A DNA stretch of 47,325 nt, taken from positions 1 through 47,325 of the forward strand of contig JACRLB010000031.1 in the NCBI GenBank assembly GCA_016235445.1, written 5' to 3'. Shown piece after piece: positions 1 to 47,325 of this stretch (position 1 is its first letter; each line of letters starts with the position of its first letter). Position numbers and translations under genes: made by a program. The stretch is from Chloroflexota bacterium. Its GTDB lineage: Bacteria > Chloroflexota > Anaerolineae > Anaerolineales > Villigracilaceae. The notes beneath the pieces are model-generated. The model made no database searches. It saw nothing but the letters and a program-made list of their open reading frames with translations, and was not told the origin of the DNA.

Positions 1-203
1 AGTACAGCACCGTGACTGACAGTAGCATGTCGTATAATCCATTCTGTTGCTCCTCGAAACGTTGGATGGTTTCGAGAATAATAGATTTTCGACATAGCAC
101 AAACATCTTTTTTTGTCATCACTCGTTACAGGGACACTACCTGAAATTCTGCATTCATCATTTCCCGTTTTGGTTGTAAAATAACCCAGTCATTGGAGAC
201 CGA

Positions 204-281
204 ATGGCTACACAGGGGATCACATGCCAGGCTCGCTACCCAAAATTTGACGCATACTCAAATTTCAAGGAGACCAAATGA
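204..281 (+). CDS. Possible 25-codon leader ORF upstream of tnaA
   Basis: A short open frame starts at ATG 204 with GGAG five bases upstream (195-198). It ends at TGA 279-281, which overlaps the tnaA start in an ATGA arrangement, the usual geometry for translational coupling. The predicted peptide has 25 residues, contains Tyr, Phe and one Cys, and lacks tryptophan. In enterobacteria tnaA follows a leader peptide, TnaC, whose Trp and Pro residues sense tryptophan; those landmarks are absent, so homology to TnaC is not supported. It may be a chance frame. Confidence 0.3.
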   Translation: MATQGITCQARYPKFDAYSNFKETK

Positions 282-1657
282 CTAGCGCTTACCCCCCAGA
301 ACCGTTTCGTATTAAAGTAACAGAAGCCATCCACCTCATTCCACCTGAGGCGCGCGAGGCCGCGTTGAAGGAAGCAGGCTACAACCTCTTCCTGATGAAA
401 GCCGAAGACATGTTCATTGACCTGCTGACCGACTCGGGCACAGGCGCGATGAGTTCAGAGCAATGGGCCGCCATCATGCGCGGCGACGAATCCTACGCAG
501 GCGCGCGCTCCTTCCATCGTCTCAAAGCCGCAGTGGATGATGTTTTCGGTTTCAAGCATTTCGCCCCCACTCATCAGGGACGCGCCGCGGAAAATATTTT
601 AGCCGCGTGCCTTGTCAAGCCTGGGCAGTACATCCCCAGCAACATGCACTTCGACACCACCGACGCCAACATCCGCGCGCGCGGCGGGCGGCCTGCCAAC
701 CTCGTCATCGAAGAAGCGCATGACCCCGAAAATCGGCATCCCTTTAAAGGCAATATGGATATTGCCAAACTCAAAGCCTTCGTGAAAATGTATGGGCGTG
801 AGCAAATTCCCTTCGGGATGGTAACAGTTACAAATAACGCGGGAGGCGGACAACCCGTCTCGATGGAAAATCTCAAAGCGATTGCGGATGTCTACCACGA
901 GAGCAGTATCCCGTTCTTTATCGACGCCGCTCGCTACGCTGAAAACTGTTTCTTCATCAAGGAGCGGGAGCCTGGCTATGGGCAGAAGAGCGTCAAAGAG
1001 ATCGCGCGTGAAATGTTCTCGCTCGCAGACGGCATGACCATGTCCGCGAAGAAGGATGCCATTGTCAACATCGGCGGCCTGCTGTGCGTAAACGATGACA
1101 TGTTATTTCAGAATGTGCAAAACGAGTTGATCCTGCGCGAAGGCTTCCCCACCTACGGCGGACTCGCAGGCCGTGACCTCGACGCGATGGCAGTCGGCTT
1201 ATACGAAGGCTTGGATGAAGATTATCTTTCGTATCGCTTGGGGCAAACTGCCTACCTTGCAAAGCAACTCAACGACGCTGGCATTCCCACCCTCCAACCC
1301 ACTGGCGGACATGGCGTGTACGTCAACGCGGGCGCGATCTTCCCGCACATCCCCAACTATGAATTTCCCGCACAAGCGCTCGCCATTGAGCTGTACCGCG
1401 AAGGCGGCATCCGCGGCGTGGAAATTGGCTCGGTCATGTTCGGTTGCCTCGACCCGGAAGACAATACCTGGCATTACCCCGCGCTTGAACTACTGCGTCT
1501 CGCCATCCCGCGCCGCACCTACACCCAAAGCCATTTGGATTATGTGGCTGAGTCACTTGCAAGAATCAAATCTCGCGCGGGGCAAATTCGCGGCTACAAG
1601 TACACCTACGCCCCCGAACTACTGCGTCACTTCACTGCGAGGTTTGAGCCTTTATAG
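278..1657 (+). CDS. tnaA: Tryptophanase (tryptophan indole-lyase)
   Basis: PLP-dependent beta-eliminating lyase, 459 residues, collinear with tryptophanase and tyrosine phenol-lyase over its whole length. The expected reaction is L-tryptophan to indole, pyruvate and ammonia, in the cytoplasm. The PLP lysine is K259 in a SAKKD motif. Three positions separating the two enzymes all point to tryptophanase: D126 (FDTT; Thr in tyrosine phenol-lyase), V381/I383 in VEIG (Met/Arg in tyrosine phenol-lyase) and H451 in LRHFTA (Phe in tyrosine phenol-lyase). The start is supported by AAGGAG seven bases upstream. It stands alone, followed 20 bases later by a palindromic element that may end transcription, with a second tryptophan-degrading gene (kynA) about 3.6 kb downstream. 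The family call is firm; substrate preference is inferred from the residues. Confidence 0.93.
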   Translation: MTSAYPPEPFRIKVTEAIHLIPPEAREAALKEAGYNLFLMKAEDMFIDLLTDSGTGAMSSEQWAAIMRGDESYAGARSFHRLKAAVDDVFGFKHFAPTHQGRAAENILAACLVKPGQYIPSNMHFDTTDANIRARGGRPANLVIEEAHDPENRHPFKGNMDIAKLKAFVKMYGREQIPFGMVTVTNNAGGGQPVSMENLKAIADVYHESSIPFFIDAARYAENCFFIKEREPGYGQKSVKEIAREMFSLADGMTMSAKKDAIVNIGGLLCVNDDMLFQNVQNELILREGFPTYGGLAGRDLDAMAVGLYEGLDEDYLSYRLGQTAYLAKQLNDAGIPTLQPTGGHGVYVNAGAIFPHIPNYEFPAQALAIELYREGGIRGVEIGSVMFGCLDPEDNTWHYPALELLRLAIPRRTYTQSHLDYVAESLARIKSRAGQIRGYKYTYAPELLRHFTARFEPL

Positions 1658-1676
1658 CTCTCCGCCGTCAGAGGCT

Positions 1677-1809
1677 GGGAGTGGCTAAAAAGGTGGGCTA
1701 AAAAACCTCTCACCACTGAGATCACAGAGTACACAGAGATTTTTTCTCCGTGATCTCCGTGTGCTCTGTGGTTAAATCTTTTGGCAAGCCCACCAGGTTA
1801 GCCACTCCC
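1677..1809. repeat. 133-bp palindromic element with 23-bp terminal inverted repeats
   Basis: The outer arms 1677-1699 and 1787-1809 match as inverted repeats at 20 of 23 positions. Inside lies a second imperfect palindrome (about 1712-1774) made of ACAGAG-type units about 9 bp apart. It carries no ORF and resembles a MITE-like element. It begins 20 bp after tnaA and could form a strong RNA hairpin. Confidence 0.75.
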
Positions 1810-1834
1810 GAGAGGCGAAGTCGCAGGGATCAAA

Positions 1835-1885
1835 ACGTAGGTCACGAATGCAATGTGACGGTTGAGCTGCAAACGTGACCTACGT
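1835..1885. repeat. 12-bp perfect inverted repeat
   Basis: ACGTAGGTCACG (1835-1846) and its exact reverse complement (1874-1885) are separated by 27 bp. No gene overlaps it. Function unknown; it could be the two ends of another small repeat element. Confidence 0.6.
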
Positions 1886-2110
1886 ATCGTGTTTATTTTC
1901 ACTCACTGCTCGTAAAATCAATGTCATCCCTTCGGGATTATTGGCCGCGTAGTGAGTTATTTCATTTCAGTTATCCATACGGGGGACTGCCCGCGTCACG
2001 GCGAATGAAAATGCTGTTTTCAGGGAATGTTCAAGCAAGCACCTGCGCATTCCCTGCCCGCCTGGACGTAAACATCCAGGCTTTAGCCTACGGCAGAGCA
2101 AGGCACCTGA
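1886..2110. other. Intergenic stretch without a gene
   Basis: A 127-codon frame crosses this stretch (1921-2304), but it lacks a ribosome binding site, runs through small hairpins (for example CCTGGA...TCCAGG near 2063-2083) and continues into the neighbouring repeat element, so it is not called as a gene. Confidence 0.5.
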
Positions 2111-2304
2111 GTAGTTTGACAATGTCACATTTCAAAACCTTTACCACAAAGTCCACAAAGGGGCACAAAGGAGAGCAAAAGGCTAAAAACGAAGGTTTTC
2201 TTCTGACACTCACCTGCACTGCAACAAACGCAGTGCGGCGCAAGTGTCGTGCCTTTGTGGTTTTGTACTTTGGTTTCAGTCTTAATCTGACATTGTCAAA
2301 GTAG
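2111..2304. repeat. MITE-like element, copy A
   Basis: The ends carry inverted TTGACAATGTCA sequences (left 2111-2133, right about 2285-2304). The interior has ACAAAG-type units at 9-10 bp spacing. The left half matches the reverse complement of the right half of the element at 21459-21610 almost base for base, so the two are copies of one element in opposite orientation. Copy A has about 40 extra bases in the middle (about 2205-2250). No transposase is encoded. Confidence 0.8.
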
Positions 2305-2465
2305 TTACGTTTTCAGAACATAGCCAAAAGATTCCCTTTCAAAACTGTAGAATCCTTAGATTTCAATAATATATCAGTACCTTTGTAGGAATGTTACACG
2401 AGTGTAGAATATGTTATAAAATGATTAGAAAGTCTATTTTGCAATGAAGTTAAAAAGGAGTTTTT

Positions 2466-2978
2466 ATGAGAATTTCGGCACTCGTTTTTAGCGTATGCCT
2501 GCTGGCGGTATCGGCTATTGCCTGTGGCTCAGCAGGGCGACCGGCCGCCTCATCTTTGGAGACTCCTGCAATGGCCTTATCCACTTCCTCCGCCGGGCTT
2601 TTCTTGGATGCAAATTCGAACCTCCAACTGCCCTCGGAGCCGCATATTTCCCGCTGGCGGTTGGTAAAAATCGATTTTTCGCAGTTGCTGGATGAAAGCG
2701 GGCAGGCAAAGAAAGTGAAAGAATTTACCATCAATCTCTTTCCGGATACGGTGTATACGGGTGTGGTCACGCAGACTGAAGAAATGGGAGACGGCTCCAC
2801 ATGGGTGGGATATCTCAAGGATGTGGAATATAGCGAATTGAGCATGGTGTACACAAGCGGTGTTTATATAGGTCACTTTGCAAGCCCAATGGGCGTTTAC
2901 GAAGTGACCTTTGTAAAGGATGACTTGTACCGCGTCATCCAGATCGATCAACAACAACTGCCAGGAGGTGAAGGATAA
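2466..2978 (+). CDS. Small lipoprotein resembling the N-terminal region of the adjacent metalloprotease
   Basis: Predicted lipoprotein of 170 residues. A signal peptide ends in a lipobox-like AIAC at about residue 20. After a short low-complexity linker, residues of about 55-165 align with residues of about 50-175 of the downstream protease: both have an aromatic/hydrophobic strand with DF, then NLFPDT.Y.G.V, then a VASP/FASP-GVYEV segment and an Asp-Gln/His-rich end. It has no catalytic motif. AAAAGGAG lies six bases before the ATG. The gene is 81 bp upstream of the protease gene on the same strand. It may be a free-standing propeptide homologue acting as inhibitor or folding helper, but that is inference. 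Confidence 0.75.
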   Translation: MRISALVFSVCLLAVSAIACGSAGRPAASSLETPAMALSTSSAGLFLDANSNLQLPSEPHISRWRLVKIDFSQLLDESGQAKKVKEFTINLFPDTVYTGVVTQTEEMGDGSTWVGYLKDVEYSELSMVYTSGVYIGHFASPMGVYEVTFVKDDLYRVIQIDQQQLPGGEG

Positions 2979-3059
2979 GAGATACACAAATTACACACCC
3001 TCACAACGAATTGTTCAAAACCAATGGCATATCCAACCAATTTAACAAAGGAAAATCCA

Positions 3060-4937
3060 ATGACTAGACAAAATCTAAAACAGACCAGACTTATTCTTTT
3101 GTCCCTTGTTTTGATGCTCTCCCTGACGTTCAGCGGCCTATCTGCCACACAGGTTCAGGCTGGCGGACCGCCATCCCTGTTCGGCGATGCGGCGGATGTT
3201 AACCCCGCCGATTTTGCCGCAGATGCGCCCTTCATTTCGCGTTCGCGCTTCCTGACTGTGGATTTCGCGGCTCTCTTCAACGACAGCGGAGACCCCTACG
3301 ACAAAGAAAGCCTGCCTGAAATTACGTTGAACCTATTCCCCGATACAAGCTATGTAGGCAAAGTGAACGTTGTCAAGAAGGACCGCTGGGCCACCTCGTG
3401 GAATGGGCCGCTTAAAGGGAAACAGGGATACTTCTACCTGGTTGTATCCGATGGCGTATTCACAGCGCATGTTGCTTCCCCGGAAGGCGTCTATGAAGTC
3501 AAATATGCGGCAGACGGCTTGTACAAGGTTGTACAGCTTGACCACTCCCAACTTATTGACGATGATCCTAATGCCATTTACGAGCCTTCAGGCGATGTAA
3601 TTCAAACGGGCGATCTTGGCCCCAACGCAGACACCGGCGCCACCATTGACATCATGATCGCCTACACAGACGATGCCCGCGCCGCGGCTGGCAGTACTGC
3701 CGCCATGAAGGCGCTGATTGCGCTGGCTGTGCTCGAGACCAATACAGCCTATGCCAATGCCGGCATCACAACGCGCCTCAGGCTGGTACACGTAGAAGAA
3801 TATGCCTACGCCGAAACCGGCAACATGTCTACAGACTTAAGCCGCTTTATGGGCACTGCCGACGCCTACTTCACCACTATACACAGCCTGCGCAATACCT
3901 ATGCGGCAGACATGGTGGGCCTGGTTGTGGCAAACGGCGGCGCCTACTGTGGCCTTGCCTCCAGCATTATGGCCACCGCCTCAACCGCCTTCCAGGTGAC
4001 AGATAACGACTGCGCGACCGGGTACTATTCCTTCGGGCACGAGTTCGGTCACTTACAGGGCGCGCGCCATGATGTAGCCGTAGATAATAGTACCACCCCA
4101 TATACCTATGGACATGGCTACGTGAATTGGACCGGAAGCGTCGGTACCAGTTGGCGGACGGTAATGGCTTATGGAAATGCCTGCGGCGGTTGTACCCGCC
4201 TGCAGTGGTGGTCGAACCCCGCCAAAACCTATGGCGGCTCCCCCATGGGTAACGGATTGGCCATGAACTACCTGGTACTCAATAACACGGCCTTCACGGT
4301 TGCCAATTTCCGCACCGCCATCATAAGCAGTAACTTCAACTCCACCTTTAACGGCTCCTCCGCCGGTTGGACAGTAGTCAACGGAGTCTGGGCTTTGAAT
4401 AGCTCAGCTTATTACAAGACTAATGGCGTCGCCAGTCAAACAAGCTCAATAAAGCATTCTGGCACTTATGGAGATTTGACTTATGAGGCGAGGATGAAGA
4501 AAGTTGGCGGCGGTGATGTTGGATTGATTATTAGAGGTACATCTACCAGCCTTACAGCCATCAAAGATTGGAGGCCCTCCTACTATTTTGGGTATACAAA
4601 TGCAGGCACATGCGGTGTTTACTATGTTAATAGCAGTGGAGGGTATACAGCATTGAAGAGTTTCGCAGCCTGTGCTGGAATCGTGGCAAGCGGTTTTAAC
4701 ACTTTGAAAGTGAAAGCTGTCGGCTCATCGTTGAAATTCTATATCAACAATACGTTGGTGTGGAGTGGCAGTAATACCGCCCTACGCACTGGTCAGGCGG
4801 GTGTGTATACATACTCAACAGGCGCGTTTTATGTTGACTGGGCCAAGCTATCCACTACTCCAACTGCAGATTATTACATTGACGCCGAAGAGACCCTTGG
4901 TGAAGAAGTTTCAGAAGGCGAAGCTCACACCCCGTAA
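3060..4937 (+). CDS. Secreted metzincin-type zinc metalloprotease
   Basis: Predicted 625-residue secreted protease. Order: signal peptide (about 1-35), propeptide-like region shared with the upstream lipoprotein (to about 170), a metzincin catalytic domain (about 195-425), and a C-terminal beta-sandwich resembling concanavalin-like/LamG domains (about 440-600). The zinc site is HEFGHLQGARHD with its first His at residue 327, followed by a Met-turn (VMAYG). This fits the M12B/M72 peptidyl-Asp-type families. The first in-frame ATG (3024) lacks a ribosome site; ATG 3060 has AAAGGA seven bases upstream and begins directly at the signal peptide, so it was chosen. A strong terminator follows at 4977. 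Substrate unknown. Confidence 0.88.
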   Translation: MTRQNLKQTRLILLSLVLMLSLTFSGLSATQVQAGGPPSLFGDAADVNPADFAADAPFISRSRFLTVDFAALFNDSGDPYDKESLPEITLNLFPDTSYVGKVNVVKKDRWATSWNGPLKGKQGYFYLVVSDGVFTAHVASPEGVYEVKYAADGLYKVVQLDHSQLIDDDPNAIYEPSGDVIQTGDLGPNADTGATIDIMIAYTDDARAAAGSTAAMKALIALAVLETNTAYANAGITTRLRLVHVEEYAYAETGNMSTDLSRFMGTADAYFTTIHSLRNTYAADMVGLVVANGGAYCGLASSIMATASTAFQVTDNDCATGYYSFGHEFGHLQGARHDVAVDNSTTPYTYGHGYVNWTGSVGTSWRTVMAYGNACGGCTRLQWWSNPAKTYGGSPMGNGLAMNYLVLNNTAFTVANFRTAIISSNFNSTFNGSSAGWTVVNGVWALNSSAYYKTNGVASQTSSIKHSGTYGDLTYEARMKKVGGGDVGLIIRGTSTSLTAIKDWRPSYYFGYTNAGTCGVYYVNSSGGYTALKSFAACAGIVASGFNTLKVKAVGSSLKFYINNTLVWSGSNTALRTGQAGVYTYSTGAFYVDWAKLSTTPTADYYIDAEETLGEEVSEGEAHTP

Positions 4938-4976
4938 GTTGACAGTTGTATAAATCTCTTTCACGGGCGGTCATTT

Positions 4977-5013
4977 AAAAACAAGTCGGGATGCAAATCC
5001 CGACTTGTTTTTT
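4977..5013. terminator. Rho-independent terminator after the metalloprotease
   Basis: A perfect 12-bp stem (ACAAGTCGGGAT, loop GCAA) is followed by a T run and preceded by an A run, so it could work in both directions. Confidence 0.92.
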
Positions 5014-5219
5014 GTAGTAGCGGCTTCAGTCGCTTTTACCTGACAAAACCACAACTGAAGTCTCTAAATTACTTCCTGCGCAAATCGTCGCCAGGGACGG
5101 CGGCTTGAGCCTACGGGGCTGAGACAACCTTTGCGTGCATACTTTTGTTTAGCTCCATCATCGTTTTTTATTTCTGGGTACAATCGAAAGAAATCCATTT
5201 TTACCAAAGTGAGGAACAT

Positions 5220-6263
5220 ATGACAGAAGAAACCAATCCACTTTATTACGCCGATTATCTCGAGCTGGATAAAATTCTCGGGAGCCAACACCCTAAAAGC
5301 GGCAACTCCACCGATGAAATGCTGTTCATCGTCATCCACCAGGCGTATGAGCTGTGGTTCAAGCAGATCATCCACGAGCTGGATGCAGTGCGCGGAATCT
5401 TCGATACGGACAACGTTCAGGACAACGCGGGGGAGATGAGCATTGCCGTTCACAAGTTGAAGCGGGTGGTCAAAATTCTGGAAGTGCTTAACCGTCAGGT
5501 GGATATCCTCGAAACGATGACGCCGATGGACTTCCTCGAATTCAGAAATCTACTCCTGCCTTCTTCGGGGTTTCAGAGTATGCAATTCAGGCTCATCGAA
5601 GCGAAGCTGGGCTTGAAGATGGATCAACGCTACAAGGCGAATTATTACAAGAACACCCGTCCAGGTGGATTTAACCAACAGGATTACGGGACCATTAATC
5701 AGGTCGAGGAAGAGGCGACGCTCAAAGGGTTGGTCATCAAATGGGCAGAGCGGACTCCGTTCTTCGATGAGTCGCTTTGGAGGGAATATCAATCCAGTTA
5801 CCCGATCGAAAGCGGGACACAAAAATTTTGGAGCGATTACAAACAAATGTATCAGAGCAGTCTGTCGAAAAACGAGCAGGGGCGGCTGGATGAGTTGGAG
5901 CAGGTTTTTTACAAGGAAGGGCTGGGCGAGTTTTCAGTGGATGCGATGCGGGCGGTGTTGTTCATTATGCTGTACCGTAACCTGCCCATTTTCCAAACGC
6001 CGTTCGATCTGCTCACCACGCTGATCGACATTGACGAACTGCTCTCGCAATGGCGTTACAAACACATGCTCATGGCGCGCCGCATGATCGGCGTGCGCGT
6101 TGGCACGGGCGGCACGAGCGGCGCGGGCTATCTTGAAGGGGCGCTGAGACAGCATTACATCTTCAAGGAATTGACGGAGGTGACGACATTTTTGATCGAA
6201 CGCAGTCGCCTGCCTGACCTGCCGAATGCGGTCAAAGAGAAGATGAGCTTTAATTCAAAATAA
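5220..6263 (+). CDS. kynA: Tryptophan 2,3-dioxygenase
   Basis: Heme dioxygenase of 347 residues that opens the indole ring of L-tryptophan to N-formylkynurenine. Family signatures run in order: YADYLELDKILGSQHP near the N terminus, HQAYELWFKQ (distal His), GFQSMQFR (substrate-carboxylate Arg) and GTGGTSG, whose Thr (about T296) contacts the substrate amino group. The proximal heme ligand is H282 in WRYKHM. A second His often found five residues later is Arg here, but it is not the ligand. ATG 5220 is preceded by GAGG at 5210-5213 and begins just before the conserved region; the open frame extends upstream without a ribosome site. No other kynurenine-pathway gene is adjacent. It converges with fdhA, with only 10 bp between stops. 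Confidence 0.93.
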   Translation: MTEETNPLYYADYLELDKILGSQHPKSGNSTDEMLFIVIHQAYELWFKQIIHELDAVRGIFDTDNVQDNAGEMSIAVHKLKRVVKILEVLNRQVDILETMTPMDFLEFRNLLLPSSGFQSMQFRLIEAKLGLKMDQRYKANYYKNTRPGGFNQQDYGTINQVEEEATLKGLVIKWAERTPFFDESLWREYQSSYPIESGTQKFWSDYKQMYQSSLSKNEQGRLDELEQVFYKEGLGEFSVDAMRAVLFIMLYRNLPIFQTPFDLLTTLIDIDELLSQWRYKHMLMARRMIGVRVGTGGTSGAGYLEGALRQHYIFKELTEVTTFLIERSRLPDLPNAVKEKMSFNSK

Positions 6264-6273
6264 TAATTCAAAC

Positions 6274-8490
6274 CTAATACCTCCCTCTCTGAACAACTAC
6301 ATCAGGATTGGCAAGGTCACTCTGCCGCGCGGGGAAAACCTGCACCGCGCAGGCTTTGAATTCGGGGATCAAGGCCTGCGGGTCGAGGGCGTCGTTGGTC
6401 AATAGATTTGCGGCGGCTTCGTGGAAATGCCAGGGGAGGAAGACCACGCCAACGGATGTTTTCTCCGTCACCGTTGCGCGGACAAACACCTCGCCGCGTC
6501 TACTCTGGATTTTGACAGGGTCGCCGTTTCGAATGCCATGAATCTCCGCGTCGGCAGGGTGAATTTCCACGCGGGCTTCGGGGTAGGCTTCGTTGAGCGC
6601 GGAGTTGCGCGTCATCGTGCCGCCGTGCCAGTGTTCGAGCAAACGTCCTGTCGTGAGAATGAACGGATATTCATCGTCCGCTTCTTCGCGCACGGGGACG
6701 TAATCGAGTTGATGGAATTTGCCGCGTCCGCGCGGGAAGGATTCTTTGAACAGGGTCGGTGTGCCGGGGTGATTCAAATCGGGCACGGGGTAGATCAGGC
6801 CAACTTTATCGATGCGGTCGTAGGTGATGCCTGCGTAATCTGAATTCACACTGCCCATTTCGCGCAGAATCTCTTCGGGGTTGGCATATGTCCATTTTGC
6901 AGTGGCAACTGACAGTTTAGATTCGAGGCGCAGGGCCAGGTCGCAGATGATCTGCCAATCGGGTCGTGAATCCCCGCGCGGCGGTTGCGCGGCGCGGACT
7001 CTCTGCACGCGTCGATCTGTATTCGAAAACGTCCCGTCTTTTTCAGCGAAGGGAGTCGCGGGCAAAAAGACATCCGCATACGCGCCAGACTCGTTGATGA
7101 AAATATCCTGCGAAACGATGAACTCAAGCTGTTCCATGTGATGGCGGGTGACATTGAGATTCGGCTCGGACATCATCGGATTCTCGCCCATAATGTAAAG
7201 CGCGCGGACGCCGCCCTCGTGCGCGTGACTTAAAATTTCGGTGGTGGTGAGGCCAAGTTTGAGACTGAGGCCGCCTGCTTCGATGTTCCAGGTCTTCTCC
7301 CACTTTGCGCGGTTATCGGGGTTATCCACGCGCATGTAGCCGGGATAATGAAACGGCATTGCGCCCATGTCGCTGGCGCCCTGCACGTTGTTTTGTCCGC
7401 GCAAGGGATTCAGCCCCGTGCCTTCGCGCCCGATGTGCCCCGCGAGGAAGGCAAGGTGAATGAGCGCCATTGCGGATGCCGTGCCGTGTGAAAGTTGTGA
7501 AATTCCCATGCCCCAATAGATCGCGCCATTTTTTGCGGTGGCATACAGCCGCGCGGCTTTGCGAATGTCTTCGGCGGGAACGCCTGAAATTTCTTCGGCA
7601 TATTCGGGCGTAAATTTTTCGAGCGATTCTACGAAGTCGTCAAAACCTTCTGTGCGAGACTTTACGAATTCCCAATTTATCAATTCTTCTTTTACGATCA
7701 CATGCGCCATTGCAGAGAAGACGGGCACATTCGTGCCAGGCTTGAGCGGGAGCCACATCTCGGCCATGTTCACCAGGTCGATGCGGCGCGGGTCGATCAC
7801 GATCATTTTTGCGCCATATTTTTGCACGGCGTCTTTCATTTGCAAGGCAATGATGGGATGATTCTCGGATGTGTTTGAGCCTGTGACGATGAACACATCA
7901 TTTTGAATGACCTGCGAAGCCGTGTTGCTCATGGCCGACGACCCCACTGCCAACTGCAATGCCACCACGGAACCCGCATGACAAAGACGCGTGCAATGAT
8001 CCACGTTGTTCGTGCGGAACAAGGCGCGGTACATTTTTTGCAAAAGATAATTATCTTCGTTCGTGGCCTTGGCACAGCAATAGACCGCCATTGCGTCCGA
8101 ACCGTCGCGTTTGTAGATTTCAGTTAATTTATCGGCGGTAATGTTGAGGGCGGTGTCCCAGTCGGTTTCGACCCAATCCCAGAGATTAGAGATTAGAGAA
8201 TTGGAGATTGAACTTCCATCCGTGCTGACCGCAAAGACTTGTTCACGTCCTTCGGGTTTTGGTTTTCCTTCGAGCAGATACCTGCGCACAAGCGGAGTCA
8301 GTGTGCGTTTGGGGTGATAGATGAAGTCGTAGCCAAAGCGTCCCTTCACGCATAAATTTCCGTGATTGACAGGCGAATCAAACGGCGACGTGACTTTGAA
8401 AATAAAATCATCTTTGACGTGCAGTTGCAGGGTACATCCCACGCCGCAATAGGGACAGGTGGTGGTGGTGATTCGGTCGGGATTGATCAT
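6274..8490 (-). CDS. fdhA: Formate dehydrogenase, molybdopterin catalytic subunit (Cys type)
   Basis: Molybdopterin oxidoreductase of 738 residues that oxidises formate to CO2. The [4Fe-4S] ligands are C12, C15, C19 and C47 (CPYCGVGC...LCVKG), with the electron-transfer Lys at K49. The molybdenum ligand position is C170 followed by H171 (DHCTRLCHAG), so this is a cysteine rather than selenocysteine enzyme. GGAGG precedes ATG 8490. It is third in a minus-strand operon behind two NAD-linked iron-sulfur/flavin subunits, so electrons probably go to NAD+. Residues 93-104 (SSISNSLISNLW) are encoded by a GAGATTAGAGATT-type repeat (8181-8210) also found between genes, which looks like an in-frame insertion. 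FdhA homologues include assimilatory nitrate reductases, but the CH pair and partner subunits favour formate. Confidence 0.88.
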   Translation of the reverse strand: MINPDRITTTTCPYCGVGCTLQLHVKDDFIFKVTSPFDSPVNHGNLCVKGRFGYDFIYHPKRTLTPLVRRYLLEGKPKPEGREQVFAVSTDGSSISNSLISNLWDWVETDWDTALNITADKLTEIYKRDGSDAMAVYCCAKATNEDNYLLQKMYRALFRTNNVDHCTRLCHAGSVVALQLAVGSSAMSNTASQVIQNDVFIVTGSNTSENHPIIALQMKDAVQKYGAKMIVIDPRRIDLVNMAEMWLPLKPGTNVPVFSAMAHVIVKEELINWEFVKSRTEGFDDFVESLEKFTPEYAEEISGVPAEDIRKAARLYATAKNGAIYWGMGISQLSHGTASAMALIHLAFLAGHIGREGTGLNPLRGQNNVQGASDMGAMPFHYPGYMRVDNPDNRAKWEKTWNIEAGGLSLKLGLTTTEILSHAHEGGVRALYIMGENPMMSEPNLNVTRHHMEQLEFIVSQDIFINESGAYADVFLPATPFAEKDGTFSNTDRRVQRVRAAQPPRGDSRPDWQIICDLALRLESKLSVATAKWTYANPEEILREMGSVNSDYAGITYDRIDKVGLIYPVPDLNHPGTPTLFKESFPRGRGKFHQLDYVPVREEADDEYPFILTTGRLLEHWHGGTMTRNSALNEAYPEARVEIHPADAEIHGIRNGDPVKIQSRRGEVFVRATVTEKTSVGVVFLPWHFHEAAANLLTNDALDPQALIPEFKACAVQVFPARQSDLANPDVVVQRGRY
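8181..8210. repeat. GAGATTAGAGATT-type repeat inside fdhA
   Basis: Short tandem units of AGAGATT/GGAGATT within the coding region, the same sequence type as the intergenic repeats at 14245-14300, 25421-25455 and 43972-44016. It adds about ten residues at a place where FdhA proteins normally have a short loop. Confidence 0.65.
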
Positions 8491-8504
8491 CGTGCCTCCA
8501 TATC

Positions 8505-8535
8505 AGTAATTGGTAAGTGGTAATTACCAATTACT
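8505..8535. repeat. 12-bp palindrome between fdhA and the iron-sulfur subunit gene
   Basis: AGTAATTGGTAA (8505-8516) and its exact reverse complement (8524-8535) surround a 7-bp centre. The palindrome fills the gap between two operon genes and ends at the upstream gene's stop codon. It may affect mRNA stability. Confidence 0.6.
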
Positions 8536-9217
8536 ATTTACGCCTTTTCCTACCTGTATTCAAAACAGATATTTCATTCGGGCTCATGCCCTGCTCCAAT
8601 AAAAATTCGCGCTTCGGTTTCAACGCGCCCGTGGGGCAAACGCCCACGCACTGTCCGCACAACACGCAGGATGTTTCGGGAATCGCCTTGTCAAAAAACG
8701 TGCCAATCTGCGTTTCAAATCCGCGGCCTGTGAAGTTGATCGCAAAGGTATATTGCGCATCGTCCGCGCAAACCTGCACACAACGCCAGCACAGCAGGCA
8801 CTTCGAGTAGTCGCGCACATACATCGGGTTGTCGTCTTTCACGTCCGACTCGCGGCGTTCGGCATCGGGAAAGCGGCTCGATGACGCGCCGTAATCATGC
8901 ATCATGTTTTGGATTTCAAGCGACTCGGATAAATCCAGCGTGGACGCAAGCATCTCCAGAATGGTTCGCCTTGCGCGGATGACCTTCTCGCTTCTTGTCT
9001 GGACCTTCATGCTGGTTGCCGCTTTGACGATACACGCTGGCTGGAGCGCTCTCTGCCCCTCCACCTCCACGACGCAGATTCGGCAAAGGGCATTGGCCGT
9101 GGTTGCTTCGTGGAAGCAAATGGTGGGGATGTCAATCCCGTTCTCGCGCGCGGCATCGAGCAGGGTTTTACCGTCTTCGATTGTCAATTCTTTGCCGTCA
9201 ATGGTTAGAGTAATCAT
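8534..9217 (-). CDS. NuoG-N/HoxU-like iron-sulfur subunit of formate dehydrogenase
   Basis: Electron-transfer subunit of 227 residues. The N-terminal half is a [2Fe-2S] plant-ferredoxin-like domain with [19 protein letters not shown] and a later Cys (PACIVKA). The C-terminal half holds two [4Fe-4S] motifs, [11 protein letters not shown] and [12 protein letters not shown]. This matches the N-terminal region of NuoG or the HoxU/FdsA-N module, here as a separate protein. It would carry electrons between the flavin subunit and FdhA. It is the middle gene of the minus-strand operon, 50 bp after the NuoEF gene and 43 bp before fdhA. AAGG lies upstream of the ATG. The C terminus is strongly basic (GRKRRK). 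Confidence 0.9.
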
Positions 9218-9267
9218 AGTGACCTTGGTTTAAAAGGATGAAATATGAAAGATGAAGGATGAATTTT

Positions 9268-11124
9268 CTATTTCCTTCGGGCGTTCGTCTTGTTCTTTGC
9301 GATATTTTTTACAGCAGGCTTCGGTTTTGCTTCTGCATCTCTCGATGCTTTAGAAGTTTTCTTTGGCTTGGCTTTCACCTTTGTACCTGTCGCCTTCTTT
9401 CCTCTTTCATCTTTCTTCTCCAACGGCAAGCCGTTGGACTCCATAAATAGCTCCGGCCAAATCTTCATCGCAGACAACACCGCGCTCGCGGCCGTTTGAC
9501 CGAGGCCGCACAGGCTGGCATCCGTCATCGTCCAGCCGACATCCTGCAAGCGGATGAAATCCTCGGGCAGGGTTTCGCTTTTTGCAACGCGATTCAAAAT
9601 TTCCATTTGGCGTTGCGTGCCCATCTGGCAGGGATAGCATTTGCCGCAGGATTCGTGTGCGAAGAATTTTCCGAGCCGTTTCAGAACGTCACGCATGTCG
9701 CGGGTTTCGTCGAAGACCATCACTACACCGGAGCCAAGCGGCAAGCCAACAGCCCGCAAATCTTCAAAAGTCATTTTTACATCAAGATGCTCAGGTGTGG
9801 CAAAAGCGCCCGCCGCGCCTCCAAACAACACAGACTGTAGTCTTGTCCTTCGGCTTCGCTCAGGACGAAGGAAATTTGAAACGCCGCCGGCCATATCAAG
9901 CAGTTCGCGCAGAGTGACTCCAAACGGGGCTTCATACAGGCCAGGTTGGGTTACATCGCCAGAGACACAGAATAATTTTGACCCAGGCGATTTCTCTGTG
10001 CCGATCTTGCGATATTCGAGCGAACCTTTGGAAATGATCAATGGGACGTTGCACAGGGTTTCAACATTATTGATGACGGTGGGTTTGTCGAACAGTCCAT
10101 TTGTCGTTGGGAAGGGCGGCTTCACCCGCGGGAAACCGCGCTTCCCTTCGATGGATTCAAACAGCGCGGTCTCCTCGCCACAAATGTAGGCGCCCGCGCC
10201 GACGCGAATTTCAATATCAAAGAGTTCTCCGAGATACCCAGCCACTCTCGCTTCATTCAGGGCTGTCTCGAGAACAGGCACGATGTATGGATATTCGCCG
10301 CGAATGTAAATGTAGCCCTTGTTTGCGCCAATCGCATACGCGGCGATGCACATCCCTTCGATGGCGCTGTGCGGATCATCCAACAGCAGAATGCGATCCT
10401 TGAACGTGCCAGGCTCGGATTCGTCTGCGTTGCAGATGATGTATTTTTGATCTGCCACGGCCTTTGCCGCGCCCTCCCATTTGATGCCTGTCGGGAAGGC
10501 TGCGCCGCCGCGTCCTACCAGACCCGAGGCCTTGATCTCTGCGACGACATCCTCTGGCTTCATTCGTAAGGCTTTTTGCAAAGCGGTGTATTCTCCGTAT
10601 TTTTTTAGGGAGGTTGTGCCGTCGCCACAATTTTTGGTCAATTCACGGATTGGGCCATAGACGCTGGACGATGGGCGATCTTCTTCTTGCGCGCCATCGC
10701 CTATCGTCGAGCGTTCATTGTCCATCGTCCACACTGCCGGGGCGAGTTCGCAAAGCCCAAGGCATGGACTCGGCTCGATGGTTAGAGACAGGTCTTCGGT
10801 CGTTTGACGCGGTTTTACATCGTAATGATGGCAGAGATGCTCGAGGAGTCCATCCCCGCCTTTGAGTGCGCAGGCTTGATCCGTACACACGCGAATGATT
10901 TTTTTGCCGACTGGTTTGTTATAAAAGAGCGAATAAAACTCGATGACGCCATGCACATCTGCAAGCGGCACGTTCAGGTTTTTTGCAACTTCAGAAGCAA
11001 CGGATTCGGACAGCCAGCCATAAATTTTTTGCGCGGCGTGAAGCGCAGGCAAAAGCCCGGAACGACCAAGCGGAATATATTTTTCAATGGCAGGTTTCAA
11101 TGAGATGGGGTCAATTTCAGACAT
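9268..11124 (-). CDS. NuoE-NuoF fusion, NAD(H)-binding flavin subunit of formate dehydrogenase
   Basis: Fusion of 618 residues. Residues 1-130 are a NuoE-like thioredoxin-fold [2Fe-2S] domain (C80, C85, C121, C125). Residues of about 185-560 are NuoF-like: [13 protein letters not shown] (FMN/NAD site, about 204-216) and an ESCGKCYPC [4Fe-4S] motif (C493, C496, C499) with the fourth ligand at C539. It would pass formate electrons to NAD+. GGAG precedes ATG 11124. Two stretches look inserted: about 133-152, encoded by a palindromic repeat at 10662-10733, and about 417-428 ([11 protein letters not shown]), encoded by a repeat at 9845-9872. The last 50 or so residues form a Lys/Ala-rich tail unusual for NuoF. 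It is first in the operon and divergent from the GntR gene. Confidence 0.9.
9845..9872. repeat. GTCCTTCGG...CAGGACGAAGG repeat inside the NuoEF gene
   Basis: This palindrome-like sequence, related to the one in the 19112-19240 intergenic element, encodes [10 protein letters not shown] in the NuoEF reading frame, where NuoF proteins normally have a short Gly-Gly-Lys turn before the LFGG segment. Confidence 0.7.
10662..10733. repeat. Palindromic repeat inside the NuoE portion
   Basis: The arms 10662-10679 and 10696-10713 match as inverted repeats at 16 of 18 positions, followed by another TCCATCGTCC unit. It encodes about 20 extra residues just after the last NuoE cysteine. Confidence 0.7.
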
Positions 11125-11148
11125 GAAGTCTCCAATATATCCAGTATA

Positions 11149-11159
11149 CCCGTCACGGG
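11149..11159. promoter_or_regulatory. Palindrome CCCGT-C-ACGGG near the predicted fdh transcription start
   Basis: A perfect 5-1-5 palindrome located where transcription from the -10 box at 11161-11166 (minus strand) would begin. It is a candidate operator; the binding protein is unknown. Confidence 0.4.
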
Positions 11160-11160
11160 C

Positions 11161-11190
11161 ATTATATAACCGATGACATTTTTCGTGACA
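11161..11190 (-). promoter_or_regulatory. Predicted promoter of the formate dehydrogenase operon
   Basis: On the minus strand a perfect TATAAT -10 box (complement of 11161-11166) lies 18 bases downstream of a weak -35-like TGTCAC (complement of 11185-11190). It would give a leader of about 30 bases carrying GGAG before the NuoEF start. Confidence 0.5.
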
Positions 11191-11194
11191 CGAA
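11182..11194. promoter_or_regulatory. Candidate FadR-type GntR operator
   Basis: Perfect palindrome TTCGTG-A-CACGAA. Its core TCGTGACACGA fits the TNGTNNNACNA pattern typical of FadR-subfamily regulators. It overlaps the -35 region of the fdh promoter and lies just upstream of the regulator's own predicted promoter, so binding could control both directions. Confidence 0.55.
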
Positions 11195-11198
11195 GCAC

Positions 11199-11227
11199 TT
11201 CCGAAATCGGGGGTGATTATATATAAT
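11199..11227 (+). promoter_or_regulatory. Predicted promoter of the GntR gene and methyltransferase operon
   Basis: TTCCGA (11199-11204) lies 17 bases before a perfect TATAAT (11222-11227). Transcription would start at or next to the ATG at 11236, giving a leaderless mRNA. Confidence 0.45.
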
Positions 11228-11236
11228 ATATAATCA
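11214..11236. promoter_or_regulatory. 23-bp perfect palindrome over the -10 box and start codon
   Basis: TGATTATATAT, a central A, and the exact reverse complement. The last base is the A of the regulator's ATG. It overlaps two TATAAT sequences. It is AT-rich, so part of the symmetry could be chance, but 11 matching pairs at this site suggest an autoregulatory operator. Confidence 0.5.
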
Positions 11237-11979
11237 TGGCGTCAATAGCAGAAAAAGAATTCACCCACAAACCATTGAAAGATGAAATTTACGATGCACT
11301 GCATCGCCAGATCATCGCGGGCAAGTACAGGCCAGGCGACTGGTTGCGGCAGGAGGATATTGCCAGCCAGATGGGCGTGAGCATGACCCCTGTGCGCGAG
11401 GCATTAGACTTGCTGGTTGCGAAAGGATTGGCTGAACGTGTGCCCTACCGGGGCGTGCGCGTGCGGGAGGTTTCTGCCAGGGAGGTTGTGGAAGCGTATG
11501 GACTGCGCCTGATGCTGGAGGCGATGATCGCGCGCGAAGCGGCCATGAATAGTACGGAAGGGCAAATCTCCAAACTACAGGCGATCATGGATGAAATGGA
11601 CAGGCATGTCGAGTTGAGCGAAATGCCGCAGGAGCGACAGCTCAGCCGCGAGTTTCATGCGGCGATTGCCGAGGCTTCGGGAAATTCTTTGTTGACCCAG
11701 CTTTACACAATCGTATCGAATGCGTTTCCCGATTGGCTGTTGTACGAGGCGCTTTATCGAAAGCCCGAATTGGTTTCAGGCAGTGTGACACAAACCCACG
11801 ACGAACACACCTCCATTTTGGATGCGCTCAAAAAACGGGATGCAGACCTGGCGGTGAAGGTTTCGCTGGAACACGTGATGGAATCAGGCAGGTGGCTGGA
11901 GACGTATCGTGACATTCCAGCCAAACTACTGCGAGAGCAGGAAAAACAAGTTACGCACTTGATGAAAAAATCAAAGTAA
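11236..11979 (+). CDS. GntR-family transcriptional regulator, FadR/FCD subfamily
   Basis: Regulator of 247 residues. The N-terminal winged helix (about 15-80) contains the GntR signature [21 protein letters not shown]. The C-terminal FCD ligand domain (about 90-225) has the His residues that usually bind metal in this subfamily ([25 protein letters not shown]). It opens a plus-strand run of methyltransferase genes (12 bp to the next gene) and is divergent from the formate dehydrogenase operon, so it probably controls one or both. There is no normal ribosome site before the ATG; the perfect -10 box eight bases upstream suggests leaderless translation. The effector is unknown; FCD proteins usually bind small organic acids. 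Confidence 0.9.
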
Positions 11980-11991
11980 CCAGGAGGCAGT

Positions 11992-12645
11992 ATGACGGAA
12001 GAATTATTCAAACAGATGGCGCAAAGCATCATTGACGGGGACTCTGATCTTTCGGTGGAGCTTGCAAAGAAAGCCATCGAAATAAACATGCACCCGCTGG
12101 AAGCGATCACAAAAGGCTTTGTGGTGGGCGTCAATTACATTGGCGATCAATTTGGCCTGGGCGAAGCATTCCTGCCCGAGTTGGTGATGGCAGGCGAAGC
12201 GATGAAAGCCGCGGTCGCCGTGCTGGAACCTGAGTTGATCAAACTTGGCTCGGCCCGTGAAACGATGGGACGCGTTGTGCTTGCCACCGTGGAAGGCGAC
12301 ATCCACGAGATCGGCAAGACTCTTGTCGGCACCATGCTCAGCGCATCTGGCTTTGAAGTGACCGACCTGGGCGTGGACCAGCCCGCCGAAAAGATCATCG
12401 GCAAGGCTCTCGAAATCGACGCACAGATCATCGGGATGAGCGCATTGCTCACCACAACCATGGTTCGCCAACGCGAAGTGATCGAAGAACTGGATAAGGA
12501 AGGCTTGCGCCCGCGCATCAAGGTGATGGTCGGCGGCGCTCCCATCACCCGCGATTGGTTCCAAAAAATAAAAGCAGATGGCTACTCTGAAGATGCCGTC
12601 GGCGCGGTGAAGGTGGCGAAGGAATTGGTCGGGAAGGGAGATTAG
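11992..12645 (+). CDS. Corrinoid methyl-carrier protein, MttC/MtbC type
   Basis: Cobalamin-binding protein of 217 residues that carries the methyl group between methyltransferases. Residues 1-85 form the helical cap domain. The Rossmann-like B12 domain has the base-off motif D103-x-H105-x-x-G108, with H105 as the lower cobalt ligand, then the usual GMSALLTTTM and GGAPIT segments. AGGAGG lies five bases before ATG 11992. It follows the GntR gene and precedes three MttB-type genes, matching the order in trimethylamine and glycine-betaine demethylation systems. MetH-like or MtaC-like roles are possible, but the neighbours favour MttC. A reductive-activation protein (RamA type) is not present in this window. 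Confidence 0.92.
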   Translation: MTEELFKQMAQSIIDGDSDLSVELAKKAIEINMHPLEAITKGFVVGVNYIGDQFGLGEAFLPELVMAGEAMKAAVAVLEPELIKLGSARETMGRVVLATVEGDIHEIGKTLVGTMLSASGFEVTDLGVDQPAEKIIGKALEIDAQIIGMSALLTTTMVRQREVIEELDKEGLRPRIKVMVGGAPITRDWFQKIKADGYSEDAVGAVKVAKELVGKGD

Positions 12646-12654
12646 TAGTACGGG

Positions 12655-12755
12655 GCACGAGATACAAGTTACGAGTTACGAATTACGAATTACGAGTTGC
12701 ATTACCACTTGTTTACCCGTTTACCTGTTTACTTGCATACCTGTTTGCCAACCTA
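12655..12755. repeat. Two short tandem-repeat tracts between corrinoid and mttB-like genes
   Basis: The first tract (about 12660-12700) repeats TTACGAGTTACGAAT-type units of 9 bp; the second (about 12708-12750) repeats GTTTACCTGT-type units of 10 bp. Both types recur elsewhere in the window (for example 26583-26663 and 28884-28940). Confidence 0.7.
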
Positions 12756-12790
12756 GAGAGAGTGAGAGACACCATGCCTCGGGAGGGCTT

Positions 12791-14242
12791 ATGTCTCATA
12801 AGAATATCAAGACGATCAGTAATCCAAAACTGAAATTGGAAATACTGACAGAAGAAGATGTAAAAAAAATCCACGATGCCACATTGCAGATCATCGAAAA
12901 AGTGGGCGTGAGATTTCCATCCAAACGCGCGCTGGAGATTTGGGAAGCCCACGGCGCGGATGTGAATCACGAAAAGAAGATCGTGCGGGTCAAGCCGCAG
13001 ATCATCGAAGATGCGCTCAAAAAAGCGCCGCCCGCGTACAAACTCGCGGCGCGCGACCCGCAACAGGATTTACAGCTTGACGGCAACCACGTCCACCTTG
13101 GCACAGACGGCTGTGGCGTGGAAGTAATCGACATCCACACTGGCGAAAAGCGTACCTCGTGCTTGCAGGATGTCCGCGACATTGCGCGCATCGCTGACGC
13201 TACCGAAGAAGTGGCCTTTCACTGGGTTCCCGTCTCAGCGCAGGATACGCCCGCAGAAGCGCGTGGACTGCACGAGATCAAGGCCGTTTGGGAAAACTCC
13301 ACCAAACACTTGCAGACCGAGTCCATTTACAACGTGGAGGAAGCCAAAGCCGCGATTGAAATGGCCGCGCTGATCGTTGGCGGAAAAGATAAGCTCCGCG
13401 AGCGGCCTGTTCTCTCGCTCATGCAATGCACCGCCCCCCCGCTCGGTCACGACGGCGGAAGTTTGGACGCCGCACTCCTCGCCGCAGAAGTTGGTATCCC
13501 AACAGGGTTTATGACCATGGCGGCTTGCGCCACAACTGGCCCAACGACCATGGCTGGAAATCTCGCAGTTGGCAACGCGGAAGTGATCGCAGGGACGGCA
13601 CTTTTACAACTGGCATACCCTGGCGCGCCTGTCTTTTACGCCGCGGCACAAACCGCATCTGACCTGCGGACTGGGGCATACACAGGCGGCGGCCCCGAAG
13701 ACTTCCTCTTTGGCGCGGCCACCAATGTGCTGGCAGATTTCTACAACATCCCGCTTTCGATGGGCGCGTTCGCCACAGGCGCGAAGGAACCCAACTGGCA
13801 GGCAGGTCTCGAAGGCGCACTCTCCAGTTTCATGGCGAGCGTGGTGATGTCTGACATGCTGTTGGGGTGCGGATTCCTGCACGGCAGTCGCATCTGGTCC
13901 TTCGCAGAGATGATGATGGACTGCGAGATTTTCTCCATCGTCCACAAGATGATGGAAGGAATCGTTGTCAACGATGAAACGCTCGCCCTCGATGTAATTG
14001 CGGCAGTCGGCCCTGGAAGTCATTATCTTGGACAAAAACACACCCGCAACCACATGCGCGAATTATTCATGCCGCAATTTATGGACAGGCGTCCATACTC
14101 CGAATGGGAAACGAAAAAAGACGATGCGCGCGATTGGGCATTAACCAGGGCACGCAAAGTTTTGAAGGAACACCAGCCCGACCCGCTCGATGAAAAGATC
14201 AGCAAGGAAATGGGCAGAATTATCAAGTCGGTTGAGAAGTAG
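12791..14242 (+). CDS. MttB-superfamily methyltransferase, paralogue 1 (non-pyrrolysine)
   Basis: COG5598-type methyltransferase of 483 residues, expected to move a methyl group from a quaternary amine or another methylated compound to the corrinoid protein upstream. The length and whole-length pattern (EDVKKIHDATLQIIEKVGV at the N terminus, a Gly/Ala-rich TIM-barrel core with TGPTTMAGNLAVGNAEVIAG, and GPGSHYLGQKHTRNH near the C terminus) match the family. Authentic trimethylamine MttB reads a UAG as pyrrolysine; here the frame is open without an internal UAG, as in MtgB-type glycine-betaine enzymes. GGAGG precedes the ATG. Substrate unknown. Two more paralogues follow in the same operon. Confidence 0.9.
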   Translation: MSHKNIKTISNPKLKLEILTEEDVKKIHDATLQIIEKVGVRFPSKRALEIWEAHGADVNHEKKIVRVKPQIIEDALKKAPPAYKLAARDPQQDLQLDGNHVHLGTDGCGVEVIDIHTGEKRTSCLQDVRDIARIADATEEVAFHWVPVSAQDTPAEARGLHEIKAVWENSTKHLQTESIYNVEEAKAAIEMAALIVGGKDKLRERPVLSLMQCTAPPLGHDGGSLDAALLAAEVGIPTGFMTMAACATTGPTTMAGNLAVGNAEVIAGTALLQLAYPGAPVFYAAAQTASDLRTGAYTGGGPEDFLFGAATNVLADFYNIPLSMGAFATGAKEPNWQAGLEGALSSFMASVVMSDMLLGCGFLHGSRIWSFAEMMMDCEIFSIVHKMMEGIVVNDETLALDVIAAVGPGSHYLGQKHTRNHMRELFMPQFMDRRPYSEWETKKDDARDWALTRARKVLKEHQPDPLDEKISKEMGRIIKSVEK

Positions 14243-14244
14243 TA

Positions 14245-14300
14245 ATTGGTAATTAGAGATTAGAGATTAGAGATTGCCGATTACCAATCTCCAATCTCTT
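14245..14300. repeat. Palindromic spacer between two mttB-like genes
   Basis: ATTGGTAAT (14245-14253) and its exact reverse complement (14280-14288) flank three TAGAGAT units; CCAATCTCCAATCTC follows. It is the same repeat type as inside fdhA. Confidence 0.65.
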
Positions 14301-14313
14301 TTAAAGGTGAAAT

Positions 14314-15789
14314 ATGCAACCCAAACTATCCCTACTCGACGACGCCCTCATCGCACGCATCCTCGACGAAGCCTATCAACTGATGCTCAAGCCTGGCATC
14401 AAGGTGCAAAACGAGGAAGCGCGTAAACTGCTTGCAGAAGCAGGCGCACAAGTGGACGAAGAGACAATGATCGTCCGCATCCCGGAGCAAATCGTCAGAC
14501 AGGCATTGGAAACTGCCCCTCGCCAGTTTCATCTCTTCGATTACGAGGATCAGCCCAAAGTCCAGTATGGAGGCGATGCAGTTCACTTCGACCCAGGCTC
14601 CTCCGGCATCTGCGTCCTCATCCCAGAGACGTTGGAGCATAAGACTGCCGTAACCGAAGACCTGATCCGCATTATCAAAGTTGCCGAAAGCCTGCCGCAA
14701 TACGACGCGCAATCCACGGCGGTGGTGTGCGACGATGTGCCGAAGGAATTGCACGACCTGTATCGTTTGTATCTGGTGATGCTGTTTTCAAAGAAGCCGA
14801 TTGTGACGGGCGCGTTCACCAACACGACCGTGCATCACATGATCGACATGCTCGCCATCTTCGCGGGCGGGCGCGAAAATTTACGCGAGCATCCACGCGC
14901 CATATTCGATGCCTGCCCATCGCCGCCATTGATCTGGTCGAACTTTGGCGCGGGCAACTTGATTACATTGGCGCGCGCGGGTGTGCCTGCTGAAATCGTA
15001 TCCATGCCATTGGCGGGCGCGGCGGCTCCCGTCACGTTGCTCGGCGCGGTCACACAACATGCGGCGGAATGTCTTTCGGGCATTACAATTCATCAACTTG
15101 CGCGCGCGGGTTCGCCCATTGTGTGGGGCGGCGCGGCATCTACATTCGACATGCGAAAAGGCGGCACACCGTTTGGCTCGGTGGAAACCGCAATGATCGG
15201 TTCGTCCTATACCCAGGTTGGCAAATCGCTTGGCCTGCCGACCCATGCCTATCTTGGCGGAACCGAATCAAAAATTCTGGATATGCAGGCGGGTCTCGAA
15301 AGCGGCATGGGCGCAATGATCGGCGCGTTAAGCGGCATCAACATGATCTCTGGTTCAGGCATGATTGATTCACTGCTTTGTCACAGCCCTGAAAAACTCG
15401 TCATCGACGCGGAAGGCATCGCCATGGCAAAGCGCATGGTACAAGGTATGATGATCCACACCGAAACGCTTGCCACCGGGTTTTATGAAGGCGTCAACTT
15501 CAAAGGCGGCGACTTCCTCAAACAACGCATCACCTTGCAGTTATTTCAAAAGGAACAGCACATGCCAGGCAAAGTGATCGACCGCGACTCGATGCGCGGC
15601 TGGAAGGAATCAGGCTCGCTGGATACCTTCGCCCGCGCAAGAATCCGCGTGACGGAAATCCTCGCCTCTTATCTCCGCCCTGAGCTTGATCCTGTCCAAG
15701 TGGCAGAACTCCACGCTTTTGTATTGACTCTCGCGAAAAAAGCGGGCATGAAAAATCTACCGATGATAGAGAATTTTGAATTTGCCTAA
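14314..15789 (+). CDS. MttB-superfamily methyltransferase, paralogue 2 (non-pyrrolysine)
   Basis: Methyltransferase of 491 residues in the same superfamily as its neighbours but clearly divergent in sequence, which suggests a different methylated substrate rather than a recent duplication. The N terminus (LDEAYQLMLKPGIKVQNEEARKLL) and the core (PAEIVSMPLAGAAAPVTLLGAVTQHAAECLSG) follow the family pattern. No UAG codon interrupts the frame. AAAGGTGA precedes the ATG. The last 14 bases overlap the predicted TTG start of the S9 peptidase gene, so the two are probably translated together. The methyl acceptor is presumably the corrinoid protein at 11992. Confidence 0.88.
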   Translation: MQPKLSLLDDALIARILDEAYQLMLKPGIKVQNEEARKLLAEAGAQVDEETMIVRIPEQIVRQALETAPRQFHLFDYEDQPKVQYGGDAVHFDPGSSGICVLIPETLEHKTAVTEDLIRIIKVAESLPQYDAQSTAVVCDDVPKELHDLYRLYLVMLFSKKPIVTGAFTNTTVHHMIDMLAIFAGGRENLREHPRAIFDACPSPPLIWSNFGAGNLITLARAGVPAEIVSMPLAGAAAPVTLLGAVTQHAAECLSGITIHQLARAGSPIVWGGAASTFDMRKGGTPFGSVETAMIGSSYTQVGKSLGLPTHAYLGGTESKILDMQAGLESGMGAMIGALSGINMISGSGMIDSLLCHSPEKLVIDAEGIAMAKRMVQGMMIHTETLATGFYEGVNFKGGDFLKQRITLQLFQKEQHMPGKVIDRDSMRGWKESGSLDTFARARIRVTEILASYLRPELDPVQVAELHAFVLTLAKKAGMKNLPMIENFEFA

Positions 15790-17590
15790 CCCACTCACCC
15801 TCCCCCAACTCCTCCGCATCCCGCATGTTGACAATGGCCTGCGCTTTGACATCTCACCCGACGAAAAGCGGATCGTCTTTTCGTGGAATAGAACGGGCAC
15901 GTGGGAGTTGTGGGAATCTGGAGTGCAGGAGATTGCTACTGCAAGTCAAACAGCGAGCTGTTTGACTCCAGAGTTGCAGGGCGCAAAGTTCTCGCCGAAG
16001 TTTTCGCCTGATGGTTCGCAACTTGCCTTCGCGCTGGATTTGGATGGCAGTGAGTCTTACCATATTGCCCTCCACGATTTCAAGACCAGCGCCACAACAG
16101 ACCTGACGCCCCACATTGCGTACGCACACCAGCCGAATATTACATGGTCACCTGATGGGAAAATGCTGGCGGTACTTTCAGATATACATGGTCAATTTGC
16201 ATTGCACCTTCTGCCTGTTGATGGAAGCAAAGGGCGCATATTGAAGAATGTATTTCACCCCGCCTGGGATGCGGCCTGGTCGCCGGATGGTCAATGGATT
16301 GCGCTGGAAGCAGAGTCTGCGGCCAGTGACAGAAGTATTTATGTGATGCCGATCAATCGTCCACGCAAAGGGGAACGGGTTCACACGATACAGCTTAAGG
16401 TCAATGGTCAATTGCTGAATGCGCAACAACCTGCATGGTCGCCTGATTCAAAGTTCCTTGCATTCTCTGGGGAGAACGGCGAATGGCATGATATTGGAGT
16501 GTTCGATGTGGATTCAAAAGAGATCACCTGGGTCAACGAGTCTGTTGGGGATGATACACAGCCTGCGTGGTCGCGAAGCGGAGACACTATCGGGTGGGTG
16601 CATTCTGAGGGGGCACAGACCAGTTTTCAGTTTAAAAAAGGAAGCGGTGAAGTTAAAGAGAAAAAGGTTGGGGAGGGAGTCCATGCTTTTCCGCGGTTTA
16701 CATCCAACAGCGTTGTAATTCTTTATGAAGATGTGAATCATCCGCCTGATCTTTGGAAGATCAATCTCGAGGATGGCGCGGTTGTGCAATGGACAAAATC
16801 GTTGGACGAGGATTTGGGTTTTGCTCGGCCCGAAGAAGTTTGGTACGCGGGCAGGGATGGCGCGCAAGTGCCCGCGCTGTTGTATCGCGCGAAGGAATGC
16901 AAACGCGCAGTGATTAATATTCACGGCGGCCCAAACTGGCATTTGCAGTTTTCATGGAATCCTGAATTGAGTTTCATGATCTCGCAAGGCTGGACGATCC
17001 TTGCGCCGAATTATCGCGGTTCGACGGGCTATGGGAAAAAATGGCAAAACGCAAGCATCTTCGACATGGGCGGAGTGGACACCGACGACTGCGCGGCGGG
17101 CGTGAAATATTTAATTGAGAACGGCCTGGCTGATAAAAATAAAATCGGAGTCACGGGCCGAAGCCACGGCGGGTATTTGACGATGACTTGCCTGACGAGC
17201 TACCCCGAATTGTTCGCGGTGGGTTCGGCGGTTGTGCCGTTTTTGAATTGGATCAAATCTCATAAAAATTCACGCGAAGATTTACAGCACTGGAATATCG
17301 AAAACATGGGCGACCCCGAAGACAATAAAGAATTGTGGATCGCGCGCTCACCTTATTTCTTTTTGGACAAAATCAATGCGCCTGTGCAAATGATCTGCGG
17401 CGCAAATGACCCGCGCTGTCCCGCGTCCGAATCAATTGATGCGCGTGATAAACTGGTTGAGTTGGGCAGGGAAGTTGAGTTGCTTTTGTACAAAGATGAA
17501 GGCCATTCATTTTTGGAAATTGAAAATGTGATCGATTCGGAAGTGAAGCGGATGGAGTTTTTGACGAAGGCGTTGGAGAAAACTATCTAA
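15776..17590 (+). CDS. S9-family prolyl oligopeptidase-like serine peptidase
   Basis: Predicted cytoplasmic peptidase or esterase of 604 residues with no signal peptide. The N-terminal part (about 1-340) is a beta-propeller with TolB/WD-like FSPDG and WSPDG repeats; the C-terminal part (about 370-604) is an alpha/beta hydrolase with nucleophile S463 in GRSHGG, a likely Asp in GANDPRCP and a His in DEGHSFLE. The propeller gates access, so substrates are short peptides or amide-like conjugates. It sits between mttB paralogues 2 and 3, overlapping the former, which ties it to methylated-compound use. The start is uncertain: TTG 15776 has no clear ribosome site. A perfect 11-bp palindrome (15944-15967) encodes SQTASCLT-like extra residues in the first blade. 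Confidence 0.87.
   Translation: MNLPNPLTLPQLLRIPHVDNGLRFDISPDEKRIVFSWNRTGTWELWESGVQEIATASQTASCLTPELQGAKFSPKFSPDGSQLAFALDLDGSESYHIALHDFKTSATTDLTPHIAYAHQPNITWSPDGKMLAVLSDIHGQFALHLLPVDGSKGRILKNVFHPAWDAAWSPDGQWIALEAESAASDRSIYVMPINRPRKGERVHTIQLKVNGQLLNAQQPAWSPDSKFLAFSGENGEWHDIGVFDVDSKEITWVNESVGDDTQPAWSRSGDTIGWVHSEGAQTSFQFKKGSGEVKEKKVGEGVHAFPRFTSNSVVILYEDVNHPPDLWKINLEDGAVVQWTKSLDEDLGFARPEEVWYAGRDGAQVPALLYRAKECKRAVINIHGGPNWHLQFSWNPELSFMISQGWTILAPNYRGSTGYGKKWQNASIFDMGGVDTDDCAAGVKYLIENGLADKNKIGVTGRSHGGYLTMTCLTSYPELFAVGSAVVPFLNWIKSHKNSREDLQHWNIENMGDPEDNKELWIARSPYFFLDKINAPVQMICGANDPRCPASESIDARDKLVELGREVELLLYKDEGHSFLEIENVIDSEVKRMEFLTKALEKTI
15944..15967. repeat. 24-bp perfect palindrome inside the S9 peptidase gene
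   Basis: AGTCAAACAGC, centre GA, then the exact reverse complement. It falls within the first propeller blade and encodes about eight residues that interrupt the usual strand-loop-LT pattern. Confidence 0.6.
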
Positions 17591-17667
17591 CCACGAAGGG
17601 CACGAAGGTACACGAAGGAAAACCCTTCAACTCTTCGTGCCTTTTGTGCCACTTCGTGGTCGAAGGT
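17591..17667. repeat. Palindromic ACGAAGG-type element after the S9 peptidase gene
   Basis: CCACGAAGG-type units 9-10 bp apart on the left are mirrored by CTTCGTG units on the right. It begins right after the stop codon and ends about 25 bp before the next start. It could form a hairpin in the polycistronic RNA. Confidence 0.7.
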
Positions 17668-17691
17668 TTTAGAAAATTCACAGGAGCGTAC

Positions 17692-19110
17692 ATGGAGAGA
17701 TTGAAATTTTTATCAGACGAAGATATCAAAGCCATGCACGAGGCCACGCTTCACATCATGAGCGAGGTGGGAATTATCTGGACGCACAAACCGAGTTTGG
17801 ATATTTTACTCGGCGCGGGTTGCGCGCTGAAAGGAAATCGCGTGTGTATGCCCGCAGACCTTGTGATGGATTGCATTGGGAAGGCGGGCAAACGCCCAAA
17901 GATTCGCGGGCGCAATGGACAGGTCAACGAGTTGGGCGGCGGGAATTTATATTTCCATAACCTCGGCGGCGCGCGGGATGTGTTCGATGCAAGAACAGGC
18001 ACGCGCCGCGCGGCCACCGACAAGGATGTAATTGATGCAACCCGTTTGCTCGATGCCCTGCCCAACGCGCATACGGTCACTCCATTTTTCACGCCGCAGG
18101 ATGTGCCGGGCGAGTTGATGTCGTTATTCATGTATCGTCATTGCCTGCCATACACTACGAAGCCCATTCAGGGACCTGGCATCCAATTTGCGGATGAAGT
18201 GAAATACGCCGTGGAAATGGCGCAAGTGGTCGGCACGCCGCCAGAGGAATTAACGCTTTCGCTTTCACCCGTCAGCCCGCTCACCATCCACGAACCTGCG
18301 GCGGCGGCCATTGTTGAAATGGCAAAAGCTGGCGTGATCTGCGCCAACCTGCCCGCCCCCACTGGCGGAGCCACATCCCCGATGACGATCACGGGCAGTC
18401 TCGTTCAACAAAGCGCAGAGACTCTGGCCTTGCTCGTCCTCGCGCAAATCGTCAACCCTGGCTGTGGGGTTGTTTACTGCGGCAGACTTGGGATGCTGGA
18501 ACCGCGTACGGGATTGATCTGGGGCGGCGTGGAACTTGGCATGTCATCCGCTGGTACGGTTCAACTCGGACATTTTTACGGGTTCAGTGTCAATGTGTAT
18601 GGGTTTTCAACGAATGCACACACCCTCGACGCCCAAAACACATTCGAGCGCGGGCTGAATGCCGCCATCCCTGCGCTGGCTGGCGCGGACGAACTCTCTG
18701 GCATCGGCGAAATGGAAGCGGGCGTGATGGGTTCGTTTGCACAAATGGTTTTGGACAATGAACTCATCGGCAGTGTAATGCGCTTGCGGACAGGTTTATC
18801 CGCAGACGTGGAACATCTGGCAGTGGAAATCATCGGCAATGTAATGGACGGCACGCGCAATTATCTCGGCCAGAAGCACACGCTCAAACATTTACGCGCT
18901 GGCGAACTGACGCTCACAAAACTTGCCGAGCGCAACTCCTGGGAAACCTGGGAGGATAAATTGCAAAGAAAACAAATGGCAGATTACGCCGCGGAGGAAG
19001 CCGAAAGAATTCTGCGCGAACATCAAGTCAGTCCGTTGGAGCCGCAACAAGAGAAGGAACTTGACAAAATCATGGCGGCGGCTGAAAAAGAGATGGTGAA
19101 GAAGAAGTAG
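17692..19110 (+). CDS. MttB-superfamily methyltransferase, paralogue 3 (non-pyrrolysine)
   Basis: Methyltransferase of 472 residues. The N terminus (FLSDEDIKAMHEATLHIMSEVGI) is the common MttB opening; the core contains PTGGATSPMTITGSLVQQSAETLA; the C terminus has GTRNYLGQKHTLKHLRAGEL, close to the matching segment of paralogue 1. The open frame extends upstream to 17644 through repeat sequence, but ATG 17692 has CAGGAG five bases before it and starts at the conserved region. No internal UAG. It probably acts on another methylated substrate with the same corrinoid protein. Confidence 0.9.
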   Translation: MERLKFLSDEDIKAMHEATLHIMSEVGIIWTHKPSLDILLGAGCALKGNRVCMPADLVMDCIGKAGKRPKIRGRNGQVNELGGGNLYFHNLGGARDVFDARTGTRRAATDKDVIDATRLLDALPNAHTVTPFFTPQDVPGELMSLFMYRHCLPYTTKPIQGPGIQFADEVKYAVEMAQVVGTPPEELTLSLSPVSPLTIHEPAAAAIVEMAKAGVICANLPAPTGGATSPMTITGSLVQQSAETLALLVLAQIVNPGCGVVYCGRLGMLEPRTGLIWGGVELGMSSAGTVQLGHFYGFSVNVYGFSTNAHTLDAQNTFERGLNAAIPALAGADELSGIGEMEAGVMGSFAQMVLDNELIGSVMRLRTGLSADVEHLAVEIIGNVMDGTRNYLGQKHTLKHLRAGELTLTKLAERNSWETWEDKLQRKQMADYAAEEAERILREHQVSPLEPQQEKELDKIMAAAEKEMVKKK

Positions 19111-19111
19111 A

Positions 19112-19240
19112 CATTCGCACTAAGCGAAGGTGCGTTCTTTGCACCGTAGTCGAAGTGCGGTTAATATTAAATCTATACGGAATGAAGCTCTGTCCTTCGA
19201 CTACGCCGCGAAAATCACGCGGCTCGGCTCAGGACGAAGA
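19112..19240. repeat. Palindromic CTTCGAC/CAGGACGAAG element
   Basis: It contains paired segments such as TTCGCAC/GTGCG and GCCGCG...CGCGGC, and the pair GTCCTTCG...CAGGACGAAG also seen inside the NuoEF gene. No ORF. Confidence 0.65.
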
Positions 19241-19265
19241 ATCTTATTAATTGGAGAATACAACC

Positions 19266-20423
19266 ATGCTCAAACAGGCACATGCAATTACGGAAGAATT
19301 GATCGAATGGCGGCGTGATTTTCACATGCACCCGGAAACTGGATTCGATGTCCACCGCACGGCGGGGATCGTAGCCGATGAACTGGAGAAGATGGGCTAT
19401 CGCGTGAGGCGCGGCGTTGGCAAAACGGGCGTCGTTGCGGATATTGGCGAAGGCGGCAGGATGGTCGCCATCCGCGCGGATATGGATGCTCTGCCGTTAC
19501 AGGAATTGAACGAGACGGAATTCAAATCCACTGTGGAAAATAAAATGCACGCCTGCGGACACGACTCTCACACCGCCATGGCGCTTGGCGCGGCCCAGCT
19601 TCTTGCCAGCGAAAAACTGAACGGGCGCATTCGCTTCCTCTTTCAACCCTGCGAAGAAAGCGCGGACGAGGAAGGCAAAAGCGGCGCGGTACGCATGTCT
19701 GAAGAAGGCGCAATGGAAGGCGTGGATTTTGTCATTGCCCAGCACGTGGACCCGACCCAGCCTGTCGGCACGATTGCAATCAACGCAGGGCCATGCTCAG
19801 GCGGCGTAGATTCGTGGTTTGCCACAATCAAAGGCAAAGGCGGGCATGGGGCATATCCGCACACGACGGTTGACCCGTTTTATTTGCTTGCGCATGTAAT
19901 CATGGCGTTGAACGGCATTGTCTCTCGCAGGCTCGACCCGTTCGCGCCAGCGGTCGTCAGCATCGGCTCGATCAACGGCGGGTTTACCGAGAATGTCATT
20001 CCCGACAGCATCAGAATCACAGGGACGATGCGATTCACAACCCCCGAGGTGCAGAAACAGATCCACGATGAAATAAAGCGCGCTTTTGAAGTAGCCAAAG
20101 CGCTCGGCGGCGATTACGAACTCAAGCTCGAAATTGGCGCGCCGCCCATGATCAACGATGAGTTTGTTTCAAAAGTAATGGAAGAAGTTGGCAGGGATTT
20201 ACTCGGCGCAGAAAATGTGCAGGAGCTTCACAAGTCGCTGGGTGCGGAGGATTTCGGATCATTCATGGAACTTGCGCCTGGGGCGATGTACACCATCGGC
20301 GTGCAAAAAAAGGGACATGAAGATTACCTGCTCCATCATCCCAGGTTTGATCTGGACGAGCGGGCTTTGCCAATCGGCACAGCCATGCTGGTGGAGACGG
20401 CGAAGAGATTTTTGAAGGATTAA
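19266..20423 (+). CDS. M20-family amidohydrolase (amidase/deacylase)
   Basis: Metallo-amidohydrolase of 385 residues related to hippurate hydrolase, IAA-amino-acid hydrolase and N-acyl-amino-acid deacylases. Zinc-binding motifs are visible: HACGHDSHT, QPCEES, the His in AQHVD, and HHPRF near the C terminus. The dimerisation domain contains the GGHGAYPH motif. GGAG at 19253-19256 precedes ATG 19266; an in-frame TTG 15 bases earlier overlaps that ribosome site and was rejected. It lies between mttB paralogue 3 and the methyl-THF methyltransferase, so it may release a methylated amino acid or betaine from an acyl conjugate. The true substrate is unknown. Confidence 0.9.
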   Translation: MLKQAHAITEELIEWRRDFHMHPETGFDVHRTAGIVADELEKMGYRVRRGVGKTGVVADIGEGGRMVAIRADMDALPLQELNETEFKSTVENKMHACGHDSHTAMALGAAQLLASEKLNGRIRFLFQPCEESADEEGKSGAVRMSEEGAMEGVDFVIAQHVDPTQPVGTIAINAGPCSGGVDSWFATIKGKGGHGAYPHTTVDPFYLLAHVIMALNGIVSRRLDPFAPAVVSIGSINGGFTENVIPDSIRITGTMRFTTPEVQKQIHDEIKRAFEVAKALGGDYELKLEIGAPPMINDEFVSKVMEEVGRDLLGAENVQELHKSLGAEDFGSFMELAPGAMYTIGVQKKGHEDYLLHHPRFDLDERALPIGTAMLVETAKRFLKD

Positions 20424-20433
20424 ATACGTTTTC

Positions 20434-20462
20434 AAACACAAAGGACACGAAGGTCACGAAGG
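20434..20462. repeat. Short ACGAAGG-type tandem repeat
   Basis: CACAAAGGACACGAAGGTCACGAAGG-like units about 9 bp apart directly follow the M20 gene. It resembles the left half of the elements at 17591 and 42337 without a clear right arm. Confidence 0.55.
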
Positions 20463-20558
20463 AAAACTTGAGAGACTGTTTCTTAACTCTTTTTTAACAC
20501 GGACAGCACGGAGTAGATTGAAATTCAAGTGTATTTAATTTTTTAGATCGGAGGGCAC

Positions 20559-21431
20559 ATGCATACCATACTGAAATCGAACAACAGGGAAGTCATCATC
20601 GGCATCGACAAGCCGTTCGTGATGATCGGCGAGAAGATCAACCCAACGGGCATCAAAAAATTGGGGCAGGCGTTGGTTGAAAAGAACATGGAGTACGTCC
20701 AATATCTTGCCAAACGCCAGGTGGAGTGGGGCGCGGATGTTCTGGATGTGAACGTGGGGCATCCGCAAATTGACGAGGCGGAAATCATCCCGCTGGTGGT
20801 GGAGGCGGTCAAGTCGGTTGTGGATGTGCCGCTCTGCATTGATTCAAACGAGCCGAAAATTCTGGAAGCGGGACTCAACGCTGCGCCAGGCAAGCCGCTG
20901 GTAAACTCTGTCAACGGGGAGGAAAAGCAGTTGGCGAGTGTCCTGCCGATTGTTAAAGATAGAGGCGCGGCGGTCATCGGGCTGACGATTGCCGACGAGG
21001 GCATCCCACCCACAGCGGAGGGACGTCTCGCGGCGGCGGGCAAGATCATCGAACGGGCTACGAAGATGGGCATCCCAATCGAAGACATTATCATCGACCC
21101 GCTCGTGATGACGGTGGGGCATGATTTCAAAGCCGCGACGGTGACGTTGAAAACGATTGAGTTGATTCGAAAAGAATACGGCGTAAATATGAGCCTCGGC
21201 GCGAGCAATGTTTCGTTTGGACTGCCAGACCGTCACTCCGTCAACGCGGCCCTGCTTGCGCTTGCCATGCAGGCGGGCGCAACCTGCTCCATCACCGACC
21301 CGATCAAATTGGGCAGTTCCATCCGCGCCACAGATTTGTTGCTGGGCAAAGACGCCAACTCGATGCGGTATTTGAAGTACTTCCGCGCGACAGAGAAATT
21401 GCGGGAAGCGGAAGCGGCGGCGAAGGGATGA
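20559..21431 (+). CDS. Methyltetrahydrofolate:corrinoid methyltransferase (MtgA/AcsE-like)
   Basis: Pterin-binding TIM-barrel methyltransferase of 290 residues. Family motifs are present: GEKINPTG at the N terminus, VLDVNVGHP, PLCIDSNEP, VNSVNGE and IIIDPLVMTVG. In this context it would move the methyl group from the methylated corrinoid protein to tetrahydrofolate, feeding the folate oxidation route. The related AcsE works in the reverse sense in the acetyl-CoA pathway, and MetH has the same domain, but the small stand-alone size and neighbours favour an MtgA-like role. GGAGGG lies before the ATG. It is the last gene of the plus-strand methyltransferase run. Confidence 0.9.
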   Translation: MHTILKSNNREVIIGIDKPFVMIGEKINPTGIKKLGQALVEKNMEYVQYLAKRQVEWGADVLDVNVGHPQIDEAEIIPLVVEAVKSVVDVPLCIDSNEPKILEAGLNAAPGKPLVNSVNGEEKQLASVLPIVKDRGAAVIGLTIADEGIPPTAEGRLAAAGKIIERATKMGIPIEDIIIDPLVMTVGHDFKAATVTLKTIELIRKEYGVNMSLGASNVSFGLPDRHSVNAALLALAMQAGATCSITDPIKLGSSIRATDLLLGKDANSMRYLKYFRATEKLREAEAAAKG

Positions 21432-21458
21432 GCGGGTAAAAAGGTAAACAAGTGGACA

Positions 21459-21610
21459 AGTAGTTTGACAAGGTCACATTAAAGCTGAAATCAAAGTTCT
21501 TAACCACAAAGGTCAGTAAGTAACACGAAGGAAACCTTTGGTTTTAGCATTTTGCTCTCCTTTGTGGACTTTGTGGTAAAAGGTTTTGAAATGTGACATT
21601 GTCAAAGTAG
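21459..21610. repeat. MITE-like element, copy B
   Basis: Terminal inverted repeats with TTGACAAGGTCACATT on the left and the mirror AATGTGACATTGTCAA on the right, plus an internal palindrome of CCACAAAGG-type units. It is the reverse-orientation copy of the element at 2111-2304, and shorter because it lacks the middle insert. Confidence 0.8.
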
Positions 21611-21693
21611 ACAGGTAAACAAGAGGCGGTAATAAACTGCCTCCTGTTGTTTTCTTAATAAGTAAAGACTCTTGCCACTTCAAGGAATCGAAA

Positions 21694-22767
21694 ATGAAAA
21701 AAACTTTATTGGTAATTTTGTCCGCGATACTTTTTATAACAGCATGTACCGCCCAGGCGGCTGTGCCTGCAAACCTGCCAATTACTGAAGCAACGATCAC
21801 AGCATCCAGTACCAGCGCACTCATTCCCACACCCACTCTCACCTTAATACCGCTTGCCACCGCAACACCCGTCCCTCACCCAATGAGCATCCTTGCAATG
21901 CGGGCGGGAGAGTACCCAGGCAGCGCTGTAACCATCGTCAAGGAACTGGATCGCGGACTCAACTATCGCCGTTATTATTCCTACTATTTGTCAGAGGGAT
22001 TAAAAATCTACGCCCTGCTTACCATCCCCGATGGCACACCGCCCGAAGGAGGCTGGCCCGCCATCGTATTCAATCACGGCTATATTCCTCCAGATGTGTA
22101 TCGCACAACGGAAAGATATATCCATTACGTGGATGAAATTGCAAAAGCAGGCTACGTCGTTTTCCGCATCGATTACCGCGGACATGACGCTTCCGAAGGT
22201 GAAGCCACGGGCGCGTATGGCAGTCCTGGTTATCAAATTGATGTGTTCAATGCGGTTGCATCCATCAAGCAACTGCCCGATGTGAATTCAGAAAAAATCG
22301 GCATGTGGGGACATTCGATGGGCGGTTATTTGACCCTGCGCGCAATGGTCGTCTCACAGGATGTCAAAGTCGGCGTGATCTGGGCGGGCGTGGTCGCATC
22401 CTACCCAGACCTGCTTTACAACTGGCGGCGGACGGGTTCATTCACCCCGTCACCAAGTTCGCGCGGAGTGGGCTGGCGGACAAGTTGGATCGAAGCATTT
22501 GGCACGCCTGAACAGAATCCAGCATTTTGGGATTCGGTCTCTGCGACATCCTACCTCTCGGATCTTTCTGGACCGTTGCAACTGCACCACGGTACTGACG
22601 ATGAAGACGTCCCTTTGGAATTCTCCATCCGCCTCGCAGAGCAGGCGCGCGCAGTCAACAAGGTGGCGGATTTATACACCTACGAAGACGACAACCACAA
22701 CATCGCCACCAACTTTTACACCGCCATGGGCAGGACGATTGACTTCTTCGATTTTTTATTGAAGTAA
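21694..22767 (+). CDS. Lipoprotein alpha/beta hydrolase
   Basis: Predicted surface lipoprotein of 357 residues. The signal peptide ends in ITAC (Cys about 18), followed by a Thr/Pro-rich linker (to about 65) and a dipeptidyl-peptidase/acetyl-xylan-esterase-like hydrolase domain. The nucleophile is in GHSMGG, preceded by an oxyanion-type NHGY segment; the likely Asp is in HGTDDEDVP and the His in DDNHNI. AAGGAA precedes the ATG. The substrate could be a peptide or ester. It stands alone, converging with the GNAT gene. Confidence 0.87.
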   Translation: MKKTLLVILSAILFITACTAQAAVPANLPITEATITASSTSALIPTPTLTLIPLATATPVPHPMSILAMRAGEYPGSAVTIVKELDRGLNYRRYYSYYLSEGLKIYALLTIPDGTPPEGGWPAIVFNHGYIPPDVYRTTERYIHYVDEIAKAGYVVFRIDYRGHDASEGEATGAYGSPGYQIDVFNAVASIKQLPDVNSEKIGMWGHSMGGYLTLRAMVVSQDVKVGVIWAGVVASYPDLLYNWRRTGSFTPSPSSRGVGWRTSWIEAFGTPEQNPAFWDSVSATSYLSDLSGPLQLHHGTDDEDVPLEFSIRLAEQARAVNKVADLYTYEDDNHNIATNFYTAMGRTIDFFDFLLK

Positions 22768-22810
22768 CTGATGGTACGCACTCAACTCCGAAGGAGTGAA
22801 ATGGTGGAAG

Positions 22811-23236
22811 CTAGGCTGTGCTGTCAAATTTCTCCATCCATCCCATTGGGTTGGAGAGTTCAGTAAACCCGAACTGACTATAAAGCCCATGCGCATCGCG
22901 GGTTGCAAGAGACCAGCGGCGAAGTCCCTGCAAATCGGGATGCGCCATCACGCATTCCATCATCCACTTGCCGAGGGATTGTCCGCGGTAATCTTCGTGG
23001 ATGAAGACATCGCAGATATAGGCGAAGACGGCCTGGTCTGTCACCACGCGGGCAAAGCCAATTAGTCTCTCGCCATCATAGACTCCGAAATTCAATGAAT
23101 GTTTAATGGAGCGTTCGATCAAGTGGCGCGGGCGTTTATCTGCCCAATACGCGCGGGAGAGAAAATCACAGATGGCGTCAATATCGAGGCGGACGGGATC
23201 ATCCGAAATTGTGAATTTATCTTTTTTGAATTCCAT
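22811..23236 (-). CDS. GNAT-family N-acetyltransferase
   Basis: Acetyltransferase of 141 residues, the normal size for a single GNAT fold. The acetyl-CoA loop is EDYRGQSLGKW (R/Q-x-x-G-x-G/A pattern), preceded by the VFAYICDVFIH strand. A C-terminal aromatic region (YSQFGFTELS) is typical. The start follows the moeA stop by about one base, so the two genes form an operon. The acetylated substrate is unknown. Confidence 0.85.
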   Translation of the reverse strand: MEFKKDKFTISDDPVRLDIDAICDFLSRAYWADKRPRHLIERSIKHSLNFGVYDGERLIGFARVVTDQAVFAYICDVFIHEDYRGQSLGKWMMECVMAHPDLQGLRRWSLATRDAHGLYSQFGFTELSNPMGWMEKFDSTA

Positions 23237-23237
23237 G

Positions 23238-24515
23238 TTAGATCAACACCACTTCCACCATTTCGCCCGCGCTCAAGCCTGTTGCATCGGGATGGATTCG
23301 CAAAAGTCCATCGGCGGAGGCGAGGGTGAAAATGAGATTGGATTTGCCGAAGATGGGGTCGGCGGAAAATCCCTCACCCTGCCCTCTCCCGGAGGGAGAG
23401 GGTAAGAGTCGCACAGGCCACCAATCTTCTCGCCCTGCTTGAGATGGAAGATTGACTGTCAATTTTGCCTGCACGGTTGCTTTTGGTTTTGGTAATGCGC
23501 CCAATAATTTTTCGATGACAGGCACGACGAATAAATATCCATTCACCAGCGCGCTGACGGGGTTGCCTGGCAGGCCGATCATCGCCTTGCCATCGCACAC
23601 GCCCAAAATCGTCGGTTTGCCGGGCCGCGTGTTGATGCCATGCACCAGCACGCCAGGCTCGCCCAATTGGCGGATGACCTCGGCGGTCATATCTCTTGTG
23701 GATGCGGATGAGCCAGCGGTGATGATGACCACGTCACATTCGGATAGCGCCTTCGCCGCCGCCTCTTTCAAAATCTGAAAGTTGTCACTAAAAATCCCAT
23801 AGCGGACTGCCACGCCGCCGCTTTTTTCAACGAGCGCGCCAAGCGTGTAGGAGTTGATGTCGCGCACCTGCCCGGGCCGTGGAGTCTGCGCGGGGTCGAT
23901 GACTTCATCGCCCGTGGAGATTAATCCCACCACAGGCTTTTTCATCACGGCAACGGAGACAAATCCCAACGCCATTAAGCCGCCAATTTCAGCGGGGCGG
24001 ATCTGTGTGCCTTTTGGAATCACCAATTGATTTTGTGCAACATCTTCGCCGATGCGAATGAGGTTTTCGCCATCTGCAACAGATTTGAATATTTCGATTT
24101 CGCGAGACAGACCTCCGAGGTCTTTGGAGACCTCGGAGGTCTGTTGCGTGTACTCTATCATCACAACCGCATCCGCGCCGTTGGGGAGCATACCGCCTGT
24201 GTGGATCAACGCACATTGACCTGCGCCAATTTCAAAGGATGGTGAGTCGCCCATTGGCACTTCGCCGATGAGGCTGAGATACGCGGGCAGTGAGTCTGTT
24301 GCGCCGAAGGTGTCTTTTGCGCGGACGGCGTAGCCATCCACTGTGGTGCGTTGGAAATCGGGCAGGGGGTGCGGGGCGAAAACGTCCGCGGCGGTGATGC
24401 GGCCCAGGGCGGAGGAAACATCAATTGAAACAGAATCAACTGTCCGCGGGGAAAGATGCGAGAGGAGTTTGTCGCGGGCTTGGTCGGGCGGGAGGAGAGT
24501 CAGGAATTCGGGCAT
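23238..24515 (-). CDS. moeA: Molybdopterin molybdenumtransferase MoeA
   Basis: Inserts molybdenum into molybdopterin, giving the cofactor that FdhA needs. Protein of 425 residues with the expected features: FQRTTVDGYAVRA near residue 55, GGMLPNGADAVVMIEYT, RPAEIGGLMALG, the MPT-binding TGDEVIDP...GQVRDINSYTL segment, TAGSSASTRDMTAEV, and GLPGNPVSALV. Two stretches look inserted in frame: about residues 125-137, encoded by a 17-bp perfect hairpin (24107-24144), and about 371-383 (LLPSPSGRGQGEG), encoded by a palindrome at 23371-23408. Both fall at loops. It shares an operon with the GNAT gene. Confidence 0.92.
   Translation of the reverse strand: MPEFLTLLPPDQARDKLLSHLSPRTVDSVSIDVSSALGRITAADVFAPHPLPDFQRTTVDGYAVRAKDTFGATDSLPAYLSLIGEVPMGDSPSFEIGAGQCALIHTGGMLPNGADAVVMIEYTQQTSEVSKDLGGLSREIEIFKSVADGENLIRIGEDVAQNQLVIPKGTQIRPAEIGGLMALGFVSVAVMKKPVVGLISTGDEVIDPAQTPRPGQVRDINSYTLGALVEKSGGVAVRYGIFSDNFQILKEAAAKALSECDVVIITAGSSASTRDMTAEVIRQLGEPGVLVHGINTRPGKPTILGVCDGKAMIGLPGNPVSALVNGYLFVVPVIEKLLGALPKPKATVQAKLTVNLPSQAGREDWWPVRLLPSPSGRGQGEGFSADPIFGKSNLIFTLASADGLLRIHPDATGLSAGEMVEVVLI
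23371..23408. repeat. CCCTCTCCC palindrome inside moeA
   Basis: CCCTCTCCC (23382-23390) and its exact reverse complement (23394-23402) with flanking CCCTCACCCT. It is the same family as 28222-28264 in the GT-C gene but is read there in a different frame. Confidence 0.75.
24107..24144. repeat. 17-bp perfect hairpin inside moeA
   Basis: ACAGACCTCCGAGGTCT, loop TTGG, then the exact reverse complement. Each arm itself contains the palindrome ACCTCCGAGGT with one centre mismatch. Confidence 0.8.
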
Positions 24516-24553
24516 GAGGTTTGGGTATCAGGTTCCAAGTATCAAGTTTCAGG

Positions 24554-25417
24554 TTAGCGGAGCCAGAAGGTGAGAGTTAGAAAATATGTTGTTAATCCAA
24601 AGACGGCGAGGGCGGTGGAGGTGAGCAACTTCCAATTGGGCGGGTTGCCGTTGGCAATGGCGCGGAGTTGGATGATTTGAAAGACCGCGAAGGGCAATGT
24701 GAGGAAGGCGGGCCAGATGAGGTTGAAGGAAAAGCCGAGCATGGGCGCGAGGGCGTACATCACGTAGGCGAATGCGACGAGGCTGTGATGAAGCGGAACG
24801 GCGCGCTCCCAGGTGAGGCGGCGCAAGAGTGTGCCGCGTTGATATTTTTGGTCGCTTTGAAAGGTGACGAAGTTGAGGATGAGAAAATAAGCAAGCCCAA
24901 GCGCGATGAGCGGCGTGGCGAGCACAAAAAGCAGGCGATGATTTTCACCCACCTGAAGTAAAAAGCCGATGGATGGGACAACGTACGCGATGTGTGCGGC
25001 GAGGATCAATTCGCCAAATCCACGATCCATGAGGCGGATGGGGGGAATGGCGTAGGCAAAAACAAGGATGAAGGATGAAAGAAGAAAGAGGAAAGAAGAA
25101 AGGGTTAATGTTGAGTTGAGGTAAATGATGAAGGCAATGAAGGCGATTGTTGCGATCATGCCAACGGAGATGTACAGCATGTTGTTGCGGAGAGTCTCTT
25201 TTTGCTGGGGGGTCTCGCCTTCAACGAGCGGTTCATTGTGTGGGCGGAAGACCTCGCCCAACAAGGCCATACTCGCTTGCGCGAGGAGAATGCTTGCAAG
25301 CCCAAGCGCGAAGGATGCTAGTTGAAATGGCCTGCCAAGATAAGCAGGGATGCTCGCGCCGAGGATGTAGGTCAGCGCGGCGAGAAGAAGGTTGAGGGGG
25401 CGGGAGAGACGAAGCAT
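24554..25417 (-). CDS. UbiA-superfamily-like integral membrane protein with weak Asp motifs
   Basis: Hydrophobic protein of 287 residues with about nine predicted membrane segments. The opening LRLSRPLNLLLAALTYILG is typical of UbiA/MenA prenyltransferases, as is the AYAIPPIRLMDRGFGEL segment (YPPxR...GxGE in MenA). The Asp-rich motifs that bind Mg-diphosphate are poor: the first reads GEVFRPHNEP rather than NDxxD, and the second NFVTFQSDQKYQRG. It is therefore either a divergent prenyltransferase or a non-catalytic relative. The open frame extends to 25555 through repeat sequence; ATG 25417 begins at the conserved region, with no clear ribosome site. A GGATGAAGGATGAA-type repeat (25061-25105) encodes SFLFLLSSFIL within a membrane segment. 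Confidence 0.65.
   Translation of the reverse strand: MLRLSRPLNLLLAALTYILGASIPAYLGRPFQLASFALGLASILLAQASMALLGEVFRPHNEPLVEGETPQQKETLRNNMLYISVGMIATIAFIAFIIYLNSTLTLSSFLFLLSSFILVFAYAIPPIRLMDRGFGELILAAHIAYVVPSIGFLLQVGENHRLLFVLATPLIALGLAYFLILNFVTFQSDQKYQRGTLLRRLTWERAVPLHHSLVAFAYVMYALAPMLGFSFNLIWPAFLTLPFAVFQIIQLRAIANGNPPNWKLLTSTALAVFGLTTYFLTLTFWLR
25061..25105. repeat. GGATGAAGGATGAA-type repeat inside the UbiA-like gene
   Basis: Tandem GGATGAA and GAAAGAA units, the same type as 29419-29447 in the SDR gene and 9236-9260 between genes. Confidence 0.6.
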
Positions 25418-25420
25418 GGG

Positions 25421-25455
25421 TGAATTGGAGATTAGAGATTGGAGATTGGAGATTT
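25421..25455. repeat. GGAGATT/AGAGATT tandem repeat
   Basis: Short units about 7 bp long fill the gap between the aminotransferase stop and the UbiA-like start. Same type as in fdhA and at 43972. Confidence 0.65.
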
Positions 25456-25460
25456 TGGAT

Positions 25461-26570
25461 TTACGGTTTTGAAATATATTCTTCCAACCGCGCCACGGCC
25501 TGTGGGAGATTCTTCCTGCCGAGTCCCAAACGGAAATGGTTGTTTGAGTCGTCATAGGCCGTGCCTGGGAGGAGGAGTACGCCCGCGTTCTTGACGAGGT
25601 TGTCGCAGAAATCTTCCACGTTCCCTTTTAGCAGTTTTGGGAATCCCATCGAGCCTGCCTTGGGGCGAACCCAGGTGAAACATGACGCGTGACGAGTGAA
25701 AAGCTCATCAATTACTGCAAGGTTATTTTTGACAATTCCAACGTTACGGTCGATCAATTTCTGGCGGTGACGCATGGCTACTTCTGCGAGAAATTCACTG
25801 GGCGCAGAGTTACAGATGGTGGTGTAGTCTTTGAGCGACGCCATATTCTGATAAATCTTTTTGTTCTTCGTGGCAATCCATCCGATGCGCAGACCTGCCA
25901 GCCCGTAAGTTTTGGATGTGACGCCAAGTGAAACAGCGTGTTCGCCCATGTCACAGGCGGCGGGGAGTTTATCGGCAGGGTCGTATTCAGATTCACGGTA
26001 GACTTCGTCAGAAAACAGGAGCAGGTTATTCTGTTGTGCGAAGCGGTTGAGTTCTTCAAAATCCACACGGGACATCAAATAGCCCGTCGGGTTGTGCGGC
26101 GTGTTGATGACAATGCCTTTGGTGTTCGAGCGCATGAGACGGCGCAGTTCGTCCATATCCAACGCCCAGCCATTTTCTTCGCGAGCGATCCATGGACTGA
26201 CATCACAGCCGACAGAGCGCGCCACCTCCGCGAGAGATTGATAGCCAGGCGAATGCACGATGACATGATCGCCATTTTCAAAAGCGGCGTTCATGAAAAG
26301 ATAAATCGCCTCTCCCGCGCCCGTGTGGACGAGAATGTCCTCAGGCTGGATGGTGGCGTAAAGATTGCAAATCTCTTTTCGCAACGCGGGACTGCCCTGT
26401 GATTCAGTGTAGCCCAGCCACACATTTTGAAACTTCTCTGCTGCGCCCTCTTCAAAGGCGAGCAACTCCGCAATGGACATGGCTTCACAGTCCGAGGAGC
26501 AGAGCAGGAATTCGGTATTGAATTCGTATTTGGCGAAATAGCGTTCGAGTTTGAAGGGAGGGAGGTTCAT
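25461..26570 (-). CDS. Class I/II PLP-dependent aminotransferase
   Basis: Fold-type I aminotransferase of 369 residues. The PLP lysine is in TSKTYGLAGLRIGW, preceded by the substrate-loop motif NTPHNPTGYLMS and the cofactor-binding FSDEVYRE segment (Asp contacts the pyridine N; Tyr the phenol O). The length and the N-terminal LGYTESQGSPALRKEI are typical. Similar proteins include aspartate/aromatic aminotransferases and capreomycidine-synthase-like enzymes; the sequence does not settle the substrate. AGGA precedes the ATG. It lies in a loose minus-strand series upstream of the UbiA-like gene. Confidence 0.88.
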   Translation of the reverse strand: MNLPPFKLERYFAKYEFNTEFLLCSSDCEAMSIAELLAFEEGAAEKFQNVWLGYTESQGSPALRKEICNLYATIQPEDILVHTGAGEAIYLFMNAAFENGDHVIVHSPGYQSLAEVARSVGCDVSPWIAREENGWALDMDELRRLMRSNTKGIVINTPHNPTGYLMSRVDFEELNRFAQQNNLLLFSDEVYRESEYDPADKLPAACDMGEHAVSLGVTSKTYGLAGLRIGWIATKNKKIYQNMASLKDYTTICNSAPSEFLAEVAMRHRQKLIDRNVGIVKNNLAVIDELFTRHASCFTWVRPKAGSMGFPKLLKGNVEDFCDNLVKNAGVLLLPGTAYDDSNNHFRLGLGRKNLPQAVARLEEYISKP

Positions 26571-26582
26571 GGGGGATTCCTG

Positions 26583-26663
26583 TTGCGAGTTACGAGTTGC
26601 AAGTTACGAGTTACGAGTTACATGGCACCTATCTACGTGTCTACTTGTTTTCGTGTCTACGTG
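26583..26663. repeat. GAGTTAC and GTGTCTACTT tandem-repeat tracts
   Basis: First tract (about 26583-26622): 9-bp ACGAGTTAC units. Second tract (about 26630-26663): 10-bp GTGTCTACTT-type units. Both are intergenic and of the same types as at 12655 and 28876. Confidence 0.7.
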
Positions 26664-26664
26664 T

Positions 26665-27135
26665 CTACCGCAATGCTCTCTTCACATCCCGATAATGAAG
26701 TTGATTGTGCAGGTACAACATCTTCACCATTTCGCGGACGAGGGTCTCGCCCAAAAATGGATGGCGGCCTTTGATTTCGAGTTCTTCGTCTTTCAAGCCA
26801 GTCACCCACTTCACCGTCTCAGCGCGGATTTGTTTATATTGTTCCAGCAACTCGGCGGGCGCGAGGTCTTTGGTCTTTTCCTGCTGGGCGGCATTGTAAC
26901 GGTCAATCGAGAAATCATCCGCGGCGCCTGTGCCGCCCTGACGAATCGATTCGAAGAGTCGAACCAGCCCGCGCTCAGAGGTGACGTAATGCGAAAGCAC
27001 ATTGCGAATGCTCCAGGTTGTGCCTTCGGTGTACACTTCTTTCGTCCAATCATCGTCGGTCAATTCGGAAAAGAATTGAGCCATGCGTTCGCCCTCGGTT
27101 TTGAGTTTTTCGGCCAGTTCATTTGTCTCGGACAT
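26665..27135 (-). CDS. DinB-like / mycothiol-type maleylpyruvate isomerase-fold protein
   Basis: Protein of 156 residues with a four-helix DinB fold. The metal-binding His pattern is visible as LSHYV at about residue 50 and LHNQLHYRD near the C terminus. Members act as metal-dependent thiol transferases or have unknown roles. AAGGAG lies before the ATG. The specific reaction cannot be assigned. Confidence 0.82.
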   Translation of the reverse strand: MSETNELAEKLKTEGERMAQFFSELTDDDWTKEVYTEGTTWSIRNVLSHYVTSERGLVRLFESIRQGGTGAADDFSIDRYNAAQQEKTKDLAPAELLEQYKQIRAETVKWVTGLKDEELEIKGRHPFLGETLVREMVKMLYLHNQLHYRDVKRALR

Positions 27136-27170
27136 GGGTAGATTCTCCTTGATAAAGTTAATGGGTTAGT

Positions 27171-27211
27171 CCGTGTTGCGTGTGTACCTGTTTACCTGTC
27201 TACCTTTTTAC
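27171..27211. repeat. GTTTACCTGT tandem-repeat tract
   Basis: Four to five imperfect 10-bp units (GTGTACCTGT, TTACCTGTCT) just before the DinB-like gene on the minus strand; same type as 12708-12750. Confidence 0.65.
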
Positions 27212-28872
27212 GGTTCAGGAAATTCAGCATAATTGATCGAACGCTTCCCTGTTGTCGGATAGAAATAATCCCGAAACGTCGAAATGCGTTCGATCAACCG
27301 TTCACTGTCTTCAAAGCCGCGGCGCACATAGAAATAATGCGTGTCGTAGGGGCTGTCACCAAAAACTGCCGCAAGCGCGTAATCGTTTTCTTCGGCGTAT
27401 GTTTTCAACAAAATCGTCATGCTAAACCAACTCTGCGCGAGGTTGGCTTCAGTCAACTTGGGCGGGACCAACGGCGAGTAATAGTCATGGAACATGATAA
27501 TGTGCGGCTTGTATTTATCAAGATACTCCACCGTGATCGAACCATTGTGCGCGATGAACTGGTCGTTCAAACCCCAGGTATCAATCGCCGTCCAACCCGA
27601 ATAATAGGGGATCAACCCCGCCTCCGTCGTCGCAATCACATAGCCCTTGCCGCGATAGTCCGCCAGCATTTGCGCCATCTCCAAACGACCATCGCGCTCG
27701 TAGGGACGGTCACAGGATTGTTGATACAAAGCGAGGAGGCAATTTTGGAACCAGGAATAAAAAACAAGACTCGCAACCAAAGCGACTCCCGCGACAAGAT
27801 ACGCGCCTCTCTCTTTAACGGACAGTTGATTCAGCGCTTCGAGCTTGATCGTCCCGACGAGCGGAATCCACGACATGAGCGCAATCGGCACAATCGCATA
27901 TTGAAATCTCGCGCCGTAGTTCATCTCATCTGAGATCATGCCAAAGGCCACAGCAAAGCCGAGGATGGGAATGAGACAGGCGATTGCAGTTTTCATCGTC
28001 TCTTTCGAGCGGAAGCCGAGGATGAAGGCAAAGACCATCGGCAGGCACAATCTCAGCGCATTCAACATGGAATGCTGGAAGGAGTCCCACTTCCAGCCTT
28101 CGTCCCCTTTTTTGTAAAACGGATTGGGCAATGGATAACCGAAATAATTCCAACGCCAAAGAAAATATGCTCCGCCGAAAATTAGAAAGACGATGGCGAA
28201 AATAACAATGATCGAAAAAACGCCCCTCACCCTAGCCCTCTCCCAGAGGGAAAGGGGACCTTCGGACATTCGCATGATGATGACGGAGAGCAGTATCAAC
28301 GAGGCGAGGATGACGCCTTCGGGGCGAATGAGTCCAGTGACGAGTCCGCTGAGGGCGAAGGCGAGGGAAAGCCAAAAGCGTGGATTCTCTTCCTTCATCA
28401 GAAGCAGGCCCAAAGTCCAGGTGGAGGCGGCGGCGAGGGCGAAGAAAGGCGTCCCGAAGTAGGCAGAGACGTAGGAGAGGCCAGTCCCAACGGCGAGGTA
28501 AAGTCCGCTTAAAAAAGAAAAGGGAATACTGCCGTTGTGGATGCGGCGATTCGTCCAGTAGACGAGAAGAACGGTGAGGAGGTGCGATGTAAAGCCAATG
28601 CCGCGCACGGCCTGGCCGACGGTGAAGCCGAGTTTGATGAGCGCGGCGGATGCGGCCATGAAGAGGAAGTCGGTGGCGCCATCCACGGGCTGTTCGCCAA
28701 TGTTCCAGACGATGCCATGCCCGCCCGCGAGATGCTGGGAGTAGCGCATGATCATCGCGGCGTCTTCAAATGGCGGGATGGTGAAGTCTACATACGTGAA
28801 GGCGTAGAAGAGGGTGGAGGCGATTAGGAGACTGAAGATTAGGAGATCGAGGGGGAGTTTTTTGGAAGTCAT
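27208..28872 (-). CDS. GT-C type membrane glycosyltransferase (AftB/ArnT-like)
   Basis: Integral membrane protein of 554 residues with about ten to eleven transmembrane segments followed by a soluble C-terminal domain (about 400-554). The early external loop has GHGIVWNIGEQPVDGATDFLFM, matching the N-x-G-E-x-V-x-G-x-T/S pattern of polyprenyl-phosphate-sugar-dependent arabino- and mannosyltransferases. It would transfer a sugar from a lipid carrier to a cell-envelope acceptor. About residues 204-216 (EGPLSLWERARVRG) are encoded by a CCCTCTCCC palindrome (28222-28264), apparently inserted in frame between two membrane segments. The ATG has no clear ribosome site and lies next to a tandem-repeat tract. 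Confidence 0.8.
   Translation of the reverse strand: MTSKKLPLDLLIFSLLIASTLFYAFTYVDFTIPPFEDAAMIMRYSQHLAGGHGIVWNIGEQPVDGATDFLFMAASAALIKLGFTVGQAVRGIGFTSHLLTVLLVYWTNRRIHNGSIPFSFLSGLYLAVGTGLSYVSAYFGTPFFALAAASTWTLGLLLMKEENPRFWLSLAFALSGLVTGLIRPEGVILASLILLSVIIMRMSEGPLSLWERARVRGVFSIIVIFAIVFLIFGGAYFLWRWNYFGYPLPNPFYKKGDEGWKWDSFQHSMLNALRLCLPMVFAFILGFRSKETMKTAIACLIPILGFAVAFGMISDEMNYGARFQYAIVPIALMSWIPLVGTIKLEALNQLSVKERGAYLVAGVALVASLVFYSWFQNCLLALYQQSCDRPYERDGRLEMAQMLADYRGKGYVIATTEAGLIPYYSGWTAIDTWGLNDQFIAHNGSITVEYLDKYKPHIIMFHDYYSPLVPPKLTEANLAQSWFSMTILLKTYAEENDYALAAVFGDSPYDTHYFYVRRGFEDSERLIERISTFRDYFYPTTGKRSINYAEFPEP
28222..28264. repeat. CCCTCTCCC palindrome inside the GT-C gene
   Basis: CCCTCTCCC (28236-28244), centre AGA, then GGGAAAGGG (8 of 9 paired), with flanking CCCCTCACCCTAG. 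Same family and orientation as 23371-23408 in moeA. Confidence 0.75.
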
Positions 28873-28875
28873 CAG

Positions 28876-28944
28876 TTGTTAGTGATTAGTTACGAGTTAC
28901 GAGTTACGGGGTACGAGTTACGGGGTACGAGTTACGAGTTACTT
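28876..28944. repeat. GAGTTACGAGTTACGGGGTAC tandem-repeat tract
   Basis: About six 9-10 bp GAGTTAC/GGGGTAC units fill the gap between the SDR stop and the GT-C start. Confidence 0.75.
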
Positions 28945-29676
28945 TTATACCAACGAATACCCACCATCCACGACGATGGTCTGGCCTGTAATATACTCGT
29001 TTTTGATGAGAAATTCGAGAGCGGAGGTGATCTCGTCTACGCGGGCGGCGCGTTTGAGGGGGAGTCGTTCGATGAGTTTGTTCCACTGTTCTTCGCTGAC
29101 TACATCGGAAGGGAGCGCCAGCCCAGGCGCAATGGCGTTGACGCGGATGGTTGGCGCGAGGGCACGGGCAAGCATTTTGGTGAGCGACTCCAAACCTGCC
29201 TTGCTGACGGTGTAGGATGGATAGCGGCTCCATGCCTTTTGCGCGCCGATATCAGAGATGTTGACAATCAGTCCGCCTGCGGTCATGCGTTTGGCGGCTT
29301 GCTGGGCGATGAGAAATGGCGCGCGGAGGTTGAGGTGGAGAGCTGAGTCCCAGTCTGCGAGGTTGAGGTCACGGGGGTTGCCAACGGGCATGATGGCGGC
29401 GGAGTTGACGATGGTAGAAAGGATGAAGGATGAAGGGTGAAGGATGGAATCAAGTTCGGAGAACAGTTGTTGAATTTGGGCGGGGTCGGTCAGGTCGGCT
29501 TGGAGGAGATGGGCTTGCACGCCGAGAGATTCGATTTCAGATTTTGTGTTTTGGGCTTGCTCTTCCGAGCCGTGATAATGCAGGGCAATGGAATAGCCCA
29601 TGCGGGCAAGCGTGAGGGCAAAGGCTTTGCCGAGTCTGTGGGCCGAGCCGGTGACGAGGGCGAGAGGGGAAGGCAT
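28945..29676 (-). CDS. Short-chain dehydrogenase/reductase, pteridine-reductase-like
   Basis: NAD(P)-dependent reductase of 243 residues. The cofactor motif reads TGSAHRLGKA, the TGxxxRxG form seen in pteridine reductase and FolM rather than the usual TGxxxGxG. The NSAA segment and the catalytic YPSYTVSKAG (Y-x-x-x-K) follow. A role in reducing pterins or dihydrofolate is plausible. The open frame extends upstream, but ATG 29676 starts right at the Rossmann strand. About nine residues before NSAA (ILHPSSFIL) come from a GGATGAAGGATG repeat (29419-29447). The gene lies 32 bp after malQ. Confidence 0.82.
   Translation of the reverse strand: MPSPLALVTGSAHRLGKAFALTLARMGYSIALHYHGSEEQAQNTKSEIESLGVQAHLLQADLTDPAQIQQLFSELDSILHPSSFILSTIVNSAAIMPVGNPRDLNLADWDSALHLNLRAPFLIAQQAAKRMTAGGLIVNISDIGAQKAWSRYPSYTVSKAGLESLTKMLARALAPTIRVNAIAPGLALPSDVVSEEQWNKLIERLPLKRAARVDEITSALEFLIKNEYITGQTIVVDGGYSLV
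29419..29447. repeat. GGATGAAGGATGAAGG repeat inside the SDR gene
   Basis: Tandem units of about 7-8 bp within coding sequence at a surface loop position; same type as in the UbiA-like gene. Confidence 0.65.
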
Positions 29677-29708
29677 GGTGGCGGATGAACCTATCCGAGG
29701 ACAATCCA

Positions 29709-31217
29709 TTACGAGCGATGTGTCATCCAGTTCAAATCTCGTAACCCTGCCGCCAGGTCTTCGCGCAGGTCGTTTTCGCCCATGCGCCATTCCCAGTTGC
29801 CGCCCAGCGTGCTTGGAAAATTCATCCTCGCCTCACCGCCGAGGCCAAGCACATCCTGCATGGGGGCCATGGCAAAGAGCGCAACAGATTTCCAAACCGT
29901 GCGGATCAAATCCCAGGCGAAGTCATGGCCGTCCACAACAAGGTAGCGTCTGGCAAACTCACGTTCATGGTCAGGTGCGGTGGCAAACCAGCCGAAGGCG
30001 GTGTTGTTATCGTGCGTGCCAGTGTAGGCTACACAATGGGGAACGTAATTATGCGGCAGGAAGGGGTTGTCAGGACCTGAGAATGCGAATTGCAAAACTT
30101 TCATGCCGGGCAAATTAAATGCATCCAGCAATTCGATTACATCCGGGGTGATGACGCCCAAATCTTCGGCAATGATCGGCAGGCCTGTCCCAGGCGTGGT
30201 TGAGCCGTCACGCAGATATTTATCCACTGCGCGGAAAAAGTCTTTGCCGGGGCCGGGAACCCAGCGTCCGTGCTCGGCAGTTTTGTGCGCGGCGGGAATT
30301 TCGTAGTAGCCCGCAAAACCGCGAAAATGGTCGAAGCGTAAAATGTCCATAAATTGCAGGGAGGCGTACACACGCGAAAGCCACCAGGCATAGCCTTCCT
30401 TTTTGTGCGCTTTCCAGTTATACAGCGGGTTGCCCCACAACTGACCGGTGGTGGAAAACAAATCTGGCGGAACCCCTGCAACGACGGTCGGGTTGCCGCT
30501 TTCATCTAAGAAGAATAAATCAGGGTGCGCCCAAACATCCGCAGAGTCGTAGGCTACAAAGATCGGAATATCGCCAACGATCTGTATTCCTTTTTCGTTT
30601 GCATAGTTGTGGACTTTGTCCCACTGCCTGAAGAAAAGGAATTGATAAAACGAATGGCGCATGATGCTTTCTGCCAATTCCTTTCTGACTTTGGTCATTG
30701 CAGATTTTTTTCTGGAACGTAACGCCTCAGGCCACCCGTTCCATGCTCCCCCGCCATGAGCTTCTTTCAACGCCATGAAAAGGGCGAAGTCGTCCAGCCA
30801 GGCGGCGTTTTCAGCGCAGAAAGAGTCGAAGGCTTCACGCAAATGCCCGGGCGAAGATTGGAAGCGGGAAAATGCCTTTTGCAAAAGATCAACTTTTTTT
30901 GGAATGACCAAGCCAAAGTCCACGTGAGAGGCGGGCAGGGTTTTCAAGTCAGCTACATCGGCTTGAGTCAAAAGTCCGTCGGCGATCAATTCATCGGGAC
31001 TTAATAAATATGGATTCCCTGCAAAGGCGGAAAAACTTTGATACGGTGAATCGCCGTATCCAGTTGGGCCGAGCGGCAAAATTTGCCAGAGCTTGCATCC
31101 AGTGGATGCGAGCCAGTCAATGAAGCGATAAGATTGCGAGCCCAAGTCGCCAATGCCGTAGGGACCGGGCAGGCTGGATGGGTGCAGAAGAATTCCAGAA
31201 GAACGTTCGAATGCCAT
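29709..31217 (-). CDS. malQ: 4-alpha-glucanotransferase (amylomaltase, GH77)
   Basis: Disproportionating enzyme of 502 residues that moves alpha-1,4-glucan chains between acceptors in glycogen/maltodextrin use. It opens with the typical RSSGILLHPSSLPGPYGIGDLG and has all three catalytic residues in context: Asp in LRFDHFRGFAGYYEIPA, Glu in PIIAEDLGVI, and Asp in YTGTHDNNT. Full family length. It follows glgA by 23 bp on the minus strand and precedes an SDR gene by 32 bp, so the three are probably co-transcribed. Confidence 0.95.
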   Translation of the reverse strand: MAFERSSGILLHPSSLPGPYGIGDLGSQSYRFIDWLASTGCKLWQILPLGPTGYGDSPYQSFSAFAGNPYLLSPDELIADGLLTQADVADLKTLPASHVDFGLVIPKKVDLLQKAFSRFQSSPGHLREAFDSFCAENAAWLDDFALFMALKEAHGGGAWNGWPEALRSRKKSAMTKVRKELAESIMRHSFYQFLFFRQWDKVHNYANEKGIQIVGDIPIFVAYDSADVWAHPDLFFLDESGNPTVVAGVPPDLFSTTGQLWGNPLYNWKAHKKEGYAWWLSRVYASLQFMDILRFDHFRGFAGYYEIPAAHKTAEHGRWVPGPGKDFFRAVDKYLRDGSTTPGTGLPIIAEDLGVITPDVIELLDAFNLPGMKVLQFAFSGPDNPFLPHNYVPHCVAYTGTHDNNTAFGWFATAPDHEREFARRYLVVDGHDFAWDLIRTVWKSVALFAMAPMQDVLGLGGEARMNFPSTLGGNWEWRMGENDLREDLAAGLRDLNWMTHRS

Positions 31218-31240
31218 GATGCGCCTGCCTTCAAGTGGAT

Positions 31241-32662
31241 TTATTTTACGAGAGATTGATACAACTCAAGATATTTTTGCGCCGAGTTTTCCCACGAGAA
31301 ATCCTGCGCCATGCCAGCCTGTTGCAGTTTCTTCCATTGGGCTTTATCAGGGAACAGCTTGATACCCGCTTTGACAGCCGCCATCAACGACATGGGATGC
31401 GCCTTCTCGAAAACAAAACCTGTTTCTTTATTTTTTACCGTGTCGTTCAAACCGCCTGCGGCACGCACAACAGGCACACACCCGTAGCGCATGGCGATCA
31501 TTTGCGAAAGTCCGCAGGGTTCATAACGCGAGGGCATCAAGAGCATATCCGAGCCTGCATAAATCTGGCGGGCAAGGCCTGCATCGTAACGCAATTCCAC
31601 TTTTATTTTTTCGGGGAATAAATTACTCAAACTGCGCGCCGCTTCTTCAAGTTTTGGGTCGCCTGTTCCAAGGATGATCGCTTGAAAATTAACCGACTTC
31701 ATACTTTTTAGCGCGGTGAAGGCGAGGTCAACGCCTTTTTGCACATCCATGCGTGAGACCATGGCAAGCAGGGGAATTTCGGGATCACGCTTCAAGCCAA
31801 GCCGATCCTGCAATAAGCCTTTGTTGGCGGCGCGTTTCTCCAGCGAATTGATCTCAAAATTTACTCCCAAGGCTGAATCATCCGCGGGGTTGAAAGAAGC
31901 GACATCGATCCCATTCAACACGCCGCTGATCGTTTCACGGCGGATTTGTAAAAATTCATCGAGGCCAGAGCCATATTCGTGGGTGAGGATTTCGCTTCCA
32001 TAAGTTGGTGAAACGGCCACAATCGCATCCGATGCCCACAGCCCCAGAGGCAGGGGCATCACGCGCGCCCAATCGGGCAGGTCGGTTTGCGCGAGTTTGA
32101 TTCCGTAAGTTTCAAGAATCGCGCTGATATCCGGCCCCATGAACGGCAGGTTGTGCAAAGTGATCACGCCCGCAACATGGCGCGCGCCTTCCTCCCAGCG
32201 TTTTGTCAACGAGCCGTAAACGCTAAGCGCAGTATGCCAGTCATTGGCGTGGACAACGTCCGCCTGCCAGTTGACCTGGTTTTGCAATGCCAGCGCAGCG
32301 AGTGAAAAGAAAGTATATTTTTCCGCATCCAATTTTGAATCAAGGGAATAGACGGAGCCATTTGCACGGATCGGGTCGCCGTTGATGAAATAAACGGGCA
32401 TCCCATTCAATGTGGACTCGAACGCCTCCACCCCGACCTCGGAATCGCCTCGCGGAATCGAGAACATTCCCAACGGCTTGAGATCGTCCGCTTTGACAAC
32501 GGGGTGATACGGCAAAACGAGCCGCACATCAAGTTTTACATCATCATTGGAAAGCGCGCGCAACGCCCGCGGCAAAGACCCTGCAACGTCACCCAGCCCG
32601 CCAACTTTGACAAAAGGGTCGGCTTCCGCCGCGAGGAAAAGGATATTTATGGTTTTAGGCAT
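31241..32662 (-). CDS. glgA: Glycogen/starch synthase (GT5)
   Basis: Glycosyltransferase of 473 residues that lengthens alpha-1,4-glucan from a nucleotide-glucose. The N-terminal KVGGLGDVAGSLPRAL loop binds the sugar nucleotide; HANDWHT and the C-terminal SRYEPCGLSQMIAMRYG motif are typical of GT5. The open frame extends upstream through the tRNA-repeat region to 32938, but the family start MPKTINILFLAAEADP is at ATG 32662, so that start is used. The ribosome site is weak. First gene of the glgA-malQ-SDR run. Confidence 0.94.
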   Translation of the reverse strand: MPKTINILFLAAEADPFVKVGGLGDVAGSLPRALRALSNDDVKLDVRLVLPYHPVVKADDLKPLGMFSIPRGDSEVGVEAFESTLNGMPVYFINGDPIRANGSVYSLDSKLDAEKYTFFSLAALALQNQVNWQADVVHANDWHTALSVYGSLTKRWEEGARHVAGVITLHNLPFMGPDISAILETYGIKLAQTDLPDWARVMPLPLGLWASDAIVAVSPTYGSEILTHEYGSGLDEFLQIRRETISGVLNGIDVASFNPADDSALGVNFEINSLEKRAANKGLLQDRLGLKRDPEIPLLAMVSRMDVQKGVDLAFTALKSMKSVNFQAIILGTGDPKLEEAARSLSNLFPEKIKVELRYDAGLARQIYAGSDMLLMPSRYEPCGLSQMIAMRYGCVPVVRAAGGLNDTVKNKETGFVFEKAHPMSLMAAVKAGIKLFPDKAQWKKLQQAGMAQDFSWENSAQKYLELYQSLVK

Positions 32663-32686
32663 GGGGGCTATTTTACTATGAGAAGA

Positions 32687-32713
32687 CCCCAAAGATTTTT
32701 GAAACCTTTGGGG
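32687..32713. terminator. Hairpin upstream of glgA
   Basis: CCCCAAAG (32687-32694) and its exact reverse complement (32706-32713) with an 11-base AT-rich loop. It may end transcription coming from the tRNA repeat array, although it has no good T run, or it may be another repeat element. Confidence 0.5.
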
Positions 32714-32723
32714 CTGGGAGTTT

Positions 32724-32974
32724 GGGAGCCTGATGGGTTTCAAATCCATGTCATCCCTCGATGGGGCAACACCGTATAAAAAAGAGCCTCCGTGAGGAGA
32801 CTCTTTGGGAGCCTGATGGGTTTCGAACCCATGCATCCCTCGATGGGGCAACACCGTATAAAAATAGAGCCTCCGTGAGGAGACTCTTTGGGAGCCTGAT
32901 GGGTTTGGAACCCATGTCATCCCTCGATGGGGCAACACCGTATAAAAAAAGAGCCTCCATGAGGAGACTCTCTT
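32724..32974. repeat. Three tandem 83-85 bp units carrying the 3' end of tRNA-His and a terminator
   Basis: Units begin at 32724, 32807 and 32890. On the minus strand each consists of a terminator hairpin with T run, a conserved TATACGGTGTTGCCCCATCG segment, and a copy of the T-arm plus 3' acceptor strand of the neighbouring tRNA-His. The T-arm copies differ by a few bases. The D-arm and anticodon arm are missing, so they are not full tRNAs. Confidence 0.85.
32944..32972 (-). terminator. Rho-independent terminator after tRNA-His
   Basis: On the minus strand AGAGTCTCC, loop TCAT, GGAGGCTCT and a run of T. Near-identical hairpins recur in each of the next two tandem units (about 32860-32886 and 32780-32804). 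Confidence 0.85.
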
Positions 32975-32975
32975 G

Positions 32976-33048
32976 GGAGCCTGATGGGTTTCGAACCCAC
33001 AACATCCACATCCACAGTGTGGCGCTCTGCCGTTGAGCTACAGGCTCC
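32976..33048 (-). tRNA. tRNA-His (anticodon GTG)
   Basis: Full cloverleaf on the minus strand. The 7-bp acceptor stem GAGCCTG/CAGGCTC is perfect; the extra 5' G at -1 (33048) faces C73, the tRNA-His identity mark. The D-stem is GCTC/GAGC; the anticodon stem CCACA/TGTGG holds the loop CTGTGGA with anticodon GTG; the T-arm is GTGGG-TTCGAAA-CCCAT. The CCA end is not fully encoded. A terminator and three partial duplications of its 3' end follow. Confidence 0.95.
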
Positions 33049-33366
33049 ATATTTCGAGCGACCAAAATTTTACCATAAATTATCTTAACAGCGTCTCATC
33101 CTGACATCTTTTTAATTTTGCAGGAAGATTTAATGTGAAAAGCGCAAATTGGACGAATTTTCGCAAAGCTCAATAAAAAAATCGTGTCACATCTTCACTG
33201 GGGTGCGGCGCAAGTGTTCGCCTTTTCGGAGAATTCGCGTTAAGATTTTCCTGACCTTGGAAAAGCCATGCACTCCGCGTAGGATAAGTCTCTGATTTGC
33301 ATCGCAAGTCAGAGACTTGCGCCACATTTCCGAAACTTTAGACCACACCCTCCGCTTGTGCAAAAG
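33049..33366. other. Intergenic stretch without a gene
   Basis: Between tRNA-His and the IscA-like gene. No convincing ORF or RNA. It should hold the tRNA-His promoter on the minus strand (AT-rich TAAAAT and TAAGATAAT segments near 33070-33090). A short mirrored stretch around 33282-33320 (AAGTCTCTGA...TCAGAGACTTG) forms an inverted repeat. Confidence 0.5.
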
Positions 33367-33395
33367 TTGACAACCCACCTCAAACCTGATAATAT
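33367..33395 (+). promoter_or_regulatory. Predicted promoter of the IscA-like gene
   Basis: Perfect TTGACA (33367-33372) followed by TGATAATATT; TAATAT (33390-33395) gives the ideal 17-base spacer and GATAAT (33388-33393) gives 15. Confidence 0.65.
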
Positions 33396-33440
33396 TTGGC
33401 GAAATTAGTCGTATAAAAATAAACTTAAGGAGAATCAAAT

Positions 33441-33854
33441 ATGCTCCAGGAAATTGAAACTCAACTACTCACACTAACCCCGGCAGCAAGCCAGGCCGTA
33501 AAAGACATCCTTACCCAACGCAACCTTGAAGGGTACGCCCTTCGCGTTTATGTTGCGGGAGGCGGATGCTGTGGCGTAAATTTCGGCATGGCGCTCGATA
33601 ATAACTTCCGCGATGTGGATACCACTTTCGAATCAAACGGCGTAAAAGTGGTTGTGGATGAAGTATCGATTGATTACCTTCGCGATGCCACCGTTGATTT
33701 CGTAAATGACCCCCAGCACGGCGCTGGTTTCGCCGTCAATAGCCCGAACGCCAAGGGACACAGTCACAGCGAAGGCGGGTGCGCCTGTAGTTCTGGCGGC
33801 GGAGAAAGTTCCTGCGGTTGCGGCGGCGGTGGGGCCTGTTCCTGCAACAACTAA
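33441..33854 (+). CDS. A-type iron-sulfur carrier (IscA/ErpA/HesB-like) with Cys/His-rich tail
   Basis: Protein of 137 residues. The core (1-103) has the A-type carrier pattern: TPAASQAVKDIL, then RVYVAGGGCCGVNFGMAL (first conserved Cys at C43/C44) and HGAGFAVNSPNA. In ordinary carriers a short CGCGxSF follows; here the tail is GHSHS and then three CxC motifs (C114/C116, C125/C127, C133/C135) in Gly/Ser-rich sequence. The role would be holding or delivering Fe-S clusters; the extended tail may bind additional metal. AAGGAG precedes the ATG and a strong promoter and terminator flank the gene, so it is a single-gene unit. Confidence 0.88.
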   Translation: MLQEIETQLLTLTPAASQAVKDILTQRNLEGYALRVYVAGGGCCGVNFGMALDNNFRDVDTTFESNGVKVVVDEVSIDYLRDATVDFVNDPQHGAGFAVNSPNAKGHSHSEGGCACSSGGGESSCGCGGGGACSCNN

Positions 33855-33871
33855 ATTGAGAAACAATGAGA

Positions 33872-33900
33872 AAAATGACCGGAACCCCGGTCATTTTTTT
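33872..33900. terminator. Bidirectional terminator between the IscA-like and SH3 genes
   Basis: AAAATGACCGG, loop AACC, CCGGTCATTTT and more T; A and T runs on both sides allow use by both converging genes. Confidence 0.92.
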
Positions 33901-34528
33901 ATTGTCCACGCAGGAAGGAGATTAATGCGCCAAACCCTCCAATAAAGCCCAGGCCGAAAATCAATAATCCAAGCGGCACACGGTTGGTCGTTGACTCATC
34001 GTCCAAAAAGGTGGCAATCACAAGGGGGGCCGGCCGGGTAAATGTTGGTAAACGCGTGGGAGTCACGGGGGTTACAAAGGCGGCTACGAGGGTCTGGTTG
34101 ATGACTGGCGTTAGCGCCTGGGTTGGCGTGGATGTGGATGGCGCTTCAAGCACGGGCGGGTTTCCAAATTTCCTGGTTGTCACAAAAGGTCCATACACCC
34201 AGGCTACGGAACCCGGCACGCCCGGGTAGCTGACTTGGATCCAATTGCCATCCTCTGAAATGCCCAATGCGGGAACTTCCTGCCCTTTTAGTAAAACCCC
34301 CACGGCGGGATAAAGATAGGAACTTGGGCCTGAATAAACGGGGACTGTTTCGAGATCCATGTTTACGGCAACGATCATACCAGAAGGCGTTCCGGTGACT
34401 GTTGGAATTGAGCCTGTGGGCTGTTGGGCAAGAGCCGATAATTGAACAGGGGAATGAAACATACCCGCCATGCCCGCAAAAAATATCGAAACAAATACGA
34501 CTAATCTGATTTTATACGAAAGGGTCAT
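33899..34528 (-). CDS. Secreted SH3b-domain membrane protein, copy 2
   Basis: Protein of 209 residues: N-terminal signal or membrane segment (about 8-33), a bacterial SH3 domain (about 50-112; VPVYSGPSSYLYPAVGVL...GNWIQVSYPG...WVYGPFVT), a Thr/Pro-rich linker with the repeated motif TPTRLPTFT, and a C-terminal membrane helix (about 182-204). It is probably anchored in the cell envelope and binds wall material or proteins. It begins two bases after the stop of a close paralogue, so the pair is a tandem duplication in one operon. Confidence 0.8.
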   Translation of the reverse strand: MTLSYKIRLVVFVSIFFAGMAGMFHSPVQLSALAQQPTGSIPTVTGTPSGMIVAVNMDLETVPVYSGPSSYLYPAVGVLLKGQEVPALGISEDGNWIQVSYPGVPGSVAWVYGPFVTTRKFGNPPVLEAPSTSTPTQALTPVINQTLVAAFVTPVTPTRLPTFTRPAPLVIATFLDDESTTNRVPLGLLIFGLGFIGGFGALISFLRGQ

Positions 34529-34530
34529 GT

Positions 34531-35130
34531 TTATTTTCGCATCAACGAAAGCGGAAAGCCAATAAGCCCCAAAACCACAAACGCGATAATGATCACCGCC
34601 AATGGGACAGATTCTTTTGAATTCGCCGGGGTGGCTTGCGTGAAAGCTGGGGCAGTGCGGAGCGGCGGCGGGGTAAATGTCGGTAAACGGGTGCTGGTTG
34701 GAGCAATGTTAAATTGCGCGGCAAGGGTTGGGTCAATGGTGGAAGTAGCTGGCGGAACAGGGGTGGGTGGCGGCTCCACGATTTGTAAAGTTCCGGGGGA
34801 AACTTGCACCAATGGTGAATATACCCAGCCTTTGTTATTTGGCGCTCCAGGGAATTCTATTTGGATCCAGTCACCGCCTTGCGATCTTCCCAGCGCCGGC
34901 GCAGTGGAGCCTGTCAGCAGGGTGCCAACGATTGGGTAGATGGAAGAACTTGGCCCCATGCGTACGTTGATCTGTGGTTCGTCGGTGATGACGGTTATGA
35001 ACATGCCCGGGGGTGGAGCAGTCGTCGGTTGTTGAGCCAGCACAACGGTCGAGAGAGAGGCGGAAAATGTTCCAATCAAAAACAAAGTTGTGAGCGGAAA
35101 AATAATGGGGTGAAACCAGGGTCTCGTCAT
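34531..35130 (-). CDS. Secreted SH3b-domain membrane protein, copy 1
   Basis: Protein of 199 residues with the same layout as its downstream neighbour: signal segment, SH3b domain (INVRMGPSSSIYPIVGTL...GDWIQIEFPG...WVYSPLVQ), Pro/Thr linker containing TSTRLPTFTPP, and a C-terminal membrane helix ending in RK. An in-frame TTG reaches 35160, but ATG 35130 has a GAAGAG-like site and starts directly at the signal sequence. It is divergent from the zinc-ribbon gene. Confidence 0.78.
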   Translation of the reverse strand: MTRPWFHPIIFPLTTLFLIGTFSASLSTVVLAQQPTTAPPPGMFITVITDEPQINVRMGPSSSIYPIVGTLLTGSTAPALGRSQGGDWIQIEFPGAPNNKGWVYSPLVQVSPGTLQIVEPPPTPVPPATSTIDPTLAAQFNIAPTSTRLPTFTPPPLRTAPAFTQATPANSKESVPLAVIIIAFVVLGLIGFPLSLMRK

Positions 35131-35143
35131 TTCGTATTTACTC

Positions 35144-35173
35144 TTCAAGGAGAATCGCAAAGGCGATTATAAT
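35144..35173 (+). promoter_or_regulatory. Predicted promoter of the zinc-ribbon/FHA operon
   Basis: A perfect TATAAT (35168-35173) ends seven bases before the ATG at 35181, with a weak TTCAAG (35144-35149) 18 bases upstream. Transcription would begin at the start codon, giving a leaderless mRNA. Confidence 0.45.
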
Positions 35174-35180
35174 CGAGTTC

Positions 35181-35771
35181 ATGGAACGGAAAATTTTTCA
35201 CGGAAAAATCAAACCTGTAGATGTTGCCGAGGCTTTGCTCGGGGAATTCAACCAGGGAAATTTACGCGCGCAAACTCTTGGGCACAGCGACAAAATGGTG
35301 GTGCAGGTTGGCTCCCGCCCTGATGCCACATCCGGCGGACAAACTGCCATGACGGTGACCATTCAAAAAATGGAAGATGGGATTATCGTGGAGATCGGGC
35401 AACAGGCATGGCTGGGAGTGGCGGCCAGCCTGGGGGCTACTGCCCTGGCTGCGATTCGGAATCCTTTTAGCCTGCTCGGACGATTGGATGATATTGCCCA
35501 GGATATAGAGCACCTGCAACTAAGCGAACGTGTCTGGCAGGTGATTGGAAAATCGGTTCGGTCGCTTGGGGCTTCGCTGGAACTCTCCGATACACTCAAG
35601 CGTGTCACCTGCGAATATTGCCAGGCGGCCAACCCTGTGGGTGAAGCGTCCTGCGTTGCCTGCGGCGCTCCGCTGGGAAAGGCACAGCCAAACACCTGTA
35701 AAAAATGTGGATATGTAGTAAAGGCAGGCGATAAGACCTGCCCGAACTGCAACCAACCCTTATTGGTTTAG
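35181..35771 (+). CDS. Zinc-ribbon protein of unknown function
   Basis: Protein of 196 residues. The N-terminal part (about 1-130) is not recognised; it contains a short hydrophobic stretch (WLGVAASLGATALAAI). The C-terminal part holds two zinc ribbons: CEYC...CVAC (about 149-167) and CKKC...CPNC (about 178-194). It heads a plus-strand run with two FHA-domain proteins, so a part in the same envelope or signalling system is likely. There is no normal ribosome site; the -10 box next to the ATG suggests leaderless translation. Confidence 0.7.
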   Translation: MERKIFHGKIKPVDVAEALLGEFNQGNLRAQTLGHSDKMVVQVGSRPDATSGGQTAMTVTIQKMEDGIIVEIGQQAWLGVAASLGATALAAIRNPFSLLGRLDDIAQDIEHLQLSERVWQVIGKSVRSLGASLELSDTLKRVTCEYCQAANPVGEASCVACGAPLGKAQPNTCKKCGYVVKAGDKTCPNCNQPLLV

Positions 35772-35825
35772 CTTGCCCAAAAACCTGTGGCATCCTGTAA
35801 TGACCAAGGTAGAGAAGTGACCCTT

Positions 35826-36644
35826 ATGAATTTAAGAGAAATTGAAACCCGCCTTCAATCATTGATCGAAGTGGATTTGTTGAAAATGCTTCCCGGTAAA
35901 AAAGTGGAGGATGTGATCATTCAAAAATTGGCGGCGGCAATCCATCTCAACACGCTTGCCCTTGAGAACGGCAGTATGGCCGCGCCGGATGTCTACACTT
36001 TGGTGATGCACCCCATTACTTCCGGAAAATGGCGCGACCAGCAATTACTTACAGTTCTATTGCATTCGATCATCACGGTAGCGCAGGAAGCGGGTTTTAA
36101 GTTTACAATATCACCAACGATTACCGTATCAACGGATGAAAAAGTACCTTTAAATGATGCTGAGATCATTGCGTCTCATCGGATCGAATCTATGGCTGAA
36201 ACAAATGCAACCCCGCTGGACACTGGAAACCTTGACGATGGTAACAAACTCCCCGAAAATGCTTTTTTGATCGTGGAGGGAGTCAAGGTGTTTCCGCTTG
36301 TTCTTCCAGTTGTGAATATTGGCCGAAGGCTGGATAACCAGCTCATCATTGACGATCCGCGTGTATCGCGCAACCATGCCCAGCTTCGTACCATCAAGGG
36401 ACGCTACGTGGTTTTCGACTTGAACTCCACCGGGGGAACTTTTGTAAACGGTCAACGCACCAGCCAGAGCGTGCTTTATCCGGGGGATGTGATTTCGCTG
36501 GCAGGCGTGGCGCTTATTTTTGGACAGGACAACCCGCCTCCGCGCCCGGACTTGAAGGATACCTCTCCCCTGCCAAACGCCGCCGCTGACCGCCCGACTG
36601 CCGCATTAAAAGAACATTCCACGGCAAGACTCAAAAGAAAATGA
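35826..36644 (+). CDS. FhaA-like protein: DUF3662-like domain plus FHA domain
   Basis: Protein of 272 residues. The first 110 or so residues (RLQSLIEVDLLKMLPGKKVEDVIIQKLAAAI...APDVYTLVMHP) resemble the N-terminal domain of actinobacterial FhaA. The FHA domain (about 165-250) has the phosphothreonine-binding pattern: NIGRRLDNQLIIDD, VSRNHAQL and the D-x-x-S/T-x-N/G-G-T turn (DLNSTGGTFVNG). It would bind phosphorylated partner proteins. Its stop overlaps the next FHA gene by ATGA. The chosen ATG 35826 begins at the conserved region; the frame is open from 35787. In actinobacteria fhaA and fhaB lie next to rodA and pbpA, as here. Confidence 0.85.
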   Translation: MNLREIETRLQSLIEVDLLKMLPGKKVEDVIIQKLAAAIHLNTLALENGSMAAPDVYTLVMHPITSGKWRDQQLLTVLLHSIITVAQEAGFKFTISPTITVSTDEKVPLNDAEIIASHRIESMAETNATPLDTGNLDDGNKLPENAFLIVEGVKVFPLVLPVVNIGRRLDNQLIIDDPRVSRNHAQLRTIKGRYVVFDLNSTGGTFVNGQRTSQSVLYPGDVISLAGVALIFGQDNPPPRPDLKDTSPLPNAAADRPTAALKEHSTARLKRK

Positions 36645-37117
36645 GCGGCTCAATCGTCCTGGCCCTGCGGCTGACAACGGCTCTGGCGCTGTTTGGTTTT
36701 CTTGGGTGGGCGTTATTTTTTTTATTCCGCGAAGTACAAAAACAAGGCCTGTCGCTGGCAAATCGCCGCATTCCTGGAATCAGCTTTACGGTCAGGCAGG
36801 AGGCGGGGGCTTCATCGCTAAAATATTTTGCGCAGTCCGAGATCATTTTGGGGCGCGACCCCGGCTGTGACGTCCCATTGATTGACGATACGGTTTCCAC
36901 GCGTCATGCGCAGTTAACCTATCATCACAATCAATGGTGGCTGGAGGATTTGACATCCACAAATGGGACGTTGTTGAACGGAACCCTGGTGAGTATGCCC
37001 ACTGTGATCACATCTGGCGATGAAATAAAATGCGGGGGAACGCGCCTGACGGTAAGTTTGTCTGAAAATGTCGTCATCGAACCCACTCAAAAAATAGGTA
37101 AAAACAATGTCAAATAA
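36641..37117 (+). CDS. FhaB-like membrane-anchored FHA-domain protein
   Basis: Protein of 158 residues with one N-terminal membrane helix (about 6-30) and a cytoplasmic FHA domain (about 65-145). Key residues are visible: EIILGRDPGCDVPLIDD, VSTRHAQL and DLTSTNGTLLNG. The size and layout match FhaB of actinobacterial cell-wall loci. It overlaps FhaA upstream (ATGA) and mtnP downstream by 11 bases, so translation is coupled. No serine/threonine kinase or PP2C phosphatase lies in the window. Confidence 0.85.
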   Translation: MSGSIVLALRLTTALALFGFLGWALFFLFREVQKQGLSLANRRIPGISFTVRQEAGASSLKYFAQSEIILGRDPGCDVPLIDDTVSTRHAQLTYHHNQWWLEDLTSTNGTLLNGTLVSMPTVITSGDEIKCGGTRLTVSLSENVVIEPTQKIGKNNVK

Positions 37118-37973
37118 AGCAACCCTTGCGATCATTGGCGGCTCAGGCTTATATCAAATGAACGGGCTTGAAAAGGCGGAAGAAATCATTGTGAATACCC
37201 CCTTTGGAAAACCCAGCGCGCCGATCACAATTGGCACACTCGAAGGAGTGCGGGTTGCCTTTCTGGCAAGGCATGGGATCGGGCATCACATCACCCCAAC
37301 AGAAGTTCCATACCGGGCAAATATTTACGCGTTGAAGTCTCTCGGCGTGGAACGGATCGTCAGCATCAGCGCCTGTGGATCACTGCGCGAGGATTACGCG
37401 CCAGGGCATATCGTCATTCCCGACAATATCTTCGATTACACAAAAGACCGCGCGCGCTCCTTTTTTGGCGAGGGGCTGGTTGCCCACGTCAGCGTGGCGG
37501 ATCCGTTTTGCAATGACTTTTCAAACCACCTGGAGTTAGCAATCCGCGCAACCGGGGTGACAACACACCGCGGAGGTTCCTTCATCACCATTGAAGGACC
37601 ACGTTTTTCCACGAAGGCGGAATCGAACACCTACCGCGCCTGGGGCATGTCCATCATTGGCATGACCGCTTCCCCGGAAGCCTTCCTGGCCCGCGAAGCC
37701 GAGCTTTGCTACACAACCATGGCGCACGTGACAGATTATGACGTGTGGCACGAAAGTGAATCGCCAGTGACCGTGGAGATGGTGATCCAAACCCTCAATA
37801 AAAATACCGAAATAGCGCAGGAAGCCATCCGCAATTTGGCGCGTGAATTAAAGCCCGAGCGCGCCTGCACTTGCGGGCAGGCGCTGGCTACTGCGTTAAT
37901 CACCAACCCAAAGGTAATCCCCGCAGACACACGCAAAAAATTGGATTTGCTCGTCAGCAAATACCTGAATTAA
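37107..37973 (+). CDS. mtnP: S-methyl-5'-thioadenosine phosphorylase
   Basis: Nucleoside phosphorylase of 288 residues that splits methylthioadenosine with phosphate to adenine and 5-methylthioribose-1-phosphate. Signatures: IGGSGLY near the N terminus, RHGIGHHITPTEVPYRANI, the TIEGPRFSTKAES substrate loop, and MTASPEAFLAREAELCY. The full length is normal. It overlaps the FhaB-like gene by 11 bases, an unexpected partner for a salvage enzyme. Confidence 0.94.
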   Translation: MSNKATLAIIGGSGLYQMNGLEKAEEIIVNTPFGKPSAPITIGTLEGVRVAFLARHGIGHHITPTEVPYRANIYALKSLGVERIVSISACGSLREDYAPGHIVIPDNIFDYTKDRARSFFGEGLVAHVSVADPFCNDFSNHLELAIRATGVTTHRGGSFITIEGPRFSTKAESNTYRAWGMSIIGMTASPEAFLAREAELCYTTMAHVTDYDVWHESESPVTVEMVIQTLNKNTEIAQEAIRNLARELKPERACTCGQALATALITNPKVIPADTRKKLDLLVSKYLN

Positions 37974-38091
37974 TCATTCACCTTACGCGATATTCCGTAG
38001 GGGCAACCCGTGTCCAGGCATTACAAGAGGCTTATTCTCAAAGGGAGGGTTGCCCAACAAGTATGGCGCAAAACTGTCGGGGCAAGCTCTA

Positions 38092-38113
38092 GCCGCCGTC
38101 CCGGCGGCGTTTT
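38092..38113 (+). terminator. Possible terminator after mtnP
   Basis: GCCGCC, a 5-base loop, GGCGGC and then GTTTT. The T run is short. A mirrored GGGGCAACCC/GGGTTGCCC pair (38000-38009 and 38047-38055) lies just upstream. Confidence 0.45.
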
Positions 38114-38227
38114 CAGGGAAAATCCTGCGCCGAGGAGAGCGCAGGGGCACACTCACCGACACCTTTGTGCTACACCCCAGTCTCACCAGTTCATCCTTCA
38201 AACCCAAAAATGATGTACCATTGAAGC

Positions 38228-40651
38228 ATGTATGATTTAACCCAGAGCCGCTTACTGCGCTGGTCGGCGTTCTTTCTATTCGCTCAATCCATCGTTCTCA
38301 CGCTTTCACCAGCCGTGAGAGAGCGCGCCTGGGATGTGGATTACAAAATATCCCACTGGGTTGGCTTTCTAGCCTGGGTTGTCCTGACCAACCTGGCGCA
38401 TCGCATCACCATAAAATATTTACCCGAACGCGATCCATACATCCTGCCATCCGCGGCCCTGCTCAGCGGATGGGGATTGCTCACCATCTGGCGGCTGGAT
38501 GAAGCCTTCGGCATCCGTCAAATGATCTGGCTTGGGGTAAGCATAAGCCTCCTGATCGTCGCGATCATATTCCTGAAAAACCTAAATTTTCTCAGAAGAT
38601 ACAAATACGTTTTCCTGAGCGGCGGCCTGCTCATCACCGCACTCACGTTGATCTTCGGCACAAATCCACTGGGAGGCGGCCCGCGCCTATGGCTGGGATG
38701 CTGTGGAGTTTATTTTCAACCCTCCGAACCGCTCAAACTTTTGCTTGTCATTTATCTCGCGGCTTACCTCGCAGACCGCGTCACCTTTCAATTATTTTCC
38801 TTCCCGCTTCTCGTGCCCACCCTGGTGGTTACCGGCCTCGCCCTTCTGCTTCTGCTTGTGCAACGCGACCTGGGCACGGCATCCATTTTCGTTTTCATTT
38901 TCACCATATTAATTTTCCTCGCAACAGGCAAACGACGGGTGCTATTAAGCGCCGCCACCTTCCTATCGCTCGCGCTTTTCCTCGGCTACTTCTTCATTGA
39001 TATTATCCGCGTGCGCATCATCGGCTGGGTCAACCCGTGGACAGACCCATCCGGCAACTCCTACCAGATCGTGCAATCCCTGCTTGCGGTTGCAAACGGC
39101 GGCGCCATTGGAAGAGGGCTGGGGATTGGAAGCCCACTGCTCGTGCCAGTTGCGATTTCGGATTTCATCTACGCGGCGATAGCAGAAGAAACGGGTCTTT
39201 TCGGGACTTTGAGCCTGCTTGCTCTCATCTGGCTGATTCTAGCCCGCGGCATGATCGTGGCCCTGCGCGCCGCAGACAGATTCCGCCGCTACCTCGCCGC
39301 CGGCGTGGTCGCTTATCTCGGCATTCAAAGCCTGCTCATCATCGGCGGGAATATACGCCTGCTACCCCTCACTGGCGTAACCCTGCCATTCGTCTCGTAT
39401 GGCGGCTCGTCGTTGCTGACATCCTACATTGCACTATTTCTGCTTCTCACCATCAGCAACGTGGAGGATGCCGAACCAGCGCTGTTGCAGGATCCAAAAC
39501 CATACACCATTCTGGCGGGCATTCTTGCGCTGGGTCTTGCCGCCATTTCATTAAGCACGGCCTGGTGGGCAATCGTCCGCGGGCCAGACCTGCTCCTGCG
39601 CACAGATAACCCCCGCCGCACCATCGCAGACAGATACGTCCCACGCGGTGAATTGGTGGATCGGGACAACCAGCCCATCAACATCACCAACGGAGAAAGC
39701 GGCTCTTACCAACGAGTTTACCTATACCCCGAACTCGCCCCAGTTACTGGATACACGCACCCCGTTTATGGACAGGCAGGCATCGAAGCCACCCTTGATA
39801 ATTATCTGCGAGGATTGCAGGGAAACCCAACCAGCCTCATCGTGTGGGAGCAATTGATCTACGGCACTCCCCCTGCCGGGCTGGATGTGCGCCTCAGCCT
39901 CGATCTTGATTTGCAAGCCACGGCAGACCAATTACTGCAAGGCCATAGCGGCGCGATCATGTTGATGAATGCAGAGACAGGAGAAATTCTCGTGATGGCC
40001 TCTCACCCAACTTATGACCCGAACAAGCTGGATGAAGAAGGTGAAACGCTTTCACAGGATGAAACCTCCCCTTTGCTCAACCGCGCTTCACAGGGGTTGT
40101 ATCCAGTTGGCACAGCGCTTACGCCTTTGATTCAAGCAGAGTTCGGAGACAAGCCGCCATCGAACTCTGAATTGCAAGGGTTTTATGAAAGGCTTGGCTT
40201 GTTTCAAACTCCTGAAATCAATCTGCCTGTTGCACCAGAGGAAACGTTTGACTCACTGCAAGGCTTGCGAATCAGCCCATTGCAGGCGGGCATTGCGGCG
40301 GCCGCATTGAGCTACAAAGGGATTTCCCCATCCCCGCGAATTGCAACCGCCGTCAACACACCTCAGCAGGGATGGGTGGTGCTTCCAGCGTTGAACCAGC
40401 CCGTCGAGGTGATTCAATCGTCGGCGGCGAATGAGGCGGCTTTGTTCTTCATCCAGGAAGGGAAGCCGTATTGGAGTCACAGCGGGCTGGCCAGTGCGGA
40501 TGGGTCAACCGTCACCTGGCTGTTGGCAGGGACTTTGCCTGATTGGCAGGGTGCGCCGCTGGCGCTGGTGGTGGCGCTGGAAGAAAATAATATTTTTATT
40601 GCAAAAAGAATCGGGGATAATCTTTTGAATGCGGCGGGGTTGAATCAATAG
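38228..40651 (+). CDS. RodA/FtsW (SEDS) glycosyltransferase fused to a degenerate class B penicillin-binding domain
   Basis: Fusion of 807 residues. Residues of about 10-415 are a SEDS peptidoglycan polymerase with about ten membrane helices and the family motifs NPWTDPSGNSYQIVQSLLA, DFIYAAIAEETG and LTGVTLPFVSYGGSSLL. After another membrane helix (about 435-455) comes a PbpA/PBP2-like part: NPRRTIADRYVPRGELVDRDNQ and LDLQATADQLLQGHSGAIMLMNAETGEILVMASHPTYDPN. The transpeptidase residues are lost: the SxxK position reads T629-A-L-T632, the KTG position reads H751-S-G, and the stretch that should hold SxN is shortened. The domain is thus probably a built-in activator rather than a crosslinking enzyme. 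rodA and pbpA are separate neighbours in actinobacteria. Confidence 0.9.
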   Translation: MYDLTQSRLLRWSAFFLFAQSIVLTLSPAVRERAWDVDYKISHWVGFLAWVVLTNLAHRITIKYLPERDPYILPSAALLSGWGLLTIWRLDEAFGIRQMIWLGVSISLLIVAIIFLKNLNFLRRYKYVFLSGGLLITALTLIFGTNPLGGGPRLWLGCCGVYFQPSEPLKLLLVIYLAAYLADRVTFQLFSFPLLVPTLVVTGLALLLLLVQRDLGTASIFVFIFTILIFLATGKRRVLLSAATFLSLALFLGYFFIDIIRVRIIGWVNPWTDPSGNSYQIVQSLLAVANGGAIGRGLGIGSPLLVPVAISDFIYAAIAEETGLFGTLSLLALIWLILARGMIVALRAADRFRRYLAAGVVAYLGIQSLLIIGGNIRLLPLTGVTLPFVSYGGSSLLTSYIALFLLLTISNVEDAEPALLQDPKPYTILAGILALGLAAISLSTAWWAIVRGPDLLLRTDNPRRTIADRYVPRGELVDRDNQPINITNGESGSYQRVYLYPELAPVTGYTHPVYGQAGIEATLDNYLRGLQGNPTSLIVWEQLIYGTPPAGLDVRLSLDLDLQATADQLLQGHSGAIMLMNAETGEILVMASHPTYDPNKLDEEGETLSQDETSPLLNRASQGLYPVGTALTPLIQAEFGDKPPSNSELQGFYERLGLFQTPEINLPVAPEETFDSLQGLRISPLQAGIAAAALSYKGISPSPRIATAVNTPQQGWVVLPALNQPVEVIQSSAANEAALFFIQEGKPYWSHSGLASADGSTVTWLLAGTLPDWQGAPLALVVALEENNIFIAKRIGDNLLNAAGLNQ

Positions 40652-40658
40652 AATCAAA

Positions 40659-40687
40659 AAGGTCAGGCAATCATGCCTGACCCTTTT
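40659..40687. terminator. Bidirectional terminator after the SEDS fusion gene
   Basis: GGTCAGGCA, loop ATCA, TGCCTGACC, followed by CTTTT and preceded by AAAAA; shared by the converging ferredoxin gene. Confidence 0.92.
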
Positions 40688-40699
40688 ATAATTTTAATT

Positions 40700-41113
40700 T
40701 TACGAACCCTGGTCGCTGTCTTTTGCGCCGTAGCTGGGGCCGCTCTTGAAAAATTCGTAGTTGGGTTGAATATCGGGGGTGAGGTCTACAACCTCGCCAG
40801 CCGCAAGTTGTTTGGTGGTTTCGAGAACAATCGGTTTGCCGTGATGGTTGGTGCCTTCAAAGCGACCTGTCAGGCCGACCCTGCTGATGTATTCGCCGCC
40901 CTTTGCGGTGTACGCGGCGGGGACTTCATCTTCGGGGAAGATGGCGGCGTATGGGCATTCAGGGACGCAGGCGCCACAATCGATGCAGGTGTCGGGGTCG
41001 ATATAAATCCACGGCCATTCTGCAATAGGCTGGCCAGGGACCATACACTCGACCGGGCACACCTCGATACAGCCGCGGTCACGAACGCATAAACTGGTGA
41101 TAATGTGAGTCAT
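40700..41113 (-). CDS. Ferredoxin with two iron-sulfur motifs (FdxA-like)
   Basis: Electron carrier of 137 residues. First motif: C9-x5-C15-x3-C19-P with C23; second: C43-x2-C46-x2-C49-x3-C53-P. The order MTHIITSLCVRDRGCIEVCPVECM...YIDPDTCIDCGACVPECPYAAI is that of the seven- or eight-iron FdxA group. The region after residue 65 (about 70 residues) is longer than in short ferredoxins and of unknown role. ATG 41113 has AAGGAG upstream; the frame is open to 41239 without a ribosome site. It is a single-gene unit. Confidence 0.88.
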   Translation of the reverse strand: MTHIITSLCVRDRGCIEVCPVECMVPGQPIAEWPWIYIDPDTCIDCGACVPECPYAAIFPEDEVPAAYTAKGGEYISRVGLTGRFEGTNHHGKPIVLETTKQLAAGEVVDLTPDIQPNYEFFKSGPSYGAKDSDQGS

Positions 41114-41230
41114 GGAATTTTCTCCTTGTGGGATTATAGACAAACTTAACGCCGTTATTATAACTTTGTTTGTTTTCGTGACAAGGGCAGGGTTCGGGAT
41201 GGGTACGGTTTTCTCAAAGTCTGAAAATCT

Positions 41231-41375
41231 TCTAGCCACCTGACACTTTGTTTTTTGGACGCAGATGAACGCTGAAAACGCTGATTCAAACCGTTTTGCT
41301 CTTGTTTTTCAAAAAATCTGCGTTCATCTGCTGCGTTTATCTGCGCCCCATTTTTAAAACTGTCAGGTGGGTAGA
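41231..41375. repeat. 145-bp palindromic element (CCACCTGACA ends)
   Basis: The ends 41231-41245 and 41361-41375 are inverted repeats (14 of 15). The interior mirrors GCAGATGAACGC units on one side with GCGTTCATCTGC units on the other. No ORF. Confidence 0.8.
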
Positions 41376-41381
41376 AAATCT

Positions 41382-41586
41382 TTAACGCGAATAGCTCGAA
41401 TGAAACGAATGGCTCGAATTTTTCTGTACTTTCGCGAAATTCAGTATCTTCTCAAAAAAACGGGGAAACGTCCCGAAGGTTCAGGCAGATTGCCCTGTTG
41501 TTCGAGGAAACCTTCGGGACGGTGCGGTTTCACCCCAAAATATTGAGAAGATACGAAATTCACCCAGTTTGCGTAATTCGCGTTAA
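41382..41586. repeat. Palindromic element (TTAACGCGAAT ends) interrupted by another element
   Basis: TTAACGCGAAT (41382-41392) and its exact reverse complement (41576-41586). The interior has CGAAT-type units about 10 bp apart. It is split by the element at 41444-41554. Confidence 0.75.
41444..41554. repeat. MITE-like element with 12-bp terminal inverted repeats and 8-bp target duplication
   Basis: GTATCTTCTCAA (41444-41455) and its exact reverse complement (41543-41554). Immediately outside on both sides is GAAATTCA (41436-41443 and 41555-41562), as expected from target-site duplication. Inside is a second perfect inverted repeat, CGTCCCGAAGGTT (41469-41481 and 41509-41521). No ORF. Confidence 0.85.
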
Positions 41587-41612
41587 GCCTTTGCCATAAA
41601 CTTGTAACAGGT

Positions 41613-41650
41613 AAAAAAATACGCTCGGGGTCTTGATTTCCACGAGCGCA
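41613..41650 (-). terminator. Terminator after sodA
   Basis: On the minus strand CGCTCG, a 15-base loop, CGAGCG and then TATTTTTTTAC. The loop is long but the T run is strong. Confidence 0.6.
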
Positions 41651-41667
41651 ATTTTGATGTTTTGAGA

Positions 41668-42273
41668 TTACTTCGCGGCGAATTTTTCAGCCACGACATC
41701 CCAGTTGATCACATTCCAGAATGCGGTGATGTAATCGGGACGGCGATTTTGATAATTGAGGTAATACGCGTGCTCCCACACATCGATGCCCATGATCGGG
41801 GTCAGGCCATCAGAGAGCGGGCTGTCCTGATTGGCGGTGGAAACCACAGCGAGTCCACTGCCCTTCTTCACGAGCCAGGCCCAACCTGAGCCGAAGCGGG
41901 TTGTGGCAGATGCAGTGAACTCAGCCTTGAAATTATCAAAAGAAGTGAAGGAGGCATCCATTGCCTTGGCCAACTCACCCTTCGGTGCGCCGCCAGCGTT
42001 TGGCCCCATGATCTCCCAGAAGAGATTGTGGTTGTACGTGCCACCGCCGTGATTACGAACCACGCCGCGCACACCTTCGGGAACGGCGTTCAAATCACCG
42101 AGCAATTCCACGAGGGATTTGCCAGCCAGCTCGGGGGTCTTATCCACTGCGCCGTTCAAATTGGTGATGTAAGTTTGGTGATGTTTGGTGTGGTGGATTT
42201 CCATCGTGCGCGCATCGATGTGCGGCTCGAGAGCGTCATATGCGTATGCAAGTTTGGGAAGTTCAAAAGCCAT
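41668..42273 (-). CDS. sodA: Superoxide dismutase (Mn/Fe type)
   Basis: Enzyme of 201 residues that converts superoxide to oxygen and hydrogen peroxide. Metal ligands are in their usual places: His in [11 protein letters not shown] (about 27), His in TYNHNLFWE (about 80), and Asp/His in [25 protein letters not shown] with GSGWAWLV favours manganese, but metal choice is not certain from sequence. AAGGAGAA lies before the ATG. It shows exposure to oxygen despite an otherwise anaerobic-looking gene set. Confidence 0.95.
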
Positions 42274-42336
42274 GAGGTTCTCCTTGAAATAGGTTAATTA
42301 TTTTTGCGAAATTCGTTTCATTGAACGTATGACTCT

Positions 42337-42448
42337 ACTGCAAAAACCAATTAACCACGAAGGTCACGAAGGAACACAAAGGAAATGCTCTTCATCTATT
42401 AACCTTCGTGTACTTTGTGTCCTTTGTGGTTAAAGACCTTTTTGCAGT
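42337..42448. repeat. 112-bp palindromic element (ACTGCAAAAA ends)
   Basis: ACTGCAAAAA (42337-42346) and its exact reverse complement (42439-42448). The interior has ACGAAGG units on the left and CTTCGTG/CTTTGTG units on the right, the same type as at 17591. It fills most of the sodA-EamA gap. Confidence 0.8.
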
Positions 42449-42542
42449 GGACCCACGTATAATTCGATTTTACCTTGTAACCAACAAGCCCGCAAGAAAT
42501 TGGACAATTTTTATACAAATATCATATAAATCAAGACATCCC

Positions 42543-43466
42543 ATGACAAACACCCGCGCCCGCCTCCTCCTGCCATTCGCCATCGGCATCGCCATTCTTG
42601 CCGTTTCCACCGCGAGCATCTTCATCCGTTTCGCGCAGGATGACGGAATGCCCTCGCTTGTGATCGCCGCATTAAGATTGACTTTTGCCACCGCCATTTT
42701 GACTCCGCTGGCGTTGACCCAACACCTTGACGAAATAAAACGCTTCACCCCTACCGAGATTCTGCTCGGTGTTTTCTCCGGCATTTTTCTGGCTGTTCAT
42801 TTTGCCACATGGATATCTTCACTCGAATACACGAGCGTGGCGAGTTCAGTTGTTTTCGTGACCACAGGTCCGCTGTGGGTGGCTCTGCTTTCGCCGATGC
42901 TGTTGAAAGAGCATCTCGCGCAGACCGCCATGATCGGGTTGGCGATGTCCATCGTCGGCGGGGCAATTATCGGTTTGTCTGATGCGTGCGTGTGGGACGG
43001 CGGCCTCACGTGTCCTGATCTCGTCAATATCATGCAAGGCCGCGCCATGTGGGGCAACTTCCTTGCGCTGGCTGGCGCATGGGCGGTGACGGGGTATCTC
43101 ATCATCGGTAGAAAACTGCGGGCGGGCGTGTCGCTTGTGCCGTATATTTTTTTAGTCTACGGCATGGCTGCGATTGTTTTGATCATCATCATGTTCGCTT
43201 CGGGCAATTCGCCGTTTGGTTTCGAAGCAAAAACCTATGGCTGGATTTTTTTACTGGCCCTTTTGCCGCAACTGGTGGGACACTCCACTTACAATTGGGC
43301 GTTGAAATATTTGCCCGCCGCGCTGGTGGCAGTGACCACGCTGGGCGAGCCGATCGGTTCTGCAATCCTGGCATTTTTTATTTTGAAGGAAACGCCAGCC
43401 ATCACAACCATCATTGGCGGCCTTTTTATTTTGACGGGTATTTATCTGGCATCGTCCCGCCGATGA
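42543..43466 (+). CDS. EamA-family (DMT superfamily) transporter
   Basis: Membrane protein of 307 residues with ten predicted helices in two EamA halves (about 10-140 and 165-305). The first half has the usual ASIFIRFAQDDGMPSLVIAALRLTFATAIL opening and the end of the second half reads LGEPIGSAILAFFILKETPAITTIIGGLFILTGIYL. These proteins move small metabolites across the inner membrane; the substrate cannot be told. A Cys-containing loop (SDACVWDGGLTCPD) joins the halves. The frame is open from 42408, but that part is repeat sequence; ATG 42543 begins at the first helix. No strong ribosome site. Confidence 0.87.
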   Translation: MTNTRARLLLPFAIGIAILAVSTASIFIRFAQDDGMPSLVIAALRLTFATAILTPLALTQHLDEIKRFTPTEILLGVFSGIFLAVHFATWISSLEYTSVASSVVFVTTGPLWVALLSPMLLKEHLAQTAMIGLAMSIVGGAIIGLSDACVWDGGLTCPDLVNIMQGRAMWGNFLALAGAWAVTGYLIIGRKLRAGVSLVPYIFLVYGMAAIVLIIIMFASGNSPFGFEAKTYGWIFLLALLPQLVGHSTYNWALKYLPAALVAVTTLGEPIGSAILAFFILKETPAITTIIGGLFILTGIYLASSRR

Positions 43467-43491
43467 TGTGCGGGAGAAATGGGCATCATAA

Positions 43492-43968
43492 ATGAAACTT
43501 CCATCACACCTTTATCTCGACCGACAAAACATCCCCTACGAAGCGCGCAGTTTCCCGCCCGAAACGGAGAAAGGCGCGGCGAATGTGGCGCGCGCGCTGG
43601 GTTTCCTGGAGCGGCAGGCCGTGAAGACTTTGATCTTTCAAGTGGATACGGGTGAATGTGTGTTGGTGATGCTCGGCGGCGATCAAAATGCGATTTCTGG
43701 AAATCTCAAAAAGGCGATTGGCTCACGCAATATTCAAATGGCACCGCCTGAGACAGTGAAGCAAATAACGGGATACATCATCGGCTCCATCCCCGCCTTT
43801 GGCTGGCAGGCAGAGGGATTCAGAACCTTCCTCGAAGCGAGCCTGATGAATGAACCCATCCTCGGCACGGGGGCGGGTCAATGGGGCGAGGAGATCATGA
43901 TCACGCCCGAGAATTTGGTGAAGGCGAGCAAGGCGAGTGTGGTGAATTTGACGGTGAGGGTGGGGTAG
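43492..43968 (+). CDS. YbaK/EbsC-family aminoacyl-tRNA deacylase
   Basis: Protein of 158 residues, the usual length of YbaK-type domains that hydrolyse mischarged aminoacyl-tRNA (for example Cys-tRNA-Pro). The typical pattern is present: AANVARALGFLERQAVKTLIFQVD, LVMLGGDQNA, and GYIIGSIPAFGW with a Gly-rich end ILGTGAGQWGEEIMITPENLVK. Its start follows the transporter stop by 25 bp, so they may share a transcript. Exact tRNA specificity is unknown. Confidence 0.85.
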   Translation: MKLPSHLYLDRQNIPYEARSFPPETEKGAANVARALGFLERQAVKTLIFQVDTGECVLVMLGGDQNAISGNLKKAIGSRNIQMAPPETVKQITGYIIGSIPAFGWQAEGFRTFLEASLMNEPILGTGAGQWGEEIMITPENLVKASKASVVNLTVRVG

Positions 43969-43971
43969 AGG

Positions 43972-44016
43972 TTGGGGATCGGAGATTGGAGAATTGGAGA
44001 TTGGGGATTGGAGATA
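43972..44016. repeat. GGAGATTGGAGAATTGGAGATT tandem repeat
   Basis: About five GGAGATT-type units of 7-8 bp directly after the YbaK-like gene; same type as in fdhA and at 25421. Confidence 0.7.
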
Positions 44017-44112
44017 CGATCGGTTGTTTCGAGGTTCGAGATTATGGAATCGCCGCCTTTGCGTTCATCATATTAAGTTCATTCCATAACTAAAAAACAC
44101 CATAGAAAATCC

Positions 44113-44146
44113 TATAATAATTTTCATGCCTTCCCTTGAATGGAGC
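44113..44146 (+). promoter_or_regulatory. -10 box and ribosome site of the metallophosphoesterase gene
   Basis: A perfect TATAAT (44113-44118) without a clear -35, and GGAG (44143-44146) that supports the ATG at 44152 rather than the earlier in-frame ATG at 44140, which lies before that ribosome site. Confidence 0.45.
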
Positions 44147-44151
44147 AGTTC

Positions 44152-47100
44152 ATGAAATCATCCGTACTCCGCGCAAAACTCTTTCTTTTTGCGCTGGCCT
44201 TCCTTTTCACATCCATCCAAACCCCGCCCGCCCAAGCTCAAAGCGACAAGATAACCTTTGCCGTGATCGGTGATTACGGCCTCGCAGGTCAAAACGAAGC
44301 GGATGTGGCGAATCTCGTCAAAAGTTGGAACCCGGATTTCATCGTCACAGCCGGGGATAATAACTATCAGGACGGCGCGGCCTGGTCCATAGACGATAAC
44401 ATCGGGCAGTATTATCACGACTACATATTCCCGTATACCGGAAAATATGGAAACGGCTCCGCAACCAGAAGATTCTTTCCCGCCTTGGGAAATCACGATT
44501 GGGGCGCAAATGGGGCGAAGCCATACTTCAATTATTTCGGCTACTACAAACAACAAACCTTTTACGACTTCGTTCAGGGGCCTGTGCATTTCTTCGTATT
44601 AGACAGCGACAAAAACGAACCAGAGGGTGTCGCCTCTACCTCCGCCCAGGCAAAATGGTTGAAGAAAAGCCTGGCCGCATCCACATCCACTTTCAACATC
44701 ATCATCTTGCATCATCCCCCGTATTCTTCAGGCAGGCATGGCTCGAACGTGTACATGCAATGGCCGTTCAAAGACTGGGGCGCAGATGCCGTCATTGCCG
44801 GGCACGATCACACCTACGAACGACTGCTTGTCAACGGCATTCCATTTTTCGTGAACGGCATCGGCGGCGCGGAGTTGTACAAGTTCGAGAACACCCTGCC
44901 CGAAAGCCAGGTGCGGTTCAATCTGGATTTCGGCGCAATGCGCGTGGAAGCAACCAGCGCCTCCATGAAATTTCAAACGATCACCCGCGCTGGTGTACTG
45001 GTGGATGAATACACCATCGGTCAAAGCAACCCCAGCATCACAGCCATTTCCCTGGCCAGCCCATCCCCAACGAACGCGGGCGTTCTCAATTTTCAAGTCA
45101 CAATCTCCGAGGCCGTCACAGGCGTGGACGTTTCGGACTTCACGCTTTCCACCAACCTCAGCGGCACAGCGATTGGCAACCTCAGCGGCGCGGGGAACAG
45201 CTACACGGTTTCGGTCAATTCAGGGAATGGGGATGGAACGCTCCGCCTCGACCTAGCCGACAATGACTCCATCACGAACGGCATGGGCAACCCCCTGGGC
45301 GGATTCGGCCCCGGCAACGGGAATTTCACCAACGGCCAAACTTTCACGGTGGATAAATCCGCACCGAAAATCATTTCCATCACCCGCGCCAGTTCCAACC
45401 CGACGAATGCAACCAGCGTGGATTTTTCCGTGACCTTCTCCGAGCCAGTGACTGGCGTGGATGTTTCTGACTTCGCGCTCTCAACCAACGCTGGCGCATC
45501 GCTCAGCAACATAAGCGGAACGGGCAGTGCCTATCTTCTCACTGCGGCGGCAGGAATTGGCGATGACATTTTGCGGCTCGATTTCATGGACAACGACTCG
45601 GTCATTGACTCAGCGGGCAACAGCGTCAGAGAGAATTTTTCCAGCGGAGAATCTTACACGATGGATCGAAGCGCGCCTTTTGTAACTTCCATCGTCCGCG
45701 CGAATCAGACGAATGCAATCGGCGTGGAATACACCGTCAGTTTTTCAGAGGCAGTTCTCGGCGTGGATGGAGGCGATTTTCTTTTATCCACATTAAACGG
45801 GGCGGCGATCACAAATGTCTTTGGGGCTGGAAACATCTACACGGTTTCGATATCCACCAATTTTGGGAGCGACACGATCAAGCTGGATTTGATCGACAAC
45901 GACAGCATCTTCGACAATGCAGGCAATGTTCTCGATGGAAATTATACGAACGGCGAAATTGTCGTCATCAATCAGAGCGCGCCCATTGTCACATCCATTA
46001 TGCGCGCCAGCCCAAACCCAACGAACGCGGCCAGCGTGGATTTTATCGTCACATTTTCCGAGCCTGTGGAAGGCGTGGATGGTACAGACTTTGTTGTGAC
46101 GGGCGGCGCGGGTATTCTCAACATCAATAATGTAAATCCATTTTATATCGTCACGCTGGGGACAAGCTCGAACGATGGCGCATTGAAACTTGATCTGGTT
46201 GACGATGACAGCATTCACAACGCACAGGGAATCACTCTTGGCGGCGACGGCGTTGGAAACGCAAATTATACAAACGGCGAAACGTTTTCGATTGACAGGA
46301 CTCCCCCGCGAGTGACTTCGATTGTGCGCGCAAGCGGCAACCCAACCATCCACCCCAGCGTGGATTTCATCGTCACGTTTTCCGAGCCAGTCGTCGGAAC
46401 AGACGCAACCGATTTCGTTGTGACGACATCGAACCTCAATTCATTCATCACAAATTTTCAAAACGCGAATCCGTTCTTTGCGGTTTCCGTGAACAGCGGC
46501 GCAGGCTCAGGCACACTGCGCCTCGACCTCATTGACAACCTCAGCGTCACCGACCTTGCTGGGAATAATTTAAACAACGGCAATGGGATTGGAAGTTTCA
46601 CAAACGGCGAATTTTTTACGCTTGCGAAAATACCCGTCAACTTCACCGCGCCAAATATTTTAAATTCAACCCGCAATGCGCTCACAAACAACCCCAGGCC
46701 AAATTTTTCATGGAGCAGTGTGCGCGGCGCGCGGGCGTACGAACTCTTCATCGCGCGCGATGCGGGCTTCACGCAAATTGTCTTGATGCAAACCGTCAAC
46801 GCAACAGACTTCACCCTGGCCTCGGCGCTCGCCGATGGAATCTATTTCGCGCAAGTGCGCGCCTACAACGCAGACCTCAACCCCGGGAAGTTCAGCAAGC
46901 CATACACTTTTACGATAGACACCACGCCCCCTCCCCCGCCGACGCTTGTCAGCCCGCCCAATTCATCAACCTCCCTGAATCGACCCACCCTGCAATGGTT
47001 GTCTGTTGGCGGCGACACACAATATCAAATCCAACTCGATAACAACGCGGATTTTTCCAGCCCCGAAGTTTCAGAGTCAACCAACAAAACCTCCCTCCGC

Positions 47101-47244
47101 ACAAGACCGCTTGCGAGGAACACCATCTACTACTGGCAAATTCGCGCAAAAGATAAAGCCGGGAATTGGAGCGGCTGGTCTGGGAGGTGGTATGTCAAGA
47201 GTTGTGTAAAATTTCTGAGGGATTGGCAAGGCTTGCAGGGATAG
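44152..47244 (+). CDS. Secreted calcineurin-like metallophosphoesterase with Ig-like repeats
   Basis: Predicted secreted protein of 1030 residues. After the signal peptide (about 1-30) comes a metallophosphoesterase domain (about 35-290) with the metal-binding blocks GDYGLAGQNEADV, TAGDNNY, ALGNHDW, LHHPPY and GHDHTYERL, close to acid-phosphatase types. Then follow five repeats of about 100 residues, each opening with a VTSIxRASxNPTNAxSVDFxVTFSEPVxGVD-like strand pair (about 300-820), and two fibronectin/Ig-like modules (FSWSSVRGARAYELFIARD and LQWLSVGGDTQYQIQLDN). The repeats resemble calcium-binding or SwmB-like Ig modules of large exoproteins. The protein ends abruptly in SCVKFLRDWQGLQG after GRWYV, with no anchor or sorting signal, so the 3' end may be truncated. 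Confidence 0.87.
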   Translation: MKSSVLRAKLFLFALAFLFTSIQTPPAQAQSDKITFAVIGDYGLAGQNEADVANLVKSWNPDFIVTAGDNNYQDGAAWSIDDNIGQYYHDYIFPYTGKYGNGSATRRFFPALGNHDWGANGAKPYFNYFGYYKQQTFYDFVQGPVHFFVLDSDKNEPEGVASTSAQAKWLKKSLAASTSTFNIIILHHPPYSSGRHGSNVYMQWPFKDWGADAVIAGHDHTYERLLVNGIPFFVNGIGGAELYKFENTLPESQVRFNLDFGAMRVEATSASMKFQTITRAGVLVDEYTIGQSNPSITAISLASPSPTNAGVLNFQVTISEAVTGVDVSDFTLSTNLSGTAIGNLSGAGNSYTVSVNSGNGDGTLRLDLADNDSITNGMGNPLGGFGPGNGNFTNGQTFTVDKSAPKIISITRASSNPTNATSVDFSVTFSEPVTGVDVSDFALSTNAGASLSNISGTGSAYLLTAAAGIGDDILRLDFMDNDSVIDSAGNSVRENFSSGESYTMDRSAPFVTSIVRANQTNAIGVEYTVSFSEAVLGVDGGDFLLSTLNGAAITNVFGAGNIYTVSISTNFGSDTIKLDLIDNDSIFDNAGNVLDGNYTNGEIVVINQSAPIVTSIMRASPNPTNAASVDFIVTFSEPVEGVDGTDFVVTGGAGILNINNVNPFYIVTLGTSSNDGALKLDLVDDDSIHNAQGITLGGDGVGNANYTNGETFSIDRTPPRVTSIVRASGNPTIHPSVDFIVTFSEPVVGTDATDFVVTTSNLNSFITNFQNANPFFAVSVNSGAGSGTLRLDLIDNLSVTDLAGNNLNNGNGIGSFTNGEFFTLAKIPVNFTAPNILNSTRNALTNNPRPNFSWSSVRGARAYELFIARDAGFTQIVLMQTVNATDFTLASALADGIYFAQVRAYNADLNPGKFSKPYTFTIDTTPPPPPTLVSPPNSSTSLNRPTLQWLSVGGDTQYQIQLDNNADFSSPEVSESTNKTSLRTRPLARNTIYYWQIRAKDKAGNWSGWSGRWYVKSCVKFLRDWQGLQG

Positions 47245-47325
47245 AGATTTTTCTCAATTTGAGAGAACGGACAACGGCGTAGAAAAGCAGGGTGCAACTA
47301 TTTTCATTGCGAAAAGCGGCAGACA
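47245..47325. other. Window end, nothing recognised
   Basis: 81 bases after the phosphoesterase stop with no ORF or structure called. A small TCTCAATTTGAGA palindrome is present at about 47253-47265. Confidence 0.4.

Follow-up and report, generated by a model that had tools for sequence, protein, structure and literature searches.

A SEDS polymerase fused to a class B PBP module lacking the transpeptidase motifs in Chloroflexota

Results

The window, a 47,325-nucleotide stretch of DNA from a Chloroflexota bacterium (contig JACRLB010000031.1), contains one open reading frame encoding a SEDS polymerase joined to a class B penicillin-binding protein (bPBP), downstream of genes for two FHA proteins and a nucleoside phosphorylase family protein:

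35787..36644, + strand: FHA protein, syntenic neighbour (PF00498; PF12401 (FhaA_N) sub-threshold, 20.8 bits against a cut-off of 25)
36641..37117, + strand: second FHA protein, syntenic neighbour (PF00498)
37107..37973, + strand: nucleoside phosphorylase family protein, syntenic neighbour (PF01048)
38228-40651, + strand: fusion ORF, SEDS plus class B PBP, 807 aa in a single frame
38228..39460, + strand: SEDS polymerase domain, residues 1-411 (Pfam PF01098; model helices; match to FtsW 8bh1_A)
39161..39163, + strand: D312, SEDS catalytic aspartate (PDB alignment; conservation in SEDS rows)
39497..39577, + strand: class B PBP TM helix, residues 424-450, joined directly to the SEDS domain (model helix)
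39608..39943, + strand: pedestal / PBP_dimer_2 region, residues 461-572 (PF21922 at 473-553; dN/dS)
39944..40651, + strand: pseudo-transpeptidase domain, residues 573-807 and the stop codon (PBPA fold with pedestal; motifs absent)
40112..40123, + strand: degenerate SxxK site, T629-A-L-T632 (alignment with intact PBPs)
40478..40486, + strand: degenerate KTG site, H751-S-G753 (alignment with intact PBPs)

The phosphorylase family neighbour (37107..37973) is a presumed MTAP. A Pfam scan found no Ser/Thr kinase or phosphatase gene among six neighbourhood ORFs, and a profile search found no PASTA domain in the window's genome. Elsewhere in the window, 3.3 tandem copies of an 83-base unit (32721-32999) overlap the end of a tRNA-His gene (32975-33047, - strand), the unit looking by eye like the 3' part of this tRNA plus a hairpin, and short arrays of 7-base repeats are scattered at 12657-12698, 25424-25454, 26582-26621, 28888-28942 and 43968-44015.

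A preliminary description of this DNA had proposed that a SEDS protein and a class B PBP form one chain here, and the single 807-aa frame with Pfam domains of both bears this out. The FTSW_RODA_SPOVE profile matches residues 94-411 (E 5e-69, 233.3 bits against a cut-off of 26.4), PBP_dimer_2 (the PBPA dimerisation domain) matches residues 473-553 (E 6e-8), and the Transpeptidase profile aligns only over its positions 1-42 of 299, at residues 575-627. Across a 37-row alignment of the window fusion and its named-record relatives, the SEDS and transpeptidase profiles matched in 37/37 rows and the PBPA dimerisation profile in 36/37.

An AlphaFold2 model built from the same alignment has a mean pLDDT of 83.9 and a pTM of 0.77. 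Most head residues score 85-95, and two loops of low confidence (145-163 and 186-193) lie in the SEDS part. Residues 68-416 match P. aeruginosa FtsW (8bh1_A; Z 35.0, rmsd 2.4, 322 aligned of 348), and two extra helices (2-32 and 43-64) lie N-terminal to this core. Pedestal and head together (residues 468-805) match M. tuberculosis PBPA (3upo_A; Z 37.5, rmsd 2.8, 332 aligned of 442; both matches from Foldseek and a second structural comparison). The proposal that pedestal and fold are kept is thus upheld by the structure prediction, which gives the head a PBP transpeptidase fold that lacks the catalytic residues.

The active-site residues of the SEDS domain are intact. E167, K170, Q280, Q283 and D312 are invariant across the 37-row alignment of fused rows, and the catalytic Asp is found in 145/146 SEDS rows, the remaining row having X. 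From the PDB alignment we take D312 to be the equivalent of T. thermophilus RodA D255, a residue number counted on that alignment. In E. coli the catalytic residue is D262 according to the available text of PMC10449877.

All three catalytic motifs of the transpeptidase part are lost, as the preliminary description had claimed. Alignment of the window fusion with intact PBPs places TALT in the SxxK columns and HSG in the KTG columns, with the SxN segment absent, and a pattern scan detected no SxxK, SxN or K/R-T/S-G anywhere in this part. The domain is 235 aa long; from the same alignment column to the protein end, 26 intact rows have a median of 329 aa.

Relatives were collected through a class-level search of 249 genomes (matches at E <= 1e-30 in 211, other SEDS proteins counted in), a phylum-level search of 301 genomes (matches at E <= 1e-40 in 197) and a named-record collection of 41 loci, 40 belonging to the fusion's family, under the taxa Anaerolineales, Anaerolineae, Anaerolineaceae, Chloroflexi, Longilinea, Anaerolinea and Herpetosiphon. 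A further 80 stretches were hand-picked among the matches listed from the class and phylum searches, and the set is not a census. Left out of L011-L081 were L039 and L040 (in-frame stops), L078 (broken), L057 (partial), L081 (other family), L044 and L065 (copies of L012 and L021) and L011 (the window fusion itself); members of the window's family or order in G418, G433, G441, G449, G464, G472, G485, G504 and G511 are not in the classified set. SEDS rows with no PBP found alongside (13 in the 91-row tree described below), some of them at contig ends, stand outside the classification. The rows are related, overlap partly between collections and are not independent.

Classification by the SxxK columns covered 128 PBP parts fused to or adjoining a SEDS protein of this family. 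It yielded 81 fused dead rows (the window's included), one fused intact row (L143), 25 separate intact rows and 21 separate dead rows, three of which are unsure (L136, cut by a contig end; L097, with split frames; L121, with KTG kept and an odd SxxK region), leaving 18. SxxK is therefore missing in 81/82 classified fused rows, the window's own row among them, so that the alignment of homologues finds the motif loss conserved; no close homologue with an intact SxxK occurs among the classified fused rows from within the class. One fused dead row, L142, comes from outside the class, as does L143 (G373:C3), whose SEDS-PBP fusion keeps SxxK, SxN and a KTG-like motif; fusion thus does not require loss. 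The intact orthologues farther off are separate genes plus this one fusion, as descent from an active enzyme predicts. In a separate case, the SEDS ORF of L101 (G114:C23) is 550 aa long and stops soon after entering the dimerisation region, while G067 (L095), of the same genus, has the full fusion.

Across 102 dead rows, the old Ser position is mainly T (32), A (17) or S (10), and the old Lys position is mainly Q (26), L (23), E (14) or R (13), with K once. Longer dead members often have x-C-P at the SxN position, and the window's family has this segment deleted. KTG, scored by pattern and not by alignment column, is present in 25/26 intact rows, the exception being L141, which is cut by its contig; a KTG-like match occurs in 2/102 dead rows, L121 and L028. 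L121 (G006:C189) is a separate PBP that keeps KTGTAQ but has an unusual Glu-rich stretch in place of SxxK, perhaps through an assembly fault.

Two ways in which catalysis might have persisted were considered and rejected. A shifted SxxK is not indicated: some S-x-x-K occurs elsewhere in 21/102 dead heads, at varying positions, and none in the window fusion, although eight rows of the window's family do share one stray position, at offset 167. Nor is residual catalysis by T-x-x-K, as the old Lys position holds K in 1/102 dead rows (L058, TALK). An assembly or sequencing error, or misplaced motifs, might still be invoked, since many of the genomes are fragmented and most named records are MAGs. 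We reject an error for the window and regard this explanation as hardly credible: the same loss recurs in the fused rows tallied above, single-contig genomes included (G027, G202 (L013, L014) and G228 (L088)), and the window fusion's head holds none of the three motifs at any position.

In 40 window-group loci (L041-L080, some cut by contig ends), FhaA-like neighbours are found in 32/40, FHA neighbours in 35/40 and the phosphorylase in 33/40. The FHA, FHA and phosphorylase neighbours, whole or in part, are common to many separate-intact, separate-dead and fused-dead loci, and because of these common neighbours we read the three kinds as one orthologous locus. Three SEDS trees were compared. 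The 91-row tree is without rows at least 72% identical to a kept one (L143 among them) and without the short L093; the 74-row tree is additionally without L136 and L097; L143 is included in the 80-row tree. The 91-row and 74-row trees need 3 dead/intact and 6 fused/separate changes, and the 80-row tree needs 2 and 8. Forcing the 50 dead rows other than L142 to one side of a branch in the 74-row tree raised the likelihood by 10.2 over the unconstrained quick tree (AU p 0.709). Rooting relied on the genome's two other SEDS proteins, whose long branches make it weak, and independent pairs were too few for a link from fusion to loss. The data are compatible with, without proving, one loss in the class and one outside it (L142), followed by several fusions, and the existence of separate dead rows suggests that loss came before fusion.

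The dead head is under purifying selection and is not decaying freely. Median dN/dS among 24 window-group genes (276 pairs, less those whose dS was saturated or unusable) comes to 0.085 in the SEDS domain (209 pairs), 0.160 in the linker with the TM part (198), 0.078 in the pedestal (145) and 0.141 in the head (167); as the pairs share ancestry, these values are descriptive. The pedestal is about as slow as the SEDS domain, and the head varies more than the pedestal does. In the closest pair, the window fusion and L041, the head has a dN of 0.023 and a dS of 0.241. A decaying gene whose PBP part is on its way out would agree with the shortened head in the window's family and the broken copy in L078, but the low median of the head over its 167 usable pairs (0.14) and the open frames of dead heads in more than 10 family codes make decay very improbable.

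A head kept by selection could instead serve chiefly as a binding module, for stem peptides, nascent glycan or a docking PBP or hydrolase, with no activation of the SEDS domain. The persistence of the PBP fold (in the model) and of purifying selection after the motifs have gone would fit such a role, and in RodA-PBP2 the placement of the PBP2 head has a regulatory role of its own according to the available text of PMC10257715. Peptide binding in the old groove looks weak, however, given the deletion of the SxN segment in the window's family, and it is the pedestal and not the head that is better conserved; we consider this role unlikely.

The window's genome (G000) has three SEDS genes and seven transpeptidase matches. 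Three bPBPs carry SxxK and KTG: an FtsI-like protein (C26) and a PBP2-like protein (C13), their names taken from neighbourhood and domains rather than from an equivalog scan, and a protein with MecA_N, dimer and transpeptidase domains (C45). Both motifs are also present in two class A PBPs, on C7 and C13. The remaining two matches are the window fusion and, on C49, a class A homologue with degenerate motifs. The two further SEDS genes each share a contig with an intact-motif bPBP (RodA/PBP2-like on C13, FtsW/FtsI-like on C26). In five further genomes with dead fusions, 30/33 listed PBP matches were inspected for SxxK and KTG, and loci with both number 3 in G027, 3 in G202, 4 in G067, 6 in G228 and 2 in G009 by a strict pattern that misses some and with some ORFs picked wrongly. 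Since the five other PBPs of G000 and those in the further genomes keep their motifs, enzymes for cross-linking are available.

That this is a third SEDS gene, in a genome where the two others already adjoin bPBPs, could be taken to place the protein outside ordinary peptidoglycan synthesis, acting on another lipid-linked glycan or as a decoy that sequesters lipid II or restrains other synthases. The window fusion also falls short of the NCBIfam equivalog cut-offs for FtsW (240.9 against 337.5) and RodA (213.1 against 336.7). We find such a role quite improbable, as its SEDS catalytic residues are unchanged and orthologous pairs with intact motifs occupy the same neighbourhood.

MecA_N proteins occur in 51/55 genomes with a dead partner vs 11/25 with an intact one (Fisher p 4.5e-6), an association between loss and MecA_N that gains no support from phylogenetically independent pairs. 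The MecA_N profile search matches in B. subtilis as it does in G000.

The class A homologue on C49 (L007, G000:C49:70521-73073, - strand) has degenerate motifs in both domains: AVADPQF where its paralogue's GT51 region has ATEDKDF, SSLD at SxxK, NDYQ at SxN and KVG at KTG. Among its relatives L163-L186, transpeptidase motifs are degenerate in 14 rows from the window's genus (L163-L176) and in L177 and L178 from the order; L179, L180 and L182 keep SxxK, SxN and KTG. With this second degenerate homologue in the genus, its wall synthesis may make general use of pseudo-PBPs.

Discussion

We propose that in the fusion a pseudo-transpeptidase, tethered to a SEDS polymerase, activates or positions that polymerase, with cross-linking supplied in trans by another PBP, a reading to which we assign a probability of roughly 0.66. 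The gene product would be the genome's third SEDS polymerase, attached to what is left of its own PbpA-like class B partner. Of that partner, the TM helix and pedestal would still hold and activate the SEDS domain, and the head would keep a transpeptidase fold in which acylation and cross-linking are presumably impossible. Another PBP would then cross-link the glycan strand made by the fusion, the best candidates being the MecA_N-type bPBP on C45 or one of the class A PBPs; the choice of MecA_N as the trans partner is a guess, because independent pairs lend it no support. On these assumptions the complex may also be insensitive to beta-lactams.

The suggestion that the dead module most likely serves to activate and position its SEDS polymerase in a fixed way is drawn from work on RodA-PBP2, SpoVD, PBP2b and PBP1. 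RodA is stimulated by the PBP2 TM helix, both in a full fusion and in a truncated form, and the TM helix alone suffices (PMC10449877). This sufficiency gives no reason for the fusion to keep pedestal and head, and it counts against the activator reading. Opening of the PBP2 head has been argued to switch RodA on (PMC10257715). Catalysis by C. difficile SpoVD is dispensable for asymmetric division, with PBP3 substituting in part, and catalysis by B. subtilis PBP2b is dispensable because PBP3 supplies it (PMC12713402). In S. aureus, PBP1 does more than catalyse, yet its transpeptidase activity is essential as well, and is described as crucial for MSSA and not for MRSA (PMC9426605); dispensability of partner catalysis is therefore not general.

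A broader statement is that across the class (Anaerolineae, going by named-record titles) and once outside it a SEDS polymerase has long kept a dead class B PBP and repeatedly fused to it. The outcome would be a polymerase that is insensitive to beta-lactams and carries its own pseudoenzyme regulator, with a natural uncoupling of polymerisation from cross-linking, the latter falling to other PBPs. This statement seems to us evenly balanced between true and false. Whether class B PBPs activate SEDS proteins without the help of their own catalysis has so far been probed with point mutants and truncations. The present family is seemingly a natural experiment on the same question, with the transpeptidase motifs gone but the TM helix, pedestal and fold still in place. 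In this family one could ask what the head does, how futile uncross-linked glycan is avoided and whether the polymerase continues to work under beta-lactams.

The SEDS-PBP fusion as such is already in print: natural single-ORF fusions exist, and the available text of PMC10449877 cites the Rhodococcus RHA1 genome for them, while the parts of PMC8406291 and PMC8262863 that were available contain no mention of a natural SEDS-PBP fusion. A literature search, in which subscription papers and bioRxiv preprints lay largely outside the scope and only parts of the sources were available, found no natural, conserved, catalytically dead SEDS partner, which makes for a weak negative.

Compared with known systems, the window fusion shares with RodA-PBP2 and FtsW-FtsI a SEDS core with the catalytic Asp and a bPBP TM helix, pedestal and transpeptidase fold. 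It differs in being one chain, in having lost SxxK, SxN and KTG, and in scoring below the FtsW and RodA NCBIfam cut-offs.

The actinobacterial RodA-PbpA pair adjoins FHA genes, with kinase and phosphatase genes in the operon. The window resembles that locus in its PBPA dimerisation domain, in having PBPA as its best structural match (3lo7, 3un7, 3upo) and in its FHA neighbours. Unlike it, the window has a phosphorylase between the FHA and SEDS genes, and its SEDS and PBP parts are fused, with the motifs lost.

The Rhodococcus RHA1 SEDS-PBP fusion, compared by its description only, in the available text of PMC10449877, is likewise a single ORF; in the present set, the only fusion with intact motifs is L143, from outside the class. 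The B. subtilis PBP2b/PBP3 and C. difficile SpoVD/PBP3 systems resemble our proposal in that the SEDS partner is needed as a protein and cross-linking can come from another bPBP. In C. difficile SpoVD, however, a mutation was used to remove a catalytic serine that is naturally present (PMC12713402, available text), whereas here the loss is natural and common to many families.
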